NCBI GenBank assembly: GCA_028820455.1
Contig: JAPPJC010000058.1
Coordinates: 1 to 44,394, forward strand
Direction of reading: 5' to 3'
DNA length: 44,394 nt
Source: Acidimicrobiaceae bacterium
Lineage (GTDB): Bacteria; Actinomycetota; Acidimicrobiia; Acidimicrobiales; Aldehydirespiratoraceae
Shown here: piece by piece, positions 1 through 44,394 of the stretch
How positions within the stretch are numbered: the first letter of the stretch is position 1
Layout: every line of letters starts with the position of its first letter
Notes under the pieces: model-generated
Seen by the model: the letters and a program-made list of their open reading frames with translations, nothing else
The model's database searches: none
What the model was told of the DNA's origin: nothing
Program-made: the position numbers and the translations under genes

Positions 1-63
1 CACCGAATTCAAAGACACCTACTACCCCCGACTCCACCCTCAAGTCCGAAGAGCCTTCAAGTC
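1..63 (+). other. Short relic, resembles a segment beside the hsdS relic
   Basis: Positions 30-55 nearly match 24726-24752 (about three differences over 26-27 nt), which lies inside the hsdS relic. Read in one plus-strand frame it gives a Pro/Thr/Ser-rich stretch like the linker of the MntA-HsdS fusion near 17745. It may be the last scrap of a similar hsdS gene cut by the window edge. Too short to be sure. Confidence 0.2.
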
Positions 64-2532
64 CTACAGTTCTTCTGCCAAAAGTTCCTTCAGATCTGAG
101 CCGTAGACTTCTAGTTTGCGTGGGCCTATGCCGGGGACTTTCAGGAGTTCTCGGTCGGTGACGGGTCTGCGGCGGGCGAGTTCGGCCATCACCTTGTTGT
201 TGAACACCACATAAGCCGGAACTCCGTCGGCTCTGCTGCGTTCCAGACGCCACTGCCTGAGACGTTCATAGCAGGCCTCCTCGTTCGCTTTGGGAGGTGT
301 TCGCGGGGGTGTCCTCGCTGTCTTGTCGAGGTCGGGTTGACTCTTGGTTGGTGTGCCCGGTGATGTCCTGGAAGCAAGGTCGGTGTTGTCGTATCGATAG
401 CTTGACCGTGACCTGTCAGATGGTGTGCGGTTAGTTGGAGTGTGGGGCTCGCTGCGTTCCGAAGTCTTGTCGTGTTGCGGGTGTATTGCTGTGTGTACCG
501 GTTTAACGGGTGATCCTCGTTTGAGTGCAGGGCTGTCGGATTTCAATTCTGACATCAGGCCCGACCCTGAATACACGATCGTGACGCTTTCGGTGGCTCG
601 GGTGATAGCCACGTATAGGTTACGTCGTTTGAGATCGTCGCTCTGAGCGTCATCGGGTCCGGGCACATGGATGTGGTTGGCCCCGCCTATGATCACGTGC
701 TTGAATTCCAAACCTTTCAGAATGCTCAAAGACGCGATCCGCACTTTTCCCTGGATCGAAGCGACTTGGTCCCGTTTCTGTTTTTCTACTGTGAAAGTAC
801 CGGGCACGCGTCGCGTCACATCATCCTGCATTTTGTGCTTGTCGCCGAGCAGTACCACTATATCGTCAGCTGCGGTACCACTGTTTCGCAACTGCTCGAC
901 CTTCTCGGCGATGGCCTTTGCCTCTGCTCGGAGATCGGCGCACGCAAGAAGTTGCGGTTCAACGCCGGATCGCACAGCTGTGTCGGGCATCACCAGTTCA
1001 TTCAGATCATCGAGCACGGTATCACGGGTTCTACTTCCTGCCGGGTTACGTGCGGCGGGCTCGGCGGATTGCCGACTTCCGCCTCCCAAAAGGACTCGCA
1101 GGCCGAGGTCGAGCACCTGCTGGGTGTTGCGGTAGTTGATGTCCAGCAGAGTGGTCCGACCCTGCGCTGTGATCTCGGGCGGATTCCAGGTCATCCTTCT
1201 GCGGTGTGTCGACTGGGCACTGTCCATGGCCATCACGAAATGCCTGCGTTCCGATTTGAGCAGTGCCCATGCCAGATCAAGCCCGACAGAGTCGAGGTCT
1301 TGGGCTTCGTCCACAAGCACCATGTCGTAGCGTTGCGAATCGTCTAACTGCTGCGCTATCTCGAGAGCATCCCGCCGACGCTTGTCGAAGTCGGGCCTGC
1401 GGGTGTGGGAGGCGCTGCCAGCCTGGGGCTCCGTGCGTGTGATCCTGCCGTATCTCGTATCCTGTCGGGAGTCCCCGGATGTGGCCTGCCTCGGATCAGC
1501 ACCGTCCAATCCTGCGTCGTTGACCATCTTGTAAGCCAGAGCGTCGAGGTTGTACACGGTGATGTTGTCATGGTGTCCGGCCAATCCTGCCGCCAGAGAG
1601 GCCCTCAGCGGCCGGTTGAAGCACAGCACCAGTATCCGCCACTTGGGCAGAAGGCGTGACATGTACATCGCGCGGTGGGTGAGTACCAGAGTCTTACCAC
1701 TGCCCGCCACGCCTCTGATGAGCCGGTAGCCGTTGCCGAGGTTGTGGGCCAGGCGCTCCTGCTCGCGGTCGAGAACGCGGATCAGGTGTTCGTTGGACGG
1801 GCTGGGAGCGGTAAACATCTGAGGAGCTTCGGCGTCTATGACGATGGTGGGGTTGACCGTCGCTCTAGCGGTGTTCTCCTCGGGTTGGGTCAGCGGCTGA
1901 CGGCGGCTCCCGATCACCCGGCGCAACGCCGGATGCAGAGCTTCTGCTGTGAAGTCCTCGGCTGCGAGCGCGGATACCCCGAAGCGGGCAGACAGCGTAG
2001 CGGCTTCATGTGACTGCATACTCGGCAGGGCCAACGCTTCAACTACCGGCAGGGTGGAGATCGACTTATTGTCGAGCCTGCGGCGCAGCTGAGACGCACG
2101 GTCGGTGATCATGAGTCGAATCCGATCCTGTTCCACGGGATCACCGGCGGGATTGTCGGATTCCTCAGCGTTCTCATTCTGGCCGCGGCCCATCCGGTTT
2201 CGGAACGCTCCGGCGAGAGCGGCGAGGCCTGAGAGCCTCTTGGGAGCTGCCGCACGGCGTGTGGAGCTTACCCTGGCTTTCGTTGGCGTTTCGATCACGA
2301 TTATCCCAGCCTGCGGATCGAGTAGCACGAGATAGGCTTCGACATCTCCTGTGTCGGAGCGTCTCGTCCCCTCGAATTCGAGCTGAGCTGCGGCAGCATC
2401 GCCGTCCCCGGTGCGCTCCAGCCAAACTGTCACCCCATCGGGCAGGAAATCACGCAGAGCACGCGCCACCACTTGAAGGCGCTGCGGCACATCACTGCGG
2501 CTGGCCAAGTTCTTGGGATGCAGAAACGCCAT
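64..2532 (-). CDS. UvrD/Rep-type superfamily 1 helicase with C-terminal HRDC domain
   Basis: An 822-aa ATP-dependent DNA helicase. Visible motifs are Walker A GVAGSGKT near residue 277, Walker B LVDEAQDLD near 411, an INYRNT segment, a GLEFKHV segment and the UvrD motif VI region NLYVAITRA. Residues about 750-822 form an HRDC domain with a helix-hairpin-helix-like VPGIGPRKLEVYG, suggesting binding to branched or single-stranded DNA. Residues 1-120 loosely resemble a NERD-like fold (IIVIETPTK), and residues 120-250 are a linker. No clear Shine-Dalgarno precedes the ATG, but a TATGAT box lies 9 nt upstream on the minus strand, so the message may be nearly leaderless. It is followed upstream on the same strand by a lipoprotein relic and the exonuclease-DinG-RecQ gene. 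A housekeeping repair role or a defence role are both possible. Confidence 0.9.
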   Translation of the reverse strand: MAFLHPKNLASRSDVPQRLQVVARALRDFLPDGVTVWLERTGDGDAAAAQLEFEGTRRSDTGDVEAYLVLLDPQAGIIVIETPTKARVSSTRRAAAPKRLSGLAALAGAFRNRMGRGQNENAEESDNPAGDPVEQDRIRLMITDRASQLRRRLDNKSISTLPVVEALALPSMQSHEAATLSARFGVSALAAEDFTAEALHPALRRVIGSRRQPLTQPEENTARATVNPTIVIDAEAPQMFTAPSPSNEHLIRVLDREQERLAHNLGNGYRLIRGVAGSGKTLVLTHRAMYMSRLLPKWRILVLCFNRPLRASLAAGLAGHHDNITVYNLDALAYKMVNDAGLDGADPRQATSGDSRQDTRYGRITRTEPQAGSASHTRRPDFDKRRRDALEIAQQLDDSQRYDMVLVDEAQDLDSVGLDLAWALLKSERRHFVMAMDSAQSTHRRRMTWNPPEITAQGRTTLLDINYRNTQQVLDLGLRVLLGGGSRQSAEPAARNPAGSRTRDTVLDDLNELVMPDTAVRSGVEPQLLACADLRAEAKAIAEKVEQLRNSGTAADDIVVLLGDKHKMQDDVTRRVPGTFTVEKQKRDQVASIQGKVRIASLSILKGLEFKHVIIGGANHIHVPGPDDAQSDDLKRRNLYVAITRATESVTIVYSGSGLMSELKSDSPALKRGSPVKPVHTAIHPQHDKTSERSEPHTPTNRTPSDRSRSSYRYDNTDLASRTSPGTPTKSQPDLDKTARTPPRTPPKANEEACYERLRQWRLERSRADGVPAYVVFNNKVMAELARRRPVTDRELLKVPGIGPRKLEVYGSDLKELLAEEL

Positions 2533-2547
2533 CAGCCGAGCATCATA

Positions 2548-2764
2548 TCAACGGGGGAAGCCGCGTAGCCTCGAGCCGGACGCCCACACGAAATCGTCGA
2601 GGTCGACACCCGCCGCGGCCGAATCGTCGGTGCCAGTGCCTGTGTCAACGCTTGTGCCGTCGCTGTCGGTGGTGGTTCCATCCACTTACACCGCCCCCAC
2701 AGGCAGATGTCAACGGCAACCAGGCAAGCATCAAAACTCCGAGCATGAACAGAGGTCTTCTCAT
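2548..2764 (-). pseudogene. Small lipoprotein gene relic, one frameshift
   Basis: On the minus strand an ATG at 2764 opens a classic lipoprotein signal: MRRP, a hydrophobic run, then LTSAC as the lipobox, followed by Gly. The frame ends soon after. One base out of frame the sequence continues as a Thr/Ser/Asp/Gly-rich linker (TDSDGTSVDTGTGTDDS) and ends VWASGSRLRGFPR before a stop at 2548-2550. This composition is typical of an exported lipoprotein tail, so I read one gene of about 70 codons broken by a single indel near 2690. A TATATT box sits 6 nt before the ATG. It fills the 322-bp gap between the two helicase genes. A sequencing error would also explain the shift. Confidence 0.5.
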
Positions 2765-2854
2765 ACTCCCAATATACACGGTGTTGACGCCAATCTGTTG
2801 CATGACACCTTGGCCGCAACAGCGTCTACCGGGCTGAGGAACCGCCCATGGTCT

Positions 2855-5800
2855 CTACAGCAGTTGCCGTCCCCTGTCGGTGATCTCCAGGCTCTGGTAG
2901 GTCTTTCCCTCGTATTCGGTCTTCACGGCAGTTGCCAGGCCTCTGCCGATCAGATCGTCGATCAGACGTGTCACAGCGTTGGTGCTGAGCAGTGAAAGAC
3001 GCCCGAATGAGGGATGTCCTGAGAGTCTGACCGGCAGGGAACGTTCGGCGGGACCTTGCTCGCCGAGAAGTGCCTTCTCGAGATTGCGCCGGGAATAGTG
3101 AGCGCCGGACGTGTCGTCCAGCAGGCGCAGGACGATGCTGCGTTTGGGCAGCGAGCTCGACAGCCCTTCAATGCTCAGGCTGATTTCGCACCAAGGGCGT
3201 TCCAGCTGGGTGCACAGGTCGCAACGTCCGCAGGATCTTGCAGCGTTTTGGGCTACGTTGAAGTATTCCAGCATTGTGCGCACCCGGCAGCCGCGAGTGC
3301 GTCGGGCGAAGGCCTTGGCTTGGTTGGACTTCTCAGCTGCCGATGCTCGGCACTGTGAGATGATGTCTTCCACCAGCGACCATTTGACTTTTGCGTTCGG
3401 GCGGCGTTGGAGCACCCAGGCCTGCTTCCAGAACACGAACCCGAGGATGTCCCGACGGTTGAGTTCCATCAAGTCGTCAGCGATGTCGGTCGCGGGCCTG
3501 TCCAGGAGCCGGCTCCAGACCTCCGCATGGTATTCCTCACCGTTCTGCACCACTGCCTCGACGAGGGTTCTGCCGCGCCGGGTCAGCCGTTTATCGAATC
3601 GTGTCAACTCGTCGAGCTGCCGCGGAGTGTCGCTCACGATCGTCGCCCGGCCCCGCCAGGGTGTGTCGGGCAGACGCGTCAGACCTCCCGCTTCCTGCAG
3701 GTAGTGCACGGACAGGGCCGTGGCGACATCGTCGTAGCGGTGGTCGCTGCCTCGGATTCCACCGGTGTCGAAGGCATCCGGGTCGTAGGGGCGGGTACCC
3801 GTGCGCACCTGCGACCACACCTGTCTCACCAGGTTGACACTGGGAGCGGCGTTCTGCACGAACCGCCTGTGGATGCTGCAATCCCGTGGCATCGTCATCA
3901 GCACCGCTGTGCCTGAGCTTATCTTGCGTGCTGCACGGCCGGTCTCCTGGACGTACTCCTCAATACTGGCGGGCATCTCCAAATGCACGATCAGGGCTAT
4001 GTCGGGTTTGTCTATGCCCATCCCGAACGCTTTGGTGGCCACCACGACGTCGATTTCGCCGTGGCGGAAAGCATCCTCTGTGTGGAACCGGTGTTCCGTC
4101 TCCATCCCGGCGTGATACGGACTCGCCACGTGGCCCGCAGCTTGCAGGAGAGCGGCGATCCGGTCGGCGGCTCTGCGTGTCGGCGTGTACACGATCGCCG
4201 ATTTGGACCGGAACGCCTCCACTACCTGAACCGTCCGCAGGTCCCGGTCTCTGCTATTATCGCATCGCTCTACCAGGTAGCGTATCTCGGGCCGATCCAG
4301 GGGCATAGCCACCGGGCTATCGCACAGATCCAGCTGGAGCAGACGTTCGATATCGCGGCGGACTTCGGCCGTGGCAGTGGCCGTGGCAGCTAGAACAGGC
4401 GGCCGCTTGGAGTTTGCTGTGATCCGTTCCAGCGCCGAGGGTATGGCTGAGTACTCGGGCCGGAAGCAATGACCCCACTGCGAGATGCAATGGGCTTCGT
4501 CCACAGCGACACGCGCCAACCCGATCCGCGATAACTGCGTCACGAACTCCGGTGACCACAACCGCTCCGGGCTGACGTAGAGCAACTTGTACTCGCCTCG
4601 TTCCACGCCGCGCAGCACGTCGCGCTGTTCGCTGAGACCGACGCCGCTGTGTATCCTGGCGACTTTGATGACGCCACGAGCTTTCAGATTCTCGGTCTGA
4701 TCGTTCATCAGAGCCACGAGAGGCGAGATCACCAACGTCACACCAGGAGATAGAAGTGCTGGCAGCTGGAAAGTGATCGACTTGCCGTGGCCTGTCGGCA
4801 TCAGAGCCAGAACGTCCCGGCCGTTCATGAATCGCTCCATCACCTCCAACTGACCGGGCCGCCACTCCTCGAAGCCGAGTAGCTCGCGTGCCTGTTCCAA
4901 CCGGTCGGCTGTACTGGTCGCGCCAGCTGTATCGGCTGCACCGGCTGCACCGAGTTCGAGTCGGGCGAGTTCGCTCCAAGGGTCGGCGATGGTCATCGTG
5001 TCGAGCTTCTGCAGGAGTTCGTCGCCGAGGTCGATGCCGTCGAGATGGTCGGCTATCCGCCTGTAAGCCTCGACTCGGGTGCTCGCCCGTTCCACCCGGG
5101 GCGAGCCGGGCAGGGAGTTCAGCATGACATCCCGGTACGGTGTCGCCCGGCAGAGACGGCTGTCGAGCGTCACAGTCACACCTCGGTCTTCCTCCGTGCG
5201 GATCAGACGACCCGCTCCCTGAGCGAACCGCAGAGCAGCTCTCGGCACCATGTAACCAGCGAAAGGGTCTTTGCCTTGATCTGCCATGGATACCATCCGG
5301 GCACCCACCACAGGGTCGGCCGGCGAATCGAACGGAACCTTCTCGATGATCAGAAGACTCAACGCCTCACCCGGCACGTCCACACCCTCCCAGAATGACC
5401 GCAGCGCCAGAAGGCTGGAAACCCGCTCAGACCGCATCCGCTCCACCAGCGCAGCCGCGGAATCATCACCCTGTGTCAGCAGCGGCATACCCTCGGCTTC
5501 CAGGATCGGACGCACGTGGTCGCGCACGAACAGCATGCGGGCCCGAGCGGTCATCAGCACCAGCCCTCGGCCGCCTGTTAGCATCAACAGTCGCGGGATC
5601 TCCCCAGCAGCGGAAGTTTTGAACTCCTCCATGAGCCGTGCCCGTGGAGCAGGCAGGTAGTCAACCCGCAGCAACAGATGGTTCTCCGACAGATGAGTGA
5701 AAGGGCTGTCCAGCACCGTCGTCTCCACTGCTCCCAGCCCAACCGCTCCGATCACGTAGTCGAAGCTCTCATTCACACGCAGAGTCGCCGAGGTGAGCAC

Positions 5801-7993
5801 CGCCGCATCCAGATCATCCCACATGGACCGCAGACGGGAAGCGACCGACAGCGGAGATCGCCGCAGCTGCCAAACCCAAGAACCGCTCCGCTGGGCGTCC
5901 GCCAAGTCCGCGGCATCGTGACGGCGTCCAGGGTAAGCGGCCGGGCTGCTGACGTCAACGGTGGAGGATATCTCAGCGATGGCGATCCAGTCTTCGTGGT
6001 CGTACGCGCCGAGCACTTGGCGGATAGTCTTGGCTGCGTCGCGAGCGGTTCGCCCGTGCCTGCTGATCTCCCGCTCAAGGCGGTAGCGTCGGTAGCGTCC
6101 GGTCAGCTTGCCGGAAGCGGGGAGGTTCACCTGGTCGAGTGCTTCCGCTGTCGCAATCAGGGCGTCGATCAGATGCTTGCCCTTTGTCAGAACTCCGACA
6201 TATTCGGAGTGCCGAGTGTCGACACCTCTGCGTATGCGATACGACCTCGGATACGGGTCGTTGCTGCTGATACCGGTGCGGATGCGCAGATAGCCCACCA
6301 GCATCTCACCGAAACTCGCAAGCCTGTCGCGTGTCGTCTCCACCGAGCGGCGGATGCGTTGCAACGTCTCATCGCGCAGTGACCAACGAGTGGCGCGAGC
6401 CAGGCGTATCATCGTCCCGCTGCGCCGCTGCGGATCCCACAGCGTGTCGCATAGGGCTTCCAACTCGCTGCGGTCGGCAGCCTGAGACAGAGCGTCCGTG
6501 GCAGAATCCTCCAGGTTGTGAGCCTCGTCCAGCACCAAGTGTCTGCTGCGGTCGAGCCACTCGTCGTCGACGATGACCAGAGCGTGGTTCATCACAGCTA
6601 CATGAGCAGTGCGCATCCCGTCTCGCGCTCTGCGGTAGAACTCCAGTCGGTCGAGTGGACGCCTCGGCGGGCCGAGCGGACTGTCCACGTGCAGACGACG
6701 ACGGAGACCGCTCAGAGCCGACCGTCCCGAGTCGAGAGCCCCGGCACGCACGTCATCCCAGTCACCCGTAGGGGTTTGAGCCACCCAGCCGCAAAGCATC
6801 GCCAAAGCGAACACGATATCGTGCGTGAACCCACTCGGCGGTGCGCTCCGGTGGCTGTCGGTATGGGGGTTTGCCACGGTTTCTTCACCGGCTTCAGCCA
6901 AAGCGTCCAACTCCCCGGCCAGCGACTCTAGGCTGATGTAGTTGCTGCGCCCTTTGAGCAGCACGAACTCGAACGGGTCCAGCTCGTCGGAGAGTTCTTC
7001 CAGCGTGAACATCACTTGGTCTTGCAGCACTTTTGAATGAGGGGCCACTATTGTGCACTTGCCGCTCGCATGGGCGTACTCGATGGCCGGTGCCAGGTAG
7101 GCGAGAGTCTTTCCAGTACCGGTGGGGGCTTCTACCAGATGTCTGCCGCCGTGTGCGAGTCCTTCGGAGACTTTGCAGGCCATGGAGATCTGCTGACGGC
7201 GCGGCTGGCGCGCCCTGCTCATCAGAGCCCCTCCTTCATCGAACATCGCAGCCACAGCTCCAGGGTTGAACGTCCCAGTCGGCGGACGGCACGATATCGC
7301 ATCAGGCATCTCCACTACTTGCTCAAGCGGCACCGACTCCGCCACCGGGGTCATCAGACGCGCCCACGGGTGCCGTCCAATGCCGAGCACCCAGCGTTGC
7401 AGACGGCGCGCAGGCTCGTCACCGTCGAGCACAGCCAGGAGTCGAGGTAGCACTCGACGCAGAATACGGGCGTCGCCCAGAGCGCGATGTCGCTCTCGTG
7501 GCGTGTCTTTGAAGAAGTGTTCGACTAACGCGTCGAGACTGCGAGCCTGGAGCGGCTGACTGCCGTCGACGTTGGAGATGATGCCCTTGCCAGCTCTCGG
7601 GAAAGCGAGGTGGGCGAGTTCGAGCGTGTCGAGGCGGATGTTCTCCGGTGCGGGTACGCCCGCCTTGATGCCGACCGAGTCAAGCAGCGGGAAGTCGTAG
7701 CGGAATCCGTTGTGAGCGATCATCGGCAGGCCACCAGTGAACTCATAGAAGTCTCTCAGAGCAGCAGCAGGCGGCGGCGACGATTCGAGTGCTTCGTCTG
7801 TGATACCGGTGAGCTGCCTGGTGGAATCCCGCAGCGGCCGGGTCGGACGTACAAGCGTCTGGAACTCTGCCACGTCGACGCCGCCGACTATCCGCACGGC
7901 ACCGATCTCGATGATCTCATGCTCCGGCGGGTCAGACCGGTCGGCGTTCGCTTCCAGATCGAAGACGACGCACTCGAAATCAGCCCAGCCCAT
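2855..7993 (-). CDS. Exonuclease-DinG-RecQ fusion helicase
   Basis: A 1712-aa fusion of three DNA-processing enzymes. Residues 1-190 are a DEDDh 3'-5' exonuclease of the DnaQ type: D12 and E14 (FDLEAN), D100 (HNGFRYD), H169 and D174 (RHRALGDARI). Residues about 230-950 are a DinG/XPD-like helicase with Walker A EAPTGTGKT near 290, LVLDEAHNLED near 488, and motif VI GRLIRTEEDRG. Residues about 1030-1712 are a RecQ helicase: GFEEWRPGQ, Walker A MPTGHGKS near 1068, VDEAHCISQWGHCFRPEY near 1166, QETGRAAR, then an RQC zinc site with four cysteines near 1560-1595 and a winged-helix end. All key residues look intact and there is no frameshift. A GGGAAGAG Shine-Dalgarno lies 6 nt before the ATG. Exonuclease-DinG pairs are known; adding RecQ in one chain is unusual. 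Confidence 0.95.
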   Translation of the reverse strand: MGWADFECVVFDLEANADRSDPPEHEIIEIGAVRIVGGVDVAEFQTLVRPTRPLRDSTRQLTGITDEALESSPPPAAALRDFYEFTGGLPMIAHNGFRYDFPLLDSVGIKAGVPAPENIRLDTLELAHLAFPRAGKGIISNVDGSQPLQARSLDALVEHFFKDTPRERHRALGDARILRRVLPRLLAVLDGDEPARRLQRWVLGIGRHPWARLMTPVAESVPLEQVVEMPDAISCRPPTGTFNPGAVAAMFDEGGALMSRARQPRRQQISMACKVSEGLAHGGRHLVEAPTGTGKTLAYLAPAIEYAHASGKCTIVAPHSKVLQDQVMFTLEELSDELDPFEFVLLKGRSNYISLESLAGELDALAEAGEETVANPHTDSHRSAPPSGFTHDIVFALAMLCGWVAQTPTGDWDDVRAGALDSGRSALSGLRRRLHVDSPLGPPRRPLDRLEFYRRARDGMRTAHVAVMNHALVIVDDEWLDRSRHLVLDEAHNLEDSATDALSQAADRSELEALCDTLWDPQRRSGTMIRLARATRWSLRDETLQRIRRSVETTRDRLASFGEMLVGYLRIRTGISSNDPYPRSYRIRRGVDTRHSEYVGVLTKGKHLIDALIATAEALDQVNLPASGKLTGRYRRYRLEREISRHGRTARDAAKTIRQVLGAYDHEDWIAIAEISSTVDVSSPAAYPGRRHDAADLADAQRSGSWVWQLRRSPLSVASRLRSMWDDLDAAVLTSATLRVNESFDYVIGAVGLGAVETTVLDSPFTHLSENHLLLRVDYLPAPRARLMEEFKTSAAGEIPRLLMLTGGRGLVLMTARARMLFVRDHVRPILEAEGMPLLTQGDDSAAALVERMRSERVSSLLALRSFWEGVDVPGEALSLLIIEKVPFDSPADPVVGARMVSMADQGKDPFAGYMVPRAALRFAQGAGRLIRTEEDRGVTVTLDSRLCRATPYRDVMLNSLPGSPRVERASTRVEAYRRIADHLDGIDLGDELLQKLDTMTIADPWSELARLELGAAGAADTAGATSTADRLEQARELLGFEEWRPGQLEVMERFMNGRDVLALMPTGHGKSITFQLPALLSPGVTLVISPLVALMNDQTENLKARGVIKVARIHSGVGLSEQRDVLRGVERGEYKLLYVSPERLWSPEFVTQLSRIGLARVAVDEAHCISQWGHCFRPEYSAIPSALERITANSKRPPVLAATATATAEVRRDIERLLQLDLCDSPVAMPLDRPEIRYLVERCDNSRDRDLRTVQVVEAFRSKSAIVYTPTRRAADRIAALLQAAGHVASPYHAGMETEHRFHTEDAFRHGEIDVVVATKAFGMGIDKPDIALIVHLEMPASIEEYVQETGRAARKISSGTAVLMTMPRDCSIHRRFVQNAAPSVNLVRQVWSQVRTGTRPYDPDAFDTGGIRGSDHRYDDVATALSVHYLQEAGGLTRLPDTPWRGRATIVSDTPRQLDELTRFDKRLTRRGRTLVEAVVQNGEEYHAEVWSRLLDRPATDIADDLMELNRRDILGFVFWKQAWVLQRRPNAKVKWSLVEDIISQCRASAAEKSNQAKAFARRTRGCRVRTMLEYFNVAQNAARSCGRCDLCTQLERPWCEISLSIEGLSSSLPKRSIVLRLLDDTSGAHYSRRNLEKALLGEQGPAERSLPVRLSGHPSFGRLSLLSTNAVTRLIDDLIGRGLATAVKTEYEGKTYQSLEITDRGRQLL

Positions 7994-8016
7994 TCGAACT
8001 CTTCCCGTGAGTGGTT

Positions 8017-8256
8017 CTAGTCCTGACGCGCTGCTATGTCCGCAAGCCGTGATTCATCAATGTGCCACGGCCTGCTAGGGCCGATGAGTGGTTCAGCAAA
8101 GAACGACCGGTCTACCCACGCACCGAATACACCCCTGCCTGCAAGGTGTGAGAGGTCCACCTCACCTTCCACACCATCAGAGTAACAGAGCCATATTCGG
8201 TAAGGCTCACGTGCTTGCACTTCAACAGGGCGGATCAATTCTTCGCTGCTAGACAT
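8017..8256 (-). CDS. DUF2442 protein, duplicated copy with a divergent C-terminus
   Basis: A 79-aa DUF2442 protein starting MSSSEELIRP. Its first 60 residues and about 35 bp of upstream DNA are nearly identical to the DUF2442 gene at 14450-14752. After IGPS the two diverge: this copy ends PWHIDESRLADIAARQD and lacks the usual DUF2442 C-terminal part (GDGIDVCPDALYLR in the other copy). It also has no DUF4160 partner. It is therefore probably a truncated, recombined copy. An in-frame upstream start exists at 8334 but falls in DNA derived from the helicase gene. It sits 23 bp upstream of the RecQ fusion on the same strand, so the two could be co-transcribed. Confidence 0.6.
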   Translation of the reverse strand: MSSSEELIRPVEVQAREPYRIWLCYSDGVEGEVDLSHLAGRGVFGAWVDRSFFAEPLIGPSRPWHIDESRLADIAARQD

Positions 8257-8291
8257 CAAACGTACATTGTACTTGATTGTTATTAGGGTTT

Positions 8292-8385
8292 GCGGGTTGA
8301 ACAGTTTGGAACAGAGTTGTCTGGTGCTGAGCACAAGAACGTATGGGAGATTCTCTCTGGTGAGACATGATCAGCTCGTGCGGAT
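8292..8385 (+). pseudogene. Relic of the 3' end of the SF2 helicase gene
   Basis: Two blocks match the helicase gene at 10343-13627. Positions 8292-8313 match 12979-13003 (shared GGGTTGAACAGTTTGGAACA), and 8320-8385 match about 13579-13645, which includes the end of that gene and its downstream sequence (shared AACGTATGGGAGATTCTCTC). The roughly 570 bp that separates the blocks in the gene is deleted here. The relic directly abuts the upstream flank of the duplicated DUF2442 gene, with the junction near TTTGCGG/GTTGAAC at about 8295. Confidence 0.75.
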
Positions 8386-8431
8386 GAACACTGTACCACT
8401 TCCATGTCGAACGAAGTCAAGTTTGGCTTTG

Positions 8432-8458
8432 GTAGCTTTAAGCTACTATCCTAGGATA
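8432..8458. promoter_or_regulatory. Two abutting perfect palindromes, candidate operator
   Basis: GTAGCTTTAAGCTAC (8432-8446; 7-bp arms around one base) is immediately followed by TATCCTAGGATA (8447-8458; a perfect 12-bp palindrome). They lie about 165 bp upstream of the DUF262 gene in otherwise featureless DNA, which suits a pair of repressor sites. No regulator gene is obvious next to them. Confidence 0.4.
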
Positions 8459-8536
8459 TTTCATGGGTTTTCCATTTATTAAACGCTTTGTCATGGTGTT
8501 TTGCACGCAATGCAGGTATATGCGCGCCAGTTGCTG

Positions 8537-8564
8537 TTTCACACCACCTGTAACAAGGTATGAT
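8537..8564 (+). promoter_or_regulatory. Candidate promoter of the DUF262-helicase operon
   Basis: TATGAT at 8559-8564 fits the actinobacterial TANNNT -10 pattern. TTTCAC at 8537-8542 is a poor -35, 16 bp upstream. The predicted start point near 8571 leaves a leader of about 50 nt before the GTG start at 8625. The call rests only on sequence resemblance. Confidence 0.3.
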
Positions 8565-8624
8565 CAGAGCTTATGGTAGCAGTTTCAACATTGAATGTAT
8601 CCGGCTCTAAACGAAGAGGTGTCT

Positions 8625-9725
8625 GTGTCTAGGAACGCTGATTCGGTTGATGATCAGAATCCCCTTGATCAGGTACAGAGTGAGATAGCCGATCACGCAG
8701 CCACGCTGGTCTCATATGAGATTCTGACCTATCCTGCTGATTATACGCTGGAGGTTCTGGTTGACAAGTGGCGAAAGAAGCAGATCGTGGTTCCTGTTTT
8801 TCAGCGCCGCTTTGTTTGGAACCAAAACCAGTCCAGCAAGCTTATCGATTCTTTCTTGAAAGGTCTTCCTGTTCCACCGATTTTCCTATTCCAGGATTTG
8901 AAATCGCAAGAGTTACTTGTGGTTGACGGGCAGCAGCGGGTTCGGACCATTGCGAGCTTTTTTGATGGCTATTTCGGTGAGGAAAGAGCAGGCAGACAAA
9001 GCATTTTTGCTCTGAAAGGGCTTGAAAAAGGCAACAGGTATGAGGGTCTCACCTATAGTTCTATGGAAGACCAGGATCCTGTGGCATTTGCTGCACTCAA
9101 CAATTCTGTTCTGCGGGCTATGATAATTCGGCAGCTAGAGCCTGCTGATGATACCAGTGTCTATCATGTGTTCGAGAGACTCAATACAGGAGGAACTCAA
9201 CTCACTCCACAAGAGATACGGAATTGTGTGCATCACGGCCCGTTGAACGACATGCTGATCGAATGCAACAAATTCGGACCGTGGCGAAAGATATTCGGAC
9301 ACCAGAATCCTGATAAACGACAAAGAGATGTGGAACTCATACTCAGATTTCTTGCGCTTACAAAGAATCATGATGACTATAAGAGTCCGATGAAAGGATT
9401 TCTCAACAACTTCATGATGCAGTATGGAACTAAAGACAGTGACTATATGGATGAGTTGGCGTGCATGTTCAAAAAAACTGCAAGTGCTGTTTTAGACAAC
9501 CTGGGTGAGAAGCCTTTCCATATACGTGCCGGACTCAACGCAGCAGTTTTTGACAGCGTGTTCGTTGCCATCAGTCGTATCAAAAAAGAAGACTATGAGG
9601 ATATTCAAGACAAGTACGAGAAACTGACTTCAAGTGAAGAATTCATGAAATGCGTAACAGCGAGTACCACTGATGAGAACACGGTTGCGAAACGTCTGTT
9701 GTTAGCTTTTGAAACTCTGAGTTAA
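8625..9725 (+). CDS. DUF262-domain NTPase (GmrS/SspE-like)
   Basis: A DUF262 protein of about 366 aa. The family signature is clear: IVVPVFQRRFVWNQNQ, then LVVDGQQRVRTI, then FERLNTGGTQLTPQEIRN. In characterised relatives such as GmrSD, SspE and BrxU, this domain binds nucleotide through its DGQQR motif and drives a nuclease. The C-terminal DUF1524 HNH nuclease found in many relatives is not visible, so this copy may depend on a partner. I prefer the GTG at 8625 because GAAGAGG precedes it with 5-nt spacing; an ATG at 8595 in the same frame has no ribosome site. It is the first gene of an operon that ends with the 1094-aa helicase. Confidence 0.85.
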   Translation: MSRNADSVDDQNPLDQVQSEIADHAATLVSYEILTYPADYTLEVLVDKWRKKQIVVPVFQRRFVWNQNQSSKLIDSFLKGLPVPPIFLFQDLKSQELLVVDGQQRVRTIASFFDGYFGEERAGRQSIFALKGLEKGNRYEGLTYSSMEDQDPVAFAALNNSVLRAMIIRQLEPADDTSVYHVFERLNTGGTQLTPQEIRNCVHHGPLNDMLIECNKFGPWRKIFGHQNPDKRQRDVELILRFLALTKNHDDYKSPMKGFLNNFMMQYGTKDSDYMDELACMFKKTASAVLDNLGEKPFHIRAGLNAAVFDSVFVAISRIKKEDYEDIQDKYEKLTSSEEFMKCVTASTTDENTVAKRLLLAFETLS

Positions 9726-9742
9726 CTCAAGTTAGTACGAAG

Positions 9743-9901
9743 ATGTTCGAAGACATAGATACTGATCTCAACTATTTGACAGATCATCTCAAGCAACTAG
9801 GTGATCCCAGCGAACGTATCGGGCCTGTGATTGTGACGTATGCTTTGACGACCATACATGAAATGCACCCTCGAAATGAACGGGCAGATGGAGGACTGTG
9901 A
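9743..9901 (+). CDS. Small acidic ORF, 52 aa, unknown
   Basis: An ATG 17 bp after the DUF262 stop opens a 52-codon frame starting MFEDIDTDLNYL. Its TGA overlaps the GTG of the next frame in a GTGA arrangement, the usual sign of translational coupling. I recognise no family. The tight packing between operon genes is the main support. It could also be the N-terminal piece of a broken gene continued by the next two frames. Confidence 0.5.
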   Translation: MFEDIDTDLNYLTDHLKQLGDPSERIGPVIVTYALTTIHEMHPRNERADGGL

Positions 9902-10185
9902 GTAACCGAGCGAGTGTTCCAGCAGGTCGACTCCTATACACACTTAGAGAGCCCCCATGTTCGGGGACTGGGATTGAGTGGTCGAGAATTGATCTGGACA
10001 ACGCTATAAATGATCGAGTCTTTCCCGTATTATTTGATGAAGAGGGCATGTTGAACAGTCAGAGGATTCTTACCGATGTCGCTGAGACCGAATTCATGAG
10101 AGATAACCTCGCTCGAGTCTTGAGCTTTCCTGTGCGGATTGAGAAATGGCGTATGGGTGAAGCAATCGCCGAAGCGTATCTGTAA
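9898..10185 (+). CDS. 95-aa ORF, probable N-terminal remnant of the helicase's nuclease partner
   Basis: A GTG start overlaps the previous stop. The 95-aa product ends with RMGEAIAEAYL just before TAA. From memory, partners of such helicases (Hachiman HamA/DUF1837-like) continue after an equivalent helix with the PD-(D/E)XK core, which is absent here. The following 46-codon frame reads like the C-terminus of the same protein. I infer an internal deletion that removed the catalytic core and left two stubs. A genuine short protein remains possible because the start is well coupled. Confidence 0.5.
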   Translation: MSNRASVPAGRLLYTLREPPCSGTGIEWSRIDLDNAINDRVFPVLFDEEGMLNSQRILTDVAETEFMRDNLARVLSFPVRIEKWRMGEAIAEAYL

Positions 10186-10205
10186 GGGATGTTGAGCCGC
10201 GACCC

Positions 10206-10346
10206 GTGGACTTGAGCCAAACAGTCAATCGTCTTGCCAGTGACTGTCCAGAGGGATCCAAGATTGAATTTCTAGCTATATACTTGCCAGAAGACGGCAT
10301 CGGGTATGTTAGAGATGTGGCCGTTCAGAAACGGAAGACTTTATGA
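10206..10346 (+). pseudogene. 46-codon C-terminal stub overlapping the helicase start
   Basis: The frame reads VDLSQTVNRLASDCPEG, continues through LAIYLPEDGIG and ends QKRKTL. Its TGA overlaps the helicase ATG in an ATGA arrangement at 10343-10346, as expected if the original partner gene was translationally coupled to the helicase. A GTG at 10206 is available but lacks a clear ribosome site. I take it as the C-terminus of the gene whose N-terminus is at 9898-10185. Confidence 0.4.
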
Positions 10347-13300
10347 GGCTTTCTGAGGATGCCTTCAGGGAGTTGGAGTCGCACTGGGCATTCCAGGCTC
10401 TGGGCCGCGAATCAATGGATCGTGCATCCAACATAGCCAATGAGCGTCTCGCTGAACAGGCTGTCGGTCAGCAGATATCATTCGACTTTCAGGCAACGAG
10501 TGGAAACGGAAACACGCAGAACAACGATGCAGACACACACTTATTGGAGCGTGTAGTACTTGCCTACGAATTGGCCGCGATTGAGGGGCTTGGAGAGCTC
10601 AGTCGTCCCGAAGGTGGGAATGACTCCCTGCGTCAACAAGCGGTGGCTGCGTCTTTCAGAGCGTTTGATATACGTCGTTTGCTAGCGGTTCCTGATACGA
10701 CCCAAGAAAGGTTGCATCATGTTCTTCAGCTTTCGGCTTTGGCGTATTGTGGTGATCGGTGGTCGGATCTACGCCGTTGGTATTCGGATCACTCTGAAGC
10801 CTTGGATGTTCCGAGTGTTGCTGATATCTCTTGGGATCAAAGGCTTCTTTACAGGCTGTTTCATTGCTGGATACGACTGTTCAGAAAGAACGGCTGGGAT
10901 GACTTGGACCGAGTCCGTGAGACCATCGCGGGTTTGCGTGAGGATCAAAAGACGATGGAGGCTCAAAGACTTCGCAACGAATCCCCCGAGGTGGACCGTG
11001 CGATTGCATTACGACTCGTAGCACTGTATCACTGGGCCCGAGCTACGGAAGTACTTGCTCTCTATATGCTTCAAGGGCAGCCGAATCAACCCTTCGGGCA
11101 TATTGAAAAGCATTATGAAGCTGCGATACGGGCAGCGACTGCGTCTGGTGATGCACAGCATGAAATGATCCTTCGGTGGCTTTACGCAACTTCGCAGTCG
11201 ATGATCACGAATTCGCTTTGGTGGACTACCAGAGCGATCAATTCTCGTACTTCGAATTTCATTGAATCTCTGACAAGGCGAGAGTCCCATGCCATGTTCG
11301 AACTTCTGCCACCACAGAGAGCGGCTTTAGTGGAGTACGGTTTATTGGATCAAGCGAAGACGGCCATTGTCGTCGACCTACCCACGTCTGGTGGTAAGAC
11401 TTTGTTGGCGCAGTTCCGGATGCTGCAAGCATTGAACCAATTCGATGCTGATATTGGATGGGTTGCTTATGTGGCACCAACCCGCGCATTGTCAGCGCAG
11501 ATTACTCGCACTTTGCGTCGTGATTTCGGTCCTATCGGCATACGGATCGAACAGTTGACCGCTGCCGTGGAAATCGATACTTTCGAAGAAGAACTGCTGA
11601 ACGACACTGAAACACCTTTCCATGTGCTTGTGGCAACACCGGAAAAGCTGTCGCTCGTGATCCGCAATAAGAAGATAGAGCGTCCGCTGGCGTTGATTGT
11701 GATGGACGAGGCCCACAACATAGAGGATGAAAGTCGAGGGATGCGCATTGAGTTCCTACTGGCGACTATCAAACGCGAATGCCCGAAGGCGAATTTCCTG
11801 CTTCTCATGCCCTATGTGGACAGTCCCGAATTAATCGCCCGCTGGCTCGCGCATGACATAGATGCCGGTCAGTCCATAAGCCTTGGTACATCACCATGGA
11901 AACCCAACGAACGCATCATCGGGTTGTATCGTGCTGTTGCCGATGATAGCCAACGGGCCGGATGGCGTCTTGAGTTCGAAACACTCACGACCACTGAAAA
12001 AGCAATGGCCTTGCGTGGCACACACCGGGTAGGCCCTGTGCGTCCCATTGATGTACCCAAGAACCGTGTTCTCAGTGGTGCGACACAGCAAGGCCTGGGA
12101 CTTCAGACAGCTGCCATCGGCTCCGTCTTGTCAGCTCGTGGCACGAGCATAGCGGTTGCGAACAACATAAACACTGTCTGGGATATGGCCACAAAAGCAG
12201 CTGACGCTCTTCCGTCTTTCGATAATGTGCCATCTGAAATCCGTCTCGTTCAGAATTTTCTGCGCACCGAGATAGCTTCTGATTTTCGACTCATAGGGAT
12301 GCTTGAATCAGGCGTGGGAGTGCATCATGCCGGCTTGTCGGACGATGTGAGAACACTCATGGAATGGCTTGCTGAGACCGGAAAACTCAAACTGCTCTGT
12401 GCTACTTCCACGATAGCACAGGGAATAAATTTTCCGGTAGCGTCAGTTTTTCTGGCATCCAGATTCGTGCCCGACAAGGGTAGATCTATGCCGATGTCTC
12501 CGAGAGAATTCTGGAATCTCGCCGGACGTGCAGGAAGGCTAACACACGACAGCGTTGGAGTCATAGGTCTAGCTGAAGGCACTGATCGGAATGCTGTTGT
12601 AGAGTTCGTCGGACGAAATACCGGGCTACTAGTGTCAAGACTGGTCACGCTCTTAGAAGAGCTCGCAAGCCGCGGAGAGCTCGCAAGCTTGTCAACAGTA
12701 CTGTGGCAGGATCAGTGGGAGGATTTCCGCTGTTACATCGCTCACTTATGGGCTGAAAAGAAGAACCTGGACCTGGTGTTGGCGGATTCCGAACAACTCC
12801 TGCGCCAGACATACGGGTACAGAACACTTAGAAGCGACCCTGAACACGAAGAGAAAGCCGAGACACTTCTAGAAGCAACACGCTCCTATGCATACGAACT
12901 TGCCGATATGAACCCGGGTATTATAACTCTGGCAGATGCAACAGGATTCTCTCCTGAGGGTGTGAACAAGGCGATGTTCGGGTTGAACAGTTTGGAACAG
13001 AAACTGAAACCATCGGACTGGGCACCGGAAAGCCTTTTCGGCGCCGATGGTAGGATGTCCGATCTTTTCGGTGTGATGCTGAAAGTCCCACAACTCAAAC
13101 AACACTTGGAGGACATCGCATCAAAAGGATTGGATCATTCTCGCATAGCCAATATGACACTCGATTGGGTGAACGGGAAGACCTTGAACGATATCGCTTC
13201 TTCGTATTTCAGCGATTCCAAGGACTCCTTGACCGCTGCTTGTAAGGCGGTCTACCGGGCTATAGTCAACAGCGGTACCTGGGGGGTTTCCGCTTTGAAC

Positions 13301-13627
13301 CAGATGGCAGGTCCAGACTTGGACGCACTCTCAGAAGCCGATCGTCGCCGCATGAATGCGCTTCCAGCCATGATCTACCACGGCGTTCGCTCAGAGGAAG
13401 CGGTCCTCATGCGTATGAACGCCGCACCCCGCAGTGCCGCGGAAGGACTGGGCCGCATCTATCGCGACATCACAGGCGACGACGACAGCAGATATTCGAT
13501 TGGCAAGGCACGCGAATTCCTGCAAGATCTGACTCCAGGCGAATGGGACCGCGCACGCCCTGAGGATGCCGCGTTGTCCGGTGCTGATTACAAGAACGTA
13601 TGGGAGATTCTCTCAGGTGAGACATGA
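10343..13627 (+). CDS. SF2 DExH helicase, Ski2-like (HamB/AbpB-like)
   Basis: A 1094-aa superfamily 2 helicase. Residues 1-330 are a helical N-terminal region. The core shows Walker A DLPTSGGKT near residue 349, APTRALSAQ, VATPEKL, VMDEAHNIED near 454, then ATSTIAQGINFP and the motif VI region NLAGRAGRLTHD near 727. A long helical C-terminal domain follows. The layout of a small partner gene directly coupled to a large SF2 helicase is that of Hachiman-type anti-phage systems, in which the helicase gates a nuclease. Here the partner appears deleted, while the DUF262 NTPase upstream could act instead. The helicase frame itself is intact. Part of its 3' end is duplicated at 8292-8385. Confidence 0.85.
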   Translation: MRLSEDAFRELESHWAFQALGRESMDRASNIANERLAEQAVGQQISFDFQATSGNGNTQNNDADTHLLERVVLAYELAAIEGLGELSRPEGGNDSLRQQAVAASFRAFDIRRLLAVPDTTQERLHHVLQLSALAYCGDRWSDLRRWYSDHSEALDVPSVADISWDQRLLYRLFHCWIRLFRKNGWDDLDRVRETIAGLREDQKTMEAQRLRNESPEVDRAIALRLVALYHWARATEVLALYMLQGQPNQPFGHIEKHYEAAIRAATASGDAQHEMILRWLYATSQSMITNSLWWTTRAINSRTSNFIESLTRRESHAMFELLPPQRAALVEYGLLDQAKTAIVVDLPTSGGKTLLAQFRMLQALNQFDADIGWVAYVAPTRALSAQITRTLRRDFGPIGIRIEQLTAAVEIDTFEEELLNDTETPFHVLVATPEKLSLVIRNKKIERPLALIVMDEAHNIEDESRGMRIEFLLATIKRECPKANFLLLMPYVDSPELIARWLAHDIDAGQSISLGTSPWKPNERIIGLYRAVADDSQRAGWRLEFETLTTTEKAMALRGTHRVGPVRPIDVPKNRVLSGATQQGLGLQTAAIGSVLSARGTSIAVANNINTVWDMATKAADALPSFDNVPSEIRLVQNFLRTEIASDFRLIGMLESGVGVHHAGLSDDVRTLMEWLAETGKLKLLCATSTIAQGINFPVASVFLASRFVPDKGRSMPMSPREFWNLAGRAGRLTHDSVGVIGLAEGTDRNAVVEFVGRNTGLLVSRLVTLLEELASRGELASLSTVLWQDQWEDFRCYIAHLWAEKKNLDLVLADSEQLLRQTYGYRTLRSDPEHEEKAETLLEATRSYAYELADMNPGIITLADATGFSPEGVNKAMFGLNSLEQKLKPSDWAPESLFGADGRMSDLFGVMLKVPQLKQHLEDIASKGLDHSRIANMTLDWVNGKTLNDIASSYFSDSKDSLTAACKAVYRAIVNSGTWGVSALNQMAGPDLDALSEADRRRMNALPAMIYHGVRSEEAVLMRMNAAPRSAAEGLGRIYRDITGDDDSRYSIGKAREFLQDLTPGEWDRARPEDAALSGADYKNVWEILSGET

Positions 13628-13694
13628 CCAGCTCGTACAATGGTATTCAACTCGCTCGCGGTTGCCGGTGGGAGCATCTCGTCCAACAACCATC

Positions 13695-14117
13695 TCATGA
13701 AGATAGCAGAGCTTCACGTCGTAACGTCTGACGTTGGATCTGCTGAGCAGCTCGCTCATCAGCGTCGATGCGGGCATCGATCTCGTCGGGATAGGCGCAA
13801 TAGAACTCCGTCGCCAGTTTCACCAGACTCACAGGTAAACCGAGTTCTTTCGCCAGACATTCGATACGCTGCATGCCACGACCAGGCCAGCATCGCAGGT
13901 CACGGATCACTTCCCAGACATCGGGACCGCCCACCAGCGCAGCGCGCCGGCCAGCGGGACCGGATCGGTAGACCACACCGGGGAACTGACGGATCTTCAA
14001 ACCCTCATCAAGTAGTGAACGCACAAGCGACGTAACAGATTCCGCTGCGGCCCTACTCTCGGTTTCGAGGCGTTTCAATAGCTCGTCATCAAGACGAAAT
14101 GAAGTTGGACGGGACAT
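13695..14117 (-). CDS. Ribbon-helix-helix antitoxin-like protein
   Basis: A 140-aa protein. Residues 1-45 (SRPTSFRLDDELLKRLE and the following helix) form a CopG/Arc-type ribbon-helix-helix DNA-binding domain. The rest, with FPGVVYRSGPAGRRAALVGG and YCAYPDEIDARI, resembles the DUF433-like part of some PIN-toxin antitoxins. I chose the ATG at 14117 because GAGGAG lies just upstream; the frame also opens at 14138. No PIN or other toxin gene is adjacent, so it is an orphan antitoxin or a stand-alone regulator. It is convergent with the helicase operon and 67 bp from it. Confidence 0.7.
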   Translation of the reverse strand: MSRPTSFRLDDELLKRLETESRAAAESVTSLVRSLLDEGLKIRQFPGVVYRSGPAGRRAALVGGPDVWEVIRDLRCWPGRGMQRIECLAKELGLPVSLVKLATEFYCAYPDEIDARIDADERAAQQIQRQTLRREALLSS

Positions 14118-14204
14118 AGCTCTCCTCACACATCGCAAAACACGAACAGCTTCATACTACACAAAACTACGAAGTAATACAACCGGTTGTCACAGCAGTG
14201 ATCA

Positions 14205-14255
14205 CCCCCCCCCTACCCTCGCAACCCGGATACAACGTCCACGGTTATCACGCTT
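14205..14255. repeat. Dispersed repeat, copy 1
   Basis: About 45 bp containing CAACCCGGATACAACGTC and CGGTTATCACG. A second copy at 43115-43166 differs at only a few positions. Both copies lie at the 3' end of a minus-strand toxin-antitoxin-type gene pair (DUF4160/DUF2442 here, VapBC there). It may mark a shared ancestral insertion point or a mobile cassette boundary. Confidence 0.45.
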
Positions 14256-14457
14256 CTTGCAGTTCTGTTCGGTGTTGTATCGCCCACTCGACTACCAAAC
14301 CATTGGCCCATGGCGGTAGACGGCCTCGGATCACTGCTAAGCCGTCGATACCCAAAACCGCTTCCTGGTCTCCGTATCTGGCATGAAAATGAGGCGGCGA
14401 GTGATCACCGTAGTACATGTAGATCACAATGCCGTAAAAACGACTGAGTTCAGGCAT
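14248..14457 (-). CDS. DUF4160 protein, partner of DUF2442
   Basis: A 69-aa DUF4160 protein: MPELSRFYGIVIYMYYGDHS, then PPHFHARYGD, the most conserved part of the family, and a C-terminal helix. The ATG at 14457 overlaps the last 8 nt of the upstream DUF2442 gene, so the two are almost certainly co-translated. DUF4160/DUF2442 pairs are common in bacteria and are usually suspected to be toxin-antitoxin modules, although the activity is not established to my knowledge. Confidence 0.8.
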   Translation of the reverse strand: MPELSRFYGIVIYMYYGDHSPPHFHARYGDQEAVLGIDGLAVIRGRLPPWANGLVVEWAIQHRTELQEA

Positions 14458-14752
14458 CCGCGAAGATGTTGCGTAGCCTCGGCATGTATTCCTCTGCGGA
14501 CATTCCCGTAAGGCGCAGATAGAGTGCATCGGGACACACGTCGATACCGTCGCCCCAACTGATACTGCCGCTAGGGCCGATGCGCGCTTCAGCAAAGAAC
14601 GACCGGTCTGCCCACGCACCGAATACACCCCTACCTGCAAGGTGTGAGAGGTCCACCTCACCCTCCACACCATCAGAGTAACGGAGCCATAACCGGTAAG
14701 GCTCACGAGCTTGCACTTCAACAGGGCGGATCAATTCTTCGCTGCTGGACAT
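14450..14752 (-). CDS. DUF2442 protein, full-length copy
   Basis: A 100-aa DUF2442 protein with MSSSEELIRPVEVQAREPYR, DGVEGEVDLSHLAGRGVFG, and the typical C-terminal GDGIDVCPDALYLR. It overlaps the downstream DUF4160 start by 8 nt. The frame extends upstream to 14878, but the ATG at 14752 matches the start of the duplicated copy at 8256 and the usual family length. The duplicated copy is about 90% similar by eye over its N-terminal 60 residues. Confidence 0.75.
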   Translation of the reverse strand: MSSSEELIRPVEVQAREPYRLWLRYSDGVEGEVDLSHLAGRGVFGAWADRSFFAEARIGPSGSISWGDGIDVCPDALYLRLTGMSAEEYMPRLRNIFADA

Positions 14753-15030
14753 CAAACGTATATTGTACTTGATTGTCGCTAGGGTTTGCGGAAAGTCCAC
14801 AACGTAGACGACATCATCCCGAACTCGTAACCCAGATCTAAGCTGACCGCCCGACCCAGCCCGCGCTGTACGTTCCAAAGCCCGTCGGCTTCGCTAGCCC
14901 ACTGCATCTTTGAGGGCGCACGCCTACAGGTTCTTGGTTAACCATGGTTTGCTATATTGGAAAACCAGGTGAAATCATTGAAAAGTCCATCACTATATGT
15001 GTATCGAATCGGCAACTCAGGACACTGGTT

Positions 15031-16200
15031 TTATCGGGAAGGCCTGTTAAAGCCCATTGGATGTCGTCTGCGTGATTCTTCTATGAGTCGATATTCGTCT
15101 AGTGTTCGTACCCAGTCTCGGGTTGTCTCCAATGCGAAATCAATTTTCCCGTGACCAGCGGTGGAGATAAGCCCTGTTCTCAGCAGACGATGCCGGTATA
15201 CGCTCGCGTATCCGCTGCTCACACCGAGACGGGCCGCTATGTCTGCTATGCGTGATTCTCCTTCATCTTGTGCCATGGCAATCGCGAATCGCTTTGCTGT
15301 GGGTGACAAGTCCTTCCAGATAGGAGCCACGACTAGTTGTCCTATCTGTCTGGCAGCGATTTCAGCACCGACGTTGACGTCTTCTTCTGTGATCTCCGAT
15401 TCCGGGTCGTTGGCTGCGACCCAAGCGTGAAAACCGACCAGCTGAACCATGAACGGGTATCCCTGAGACACGGTGACAGCACGATCAACCGCTTGTGGGC
15501 TCATTCGTGTCCCGAGTTCACGGACAGGCTGTGCTATGGCTTCCCATGCTGCCGTCGGGTCCAGAAACCCGACATCATAGCGGGCGCATCGCTGGAGGAA
15601 GGTAACGCTAGTGTCAGCTAAGAGAGAATCCTCCAGCAGGGTGAGTCCGGCACCGGCGAATGCCACAGGATGCCGGCCGACACGCACCACCTCCTGCACA
15701 GCTATGCCTAGAAGCTTCAGTTCGTCGATATCTCCTGCATGTAGTTCATCTACCGTGATCAGCAAACCCGTCCCATCGGCTGTGGCGAGAGCACCCAGAG
15801 CTGCGAACACGTTGTCGATGCGCCGGGAAAGGTCGGATTGGGGGTCGTAATGTGCTCCCACGCCGATGCCCGCTGCGTTCAGATCCGCCATGACCTTGTC
15901 CGGTAGGCGGTCAGAGCACCGGTTCAGATGTTCCACACAGCGGTGGGCTATACGATTGAGAAGACCTGATGCAACAGCTGCTGATGAAATGGACAGCCAA
16001 CCGCGTTCGTGGGCTAGATCTCGCAGAGCTCCCAGGATGACGGTCTTGCCTGATCCGCGGCACCCCAAGAATAGAGATGTGTAGCTAGGGTGTGTGGGTC
16101 CGGTTGAAAAGGCATCGGCGATGTCACTCAGTATGGCTTCCCGACCAGCCATCAGAGGAGGAGCAGCCCCGAACGTCGGAGCGAAAGGGTTTCGCGACAT
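15031..16200 (-). CDS. AAA family ATPase with C-terminal winged helix
   Basis: A 389-aa ATP-binding protein. It begins MSRNPFAPTFGAAPPLMAGR, the recognition block of an AAA_16/Orc-like ATPase, followed by Walker A FLGCRGSGKT near residue 50 and Walker B GLLITVDELH near 150. The C-terminal 90 residues (IADIAARLGVSSGYASVYRH) form a winged helix-turn-helix. AAGGA lies 10 nt before the ATG. This family occurs as single genes in many actinobacteria, often in variable regions. Its role is not established. Confidence 0.8.
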   Translation of the reverse strand: MSRNPFAPTFGAAPPLMAGREAILSDIADAFSTGPTHPSYTSLFLGCRGSGKTVILGALRDLAHERGWLSISSAAVASGLLNRIAHRCVEHLNRCSDRLPDKVMADLNAAGIGVGAHYDPQSDLSRRIDNVFAALGALATADGTGLLITVDELHAGDIDELKLLGIAVQEVVRVGRHPVAFAGAGLTLLEDSLLADTSVTFLQRCARYDVGFLDPTAAWEAIAQPVRELGTRMSPQAVDRAVTVSQGYPFMVQLVGFHAWVAANDPESEITEEDVNVGAEIAARQIGQLVVAPIWKDLSPTAKRFAIAMAQDEGESRIADIAARLGVSSGYASVYRHRLLRTGLISTAGHGKIDFALETTRDWVRTLDEYRLIEESRRRHPMGFNRPSR

Positions 16201-16364
16201 TACATTCGTGTCCTTCTATTCAATCTCATTAAACGGCATGTTTGTTTCGGGGTGAACGGATCACAAGACACGTTTTCCTCTTTGTCCGCCTCGATGATGC
16301 CATACCTGCCTCTCAATCGTTTTCTTGATTGGTGTAGCCTGCTTGTCCGATTCTTCCATCTTAG

Positions 16365-16485
16365 CTGTTGTTTTTGTTGTTTTCTGTTGGCGTTGTTGTT
16401 TTGTTCTGACCATTTAGGGATCACATCAGGAAACACCCAGTTGTGTTTGTTGGTGTTTGTTGTGTTCTGTTGGCGTTGTTGTGAT
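16365..16485. repeat. GT-rich low-complexity stretch with an internal repeat
   Basis: The plus strand is dominated by TTGTTG/TGTT steps and contains TTCTGTTGGCGTTGTTG twice (near 16382 and 16468). It separates the AAA ATPase from the hsdM relic and holds no convincing gene. It may be a slippage-prone spacer. Confidence 0.5.
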
Positions 16486-16495
16486 GAATATAGTC

Positions 16496-16767
16496 AACGG
16501 ATGGTATGAACAACAGCACGAGGATGTGCCGGGCTTCTGCAAGAGCACCACACTGGATGAGATCCAAGAACACGACTTCGTGTTGACACCCGGCCGTTAC
16601 GTGGGAGTAGAACCCGAAGAACGAGACAGCGAACCATTTTGAGGGCAAGATGCGCCGCCTGGTAGCCCAACGGGCGCGAACAGCAAGCAGAAGCGGCAAG
16701 GCTGGATGCCGAGATCGAGAAGAACTTCGATATGCTGGGCTTCGGTATTGAACGACGCAAAACCTGA
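16496..16767 (+). pseudogene. hsdM: hsdM relic (type I methylase C-terminus)
   Basis: The first frame reads [20 protein letters not shown] and VLTPGRYVG, a hallmark of the HsdM C-terminus. It stops at SEPF. The adjacent frame carries on with [11 protein letters not shown], and another with EAARLDAEIEKNFDMLGFG to a TGA at 16765-16767, matching the usual HsdM tail. At least two frameshifts and the loss of the whole methylase domain make it a relic. It lies directly upstream of the HepT/MntA-HsdS genes, as hsdM normally precedes hsdS. A 13-bp tandem repeat, TGGAAGTATCGTG twice, follows at 16768-16794. Confidence 0.85.
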
Positions 16768-16791
16768 TGGAAGTATCGTGCTGGAAGTATC

Positions 16792-16920
16792 GTGTCCCTC
16801 GAATCGAGCAGTTTGAAGAAGCCGGTTGCAGCACTCGCTGGCTTTCAGAAAGAGATCGAACGAGATGATGTTGTGATGCGGCAACCGTCGGAAAAACCTG
16901 AAAGTTCAAGCTTTGATTAA
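16792..16920 (+). other. Short open frame, 42 codons, unknown
   Basis: A GTG-started frame reads LKKPVAALAGFQKEIERDD and ends SSSFD, 18 bp before the HepT gene. It could be a further scrap of the restriction locus or a tiny leader gene. I do not recognise it and there is no good ribosome site. Confidence 0.2.
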
Positions 16921-16938
16921 GAGGAAGGCAACTATTAC

Positions 16939-17370
16939 ATGGAATTAGATCTGACCGGTCTGAGAAACGCTGTTACTCGGCTAGAAGAGGCCCTGGCCGA
17001 TTATCACTTGGATCCTGTCCCGGGTGTCCCACGTTACAAGAAAAATATGAGGGCTGCGGTGATACAGTCATTCGAGTTTACCTATGAGCTCTCTTTCAAG
17101 ACGTTGCGGCGCTATCTCAGACTCGCCTCAGCCAATCCGGCAGAAATAGGCCAACTCAGTTTCAGTAATGTGATACGAGAGGCATACCGACAAGAACTTA
17201 TACGATTGGAACTTTCAGCATGGCGAGAGTTTCGCGAAAATCGTGCTATAACCAGTCATACCTATGACGAAGAGAAAGCACAAGCAGTATTTGAGGTGGT
17301 GCCGGGTTTCCTCGACGAGGCTCGATATCTTTTGAGCCAATTGGGCGAGAAGATCAAAACCCTTGACTAG
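16939..17370 (+). CDS. hepT: HepT-type HEPN toxin (HI0074 family)
   Basis: A 143-aa protein of the HI0074/nucleotidyltransferase substrate-binding family, an all-helical HEPN fold. Residues 102-109, R-AITS-H-T-Y, match RX4HXY exactly. In the Shewanella HepT-MntA pair this motif is the RNase active site, and the partner nucleotidyltransferase neutralises it by adding AMP units to the tyrosine. AGAGGAAGG lies upstream of the ATG with roughly 10-nt spacing. Its last 8 nt overlap the TTG start of the next gene, whose N-terminal domain is the matching nucleotidyltransferase. The active-site motif looks intact, so the toxin is probably functional. Confidence 0.85.
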   Translation: MELDLTGLRNAVTRLEEALADYHLDPVPGVPRYKKNMRAAVIQSFEFTYELSFKTLRRYLRLASANPAEIGQLSFSNVIREAYRQELIRLELSAWREFRENRAITSHTYDEEKAQAVFEVVPGFLDEARYLLSQLGEKIKTLD

Positions 17371-19051
17371 TCCTATCGACATAAGGCCCGACCACCTTGA
17401 AATTGTGCAGGGGATTCTGCAAGAACATCTTCCCGCTGGTTTCAAAGTGTGGGTGTTCGGCAGCCGCGCCGACTGGTCGGCCAATGATGCCTCGGACTTG
17501 GACCTGGCTGTGGAAGACAATGACAAGCTCAGCTACAAGTTGTTGGACACGCTAAAAGACGCATTCGACAACTCAACCCTTCCCTACACGGTCGACGTCG
17601 TTGACCTAAACAGGATCAGTGGCTCCTTCAAACAGATCGTGGAATCACAGCGAGTATCCCTGCCCATCGACAGAGACAGAACCAAACAGCGCACACCCCC
17701 ATCCAGTACCCCTGCGAGTAAGACCACTCGCGAAGAAACACCTCTCACTACTACCCCCGGCAAGTGGCGTCGAGTTGCTTTGAATGACTTGATCGACCTC
17801 CAGCTCAGCAGTGTAGACAAGAAATCAAAGGCAAATGAACGAGCTGTGCAGCTTTGCAACTACATGGACGTGTACAAGAACAGTTTCATTCACACAGGCA
17901 TGGATTTTATGGCGGCAACTGCTACCGAACGCGAGATAGCAAAGTGCTCACTGTCAGCAGGGGATGTTGTCATTACAAAAGACTCTGAGAAGCATGACGA
18001 CATCGGTGTACCAGCATTGGTACGGGAAGACATTCCTAACTTAGTCTGCGGTTATCATTTAGCAATTCTTCGTCCGCGTCTATCGCAAATCGATGGCACT
18101 TATCTCTTCTATGCATTGAATGCTTGTCAGGTCCAACAGCAGTTCCATTCATTTGCAAATGGAGTCACACGATTCGGATTACGGAAGGCGGATATTGGTC
18201 TTGTAGAAATTCCGCTTCCACCTTTCTCTGAGCAGCGCACCATCGCCCACATCCTAAGCACTCTTGATGACAAGATCGAGTTGAACCGCCGCATGAGCGA
18301 AACATTAGAGGAAGTAGCGAAAGCACTATTCAAGTCATGGTTCATCGACTTCGATCCTGTCCAAGCCAAGATGAAGGGCTGGTGGCGGCAGGGTGAGTCA
18401 CTCCACGGCCTCCCCGCCAACCTCTACGACCTCTTCCCCAGCCGCCTAGTTGACTCCGAATTGGGCCCGATTCCTGAAGGCTGGCAAATTAAGCAGATCA
18501 AAGACATAGCAGAACACCTACGAGACACCGCAGATCCTCGGGATTCGCCTCAGACTTTATTCAGCCACTTTAGCATTCCAGCTTATGATTCTAATCAGAT
18601 GCCTGTACATGAGTATGGAAGTTGCATCAAGAGCCGAAAGACTGTCGTTCGACCAGGAGTAACTCTGATATCCAGACTCAACCCCGAGACCGAGCGCGTA
18701 TGGCTAACAGATGTGAAACAGAACGAACAGGCTGTCTGTTCGACAGAGTTTTTGATGCTTAACCCGATATCGCCATTTACCTCTAGTTACATCTATTGTC
18801 TAGCTCGTTCGACAACCTTCAGAAGAGGCTTAGTATCTCTTGTTACCGGCACATCCAAGAGCCATCAGCGAGCACCAGTGAAAGCGGTACTCTCAATGAG
18901 AGTCTTGATGCCACCAAAACACATTGTCGCAACATTTGATAGTCATGTGAAACCTATTCTCGATAGTATTCTAATAACACGTAGTGAGTCGAGCTCACTC
19001 GCAAACTCTCGTCGCTACCTATTGCCCCGACTTATCTCAGGAGAGCTTTGA
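17363..19051 (+). CDS. MntA nucleotidyltransferase fused to type I specificity subunit HsdS
   Basis: A 562-aa fusion. Residues 1-105 are a minimal nucleotidyltransferase with GS at 33-34, ten residues, then D45-L-D47, the GSX10DXD pattern of MntA antitoxins. A Thr/Pro/Ser-rich linker (106-135) leads to a full two-domain HsdS: TRD1 (about 136-310, ending IPLPPFSEQRTIAHILSTLD), a central conserved helix (LNRRMSETLEEVAKALFKSW), TRD2 (about 370-535, from LGPIPEGWQIKQI) and the end SRRYLLPRLISGEL. The TTG start overlaps the hepT stop, giving coupling of antitoxin to toxin. In the window hsdM is only a relic and hsdR is absent. The antitoxin may therefore be tethered to DNA-recognition domains or to a restriction complex encoded elsewhere. 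Confidence 0.9.
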   Translation: MTSPIDIRPDHLEIVQGILQEHLPAGFKVWVFGSRADWSANDASDLDLAVEDNDKLSYKLLDTLKDAFDNSTLPYTVDVVDLNRISGSFKQIVESQRVSLPIDRDRTKQRTPPSSTPASKTTREETPLTTTPGKWRRVALNDLIDLQLSSVDKKSKANERAVQLCNYMDVYKNSFIHTGMDFMAATATEREIAKCSLSAGDVVITKDSEKHDDIGVPALVREDIPNLVCGYHLAILRPRLSQIDGTYLFYALNACQVQQQFHSFANGVTRFGLRKADIGLVEIPLPPFSEQRTIAHILSTLDDKIELNRRMSETLEEVAKALFKSWFIDFDPVQAKMKGWWRQGESLHGLPANLYDLFPSRLVDSELGPIPEGWQIKQIKDIAEHLRDTADPRDSPQTLFSHFSIPAYDSNQMPVHEYGSCIKSRKTVVRPGVTLISRLNPETERVWLTDVKQNEQAVCSTEFLMLNPISPFTSSYIYCLARSTTFRRGLVSLVTGTSKSHQRAPVKAVLSMRVLMPPKHIVATFDSHVKPILDSILITRSESSSLANSRRYLLPRLISGEL

Positions 19052-19197
19052 ATAGAACCCAAACTCTTTATTCAAGGCAGTACTCGAGATGCCTACATGT
19101 GTGTCTGAGAATACTTAGTTGTCCGAGAAATTGATCAGTGAAGCCGAATAAATGGGCCGAGTACCTCAAATGATTGGGAGGTGACCTAAATTACGTC

Positions 19198-22100
19198 GTG
19201 GCATCTATAGGAATGAACCCCTATGTGACAGGAGGGGGTGGTGTAACCTTTGAACGCAGAGTAGGGGTTCTTTACCTTTCTCATCTTCTGCTTGAAGATA
19301 ACGCTATCGGAATTGGAGACGGTCGTAAGGTTGTGAATGTCGCATTCCAGCAGGCCTCAGTTCATCCAGTTGATGATCTGGTTGTGAGCGCAGCATTACC
19401 AGATGAGTTGGAGCCGTCTTTGATGCTCATGCTTGCGGTCCGGCGGTCTCTGAACCTAGTAAAGAGCGATGAGAGAACTCGGCAGCTTGTTAAGCAGTTT
19501 ATTGATGCTTTGGCTAACATTCTGGACAAAGGATCAGTTGATGATCCCGAACACCGGCTAGGGCTCGTCGTCGCTGGGCCTCAACTACATGCAGAACAAC
19601 TCAGAGAACTGGCTAACCATGCAACGGTTCAGGTGAACGCATTCGATTTTTTTGATCTTGTTCACACACCAAACAAGTTCAGTAGGGCTGTTCGGGAGCG
19701 GCTCGACCATCTTGAAAAACTTGTGGAGTACGCTCTGAATGACCACAAGGAAGCCGAACTTGGAGAGAGGTGTGTACGACAACGCACGTGGGAGCTGCTT
19801 TCACGCTTAACGGTGCTCATGCTCAGGCTCGAATCTCCAGATGAAACCGATTGGGTCAATCTATCTAACAGGCTCACCCCGGTTGCGCGAAGGCATGATA
19901 CAACAGGAGCATCGCAGTTACGTGATCGGCTTTTCGAACTCGTTGGTACGTATTCACAGCGAGCGGCTAAGGTTGATCGAACGCTGTTGAGGCGTGACGC
20001 GCACTCACAGCTTAAGACAACGATATCGCGGCGAAACCAGAAAGATTGGCAGCTACTCCGCCATCTTCATGACAGAGCACTCTCGTTAATAAACGATAAG
20101 CTTGCCACGAACGATGATCGTCAAGTGCACCTTGATCGGAGCGAAACGGTAGCGGAGCTACTATCGACTATAAAGGAGGTAGCAGCGGTCGTTGTGATCG
20201 GAGAGTCGGGCGTGGGCAAGAGCTCACTTGCGACATCGTCTCTTTCAGCTGCAGTCGCAGCAGATTCGGAAAGTACGGCAATTCTGTGTATCAATTTGAG
20301 GACTGTTCCCACGAAAACAGTTGAGTTCGAAAGCATGCTCGATTGCTCGCTTACTACGTTGCTCAGCGAAATGAGCGCACCACTCAGTTTGCTTGTCGTT
20401 GACAGTGCAGACGCTGTCATGGAAGGCAGCGAAGATGTATTCCGTTATCTAGTTGACGTCGCTCACGCAAGCCAGGTGAAGATCATTGCCGTATGCACCA
20501 CCGACGCTAAACAGGTCGTAAACGATGTGCTCACTGAGTGCTTTGGATCCGATGTAGTGGAGCACTCCGTGCCTTTACTGACTGATTCTGAGATAGACAA
20601 GATCGTCAATACCTTCCCAGAGCTGAAAGATCTGAATGTTAATCTACGGTCGCGCGAGCTTTTACGCAGGCTCGTCGTAGTTGATCTACTTGTTCGTAGT
20701 AAACCCACAGAGGTTCCTCTGACAGACGCAGACGCGATGAACGAAGTATGGTCGGGACTTGTCCGCCGTCATGAAAAGTCCGATAGAGGATCCCCGGATG
20801 CGCGAGAGTTAGAGCTTCTGCGATTGGCTGATCATGAGCTCGGGAACGGTGACCAGTGGAGTATGATCCAAGAGGTTGATCACACTGTTCGTGATGGGTT
20901 GTATCGCGATGGGCTATTGAGAAAGCCTCTTGATAATCAGTACAGACTCGTTCCCGAATTCGTTCACGATGAGGTGCGTAGTTATGCTGTTGCTCACCTT
21001 CTGTTGACTAACGGTAATCCGGCTTCAAGAATCTTACAGGCTGGTTGTCCTCGTTGGACTCTCGCAGCTGCACGACTCGCGTGTCAAGCATGGCTGGCGC
21101 AGTCCGACACTCCCGCTATGCCATCGCAGGGTGGGTTCATCAAGTTGCAGACATCATTTAATGCGTTAGTTGAAGCGGGTTATGGAAGACGTTGGGGTGA
21201 CGTACCCGGCGAGGCTTTGCTCGCACTTGCTGATCCTGAAGCACTACTTCGGGATGCGTGGCCCGAGTTGTGCTCAGATGATCCCAATGGTCAGCCTCGT
21301 CTTGCCCGCCTGATTGATCAGCGATTCCGTGACGAGAACGGTTTTGTCAAAGTTGCCGCTGTCGAGCCTGTTATCGCACTAATGCTTGAAAGCGACAGCC
21401 CGTGGCGATCTGGCGAATACGCCCAAAACCTTCTGAGGGACTGGCTGTGGGTGCATGTTTTTATGGAAACGGATGCTGGTCATCCACTTCGTATGTTGCT
21501 GCAGCAACGTATTGTCGAAGCAAGCGCGGAGGCAGATCGACGTCTCGCTGAGCGTCAAACGGCCGAGGCTGAGAAACGCGCCGCTAGAACTCCACATGAG
21601 ATTGAAGAGGAACTCCTGCGTCTCAATCTTGAACGTGAATTCTTCGTCTCTGCTATCGGTCATAACAATCTACCGACTAAACGGCGATCCGAGATTCCCA
21701 ATGAGATCACAGATGAGATCGTTGTCGAACTGCTGGCACTGCTTGGCCCAGATCTGGGTAATGACGGTGAAGCGATTTTACGTAGAGTCGCGCAACACGC
21801 ACCGTACGCGCTCTTTCCGGCTCTAGAGAGATATCTGGTCGGTAATGCTCTTGCCTCTTGGGAAAGTGAGTTCCTAGCCGAGCTGATCGAAGCGTACTAT
21901 ATTGATGGTAAAAAAATCCACGAGTATGACGTCCATAAAAACGGAATCCGGCCTCATCGTTCAGATAACCGTTTCGGATACGACGTGCCACTTGCTGCGT
22001 ACTATCGCGGCCCGTTTCTACCGCTATTGTATAGCAACTTCTCCAACGGGGTCGCGGTGCTTAACCATATATTCAATCATGCTGCCATCGTTCGCGCTCG

Positions 22101-24411
22101 TAGCCTATCGGATTCGAATCGCAAGGGATCACATATACAAAACAACCCTGATGATGCGTACCAGGTCGACCTCAAGATAACTGGCACAAGCCAGCAGTAC
22201 ATCGGTGATGAGCAGGTCTGGAGTTGGTATCGCGGAACCACAGTGGGGCCATACCCATGCATGAGCGCGTTGCAGGCGATTGAACGTAGGTGTGACCAAC
22301 TGATCGAGACGTGTGTCTCTTCTATTAAAGAGATCGCTATTAGGGATATCGCATCGATTCTGCTCAGGGACTGTAATAATCTCGCTATGGTCGGCCTCGT
22401 CGTCGGGCTTCTCGTGCGGCATCTAGAGCATGCAGACCGTTTGTTAGACCCTTATCTTGTCGAGCCACTCATATGGGAATTTGAGTTCAGCCGTGCCAGC
22501 AGCGAGACTAGCATATTGGCAGCTAACTCAGAAGGACTCAAAGAACCTGAGCGTCGGAACTGGTCGTTGCAAAAAGCAGCCATGTTTATGGTTCTGCAAG
22601 CTGTTCAACGAAGTGACGACGAGCGAGTTGCAGAGCTACGCAAATTAAGCCGATCACTCGTCGCCAACGCGCTTTGCAAGATTGAGTCGGAGCATCATGA
22701 GCCTGTTGAAGCAGAAGCTGCAACGGGCGGCATCCTCAAGCAGTGGCTGGCGAAGGTCCGCTCCTGGGCTGCCAGTCTCGACTACGACAAATTTGAAGCC
22801 CATGATACTGCTGACGGGTTCCAATTGCAAGTTAAGCAGTCTGAGGACGTCACGCAGACCTTGCGATCCGATAGTGAGGATCTACAGCACTACCAAGAAT
22901 ATTGTCGGCTATTTTTTCGTTACTATATCAAGCCTGATGAGGGACAGCCTGAAACTATCGGACCCGACGAATTGGAAACCGATATAGTCAGTGTTGAAGA
23001 GTTGCTCGAAAACCCACCGTCATTCAGGGATCCTGATCCTTGGGACATTGCTGGCCTCGTCTCAGCGACAATCCTTGAAGAGCACCTGTTGCATGAAGTA
23101 TATCTTGCAGAGGACAAGCTTGCTTTTGCAATCGAGACTGTGTTTCAGATCGCAGAAGGTGCGACGCAGCAACACCAGCAGCACGAATACGCAATAGCAA
23201 GTCATCCTTGGGGAGCCGACCGTAGTGCCGCTCGAGTTCTTCCGTTACTGCTACTGCCTGTTTCTACTCAACTTCGTGTAATTGTTGATCAAACAGACGG
23301 GGGCGTGACCCATAAGCGTGCAGTAGCTGCGAGTCTCAATCTTGCTCGAGCAGCCGCGAACGAAACACGACTTTACTTAGGACGCAGTTTGGATGACGTC
23401 TGGAAGACGCCATGCGCGAAGAATGGATGTTGCCAACACGAGATCGGTTTGCAACTTGCCACCGAAATGATGCGTGACTGCGTGTTTGACGGCCGGGCCA
23501 CCGATATAGGACAGCGTAGCACGGTTATACTTAAAGAACCGATCACTCAAACACTTGCCGACACCGCCGACCAGTTGATTCTCTTTGATCGATTGGACGG
23601 GGCTATAAGGGCTCTCGCACCAGCTGTCACAGCTAACATCTGCATCTCGGCCAGGGCGCGTTCCCTGCTCATAGAACTTTTACGCGCTCAGCGGCGGTCT
23701 CTGCTAGTCTACGAAGACAGTGTAGATGTACATAGTGTAGATGTGCAGGGCATGCATACTCTCGTGAGTGCACGATGCCTACTAACACTGGCAGAGCACG
23801 ACGACGAAACAGCCCTCTACGACCATGTGGATGCCTACGCTGACAGCTCGACACGACTCTACCATCTCCTTTGTGCTTTATCGGCAGCAGCGGAGGAAAC
23901 CCCTGCCTGCGCTGTAACTGCACAGCGTATCTGGCCGAATGTCTTACATCGTGTGTTTGAACTTAACAATTCGGGTCACGCACCATTCGGAGACTGGCAA
24001 TACGGGGATATGGCACTAGCTGCTCTTTTACCTAACATCACGAGCAATAATTCGTACACCTACCGAGAGCTTCAAGACACACCCATCACATGGTGGGATC
24101 CGCTCACCTTGCGGCCTCAAATAGAAACATGGCTTGAGCTTGCAGTAGGCAAAGCGAGATGCGTAGACCAGCTTATCGGATTCCTAGACGTGCTTAAGCC
24201 TGAAGACCAGACGCGCATAGGACTCCTATGGGTATCCAAACTCGTATTTGCAAACCCGACGCTCATAGCCAGAAGTTCTCGGGCTCTGACAGATTGGCTA
24301 ATTAGGATACGCCCGGCTGCTGTTGATGCCAATCTCCTGAATCAGTGGCAACAACTTGTCGATGAGCTAGTTGTTGAAGGTGTCACACAGCTTGCGCCCT
24401 ACTCCGAGTAA
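19198..24411 (+). CDS. Very large STAND-like P-loop NTPase
   Basis: About 1737 aa. The N-terminus (GGGGVTFERRVGVLYLSHLL, later PVDDLVV, then LAVRRSLNLVKSDE) has the layout of a PD-(D/E)XK-like domain found on many STAND defence proteins, but the expected E/Q-X-K is replaced by AVRRS, so it may bind rather than cut DNA. Walker A IGESGVGKSS is near residue 336 and Walker B SLLVVDSAD near 401. The remaining 1200 residues are helical with no motif I can name, as expected for a sensor region. A glutamate-arginine-rich coil lies at about 775-815. I chose GTG 19198; the frame also opens at TTG 19174, which overlaps a GGAGGTGA ribosome site. It lies between an intact and a ruined hsdS, so it probably inserted into the restriction locus. 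Confidence 0.75.
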   Translation: MASIGMNPYVTGGGGVTFERRVGVLYLSHLLLEDNAIGIGDGRKVVNVAFQQASVHPVDDLVVSAALPDELEPSLMLMLAVRRSLNLVKSDERTRQLVKQFIDALANILDKGSVDDPEHRLGLVVAGPQLHAEQLRELANHATVQVNAFDFFDLVHTPNKFSRAVRERLDHLEKLVEYALNDHKEAELGERCVRQRTWELLSRLTVLMLRLESPDETDWVNLSNRLTPVARRHDTTGASQLRDRLFELVGTYSQRAAKVDRTLLRRDAHSQLKTTISRRNQKDWQLLRHLHDRALSLINDKLATNDDRQVHLDRSETVAELLSTIKEVAAVVVIGESGVGKSSLATSSLSAAVAADSESTAILCINLRTVPTKTVEFESMLDCSLTTLLSEMSAPLSLLVVDSADAVMEGSEDVFRYLVDVAHASQVKIIAVCTTDAKQVVNDVLTECFGSDVVEHSVPLLTDSEIDKIVNTFPELKDLNVNLRSRELLRRLVVVDLLVRSKPTEVPLTDADAMNEVWSGLVRRHEKSDRGSPDARELELLRLADHELGNGDQWSMIQEVDHTVRDGLYRDGLLRKPLDNQYRLVPEFVHDEVRSYAVAHLLLTNGNPASRILQAGCPRWTLAAARLACQAWLAQSDTPAMPSQGGFIKLQTSFNALVEAGYGRRWGDVPGEALLALADPEALLRDAWPELCSDDPNGQPRLARLIDQRFRDENGFVKVAAVEPVIALMLESDSPWRSGEYAQNLLRDWLWVHVFMETDAGHPLRMLLQQRIVEASAEADRRLAERQTAEAEKRAARTPHEIEEELLRLNLEREFFVSAIGHNNLPTKRRSEIPNEITDEIVVELLALLGPDLGNDGEAILRRVAQHAPYALFPALERYLVGNALASWESEFLAELIEAYYIDGKKIHEYDVHKNGIRPHRSDNRFGYDVPLAAYYRGPFLPLLYSNFSNGVAVLNHIFNHAAIVRARSLSDSNRKGSHIQNNPDDAYQVDLKITGTSQQYIGDEQVWSWYRGTTVGPYPCMSALQAIERRCDQLIETCVSSIKEIAIRDIASILLRDCNNLAMVGLVVGLLVRHLEHADRLLDPYLVEPLIWEFEFSRASSETSILAANSEGLKEPERRNWSLQKAAMFMVLQAVQRSDDERVAELRKLSRSLVANALCKIESEHHEPVEAEAATGGILKQWLAKVRSWAASLDYDKFEAHDTADGFQLQVKQSEDVTQTLRSDSEDLQHYQEYCRLFFRYYIKPDEGQPETIGPDELETDIVSVEELLENPPSFRDPDPWDIAGLVSATILEEHLLHEVYLAEDKLAFAIETVFQIAEGATQQHQQHEYAIASHPWGADRSAARVLPLLLLPVSTQLRVIVDQTDGGVTHKRAVAASLNLARAAANETRLYLGRSLDDVWKTPCAKNGCCQHEIGLQLATEMMRDCVFDGRATDIGQRSTVILKEPITQTLADTADQLILFDRLDGAIRALAPAVTANICISARARSLLIELLRAQRRSLLVYEDSVDVHSVDVQGMHTLVSARCLLTLAEHDDETALYDHVDAYADSSTRLYHLLCALSAAAEETPACAVTAQRIWPNVLHRVFELNNSGHAPFGDWQYGDMALAALLPNITSNNSYTYRELQDTPITWWDPLTLRPQIETWLELAVGKARCVDQLIGFLDVLKPEDQTRIGLLWVSKLVFANPTLIARSSRALTDWLIRIRPAAVDANLLNQWQQLVDELVVEGVTQLAPYSE

Positions 24412-24439
24412 GCGGTTACCTTAATTGGGAATGGCCAGG

Positions 24440-25352
24440 TGGTCGCAGGCCTGATGGGGTGTCGTTCAAGCCATTCCGGTTCGGGCATGAGATTTGTGAA
24501 TGTAGACACGCTAGTTGCACGTATTGTCCATGTCTCGAAAATGGAAAGGCAGCTCTTGCCTTTTTCTTGTCAGATGATGAGATAGGTTGGGGATCAGCAG
24601 AGTACATCGTATTACGTCTGGAGTTTCCATTACCAGAATCATCTACATATTTCTTAGTAAAGACAAATGTGTTGTGAGGCTTTTGCAATTAATACTATGA
24701 CTGCTTCAAAGGCATCTGTCGCCCTGACTCCACCTTTCAAGTCTGAAGAGCCGTTTTGTCGAGTCGCAATTAGGCCTAATCCCCGATGGCTGGAACATCA
24801 AGAGTCTTGATGAGATGGCCACTTTCTTGAATGGCCTAGCATTGCAGAAATATCCGCCCACAACCGAGTTTTCATTACTTGTAATCAAAATAAAACAGCT
24901 TAGATCCAGGAATTTGCAGGACGCTGATTTAGCTAGTGCTGATATAGATCCAAAATATCTAGTTGATGATGGTGACATCTTGTTTTTATGGTCTGGATCG
25001 CTGGAATGCAAAATCTGGACATCTGGTCGCGGTGCTCTTAATCAACATTTGTTTAAAGTGATACCAACTGATAATTATAAGTGGCTTGGCTATTTCACAA
25101 TCCACAGATATCTAAACAACTTTCGTGCAATTGCAGCAGGAAAAGCCACAACCATGGGACATATTCAAAGACACCATCTGACACATGCAAAAACAAATTG
25201 TCCCATCTCAAGGCATCCTAAAACATTTCGATACCATATTCGGTTGTGTGGTTAGTCGGATAGTCGAATTACAGACAGAAACTAAAAAACTGATATCAAT
25301 AAGGAATGCCTTGCTTCCAAAACTTATGTCGGAAGAAAATACAAATCTCTGA
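24440..25352 (+). pseudogene. hsdS: hsdS relic, frameshifted
   Basis: The order of HsdS segments is preserved across several frames. VDTLVARI shifts into PCLENGKAALAFFLSDDEIG, then GSAEYIVLR, the end of TRD1. Next come LGLIPDGWNIKSLDEMATFL, SADIDPKYLVDDGDILFLWS and AAGKATTMGHIQRHHLTHAK, a near-complete TRD2. A one-base shift near 25190 moves to IVPSQGILKHFDTIFG and a C-terminal helix ending LLPKLMSEENTNL, TGA at 25350-25352. The N-terminal region is missing. It is a second specificity gene of the same locus and lies 30 bp before the PrrC/RloC-like gene, the position anticodon nucleases often occupy in hsd operons. Confidence 0.85.
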
Positions 25353-25382
25353 GATGAAACAGATCCTTGGATAGTAGCAAAT

Positions 25383-27716
25383 ATGATCCGGAATATTCAG
25401 CTACTTAGAAACATAGGGATGTTTGATTCTGTTGACGCGGGAGCAGATATCGATCTTGACAAGCTCGTGCTGATATACGCGGAGAACGGACGCGGTAAGA
25501 CGACTCTCACTGCTGTTCTGCGTTCCCTCGCTACTGATGATCCATCTATTCTTATAGGACGACACCGGCTTGGTGCTGATGACAAACCACATATTGTGCT
25601 CAAGCACGGGACAGATTCACGGGCCATGGTTTTTGAGGATGGAATATGGGAGGGCACACGACCTAATATCGCTATATATGACGATGAGTTTGTTGATGAG
25701 AATGTATATTCAGGACTCACTGTTGAGGCAAAGCATCGCAAGCAGTTACATGGACTCATCCTCGGAGCTCAAGGGGTTAAGCTTTCTAAGCAGCTTCAAA
25801 GCAGAATATCGCAGATTGAGGAACACAATACTGTATTAAGAAAATTGTCCACACGTATAGAAGAAATGGAACTTCATGGGCTATCTGTGGATGAATTTTG
25901 CGAACTTCCTGAACAACAGGATATTGATACACAGATTCAAGAGAAGGAGCGTCTTCTTGCCGCTGCTAAAAATCAGGACAATGTACGTGATACGCCTCTA
26001 TTTGACTTATTGGATCTGCCCGCTTTCGACATTGATGGCATTGATACTGTCCTTGCTTTTGAGTTATCTGATCTGGATGCTGCTGCTGAGGCAGAAGTTC
26101 GTGCTCACATCGACACGTTGGATGAAAATGGTGAACAATGGCTCAATGATGGCATGTTGACAATACAGCAACGTAACTATGAGGGACCTTGTCCTTTCTG
26201 CGCTCAGGATATCAGTGGATCAGTCATCCTGGATCATTATCGAGCCTATTTCAGTGAAGGCTACTCGAAGATGAAACACAAAATAGAAGAATGCTTAGCA
26301 GTGGTAAAAAACACACACAATAGAGCGGCACAGACAGCTTTCGAACGTTCTATCCGTGTTATTTATAAAAGACGCCAATTCTGGTCTCGTTTCTGTGAAG
26401 TTCCAGAGATATCAATCAATACCGAGGAAATCATGCATGACTGGAACGCTGCACGCGAACATGTCCTGCAAACATTGCAAGCGAAACAGAAATCCCCCCT
26501 GGAACCCCATGCGCTCACTGATGAAGCACGCGTCGCTCTCACCACCTACAAGTCTCACAGGAGATCAATAACAGAGCTCACCGCCAAACTGGATGTAGCC
26601 AACCAAAGTATGCAAACAATCAAAGAACAGGCAGCAGATGATAACATAGAATCTATCGCTACGGAACTTTCACGCCTCAAAGTCGCCAAGGTCCGTCATA
26701 TGCCTGAAGCGACGCGACTTTGCGAAGAGTATATACGCAAAAATGAAGTTAAAACTCTCACAGAAAGAGGACGTGATAGTGTCAAAGCTCAACTCAAGGA
26801 GTGTCGTGATACTGTCTTTCCCGCGTCGAAACAAATGATCAATGGCTACCTTCGTCAGTTTGGCACTGGCTTTCAGCTTGAAAAAGTTGCTTCGAAATTT
26901 TTACGGAGTGGCAGCATATGCACCTACAATGTTGTCATCAATGAGTCATCTGTTGCTTTTGACAAGAAGGCAATACCAGGAAAACCTTCGTTTAGCAATA
27001 CGTTGAGTTCTGGTGATCGCAATACTCTAGCATTAGCCTTTTTCTTCGCGGCACTGGATCAAGATATCGCACTTGAGAACAAGATAGTTGTAATTGACGA
27101 TCCGCTCTCAAGTTTGGATAAGCATCGCTCCCATACAACCGTCAACATGATCAAGAAGCTTGTGAAAAGAGCAGAACAGGTATTTGTGCTGTCGCATGAC
27201 AAGCAATTCCTCCTCAATGTCTGGGAACAAGCGAATCGCTCATCAGAATTTCCAAAGCCGGTAACGATTGAAATTACCCGACAGAAAACAGGGTCAATGT
27301 TAAGCCCTTGGGATATAGAACAAGACTTCTTGACTGAACACGACCGACGTCATGGCCGTTTATCTACCTATATGACAGAAGGAACTGGCGATAAGAACAA
27401 GATAGCTCAGGACATCCGACTCCACCTGGAAAAATTTCTGCGAATAGCCCATCCAGCGGAGTTTCCACCTGGAGCGATGCTAGGTCCCTTCCTAAGCAAA
27501 TGTCGTCAGCAGGCAAACGAGTCAGGAGAGTTTTTAGATCAAACTACCCTCCATGAATTAAACGAACTTGTTGATTACGCGAACAGATTTCACCATTCCG
27601 CTGACAACACACCACAGGCGATGCCAGAAATCAACGACACAGAACTCAAGACATTTGTGCAAAGAACATTGGCATTCACGTCTACAAAAATCGGCAATAT
27701 GAGAATAAACTTATAA
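25383..27716 (+). CDS. PrrC/RloC-like AAA_13 ATPase, candidate anticodon nuclease
   Basis: A 777-aa ABC-type ATPase of the AAA_13 family. Walker A YAENGRGKTT is near residue 36, a zinc-hook-like PCPFC (C269, C272) sits in the middle of coiled coils, signature LSSGDRNT is near 541, Walker B VVIDDPLSSLD near 569, and the H-loop VLSHDKQF follows. The C-terminal 100 residues contain R679 and E683 (IRLHLEKF) and H737/H738 (NRFHHS). This resembles the Arg-X3-Glu...His triad of the anticodon nucleases PrrC and RloC. RloC also carries the zinc hook. The protein lies in a type I restriction locus, as PrrC does. The ATPase call is firm; the tRNA-cutting activity is inferred. Confidence 0.8.
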   Translation: MIRNIQLLRNIGMFDSVDAGADIDLDKLVLIYAENGRGKTTLTAVLRSLATDDPSILIGRHRLGADDKPHIVLKHGTDSRAMVFEDGIWEGTRPNIAIYDDEFVDENVYSGLTVEAKHRKQLHGLILGAQGVKLSKQLQSRISQIEEHNTVLRKLSTRIEEMELHGLSVDEFCELPEQQDIDTQIQEKERLLAAAKNQDNVRDTPLFDLLDLPAFDIDGIDTVLAFELSDLDAAAEAEVRAHIDTLDENGEQWLNDGMLTIQQRNYEGPCPFCAQDISGSVILDHYRAYFSEGYSKMKHKIEECLAVVKNTHNRAAQTAFERSIRVIYKRRQFWSRFCEVPEISINTEEIMHDWNAAREHVLQTLQAKQKSPLEPHALTDEARVALTTYKSHRRSITELTAKLDVANQSMQTIKEQAADDNIESIATELSRLKVAKVRHMPEATRLCEEYIRKNEVKTLTERGRDSVKAQLKECRDTVFPASKQMINGYLRQFGTGFQLEKVASKFLRSGSICTYNVVINESSVAFDKKAIPGKPSFSNTLSSGDRNTLALAFFFAALDQDIALENKIVVIDDPLSSLDKHRSHTTVNMIKKLVKRAEQVFVLSHDKQFLLNVWEQANRSSEFPKPVTIEITRQKTGSMLSPWDIEQDFLTEHDRRHGRLSTYMTEGTGDKNKIAQDIRLHLEKFLRIAHPAEFPPGAMLGPFLSKCRQQANESGEFLDQTTLHELNELVDYANRFHHSADNTPQAMPEINDTELKTFVQRTLAFTSTKIGNMRINL

Positions 27717-27768
27717 AGTGGCGCGCTCCTACCGATTCTCGCCTCAAAAAACAGCAGATAGGAACAAC

Positions 27769-28431
27769 ATGAATCCAGACGCACAAATGCAAAAGAGACT
27801 GAATGGCCTTCTTGATAAGGGGAAAGAGGTAATAGCGACTCACAAGCCGAATCCACCAGGATTCATTAGTCCTCATTCATATGTAGACACTGCCCTATAT
27901 GCAGAGTGGAGAAATCAAACACTGGTGTGTCTTACAGATATCTTCGGTTCTACTCATACCTACACAAAGAATTTTGAGTCCCGTGTATCGGATAGCTCTT
28001 ATATGAGTAACGTAAAAGCAGGATTGGGAATCCTCCAAGCAGCTTCAAAGGATATAGAGGACGGATATCTCACAACACTGGAGAAAATGGTGGTTGCCGA
28101 AGTTTTCTCAGACTTACTTGATCAGGCTGATCATTTACTTAAGCACGGATACTACATACCTGCCGCATCACTTACAGGCGCGATTCTTGAGAACGGTTTG
28201 CGTGCACTCGCTAAACAAAAGAACATACCTGTCAAAACCAAAGATAATCTCACCACACTCAACAACAAACTTGCAGCTAAAAACACTTATAGTAGACTTC
28301 GTCAGAAGCAAGTGGCTGTCTGGATTGATGTGCGCAATGCCGCAGACCACGGTGAATTCGCAAAGGTGACTAAAAATGACGTGGCTGAACTCGTGAGAGG
28401 CGTGCAGAACTTTCTAGCAGAAGAGACGTAG
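27769..28431 (+). CDS. HEPN-domain protein, candidate ribonuclease
   Basis: A 220-aa helical protein. Near the C-terminus VRNAADHGEF gives R189-X4-H194, the RX4-6H signature of HEPN RNases. The preceding helix pattern (PAASLTGAILENGLRALAKQ, then LNNKL) fits a HEPN fold of the DUF4145/AbiV-like kind. I chose the ATG at 27769 because AGGA precedes it at 5-6 nt; the frame opens earlier at GTG 27718, directly after the previous stop. It follows the PrrC/RloC-like gene by about 50 bp and is probably co-transcribed with it, either as a second effector or as an accessory. Confidence 0.7.
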   Translation: MNPDAQMQKRLNGLLDKGKEVIATHKPNPPGFISPHSYVDTALYAEWRNQTLVCLTDIFGSTHTYTKNFESRVSDSSYMSNVKAGLGILQAASKDIEDGYLTTLEKMVVAEVFSDLLDQADHLLKHGYYIPAASLTGAILENGLRALAKQKNIPVKTKDNLTTLNNKLAAKNTYSRLRQKQVAVWIDVRNAADHGEFAKVTKNDVAELVRGVQNFLAEET

Positions 28432-28641
28432 CCGCTCCGATCGATAGAGCTCCCAAAGCAACCTGGCCTCTCCAAACGAATTAAAATAAATCCCAAAAAA
28501 GAAAACCATCAGACAAACTTTGACAGTCTGAACAGGAAAAGGGTGGAGAACGATCAGATAATCAAGGTGTATGGTTTTAACTGCAGTAATTCTGTGCTTT
28601 GTTGGTGAATCATCTGAATTGGAGAGGTGAGAGACGGTAGG

Positions 28642-28884
28642 ATGTATGTGTTTGACCGTACTTTCTTAGAAATCCCGTGCCCGCAATGCAGTTACGAAGT
28701 TGACACTCAGTATCGACTAGTACTGTTGGAGGATTTTGTTTTCTGCCCATGTTGTAAGATACGTATACAATTCTCGGATGACCAGGCAAGTGGGCACAGA
28801 GCACGCCAGAGCATCCACTATGCTTTAGCGAAATTCCAGAAAGAGATCAAGAATCTCAACAAGACTCTCACCATCAATATCTAG
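28642..28884 (+). CDS. Small zinc-ribbon protein
   Basis: An 80-aa protein with two cysteine pairs, C13-PQ-C16 and C35-PC-C38, spaced as in a zinc ribbon, then a charged helical tail. GGAGAGGTGAG lies about 10 nt before the ATG. A GTG at 28627 in the same frame overlaps that site and is less likely. The stop is 8 bp before the nuclease gene, so the two form an operon. Its job may be to bind nucleic acid or assist the nuclease. No named family recognised. Confidence 0.65.
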   Translation: MYVFDRTFLEIPCPQCSYEVDTQYRLVLLEDFVFCPCCKIRIQFSDDQASGHRARQSIHYALAKFQKEIKNLNKTLTINI

Positions 28885-28892
28885 GAGTACGG

Positions 28893-29864
28893 ATGCAGTA
28901 TCTACGTGACTTGCGCGTGCGCTTGCAACAACGCAAAAATCGTGTGTATAGAACAGACGCCCAACATTATAAGACAGAACTACAATTGTTCCTCCAGTTC
29001 CTCAACAAGAATACTTATCTCAACGCTTTGTTGTGCACGCTGAACGCCACCGAAGAAGCGGATTTCGAAGAATGGAAAGAGACCGACGGCAAATCTCGTA
29101 ATATTACGTTTCCGCCTTCGGAAACGACTAGGGCGAAACTCTGCTTTGGCATTCTAAAGGAATGTGCGTATGACCCGGAAGAGCACGCAGCGATTAGATG
29201 GGCAGGTCGATTCAGCCACGAACATAATCTAAACGAGATGCTCGGTGACTTAAATGAAGCCGTGCTGGAACCATTCGTTAATTTTCTTGATGATCGGATT
29301 GACGATACTGGTAATGTCTTATACCTGTTGCAACGGTTCAAGCTGAAGACTGAGTGGTTCAGGCAACAAGAATTGCGACAAACGTACTTTTGTAACACTG
29401 CTTCAGGTGAGAGAAACCTCGACCGTGTGTTGCGAGAGGCACTCTTTGACGGAGGTGTAGACTTTCCATTCTCGCAACCTAATTCACCGTCAGGACGAGC
29501 AGATGTGATCAACCTTGACGACGCGGATGATCCGCTAGTCCTTGAAGTCAAAGTCTTTGACCCAGATCAAGGCAGAGGGAAGAATCATTTACGCCAAGGC
29601 TTCCATCAAGTTCTGCGTTACGCCAACGATTATCAGCAGAATGTCGGCTATCTCGTGGTGTTCAATTGTTCGGGCAATCAGTTGGTCTGGCCGTCCAACT
29701 CGTCTGACAGCGAATTCCCACCGAGAATTGTGCACGACGATAAAACGTTTTTCTTGCTCTCTATTGATATCGGAACGAACCGAAAATCCGCAAGCAAAGA
29801 AAGGCCGTCGGGCCGATACACGATTTCACGCAACGAGTTGATCGGTCAAGATAAGAGCGTTTGA
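28893..29864 (+). CDS. PD-(D/E)XK nuclease-fold protein, unknown family
   Basis: A 323-aa protein. Residues about 200-225 read SGRADVINLDDADDPLVLEV-K: an aspartate, a short strand turn, then E-V-K, the PD-(D/E)XK catalytic arrangement. The following helix contains LRQGFHQVLRYANDY with the glutamine and tyrosine often seen after that core. The N-terminal 180 residues are helical and charged with no known motif. AGGAG lies 6 nt before the ATG. It pairs with the zinc-ribbon gene. A restriction-type or abortive-infection nuclease is the likely role; the substrate is unknown. Confidence 0.7.
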   Translation: MQYLRDLRVRLQQRKNRVYRTDAQHYKTELQLFLQFLNKNTYLNALLCTLNATEEADFEEWKETDGKSRNITFPPSETTRAKLCFGILKECAYDPEEHAAIRWAGRFSHEHNLNEMLGDLNEAVLEPFVNFLDDRIDDTGNVLYLLQRFKLKTEWFRQQELRQTYFCNTASGERNLDRVLREALFDGGVDFPFSQPNSPSGRADVINLDDADDPLVLEVKVFDPDQGRGKNHLRQGFHQVLRYANDYQQNVGYLVVFNCSGNQLVWPSNSSDSEFPPRIVHDDKTFFLLSIDIGTNRKSASKERPSGRYTISRNELIGQDKSV

Positions 29865-29891
29865 GTATCCTATATTTTGTACTTGTACTAC

Positions 29892-29979
29892 ATCCCAGCT
29901 TTAGTGTCTGCTTATCCATGTTGGAGACACACCTGCAAATCTGCTAATTTACATATTTTCATATACTAAAGGGTGGGAT
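29892..29979. other. Nested inverted repeats between convergent genes
   Basis: The outer arms are ATCCCAGCTTTAGT (29892-29905) and ACTAAAGGGTGGGAT (29965-29979). An inner hairpin has GTGTCT (29904-29909) pairing with AGACAC (29925-29930). It lies in the 200-bp gap between convergent genes, so it could act as a bidirectional transcription terminator, although it lacks a clean T-run. Confidence 0.35.
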
Positions 29980-30067
29980 CGCCATCTGCCTCTTCTGAAC
30001 TCGTCTATTTGGAGTGCAAGGTATCCAGAAACACAAAAATACAAGACTCCACGAATGGATTGTTGGA

Positions 30068-31666
30068 TCAGACAAAGCCTCTTTCTTTGGCCTGAAGCCA
30101 TATGAACACAACTGAGTCAGCGCAGGCCCCTGCGAGGTTTGTCGTCATATCATAGGAGAGAAATTTGTGCCGATGGGTCACAAGGTTTCGGGCTGCTACA
30201 GCTATCACGAGTGTTTTCGCGATGAAGTCATGGTCTTTGCAGTCCGATGTTTGGATTGATTGGGCGAGCATCAGGACTTTCTGATCAAGAGGCTTCTCTT
30301 TGTCTTTATCCGAGGTTGCCCCTTCGCTTATCAGTGATTGGAACTGAGCCAGCCAACAGGACTTCTGCCCAATGGCCTCAATCAACTTAGCGAGACTCTT
30401 TCCATGATGAGGTTCCTGTGTAGCATCCAAGATACCCCGAACAAGTTGCTCAACAGCGAGAGCAAGAGGCCGGAGCCTGCGATGAAAGAACCCAGGGTAG
30501 CGGTCGTGTTGTCTCTCGGTACCGGTATAGGAGTAGTTCTGAAGGCCGGTGAGGACTTCATAAAGATCGTGTTCCAGACAAAACTCAACAATCTCCTGGG
30601 GAATATCTGACAGGTCGCTGGCGTCTAAAGGGTTTCTCGCTCCAATGCTGTCCTGGAGTATATACGTAAGGTTTCGTTGTGCTTCTTGGACTGTAGTTTC
30701 AACAGGATCAAGTCGTCGGAGCGTGTTCGCCAGATTTTCTCCTACGTGTCTTTCCGCAGCAGCGAGGAATCCGTCCCCTTCGTGACCAAACCCATAGTCA
30801 GCAAAACGCACCGCATCCCAGAGATATTGTTCCGCGTCTTCAGCCAACGAAATACGCTCATTAGAGCGATGCTCCTCAATCAACTGAGTAAGTTCGTGGA
30901 CGAACTTAAAAAATGACGATTCGTCAATACCAGAAGCACACAAAGCGCGCTGTGTTCGCTGGGTCAAAAGTTCCTGAAGTTTGTTGTGGGCCGACTCGGA
31001 TAACATCTGACCGGTGGGGACGGAAAGAAACGCTTCCTGATAGGCGGCCTGTTTAGCAAAACCGTATAAAGTCAGTGCATTGTAGCCAACCGCCATGCCG
31101 TTGAGTGTGCGAAACCTTTCTGTATCGTCGGGCAACCGGTAGAATTCCCGAAAGTCATGCGATTCGGGTAGTTCCCGTAGAAACGGCGCACGCTCGTAGT
31201 AACGACGTTGGCGGAGCTGTTCGACAACGTGAACTTGCCAGGAAGCATAATACCGCTCGACCGTATTTTGATACATGGCATCTCCGTCTGGGAGATTCAC
31301 AGGAATCCTGTCGCTGTCCCAAGGACGGAAGGTCGTACAATCGGGTATCACCAGACACGGGTTGTCTCGTTCCTGTTCCCGGTCGAACGGGTGTATTCCA
31401 TCTTCGGGAAGCACGGGAAATACATCAAGCCGTCGCCATTCATCTGGTGGCTCCAAATCATCCAGGTTGCTAAGCGGAACACGACGGGACTTTTCTGCCA
31501 GCGCAATAGCATGCGGAGTTGGCATGCGGGTACACGCAACCGGTAGCAGGAGTTGATGTCGTTCGTAGAATTCAAGCTCCTTCTCATTTAAGTGTCCGAC
31601 CTTGAGAGCAGAAGCATGAGAAATAAAATTCTGTATCGCGAGAAATCGTCTACCGTATTGTCTCAT
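30068..31666 (-). CDS. 532-aa protein with C-terminal HEPN-like motif
   Basis: I recognise no named family over most of its length. Near the C-terminus AARNLVTHRHKF gives R493-X4-H498, the HEPN ribonuclease signature, in a predicted helix pair typical of Apea/Abi-type HEPN domains. The rest is rich in charged residues and apparently soluble, with no membrane segment or signal peptide. The N-terminal 60 residues include a FYERHQLLLPV stretch that faintly recalls a MerR winged helix. The gene stands alone, convergent with the nuclease pair and 86 bp downstream of the CoiA-like gene on the same strand. A single-gene abortive-infection RNase is the simplest guess. Confidence 0.55.
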   Translation of the reverse strand: MRQYGRRFLAIQNFISHASALKVGHLNEKELEFYERHQLLLPVACTRMPTPHAIALAEKSRRVPLSNLDDLEPPDEWRRLDVFPVLPEDGIHPFDREQERDNPCLVIPDCTTFRPWDSDRIPVNLPDGDAMYQNTVERYYASWQVHVVEQLRQRRYYERAPFLRELPESHDFREFYRLPDDTERFRTLNGMAVGYNALTLYGFAKQAAYQEAFLSVPTGQMLSESAHNKLQELLTQRTQRALCASGIDESSFFKFVHELTQLIEEHRSNERISLAEDAEQYLWDAVRFADYGFGHEGDGFLAAAERHVGENLANTLRRLDPVETTVQEAQRNLTYILQDSIGARNPLDASDLSDIPQEIVEFCLEHDLYEVLTGLQNYSYTGTERQHDRYPGFFHRRLRPLALAVEQLVRGILDATQEPHHGKSLAKLIEAIGQKSCWLAQFQSLISEGATSDKDKEKPLDQKVLMLAQSIQTSDCKDHDFIAKTLVIAVAARNLVTHRHKFLSYDMTTNLAGACADSVVFIWLQAKERGFV

Positions 31667-31752
31667 GGCTATAGTCGGTAATTTGAATACCGCGAGTATT
31701 GGTGGTTACTTTGCCAGGTAATCATACGAATTCAACATCTGTTAGCAAGAGA

Positions 31753-32766
31753 TCATGGATCATAGAAATGTCTCCGACAAGAAATACCGTTGTCTTCCAA
31801 TATATCTTCAAGTAGGTGCAGCAAATGTCCTCTTATGGCTTCATCTAAAGGCTTAGTTTTATCGATTTGGAAAGCATAAATAGCAGGCACGCATTCGACT
31901 TCCCATATTTTTAAAATATCGGTACCACCTAGATCAGCGTACAGATCCCAACCTCTCACTCTGTATTTTAGAAGTGTTGGTCTACTCGATTGTTGTTGAA
32001 ATCCTAACTCTGCCAATTTTCGAGCATAAGCTTGCACTTTCTGCCGAGTTTTGTGATATAAAAAATTGCCAAACTTGTCTTCTGTTATAGGCTGCACATA
32101 ATTCGATCTCGAATTGCCTTTTTTCATATTTTTAAGCAGAGATTGAGCCAACTGCGAAATTGATGAACATTCACTGGAAAAATCGTTGCATATGTAACAT
32201 CTCGGGTCAGGGCATGGATAGTTATGTATATCATTAACATCTATTACACCTATACGTAGATCGTTTAAATCATCGAGATCAGATATATGCACTTCGAGAA
32301 CTGGTATTCCTGATTCCAAGACCATCTTCTCGGGTTTGTGAGTAACTACAATCTCAAATATGACAACAGGCTGGTTAGAAGCCAAGCAAACGACGTCGGG
32401 GCGGATGTTCTTATCCGACCAGAGATACTCGACTTCTACAGCATCAATAATCTTTCGGTTGAGTAGATCCTTATCATGTCGCATACCATCATCAGGACAG
32501 ATCCACTGAATAGGCAAAGAGCTACCACTATCCATGGCATCATGAATACGCTCTCTCAAGATCAATTTAGCGGTGCTATGCAACCAACTTTCGCAGGCTG
32601 GCGCAGGTGCCAAATGAGCAAAGTGATGCTGCTTGATCGCCCCTTTCCTAGCCACCAAAGGGGCATCGCATCCAGCACACTTCAATCCACATGCTTTACC
32701 TCTTGGGACATCATCAACGTGCAGTACACGACCAGAAGCATCAATTCCGTAAGGTATGAGCAACAT
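31753..32766 (-). CDS. CoiA-like nuclease
   Basis: A 337-aa protein. The N-terminus has a CoiA-type zinc site, C30-AG-C33 followed by K-Q-H47-H48-FA-H51. The central domain has RPDVV (D124) and, after a strand turn, FE138-I-V, a PD-(D/E)XK-like core in which the usual lysine is replaced by valine, as in some CoiA relatives. A second cysteine cluster (CPDPRCYIC) lies near residue 200. CoiA proteins are linked to natural competence in Firmicutes, but many relatives sit in variable or defence regions, which fits this context. A TATATA box lies 7 nt before the ATG. Confidence 0.7.
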   Translation of the reverse strand: MLLIPYGIDASGRVLHVDDVPRGKACGLKCAGCDAPLVARKGAIKQHHFAHLAPAPACESWLHSTAKLILRERIHDAMDSGSSLPIQWICPDDGMRHDKDLLNRKIIDAVEVEYLWSDKNIRPDVVCLASNQPVVIFEIVVTHKPEKMVLESGIPVLEVHISDLDDLNDLRIGVIDVNDIHNYPCPDPRCYICNDFSSECSSISQLAQSLLKNMKKGNSRSNYVQPITEDKFGNFLYHKTRQKVQAYARKLAELGFQQQSSRPTLLKYRVRGWDLYADLGGTDILKIWEVECVPAIYAFQIDKTKPLDEAIRGHLLHLLEDILEDNGISCRRHFYDP

Positions 32767-32782
32767 TATGACCTATATAGAT

Positions 32783-32812
32783 AGCTGTACTAGACTTCTT
32801 TACTAGACAGCT
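32783..32812. promoter_or_regulatory. Inverted repeat upstream of the CoiA-like gene
   Basis: AGCTGT (32783-32788) and ACAGCT (32807-32812) face each other, and within them TACTAGAC occurs twice as a direct repeat (32788-32795, 32801-32808). It lies 17 bp from the CoiA-like start, in a good position for an operator. Confidence 0.35.
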
Positions 32813-33246
32813 CTGCTGAACAGGCCTCTAGCGGACGAAGTGAGCACGGTGATCTCTTCTACACAGCTCATGATACCCCTCTACTATCTGCAGTCAGCAT
32901 GTTGGTGCCTTCGGGTTGGTGCTCAGTTGCGGATTGGACATCCCACCAGTAGACGAACACAGTTGAACAACAGGCCGTTTCACAGGATCATCACATCATC
33001 AACATCAATCGAACAGCTGATCTTGCCATGATCGAAATAGGTTTCTAGTCATGAGTTGTTTCCTATATGACTAATGAATGCCGATGGTTGTGCCGGTATG
33101 CCACTATTAAGCCGTTCGGCACAGGCCAAGTGGTCTGTCCGTATTTTACAAACGAGCTGTGACACAACCAGAAGGCCATGGCTCCCGAGAATCGTTCTGA
33201 CAGAGTATTCACCTGGGAGCCTTGTCTGAGATGGAGAAACGACCCT
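32813..33246. other. Gene-poor spacer
   Basis: About 430 bp between the CoiA-like gene and the DUF1828 relic. I see only short unconvincing frames, no RNA gene, and no clear homology to the other relics in the window. Confidence 0.5.
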
Positions 33247-33686
33247 ATGAAACCTTCCCGCTTATGCGAATCTTTGAATGACAGCCTTTCTATGCTTTTT
33301 CAGTGTACGTGTACGCTCACCGAGCGCGGAGCTGTTCGTGTGAGGACTCCGTTCATGTATCCAGAGATGGAGACATTATTGATGTGTTCGTGGAACCCAC
33401 GGACGAAACGTATTCCGTGACCGACTACGGGGAAGCTCTCGGCTGGCTTCAGCTTCAAAGTTTCAGCGACAAATTAACACCGAACCAGCGTGTCATGATT
33501 GAAGACATATGTATGACGCTAGGAATACAGTTTGATATGGGAGGGTTGAAACTCACCGGTGTTGACGAGTCTCCGCTGGGAGATACAATTCATCGTCTAG
33601 GCCAGGCGAGCGTACGAGTATCCGACATCTGGCTCACTCTTCGCAATAGTGCTGTGGTTGACGTAGCCGATGAAGTCGAACAGTGA
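33247..33686 (+). pseudogene. DUF1828 gene with one frameshift
   Basis: The N-terminal part (MKPSRLCESLNDSLSML through RVRTPF) runs in one frame from an ATG at 33247. The rest (RDGDIIDVFVEPTDETYSVT, DYGEALGWLQL and onward to VADEVEQ) is in the neighbouring frame. Together they form a normal DUF1828 protein of about 145 codons, with the family's TPF...DGD...TDYG pattern, so a single indel near 33362 breaks the gene. DUF1828 proteins are often found with toxin-antitoxin-like partners. Its stop at 33684-33686 abuts the end of the convergent DUF4365 gene with no gap. Copies of its parts occur at 36948-37064 and 43915-43950. Confidence 0.7.
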
Positions 33687-36578
33687 TCACAGTAAGGAAT
33701 GTCGGCTTGTTTTTGATCTTTGCATAAGGTCTTCCGCTCGGCGTCGGATGCGTGCTGCGGGGTGGCCCTGCAAGTGGGTGACGAGTTCTTCGCTTGTGTC
33801 GTTGAGTGGTGGAGGATCGAAGGATAGGCCGCTGATCAGTTTATTTGGTAGATACACGCTATTGGAGTGCGCGACGTGGCGTGCGAGTTTTGCAGTAAGC
33901 ATATCGGATGTTCGGGCCACAAGTTTGCCGATGCTGAGTGCTGCTTCGAGACGAACCAGAGGATGGGGGTCATGAATCAGCTGTGTGAGGATGGGTCGCA
34001 TGCAGGGGCAGTACCCAAGTCCGAGTAGCAGGGCAGCGTTTGTTCGATGTTGACGGGATCCGAGTGCGAGTCGGGCCACTGCGGAGTCGGCTTCATCGGC
34101 ATTTATGGCACCGAGAGCGACAGCGACAACTATGTCTGCACCAGCCATGTCGGTCCTGGACCAAAATCCCTCCCGGGCGGTAGCTATGGCGTCAAGGTTG
34201 GCGATGATCAGTTTTCGCTCGGATGTGGACACAAGATCAGCTTGTGTTGCGAGTTGTATACACATAGCACTCTTTTGGTCTGCGATGGCAAGCGGTTCGC
34301 TCAGGACCTCATGCACAACGGGCCACCGGGCTTTGTCGGGGAATTTCAGGTTGAGAAACACCAGCGCGCGAAGAGTATCGACACTGCCGGAATTGTACCG
34401 GCCCTCTCTCACCTCTGACAGGATCTTTTGGGTTCGTTCATCAAGGACAGAGATGGGCGCGGTGGCTTCAACGTCGGAGAGGAACTTCACATCAGTGAGT
34501 TCATAGAATGCGGCTAGGTCGCCTTCTGTAGCCTGAGACTTGAGACAGTCTCGAGCTTCGGTGACACCGTTGGCGGCGAGCCATCCCAGAATCCGGGTGC
34601 CGATGTATGACTGTTCCCCGAAGGCGGTCTCAGTCAGTGCTGAGCGACCAGAGTCCTCAACGCTGTGGATGATCAGCCAGTCAAGCTGCTTCGCGAGATC
34701 CCGGGCTATGACATCGGGCAAGTTGGAGGATTGAGTGGCGATGAACTCTGCGATGCTGTTGTGAGTATCGGGTGCTGCTGCGGGCATAAGACTCGCCATG
34801 GCCTTGTAGACGGCCCAACTAACGACAACTGCCGGCTGATAACGCTCTGTAAACTCCGCGATACCATCGCCGACAATATGAGACATCCAAACGAGCATCT
34901 CCCCGACGGCATCTTCACTGAGCAGATCTCCGGCAATCTCAAGTGCCACGAAATTGGTGGAGACGGTCGTGCGTGTCCACGCGTCGACCCTCGACGCGTG
35001 GATGTCGTCTGGTTTTGCAGCGGAACTGGTTGATACGGTCGTACCCGTCCACCTATCGACACCTATGCGTGACACCACCGGCACGACGGTATCAATGGGC
35101 CCGTTCAACATCAGATGGCTGAATGCGAGCCGCAGAGAGTTGACGTCACCGCTGCGAAGAAGCGCGTCAAGCCCTTCGGTCAACTCGTTCTTCTCGTTGT
35201 TGGATCCTGTAGCATGCTGGATCCTCAGTCGTGCGCGAAGCGACGTGAACGTCTCCCATGCAACGTGCTCACCAACTAAATCAGCGCATAACGCCGCACC
35301 GAACAACTCCAACCCACCATGGTTCTGATTCCCTACGGCTACGATGGTGATGGAGAGTTCCTGCGCCCACTGTCTGAACCCTGCATTCACAGCACTGGCG
35401 AGACCCCAACCGGCCAGCTGCGACTGCCACCACGAAACTTGAGTATCCGACACGGCAACAGCGGACTCATGGTCGTGATCTTCCATCGGTGAGGTGATGA
35501 ACAGATGCCGCTCGGCTGCGGTCGCGATCTCGCTCGCGGTGACATCGCCGCTGTGGCCGGCAAGCAGTTCGCGTGCTTGAAGAGCGTCGTCGCGACAGCT
35601 CTCCAAATCACCTATCTCGACACTGAAACGCGTTCGTTGCACCAGCACCCACGCACGATCAACCGAGTCCATCTCTTCGTCCTCTACCAGAGACGTCAGA
35701 ACCGCAGCCGCATCACGATGACGCTGCAACCGCGCCAGAGCACACGCCACGAACACACCGCTAGCAGCCGCCGAACTCCTATCCGGTGTTGATTCGAACA
35801 CCGCCTCAAGCGATGAGACCGAGTCCGTCAACGCCCAATCCCAGATCGCCGCCACGAACCGCCACCCCCAGTCACCAGCAGCATCAGGATCCTCAGGATC
35901 GGGCACTTCCTGATGACGCCTGGAACGATTCTTGAGATCTCCGAACCGCCCCAGTGCGAGCAGCGCGACACCCTCCACTGCGTTAATAGGCTCCTCGGAG
36001 TTCGGATGCGGAGCCACGAGCCGGGGTGCGATCAATGCATACCTCAGCTCACACCCCGCGGGCACAATCCCGAGCCGAGGGCCCGAAATGGTACCCTCAA
36101 AGGAGAACGGCGCGTTCCCCGATAGAGCGACATCGCGCAAGGCACCTGCGTTCTCATCATCAATTGTCTGGCTCGCTGGCACAAAGATCTTGCAGCCCTT
36201 ACCGGTCGACTCCACCGCCGTCCGCGTGACATGCGCCCAGTACGAAACATGACTATCTAAATTATGCAACACTATGAGATGCGGGGCGTTGTAGTTCGTC
36301 CAATGGTCGAAGTGTTTCGAGGTAGGTTCGTAGTACCACCAGCCGTCCTGGCCGTCCTTCTTGCCAGACTTCTCAAAGTAGCTTGGGCCAGTCTTGACCT
36401 GCACACCCAGAACGCATCTCAATAATTCACGGTTCTCGGCGGTAGCCTCCACCCACAGATCGGTTCCGACATCGCTCTCGGCATTTGATGCGGGGCCCCA
36501 GCCGATTTTACTGAAAGCCCCCATCACGGCGTACTGACCCGTGTTTCCGTCGCTCATCGATTCCGGCAAGTATGTCAT
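33687..36578 (-). CDS. DUF4365 nuclease-like domain with long helical-repeat tail
   Basis: About 963 aa. Residues 15-125 are a DUF4365 domain of the PD-(D/E)XK superfamily: SDVGTDLWVE (D40) then LGVQVKTG (Q60-V-K62), with the Q-X-K variant common in this family, followed by WWYYEP and YWAHV. The remaining 800 residues are helical. The last 120 look like HEAT repeats (DPHPLVRLEAALSIGKLVAR), and the middle may be TPR-like. I chose the ATG at 36578 because GAGGGG precedes it by 8 nt; the frame also opens at GTG 36608. DUF4365 fused to repeat scaffolds is typical of single-gene defence proteins, the repeats probably sensing a trigger. It is flanked by direct copies of the DUF1828 3' end. Confidence 0.75.
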   Translation of the reverse strand: MTYLPESMSDGNTGQYAVMGAFSKIGWGPASNAESDVGTDLWVEATAENRELLRCVLGVQVKTGPSYFEKSGKKDGQDGWWYYEPTSKHFDHWTNYNAPHLIVLHNLDSHVSYWAHVTRTAVESTGKGCKIFVPASQTIDDENAGALRDVALSGNAPFSFEGTISGPRLGIVPAGCELRYALIAPRLVAPHPNSEEPINAVEGVALLALGRFGDLKNRSRRHQEVPDPEDPDAAGDWGWRFVAAIWDWALTDSVSSLEAVFESTPDRSSAAASGVFVACALARLQRHRDAAAVLTSLVEDEEMDSVDRAWVLVQRTRFSVEIGDLESCRDDALQARELLAGHSGDVTASEIATAAERHLFITSPMEDHDHESAVAVSDTQVSWWQSQLAGWGLASAVNAGFRQWAQELSITIVAVGNQNHGGLELFGAALCADLVGEHVAWETFTSLRARLRIQHATGSNNEKNELTEGLDALLRSGDVNSLRLAFSHLMLNGPIDTVVPVVSRIGVDRWTGTTVSTSSAAKPDDIHASRVDAWTRTTVSTNFVALEIAGDLLSEDAVGEMLVWMSHIVGDGIAEFTERYQPAVVVSWAVYKAMASLMPAAAPDTHNSIAEFIATQSSNLPDVIARDLAKQLDWLIIHSVEDSGRSALTETAFGEQSYIGTRILGWLAANGVTEARDCLKSQATEGDLAAFYELTDVKFLSDVEATAPISVLDERTQKILSEVREGRYNSGSVDTLRALVFLNLKFPDKARWPVVHEVLSEPLAIADQKSAMCIQLATQADLVSTSERKLIIANLDAIATAREGFWSRTDMAGADIVVAVALGAINADEADSAVARLALGSRQHRTNAALLLGLGYCPCMRPILTQLIHDPHPLVRLEAALSIGKLVARTSDMLTAKLARHVAHSNSVYLPNKLISGLSFDPPPLNDTSEELVTHLQGHPAARIRRRAEDLMQRSKTSRHSLL

Positions 36579-36674
36579 GAAGATTCCCCTCGAAAAATCC
36601 GCGAACACTGGATCATAACCAAGTCAAGCCTCTTTCCCACCAACAGTTCGTTGATAGTGTGCCGCCGTTGAGCA

Positions 36675-36705
36675 CACATCGCATCGCCCTATGCCACGCG
36701 ATGTG
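36675..36705. promoter_or_regulatory. 8-bp inverted repeat upstream of the DUF4365 gene
   Basis: CACATCGC (36675-36682) and GCGATGTG (36698-36705) are perfect inverted arms around a 15-nt loop, about 100 bp upstream of the DUF4365 start. It may be an operator or a weak terminator. Confidence 0.35.
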
Positions 36706-36734
36706 CACAGACCAAGGCGAGAGGCAGCGCGACC

Positions 36735-36835
36735 TAGCAGTAGCTCGGGGCTGCACTATGCGTGAACCAACCCGCCGCCACTAACTTCTCGCAAAGCGGC
36801 ACTATCTGGCAGTAGTCAGGGGTCTGCACCATGTT
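36735..36835. repeat. Imperfect 27-bp direct repeat
   Basis: CTAGCAGTAGCTCGGGGCTG (from 36735, continuing CACTATG) recurs as CTGGCAGTAGTCAGGGGTCT (from 36807, continuing GCACCATG). The two lie 72 bp apart in the noncoding spacer upstream of the DUF4365 gene. Confidence 0.35.
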
Positions 36836-36947
36836 CGCCGAGCATCAATTACCTTGTAACTCCTTGACCGATGTGACACGACGACGATCGAACTCCCAGG
36901 GTCCAGATCCACGGCCACTGGACTGCCGTCACGTTCCACCGCGTGGC

Positions 36948-37064
36948 GTTGACGAGTCTTCGTTGGGAGATACAATCCATCGTCTAGGGCAGGCGAGCGT
37001 ACGAGTATCCGACATCTGGTTCGCTCTTCGCAACAATGTTGTGATTGATGTATCCGATGAAGCT
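36948..37064 (+). pseudogene. DUF1828 3'-end relic, second copy
   Basis: About 117 bp matching the 3' end of the DUF1828 gene at 33561-33677 in the same orientation, with roughly a dozen mismatches in the first 110 positions. It encodes LGDTIHRLGQASVRVSDIW in frame. The mismatches are mostly at third codon positions, so the copies diverged while at least one was under selection. The pair forms direct repeats that bracket the DUF4365 gene. Confidence 0.75.
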
Positions 37065-37195
37065 GAGGTGTGCAACTATAACTCAGCATCAAGTTCACCA
37101 AGTACAACATCGCGTACCTTGTCTACAGTGCAAAATGGGACTCGAGAATTCATGACGAAAGCCGCTGAAGTGATATATTTGGTTACCATCAAACC

Positions 37196-37224
37196 TTGCG
37201 TCAACCACTCGCGGTTTGTATAAT
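37196..37224 (+). promoter_or_regulatory. Strong promoter giving a leaderless transcript
   Basis: TTGCGT (37196-37201), 17 bp, TATAAT (37219-37224) is close to the sigma-70/SigA consensus. The ATG at 37232 begins 7 nt after the -10 box, where transcription should start, so the mRNA should have no leader. No Shine-Dalgarno is present, which agrees. Confidence 0.65.
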
Positions 37225-37231
37225 CCCTCTT

Positions 37232-37657
37232 ATGCGTCTGACTTCTCATATCGGGCTTATAGTGTTGTGGGTGTTGGTGGGGTTGTCGTTGACTGCGAAC
37301 ATAGTTTTAGCTGTCGTTGTAATATTGAACGCTGACCGCGCCAACGAGCGGCAAATACAACACGAAGCCGAGGTTAGGGACAGTTTAGGTGTCGCTGTTG
37401 CTCAGTTCAGGGCTGAAACCGAGGCTTGGCTTGATGCTTGGGAGACTAATATAGAAGCTTTACTCGCTGCTTGGGAAGTTGACATTAAAGATACTATAGA
37501 TACTAGGGAGGCGGCTGCTAGCGATTCTCAGGGGCTGCCTTCCGAGGTTTCACAAGGCGAAGCTTCGGGTTCGTTGAATATTCTTGACATACCACCCCCG
37601 CCCTCGCCTTGGGGTTGGGGTTTGTGGTTGCTGAGACTATTAGGCAAAGTACTATAG
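37232..37657 (+). CDS. Small membrane-anchored protein, unknown function
   Basis: A 141-aa protein. Residues about 7-32 (IGLIVLWVLVGLSLTANIVL and onward) are a single transmembrane segment or signal anchor, followed by a charged helical region (about 35-90) with repeated WLDAWETNIEALLAAWEVDI units suggesting a coiled coil, then a Ser/Gly/Glu-rich part and a Pro-Trp-rich hydrophobic end (PPPPSPWGWGLWLLRLLG) that may be a second membrane contact. No family recognised. It has its own consensus promoter and appears intact between relics. Confidence 0.6.
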   Translation: MRLTSHIGLIVLWVLVGLSLTANIVLAVVVILNADRANERQIQHEAEVRDSLGVAVAQFRAETEAWLDAWETNIEALLAAWEVDIKDTIDTREAAASDSQGLPSEVSQGEASGSLNILDIPPPPSPWGWGLWLLRLLGKVL

Positions 37658-37730
37658 CTGAAGCGGCCTCGAGTTGGTAGCCTATGCCTGATTTCCCAAA
37701 GTCGACTCGAGGTTAACAGTACAATAAACC

Positions 37731-38262
37731 CAACTGGACTAACCGCACGTTGTGGACGGGTGATGACCTGGACATGCTACGTGGTTTGAACGGTGACGGT
37801 GTGGATTTGATTTACCTTGCCCTACCGTTCAATAGCAACCGCATTGACAAAGCACCCCATAGGTTCCAACGCGGCTGGAGCGGCCTTTGAGGACGCGTGG
37901 ACACTGCAAGATACCGACTTGGCTTGGCATGGTGGAATAGCCGAAACCAGACCGCGGTTGCACGAAGTGGTAAGGGCCGGTCGTTCTGCTGGTGGTGGCA
38001 GCATGATGGCCTATTTGGTTATGATGGCAGTACGGTTGATACGACTGCGCCGCGTGTTGAAGCCTACAGGTAGCTTGACTTGTATTGTGCCCCAACTGCT
38101 AGTTATTATTTGAAACTGTTGTTGGATGTTGTTTATGGTCGTAACAATTTCAAAATGAAGTTGTCTGGTACTGTTCTGCAAGTGGAAGACTCAAAAGATT
38201 TTTTGCGCGCAAGCAACATAATATTTTTATACTCTAAAACACTCATAATGGTAGGGCTTCTT
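37731..38262 (+). pseudogene. DNA methyltransferase relic
   Basis: Fragments of a Mod/N4-N6 type DNA methylase appear in order and in several frames: TGDDLDMLRGLNGDGVDLIY, then LALPFNSNR where DPPFNSNR is expected, AAFEDAWTLQDTDLAWHG, MMAVRLIRLRRVLKPTGSL, YYLKLLLDVVYGRNNF and NIIFLYSKT. The catalytic DPPF is lost, there are stops and frameshifts, and the C-terminal half is missing. It is therefore a dead gene. A type III or orphan methylase is the likely source. Confidence 0.8.
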
Positions 38263-38303
38263 CATCGGTAGTGGGTCTGACCCTTTCGCCAACACTCAGT
38301 CGG

Positions 38304-38540
38304 TGAATACGTTAGGGGTCTAGCACACACGAACGGTATTGAAAGTTTCTGGGCATTGTTGAAACGCGGTTATTACGGCGTGTATCATCATATGTCAGTG
38401 AAACACTTGAACAATCATGTGAATGAGTTCGCTGTGGTCGCCACAATCTACGTAGTCTGCACACCATAGACCAGATGACCGCGTCGGTGTGCGGATCAGT
38501 AGGCAAACGATTGACATACACGGAATTATTAGCGTGAACA
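38304..38540 (+). pseudogene. IS1595-family transposase relic (ISXO2-like C-terminus)
   Basis: The plus strand encodes HTNGIESFWALLKRGYYGVY, HHMSVKHLNNHVNEFAV and, after a shift, TIDQMTASVCGSVGKRLTY. This is the conserved C-terminal part of ISXO2/IS1595 DDE transposases. The N-terminal two thirds and both ends are absent, and there are stops. Confidence 0.8.
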
Positions 38541-38541
38541 A

Positions 38542-38600
38542 TCCCAATTTCACCAATCCGACTTACGGACTGGTGATAACCTGGACATTCTACGCTGGTT
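38542..38600 (+). pseudogene. Second copy of the methylase 5' end
   Basis: ACTGGTGATAACCTGGACAT and neighbours match 37731-37786 of the methylase relic (CCAACTGGACTAACCG region, TGDNLDILR). Only about 60 bp survive, so two methylase genes or a duplication once existed here. Confidence 0.55.
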
Positions 38601-38632
38601 CAATTCATATACCGCGTACCACAAACAAACAA

Positions 38633-38663
38633 GCGTGTCGTCTCACCGACACGCACCGCTTTT
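38633..38663 (+). terminator. Hairpin with short T-run
   Basis: GCGTGTCG (38633-38640), a six-base loop, CGACACGC (38647-38654), then ACCGCTTTT. A perfect 8-bp GC-rich stem. The T-run starts 5 nt late, so termination may be weak. Confidence 0.45.
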
Positions 38664-38717
38664 CTAGCCCGCTGATCTTGTCAACATAAGGTTATAATCC
38701 CCCTCGGCCTTATCGTC

Positions 38718-38930
38718 CTCAAAACCAACGGTAAAGTCGAACGTTTCCACCAGCCCCTGCTTGAAGAATGGGCCTACACGCAAACCCTGGACCTCACGAA
38801 CACAACGCACAACAACCTACAAAGGCTTTCTACACTACTACAATCAACACAGAACCCACAGCGCACTCAAATGGGCCACCCCCACTTCCATCATCGGATA
38901 CAACCTATGCGAAACGCACAGCTAGGACAC
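38718..38930 (+). pseudogene. IS481 transposase C-terminal relic
   Basis: The plus strand encodes KTNGKVERFHQPLLEEWAYT and, in the adjacent frame, TTYKGFLHYYNQHRTHSAL and IIGYNLCETHS. This matches the C-terminal third of the IS481 transposase at 42086-43053 on the opposite strand. Similarity stops right after the CACAGCTAG stop codon in both copies. It is truncated at the N-terminus and frameshifted. Confidence 0.75.
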
Positions 38931-39024
38931 ACTCTGCACTATAATACACTACCATTGCGTGTATACTACCGTTGGTCGTATCGCTCACGCTCGGCCCTCT
39001 AGCTGAAGAAAAGGAGATATTCTT

Positions 39025-39429
39025 ATGTTCAACACACCTGGTTGGCTCTTCCGGTTCCGCATGTGGAAGTACAATCGTAGTCGCGGGCTTCCGCAGAATT
39101 TCGGGGGCATGTGGAAGTCGGATATGCGTTTCCGGCGCGAAGCAGAAGAAGATATTGTGCGGACCTCAGAGGGCTGGGCACCGCAGACTATTGCTCCTGA
39201 GCGCTATTTCGTAGCCAAAGAACTCGCTGTCCGCTATGAAGCAGCGGCCAATGAACTGCGGATGCACTACATACAGCTCTGTGATATCCCTACACCCCCA
39301 GAAGCTGATGAACGGCTTCGGAGAATGAAGAAGTGCATTGATGTCATGCATCAGCTGTCCACAATCGAGCAGGCGGCTCGCCCAGCACTCGGCAATGACA
39401 TAGACAACCTGACGTTCTCCAAGGAATAG
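39025..39429 (+). CDS. 134-aa protein, short paralogue of the 39758-40972 gene
   Basis: A strong AAAGGAGAT lies upstream of the ATG. Residues about 45-125 (EGWAPQ, ERYFVAKELAVRYEAAANEL and LSTIEQAARPALG) align with residues about 70-150 of the 405-aa protein downstream (DGWDVR, HYFAAWEMAVRYEAACREA, LSRIEQTMRPVV). It lacks the C-terminal 250 residues of that protein. Either it is a truncated duplicate or the N-terminal module works alone, perhaps as an antitoxin or regulator. No known family. Confidence 0.6.
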   Translation: MFNTPGWLFRFRMWKYNRSRGLPQNFGGMWKSDMRFRREAEEDIVRTSEGWAPQTIAPERYFVAKELAVRYEAAANELRMHYIQLCDIPTPPEADERLRRMKKCIDVMHQLSTIEQAARPALGNDIDNLTFSKE

Positions 39430-39754
39430 GCCTCCACTTGGCTGACGTTCGACAGTGACGCTCGCATTGCGCAGGCGGCTGTTGCTCGTAGGCCGTGGGG
39501 GCTATGTGCAGTGGTACTGGATATTCGCGCGTCAAACAGGAACTATGTGATAACGTGAAGTCAGCTTGGACAGTGCCCTGGATTTCAACTGGAGCAGTCT
39601 GGTTTACTGCTCTGAGCTGCGGTACCGTCAGAGAATGCCAGCTACAGAGGATACTAGTGAATAGTTCCCCGCCCTGTTTCGGTGGCAGGGATCGCACCTC
39701 AGCGGGCTTCTATCATGCGGCCAGTCCACCCATCCCATAGTAGAAAGTGGTAAT
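39430..39754. other. Spacer between the paralogues
   Basis: 325 bp with no supported gene. The frame directly after the upstream stop stays partly open (TWLTFDSDARIAQAAV) but does not resemble the C-terminus of the longer paralogue. Confidence 0.4.
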
Positions 39755-39757
39755 TTG

Positions 39758-40972
39758 ATGGACAGAAAGACAGCCTTCTACCGTTGGGTTGTTTCGGTGA
39801 GGCTGTGGGCAGCTGTTCTCGCAGCGGGTGCTTTCATCAGAGTCGCTGCATTCGGGTTGAGGCGAATACGCATCAGGCAGCGGCTGTTGAGGGACCGGTG
39901 GGTGCAGTTAGGGCCAGAACGCTTCCACTCATCGGCCAGGGAGTACATTAATTTGACACCCGACGGGTGGGACGTCCGCACCAAACACCCTGGCCATTAC
40001 TTTGCTGCTTGGGAAATGGCCGTCCGATACGAAGCCGCCTGCCGAGAAGCCCGCCACCGCCACGAACAGCTGCGAGGCATGCCCGCTAGCAGCGAAGTCG
40101 ACGCACTCATCAGACGTATCTCCGACCTGCTCGCAGAGGCAGAACTCCTATCCCGTATCGAACAAACCATGCGCCCTGTGGTGGACACAAACGCCGACAC
40201 CAGCGGAGTCCTCGCAGGGTATCCCCACACAGCACCGTCCCTGTTCCAGCTACCTCGTCAAGCGCGCCTTCGGTCTTTAGCGTGCAAACACCTCAAAGAC
40301 ATTCTGCCGAAACTGCGGCAAGTCTTGGATATGCAACACCAAGGCGAGGCGTTCCACCCCGAGGTTTTCTCGCTGCTGCTGCAAGCCGACCGTCAGATAC
40401 CCGGCCCAGGTACCCACACCGCCATCTGGGACGGAAAGCGCAGCTACCGGTATCCCTTCAATGAGGACTACGAGTCTGTGCTCCGACCCCTGCGCTACAT
40501 CCCCGCGGAACTCCAGAACGGATACGACAACTCCCTCCACAGCCGCTACATCATCATGACAACTGGAGGCTACTTGGAAGGCTGCATTAAAACTGCCCTA
40601 CGTGACACAGGCACCCGCCGCGGCAAACTCCGCAAACCCCTCGGTACTATGATAGCCAGAGGATTCCTCAAAGACCTCCTCAACCCGTCCGAAACAGCCT
40701 GCCTCCAGCAGATCGCACGCATAGCCGTCAACCCCGCCAAACACGACTTCATCAACGACCACGGCCCAGAATCACTGTTCAGCTACGAAGACGCAGTCTA
40801 CGCTTACTTCCTCTCCCGCCGTTTCGGAGCCATCATACTCGAAGCAGCGGGCAGCATGCCCCGTATCGATGCAGCGGTTCAGAGCGCAATAAGGAATGGC
40901 TCCTACTTCTGGGGAGTGTCGCTCTCACCCGGCGTAGAACCTCCCCACAACCAACTCCCCGACAATTGCTAA
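39758..40972 (+). CDS. 404-aa membrane-anchored protein, unknown
   Basis: Residues about 10-32 (VVSVRLWAAVLAAGAFIRVA) may form a membrane anchor. Residues 65-155 match the 134-aa paralogue at 39025-39429. The C-terminal 200 residues hold RIAVNPAKHDFIND and SYEDAVYAYFLSRRFGAIIL, a pattern with an arginine and histidine seven residues apart that faintly recalls HEPN folds, although the spacing is outside the usual range. I recognise no named domain. The ATG at 39758 has GAAAGTGG upstream; a TTG directly precedes it. Codon use is GC-rich, unlike the AT-richer 24-33 kb part. Confidence 0.65.
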   Translation: MDRKTAFYRWVVSVRLWAAVLAAGAFIRVAAFGLRRIRIRQRLLRDRWVQLGPERFHSSAREYINLTPDGWDVRTKHPGHYFAAWEMAVRYEAACREARHRHEQLRGMPASSEVDALIRRISDLLAEAELLSRIEQTMRPVVDTNADTSGVLAGYPHTAPSLFQLPRQARLRSLACKHLKDILPKLRQVLDMQHQGEAFHPEVFSLLLQADRQIPGPGTHTAIWDGKRSYRYPFNEDYESVLRPLRYIPAELQNGYDNSLHSRYIIMTTGGYLEGCIKTALRDTGTRRGKLRKPLGTMIARGFLKDLLNPSETACLQQIARIAVNPAKHDFINDHGPESLFSYEDAVYAYFLSRRFGAIILEAAGSMPRIDAAVQSAIRNGSYFWGVSLSPGVEPPHNQLPDNC

Positions 40973-41160
40973 ATTAATATCCACTGGAGCTTGCCTCGCC
41001 ACTTCTCAGCCTGTTCTCAGCCTGCTACCGTCTTGAGGGTCACAGGTAGCTGGAAGTACTTCTACGTTGTTTTCTTGGAATCCGCGTTTTGTTCCGCAGC
41101 GGCTTTGAAGCGCATGGGCAGCTACCAAGCAACTGTATGATGGATCGGGAGAGAGTTCGC

Positions 41161-41706
41161 GTGCTGCCTGCTGATCCAGATAACCCGTCGACGTGGTCGC
41201 CGCCGTCTGTGTCTGGTGTGTCCCCGCCTGTGGAGACGCGAGATCAGCTACTACCGTTAGGCTGTCCTTCCTGGGAGGATTTTGAATGTCTCTGCCTTCG
41301 TCTGCTTGAACTGAACACGGACCCGGTGCACGTGTCGAATGCGCGCCTGTATGGTGTGCGTGGTCAGGCTCAGCATGGGATTGACATGTACGCGAGGACT
41401 CGGCCTGCCCTCGGTCAGACTCCTTCAGAGCGGTGCTATGTGTCTCTTCAGGCGCGTCGGATCAAGAACGTGACGCCTAAGGCGGTGAGCGATGCTGTCG
41501 AGGCTTTCCTCAAAGGCGAATGGCAGAAAGTGTCTCAGAAGTTCATTTACGCCACGAGCGCGTCTGCGAATCCGACAGGGCTTGCAGACGAGATCGAACA
41601 GCAGACTACCCGGCTCTCGGGAGAAGGTATTGTCTTCGAGGTCTGGGATCAGGATGCGATCTCGAGGAAGCTCAAGGTAGTCATCGGTGTTATCAAAGCC
41701 GGATAG
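41161..41706 (+). CDS. Mrr-like restriction nuclease domain, stand-alone
   Basis: About 181 aa. The fold pattern is that of the nuclease domain found at the N-terminus of many STAND proteins: GVRGQAQHGIDMYAR (D75) then CYVSLQARRIKN (Q97-A-R99), then AFLKGEWQKVSQKFIYATS and FEVWDQDAISRKL. The usual E/Q-X-K lysine is arginine here, so catalysis may be lost. The protein stops where an NTPase would normally begin, suggesting a truncated gene. I chose GTG 41161 because GGGAGAGAG precedes it; ATGs at 41137 and 41140 in frame lack a ribosome site. Confidence 0.6.
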   Translation: MLPADPDNPSTWSPPSVSGVSPPVETRDQLLPLGCPSWEDFECLCLRLLELNTDPVHVSNARLYGVRGQAQHGIDMYARTRPALGQTPSERCYVSLQARRIKNVTPKAVSDAVEAFLKGEWQKVSQKFIYATSASANPTGLADEIEQQTTRLSGEGIVFEVWDQDAISRKLKVVIGVIKAG

Positions 41707-41778
41707 CGCGGCTATTTCCTAGGAGGTGTCGGTTAGCTTTTGTTAGTTGTGTCAGACGACGTAAAAGGTTTGGGACTA

Positions 41779-41976
41779 TCAGGTTCCTGTGTCAGTAGTG
41801 TTGTTGCCGGTATTTGTCGAAGAGTTGCTGGCATCGGATACGCTGGGATAGGGTGGTCGTGCCGGATTGAAAGCGTTCTTGGGTAGGTCTTCTATGTTGG
41901 TGTGTCCTATAGGCGAATATCCATGACTGAACGTTTTGCCAATTCTTTTAATGCTCTGTCGTTCTCGTTTGCTCAT
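41779..41976 (-). CDS. Possible 65-aa protein, unknown
   Basis: A short minus-strand frame starting MSKRERQSIKRIGKTFSHGY with AAGGAAGT directly upstream, which is the main support. The product is basic at the N-terminus and Ser/Thr/Asn-rich at the end. It sits between the nuclease gene and the IS481 relic. It may be noise. Confidence 0.3.
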   Translation of the reverse strand: MSKRERQSIKRIGKTFSHGYSPIGHTNIEDLPKNAFNPARPPYPSVSDASNSSTNTGNNTTDTGT

Positions 41977-42085
41977 GACTTCCTTTTGAAATTCCGAGGT
42001 GTCGTTTTGTCGCTGTTGATTTGTTGAAACTCAAGGGTTTCGATAGAATGGATTAGAACTAATATGGACGCAATAACCGTGCTGG

Positions 42086-43053
42086 CTAGCTGTGTGTTTC
42101 GCATGGGTTGTATCCGATGGTGGATGCGGGGATGGTCGCTTTTGAGTGCGCTGTGGGTTCTGTGTTGATTGTAGTAGTGTAGAAGCCTTTGTAGGCTGTT
42201 GTGCGTTGTTTTTGTGAGGTCCGGTTCCGTATGTAGACCCATTCTTCGAGCAGGGTCCTGTGGAAACGTTCGACTTTGCCGTTGGTTTGTGGACGATAAG
42301 GCCGTGTACGCTTATGACAGGTGTCGGTGGTTCGCATGTCTTGACGCCACTGGCGGCTGCGGTAACAGCCACCGTTGTCGGTGAGCACCCGCTTGATGGC
42401 TATACCACGTTCAGCGAACCAGGTGTGGGCTCGTTTGTAGAACTCTGCTGCTGTACGGCCTGTTTCATCTGTGAGGATCTCTGAATAGGCGACTCGGCTG
42501 TGATCGTCGACAGCACTGTGGATATACACGTATCCGACACGCTGACGGCGTCCAGTGTTGCCGCGTCCGTGGATTCTCCAACCCCCACCATCCAGTATGG
42601 AAGCCAGTTTTTTGACGTCTATGTGCACAAGCTCGCCTGGCCGTTCGCTTACATAACGCATTGGGGGTGTCCGGGTGGCACTGTCACCGCGTCTGAGGTG
42701 ACCCAGACCGGCTTTGTTGAGGATCTTCTGTACTGTAGAGGCTGCTAAACCGACTTCGCGTCCGATCCACGCAGCACCCCTGCGGTGTTGCTGGCATAAC
42801 TTGACCATTCGGCTTGTTTAACTGCTGGGGTGTTGTGTGGTGAAGTTCTCGGGCGGCTGGAACGGTCCAAGAAGCCTATACTGCCTTCACGGATATACCG
42901 GTCACGCCATTTGCGTGGGTGTTTTGACACTGACCTGGAACCGTTCGGCGGTTGCTTTCACACTCCAACCACACTTGAGCATCAAATCAGCCTTTTAAGC
43001 CGTGCTATAGGTGTTAAAGCAACGTTCGGGTGCTGATGTACTGTAGTATTCAC
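42086..43053 (-). pseudogene. IS481-family transposase, frameshifted
   Basis: Read along the minus strand: GTG at 43053 with GAGGAGGG upstream, NVALTPIARLKRL, a break, VKATAERFQVS, a break, HPRKWRDRYIREGSIGFLDR and SSRPRTSPHNTPAVKQA, a break near 42805, then a long frame MVKLCQQHRRGAAWIGREVG to the DDE core (HIDVKKLASILDGGG, VDDHSRVAYSEI, VLTDNGGCYRS, RPYRPQTNGKVERFHRTLLE). A further one-base shift scrambles YKGF to about HYYNQHRTHSAL. The DDE residues survive, but at least four frameshifts make it inactive. A truncated copy lies at 38718-38930. Confidence 0.85.
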
Positions 43054-43114
43054 TATGAGCCCTCCTCGCGGATAGTGAATTTGTTTTTCCAACCCACATT
43101 CTCGCACTGGAGGA

Positions 43115-43166
43115 CTCACCCCACTACCCCACCAACCCGGATACAATGTCTGCGGTTATCACGGCT
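43115..43166. repeat. Dispersed repeat, copy 2
   Basis: Contains CAACCCGGATACAATGTC and CGGTTATCACG, nearly the same as 14205-14255. It lies about 65 bp beyond the VapC stop, mirroring the other copy's position beyond the DUF4160 gene. Confidence 0.45.
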
Positions 43167-43230
43167 AGTAAACGAGCGGCTTCAACGTGTTGGGCTGGCT
43201 TGATGTGGAGATTGATGTCGTCTGCCGGGA

Positions 43231-43635
43231 TCACCAGATGACTTTCACATCTTCTGAGCCGTAGTCTCGAATCCTCGAGTCCTTCGACACTAAAGGCCAT
43301 CCCCGATCCAGAGCGGTTGCATAAATCTGCCGGTCGGCTGGATCACCTGAAAACAATGATGACAACGAGCATGCAACTACCGCGATAGCAGGTGACAATG
43401 GCACAGTCACCAATGTGCACGCCAACTCGTCAAGCCAAGAACTCACAGGCTGCTTCGGTGTGATGCGACCGTTGATAGCAAGCCAAGCCAACTCATACCA
43501 GGTCACAGACGCAACCGCTAGCTGATCTGCATTGCCGATTGTGCGGGCGGCAGCGGAACTAAGACGTTCGGGTTCAGCTGACGCCCAATGCACTATATGG
43601 GTGTCGAGTAGTAGAGTATTCAACTCGACGTCCAC
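43231..43635 (-). CDS. vapC: VapC PIN-domain toxin
   Basis: A 134-aa PIN-domain ribonuclease. The acidic catalytic residues are in place: D11 (LLLDTHIVHW), E48 (TWYELAW), D98/D101 (GDPADRQIYA) and D119 (VSKDSRIRDY). Its start overlaps the antitoxin gene by 16 bp, the usual coupling of VapBC operons. VapC toxins cleave tRNA or rRNA; the target of this one is unknown. Confidence 0.9.
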   Translation of the reverse strand: MDVELNTLLLDTHIVHWASAEPERLSSAAARTIGNADQLAVASVTWYELAWLAINGRITPKQPVSSWLDELACTLVTVPLSPAIAVVACSLSSLFSGDPADRQIYATALDRGWPLVSKDSRIRDYGSEDVKVIW

Positions 43636-43847
43636 GTCTCACCAGTGCAGAACAGAGCCTCGTCATTTGAAGTGCTGCTAACCGATCCTGCTAGCATGCC
43701 GACAAAAGCCGCAGGTCCTCGAGCGGGCACTAACCGTGCTACAGTTCGTCCGTGTTTGGTGATCTCGATCTCCGCACCAGACGCCACTTCATCGAGCAGG
43801 CCCAAGATTTGCGCTTTAGCCTGAGTCGCTGTCACCTGTTTCAGCAT
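43620..43847 (-). CDS. vapB: Phd/YefM-family antitoxin (VapB)
   Basis: A 75-aa antitoxin. Residues 1-45 (MLKQVTATQAKAQILGLLDE, EIEITKHGRTVARLVP) are a Phd/YefM DNA-binding domain; the C-terminal tail wraps the toxin in this family. I chose the ATG at 43847 because a TATAAT box ends 7 nt before it, giving a leaderless message; an ATG three codons upstream overlaps that box. It overlaps vapC by 16 bp. Confidence 0.85.
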   Translation of the reverse strand: MLKQVTATQAKAQILGLLDEVASGAEIEITKHGRTVARLVPARGPAAFVGMLAGSVSSTSNDEALFCTGETWTSS

Positions 43848-43854
43848 AATGACC

Positions 43855-43870
43855 ATTATAATAGCTATTA
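43855..43870 (-). promoter_or_regulatory. VapBC promoter with palindromic operator
   Basis: On the minus strand TATAAT occupies 43860-43855. It overlaps TAATAGCTATTA (43859-43870), a perfect 12-bp palindrome. Phd-type antitoxins repress their own promoter by binding such palindromes, so this is probably the autoregulatory site. No convincing -35 is seen. Confidence 0.6.
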
Positions 43871-43914
43871 CACGATGATAACTACCGCTCTGAAGATGTC
43901 AGCAGCAAATCAAC

Positions 43915-43950
43915 ACGAGTCAGTGTGTCATGATTGAAGATATATGTACG
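43915..43950 (+). pseudogene. DUF1828 internal fragment, third copy
   Basis: GTGTCATGATTGAAGATATA and flanking bases match GTGTCATGATTGAAGACATA of the DUF1828 gene (33488-33520). About 35 bp only. Confidence 0.5.
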
Positions 43951-44062
43951 ACACGACACTAATTAGATCATGAATAAGACATTGAAAATATCAAGCTATC
44001 TTTGAGTGAAATCGTCAGATTTCTCCAGTTGTCTTTTAACAGGTTATGGATGGAGAAGGACG

Positions 44063-44394
44063 ATGTCTGTATTTGATAGGATAGAATGGTCACAACTCAA
44101 AGCGTGGGCGGATCAAACAGCGGCGCGGTCTGAGCTGCCGCGTCTCATTCGACAGTTGATCTTGGAGACCACGTCGGGTTTGGTGGGGATTGGCGTGCCT
44201 ACAAGTGAGTTTTGGTGGCCGACCATTCCCTTACCCACTAAACTCCACCCACCTCGAGGGGCTCACGTGAGCGGGTTTTGGTGGCCGACCATTCCCTTAC
44301 CCACTAAACTCGGATCACTCACCAGAGGAGCTCCAGGGCGGTTTTGGTGGCCGACCATTCCCTTACCCACTAAACTCGGATCACTCACCAGAGG
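44063..44394 (+). CDS. N-terminus of a large NTPase-like protein, interrupted by the repeat array
   Basis: GGAGAAGGA precedes the ATG at 44063. The first 49 codons (RIEWSQLKAWADQTAARSEL, PRLIRQLILETT) look like the conserved start of a large protein family that I associate with actinobacterial defence regions. From memory its members continue with a GFPAGEG-GWDG-like segment. Here, right after GVPTSE, the frame enters the 36-bp repeat array. The frame stays open through the visible array because the 66-bp period is a multiple of three, encoding FWWPTIPLPTKL per repeat. The product is incomplete at the window end. Either the gene was cut by an array or it encodes a repetitive protein. Confidence 0.45.
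   Translation, partial: MSVFDRIEWSQLKAWADQTAARSELPRLIRQLILETTSGLVGIGVPTSEFWWPTIPLPTKLHPPRGAHVSGFWWPTIPLPTKLGSLTRGAPGRFWWPTIPLPTKLGSLTR
44210..44394 (+). CRISPR. CRISPR-like array start: 36-bp repeats, 30-bp spacers
   Basis: Three identical 36-bp repeats (TTTTGGTGGCCGACC ... CCCACTAAACTC, each also preceded by G) start at 44210, 44276 and 44342, separated by 30-bp spacers. The repeat has near-inverted GTTTTGG/CTAAAC ends, and its reverse strand contains GAATGGTC and ends CCACCAAAAC, reminiscent of type II repeats. The 36/30 geometry is also that of type II or V arrays. Against this, spacer 2 and the visible 17 nt of spacer 3 are identical. Spacer 1 holds palindromes CCTCGAGG and GCTCACGTGAGC, and spacer 2 holds GGAGCTCC. 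No cas gene is in the window. A minisatellite is the main alternative. Confidence 0.55.

What the first reader, a model, noticed from the sequence alone, without database searches (positions are those of the whole stretch)
44063..44394. 36/30 CRISPR-like array beginning inside a conserved gene
A gene with a good ribosome site and a recognisable start runs, at codon 50, into three perfect 36-bp repeats with 30-bp spacers, the geometry of type II/V CRISPR. The reading frame stays open because 66 is divisible by three. Spacer 2 and the start of spacer 3 are identical, and the spacers hold 8-12 bp palindromes, which is odd for phage-derived spacers. Options are a CRISPR array that inserted into or truncated a defence gene, a coding minisatellite repeating FWWPTIPLPTKL, or an assembly chimera at a repeat.
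Basis: partly seen in the sequence, partly recalled or inferred. Interest (0 to 1): 0.78.

Follow-up and report, generated by a model that had tools for sequence, protein, structure and literature searches.

The report
Split type II-C CRISPR-Cas9 array
The repeats at the end of this contig are the beginning of an ordinary bacterial CRISPR-Cas9 immune array (the Cas9, Cas1, Cas2 and guide-helper RNA genes are on another contig of the same genome); it only looks like part of a gene because the array directly abuts the broken-off start of an old gene and the assembly stops there.

Summary
In detail: three perfect 36-nt repeats with 30-nt spacers start at 44209 and run off the contig end. The window is a whole contig (C9). 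The repeat occurs once more in the genome, at the start of contig C58, followed by cas2, cas1, an intact 1057-aa cas9 and a conserved tracrRNA. It is therefore a type II-C CRISPR-Cas9 array, split by the assembly. Homologous loci (Cas9 59-65% identical) occur in five other genomes; the two with long arrays have the same kind of repeat and many different spacers.

The contig stops here for technical reasons: the last 55 nt of C9 copy 44274-44328 exactly, and the first 55 nt of C58 are the end of a multi-copy ISL3-like insertion sequence lying inside a repeat. Such 55-nt overlaps are what a k=55 de Bruijn assembly gives at repeats. The repeated spacer 2 is most likely a real tandem duplication.

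The 'conserved gene' is a 48-49 codon remnant of a 1300-1500-aa protein family, cut off at the array boundary. The FWWPTIPLPTKL peptide is a frame coincidence. Type II-C arrays do not depend on an upstream leader promoter, so a 5' end flush against unrelated DNA is unremarkable. No protospacers were found. Ordinary; low interest.

The parts
44063..44208 (+). Remnant of a gene: ~49 codons related to a stretch of 1300-1500-aa proteins of unknown function, cut off at the array
   Evidence: 48-aa fragment 51% identical to a pseudogene on C28, whose 90-aa ORF matches ORFs of 1284-1520 aa in other genomes; DNA similarity to C28 ends exactly at 44208; no Pfam family, and two homologous ORFs have no PADLOC hit
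44209..44244 (+). CRISPR repeat 1 (cas-distal end of the array)
44245..44274 (+). Spacer 1, CCACCCACCTCGAGGGGCTCACGTGAGCGG; no protospacer found
44275..44310 (+). CRISPR repeat 2
44311..44340 (+). Spacer 2, CGGATCACTCACCAGAGGAGCTCCAGGGCG; no protospacer found
44341..44376 (+). CRISPR repeat 3
44377..44394 (+). Start of spacer 3, identical to spacer 2; probably a tandem duplicate of the spacer 2 unit, cut by the contig end at a repeated 55-mer

Best explanation
This is the cas-distal (5') end of the array of a type II-C CRISPR-Cas9 system. In the genome the array most likely continues from C9 through an unassembled middle, which holds a tandem duplicate of the spacer 2 unit and an ISL3-like insertion sequence sitting in a repeat. 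It then runs to the last spacer and last repeat on C58 (65-94 and 95-130), next to cas2-cas1-cas9, with the tracrRNA just upstream of cas9. Each repeat-spacer unit is transcribed towards cas2, pairs with the tracrRNA anti-repeat and guides Cas9 to cut matching DNA. The array directly abuts a truncated old gene; its open frame through the repeats has no coding meaning. Shown by sequence: repeats, spacers, cas genes, tracrRNA, multi-copy element end. Inferred: physical adjacency of C9 and C58, the insertion-sequence family and its target duplication, transcription, immunity.
For: The only other copy of the repeat in the 2.4-Mb genome is at C58:95-130. Next to it are Cas2 (PF09827, 2.4e-18), Cas1 (TIGR03639 type II Cas1, 234 bits against cut-off 120) and Cas9 (TIGR01865, 580 bits against cut-off 100). 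Cas9 has conserved RuvC and HNH motifs and 58-65% identity to four homologues. The tracrRNA upstream of cas9 carries the anti-repeat core AAGGGAATGGTTGGC and is conserved in five loci, with 8 of 27 predicted pairs showing a change on both sides that keeps the pair. Relatives L015 and L016 have array and cas genes together, homologous repeats, and 24 and 11 repeat copies with different spacers. G084's contig likewise begins with a repeat next to its cas genes. C58:1-55 is shared exactly with C27 and, for 53 nt, with C6 and C8.
Against: The C9-C58 link is not directly assembled. The two pieces could be two arrays of one system, although each lacks just the end that the other has. No protospacer was found, so immunity is not shown. 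Subtype II-C is inferred from gene content, gene order and Cas9 size and similarity, not from a subtype-specific model.
Confidence: 0.93

Rival explanations
1. Coding minisatellite: the gene at 44063 really encodes a protein with FWWPTIPLPTKL repeats.
For: The frame is open to the contig end and 66 is divisible by three.
Against: The same repeat lies beside cas2-cas1-cas9 and pairs with a conserved tracrRNA; related arrays have 65-67-nt units and unrelated spacers; spacer 1 differs from spacer 2; the C28 paralogue continues with different sequence at the junction.
Confidence: 0.01
2. Two separate arrays: C9 holds an array away from the cas genes, and C58 holds another next to them.
For: No assembled sequence joins them; C9's array begins inside a gene remnant rather than at a recognised leader.
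Against: Each array piece lacks exactly the end the other has, and no other repeat copies are in the assembly.
Confidence: 0.15
3. The exact junction of gene and first repeat is a sign of the array being moved or re-founded inside the gene (IS-mediated deletion, or off-target Cas1-Cas2 integration).
For: DNA similarity to the C28 paralogue stops exactly at the repeat boundary; many contigs of the genome end in IS-like ends.
Against: L016's array starts about 4 nt after the stop codon of an MltG-like gene, and L015's 5'-most repeat is itself truncated, so 5' ends without an evident leader occur in this group; one example cannot date or order the events.
Confidence: 0.15

Closest known systems
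Type II-C CRISPR-Cas9 systems (e.g. Neisseria meningitidis, Flavobacterium columnare)
   Same: cas9-cas1-cas2 only, 36-nt repeats with ~30-nt spacers, tracrRNA, compact Cas9 (1057 aa); crRNA strand reads towards the cas-side end
   Different: Repeats end in CTAAACT, CTAACCT or CTAAAGT rather than the reported TAAAT promoter element (PMC8092290), so repeat promoters are plausible but untested; an insertion-sequence-like end lies inside one repeat
II-C loci of MAGs JAPOQN010000037.1 (Chloroflexi APA_bin_86, L015) and WTFX01000029.1 (Microthrixaceae CO36386bin_14, L016)
   Same: Cas9 59-64% identical, homologous repeat core, conserved tracrRNA, array beside cas2
   Different: Arrays of 24 and 11 repeat copies on single contigs (L016 with masked bases); different spacers; different flanking sequence at the 5' end

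Membership tests
CRISPR array | Identical direct repeats of 23-50 nt separated by spacers of similar length | tested here: met
   36/30 geometry, three perfect repeats
CRISPR array | Spacers differ from each other | tested here: met
   Spacers 1, 2 and the C58 spacer differ; only the spacer 2 unit repeats
CRISPR array | Spacers match mobile DNA | tested here: inconclusive
   No exact 22-nt match in IMG/VR; only chance-level hits in phage records; no self-match for spacers 1 and 2
Type II CRISPR-Cas | Cas9 with RuvC and HNH domains, type II Cas1, Cas2 | tested here: met
Type II CRISPR-Cas | tracrRNA complementary to the repeat | tested here: met
   L005:4668-4772(+), conserved and covarying in five loci
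Subtype II-C | No csn2 or cas4 in the operon; compact Cas9; cas9-cas1-cas2 order | tested here: met
   The sequence between the last repeat and cas2 is about 40 nt, and the tracrRNA lies upstream of cas9; Cas9 is 1057 aa; csn2 and cas4 were not searched for elsewhere in the genome
Subtype II-C | Promoters inside repeats | not testable with these tools
   Repeat 3' ends keep TAnnnT (TAAACT, TAACCT, TAAAGT); no RNA data

The most novel reading that the evidence does not exclude
The array was re-founded or displaced into the gene, so that the truncated gene's own promoter now acts as a captured leader for the crRNAs.
Probability: 0.06. Interest if true: 0.4.

Novelty: new member of a known kind. 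Interest (0 to 1): 0.15.

Why it matters
It matters mainly as annotation: it adds one more II-C Cas9 locus to a group of environmental bacteria and shows how an array at a contig end next to a gene remnant can look like a repeat-containing gene. The insertion-sequence-like end inside a repeat suggests that part of the array is separated from the cas-side end.

Tried and rejected
Coding minisatellite (rejected, see rivals). Spacer targets: exact 22-nt pattern scans of viral contigs for three spacers and blastn against phage records gave nothing above chance; no self-targets for spacers 1 and 2 within 3 mismatches. Rfam scan of the first 6 kb of the cas contig and the window end: no family. Pfam for the truncated gene and homologous ORFs: none; PADLOC for two homologous ORFs: none; NCBIfam for the C28 copy: none. 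The acquisition end of the array could not be settled: L016 and C58 have the changed repeat on the cas side, L015 on the far side. Plasmid records were not searched for the spacers.

Full report
Observation. The three repeats are real. Their boundaries, set by comparison with the C58 unit and with relatives, are 36 nt (GTTTTGGTGGCCGACCATTCCCTTACCCACTAAACT) with 30-nt spacers. The window is the whole of contig C9 of an 84-contig, 2.4-Mb genome, so the array is cut by the contig end.

Why the contig ends there. The last 55 bases equal 44274-44328 exactly, and the match extends no further to the left. Contig C58, which carries the other copy of the repeat, starts with 55 bases that are found exactly at the end of C27 and, for 53 bases, at the ends of C6 and C8. 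Identical 55-base overlaps at contig ends are the mark of a de Bruijn graph assembler with k=55 (my inference). In C9 the repeated node is best explained by a tandem duplication of the repeat-spacer 2 unit. In C58 it is the end of a multi-copy insertion sequence. That end reads ...CGCGAAGAGCC; its reverse complement GGCTCTTCGCG...GGGTGG resembles an end next to an ISL3-type transposase fragment elsewhere in the genome (GGCTCTTCAGATTTGCGGGTGG). The 8 bases after it, CACTAAAC, are positions 27-34 of the repeat and would be the target duplication if the element is ISL3-like (8-bp duplications are from my general knowledge of that family).

What it belongs to. C58 continues after a last, one-base-variant repeat with cas2, cas1 and cas9, all reading towards the array. 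The proteins match Cas2, type II Cas1 and Cas9 models far above cut-off, and Cas9 keeps its RuvC and HNH motifs. Upstream of cas9 lies a tracrRNA whose sequence and stems are conserved with compensatory changes in five loci. Relatives with Cas9 about 59-65% identical are L015, L016, G084, G017 (one stop codon in the frame) and G001. L015 and L016 show 24 and 11 repeat copies with diverse spacers and units of 65-67 nt. This establishes the array as CRISPR and excludes a coding repeat.

The gene. The 48-aa fragment is 51% identical to a paralogue on C28. That paralogue is itself a pseudogene: its 90-aa frame breaks off, and a piece resembling the C-terminus of the long homologue follows (my reading of the sequences). 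The long homologues are 1284-1520-aa frames in other genomes, without Pfam or PADLOC matches where tested. DNA similarity between C9 and C28 stops exactly at the first repeat. So the window has a gene remnant abutting the 5' end of the array.

Why no leader is needed there. [quoted passage not shown]). In L016 the 5' end of the array lies about 4 nt after the stop codon of an MltG-like gene (gene name from my reading of the protein), and in L015 the 5'-most repeat is truncated. A 5' end flush against unrelated sequence therefore has a parallel in this group. Which end acquires spacers here is not settled: the cas-side repeat is the altered one in C58 and L016, the far-side repeat in L015.

Spacers. 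No convincing protospacers were found, as is common for environmental genomes. The palindromes are within what related arrays and shuffles show, given that they were picked after the fact.

Verdict. A split but ordinary type II-C CRISPR-Cas9 locus.

Noticed in passing
window 64-36608: The contig is a defence island: PADLOC hits include a UvrD-like helicase (64-2532), an NsnA/PD-T4-2_A-like protein (8595-9725), a near full-length PDC-M23B helicase (10343-13627, 1385 bits), a type I restriction specificity subunit (17363-19051) and a PDC-S06 ATPase (25383-27716).
   Followed up: partly
window 43231-43856: A Phd/YefM antitoxin and PIN-domain toxin pair (minus strand) lies just upstream of the gene remnant and array.
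   Followed up: no
window 1-55: The window's own start and many other contig ends of this assembly (C58, C6, C8, C27 and others) are related insertion-sequence ends (...CGAAGAGCC), so IS expansion explains much of the fragmentation.
   Followed up: partly
L029 8209-8979 (G084 C14): A second, unrelated repeat array (71-75-nt period, different spacers) lies about 4 kb from the II-C cas genes of G084.
   Followed up: no
L044 2036-6442 and homologues: A family of 1300-1500-aa proteins with no Pfam or PADLOC match, two broken copies of which occur in this genome; function unknown.
   Followed up: partly
window 43900-43952 and 33464-33517: A 53-bp intergenic stretch is repeated within the window at 83% identity.
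   Followed up: no
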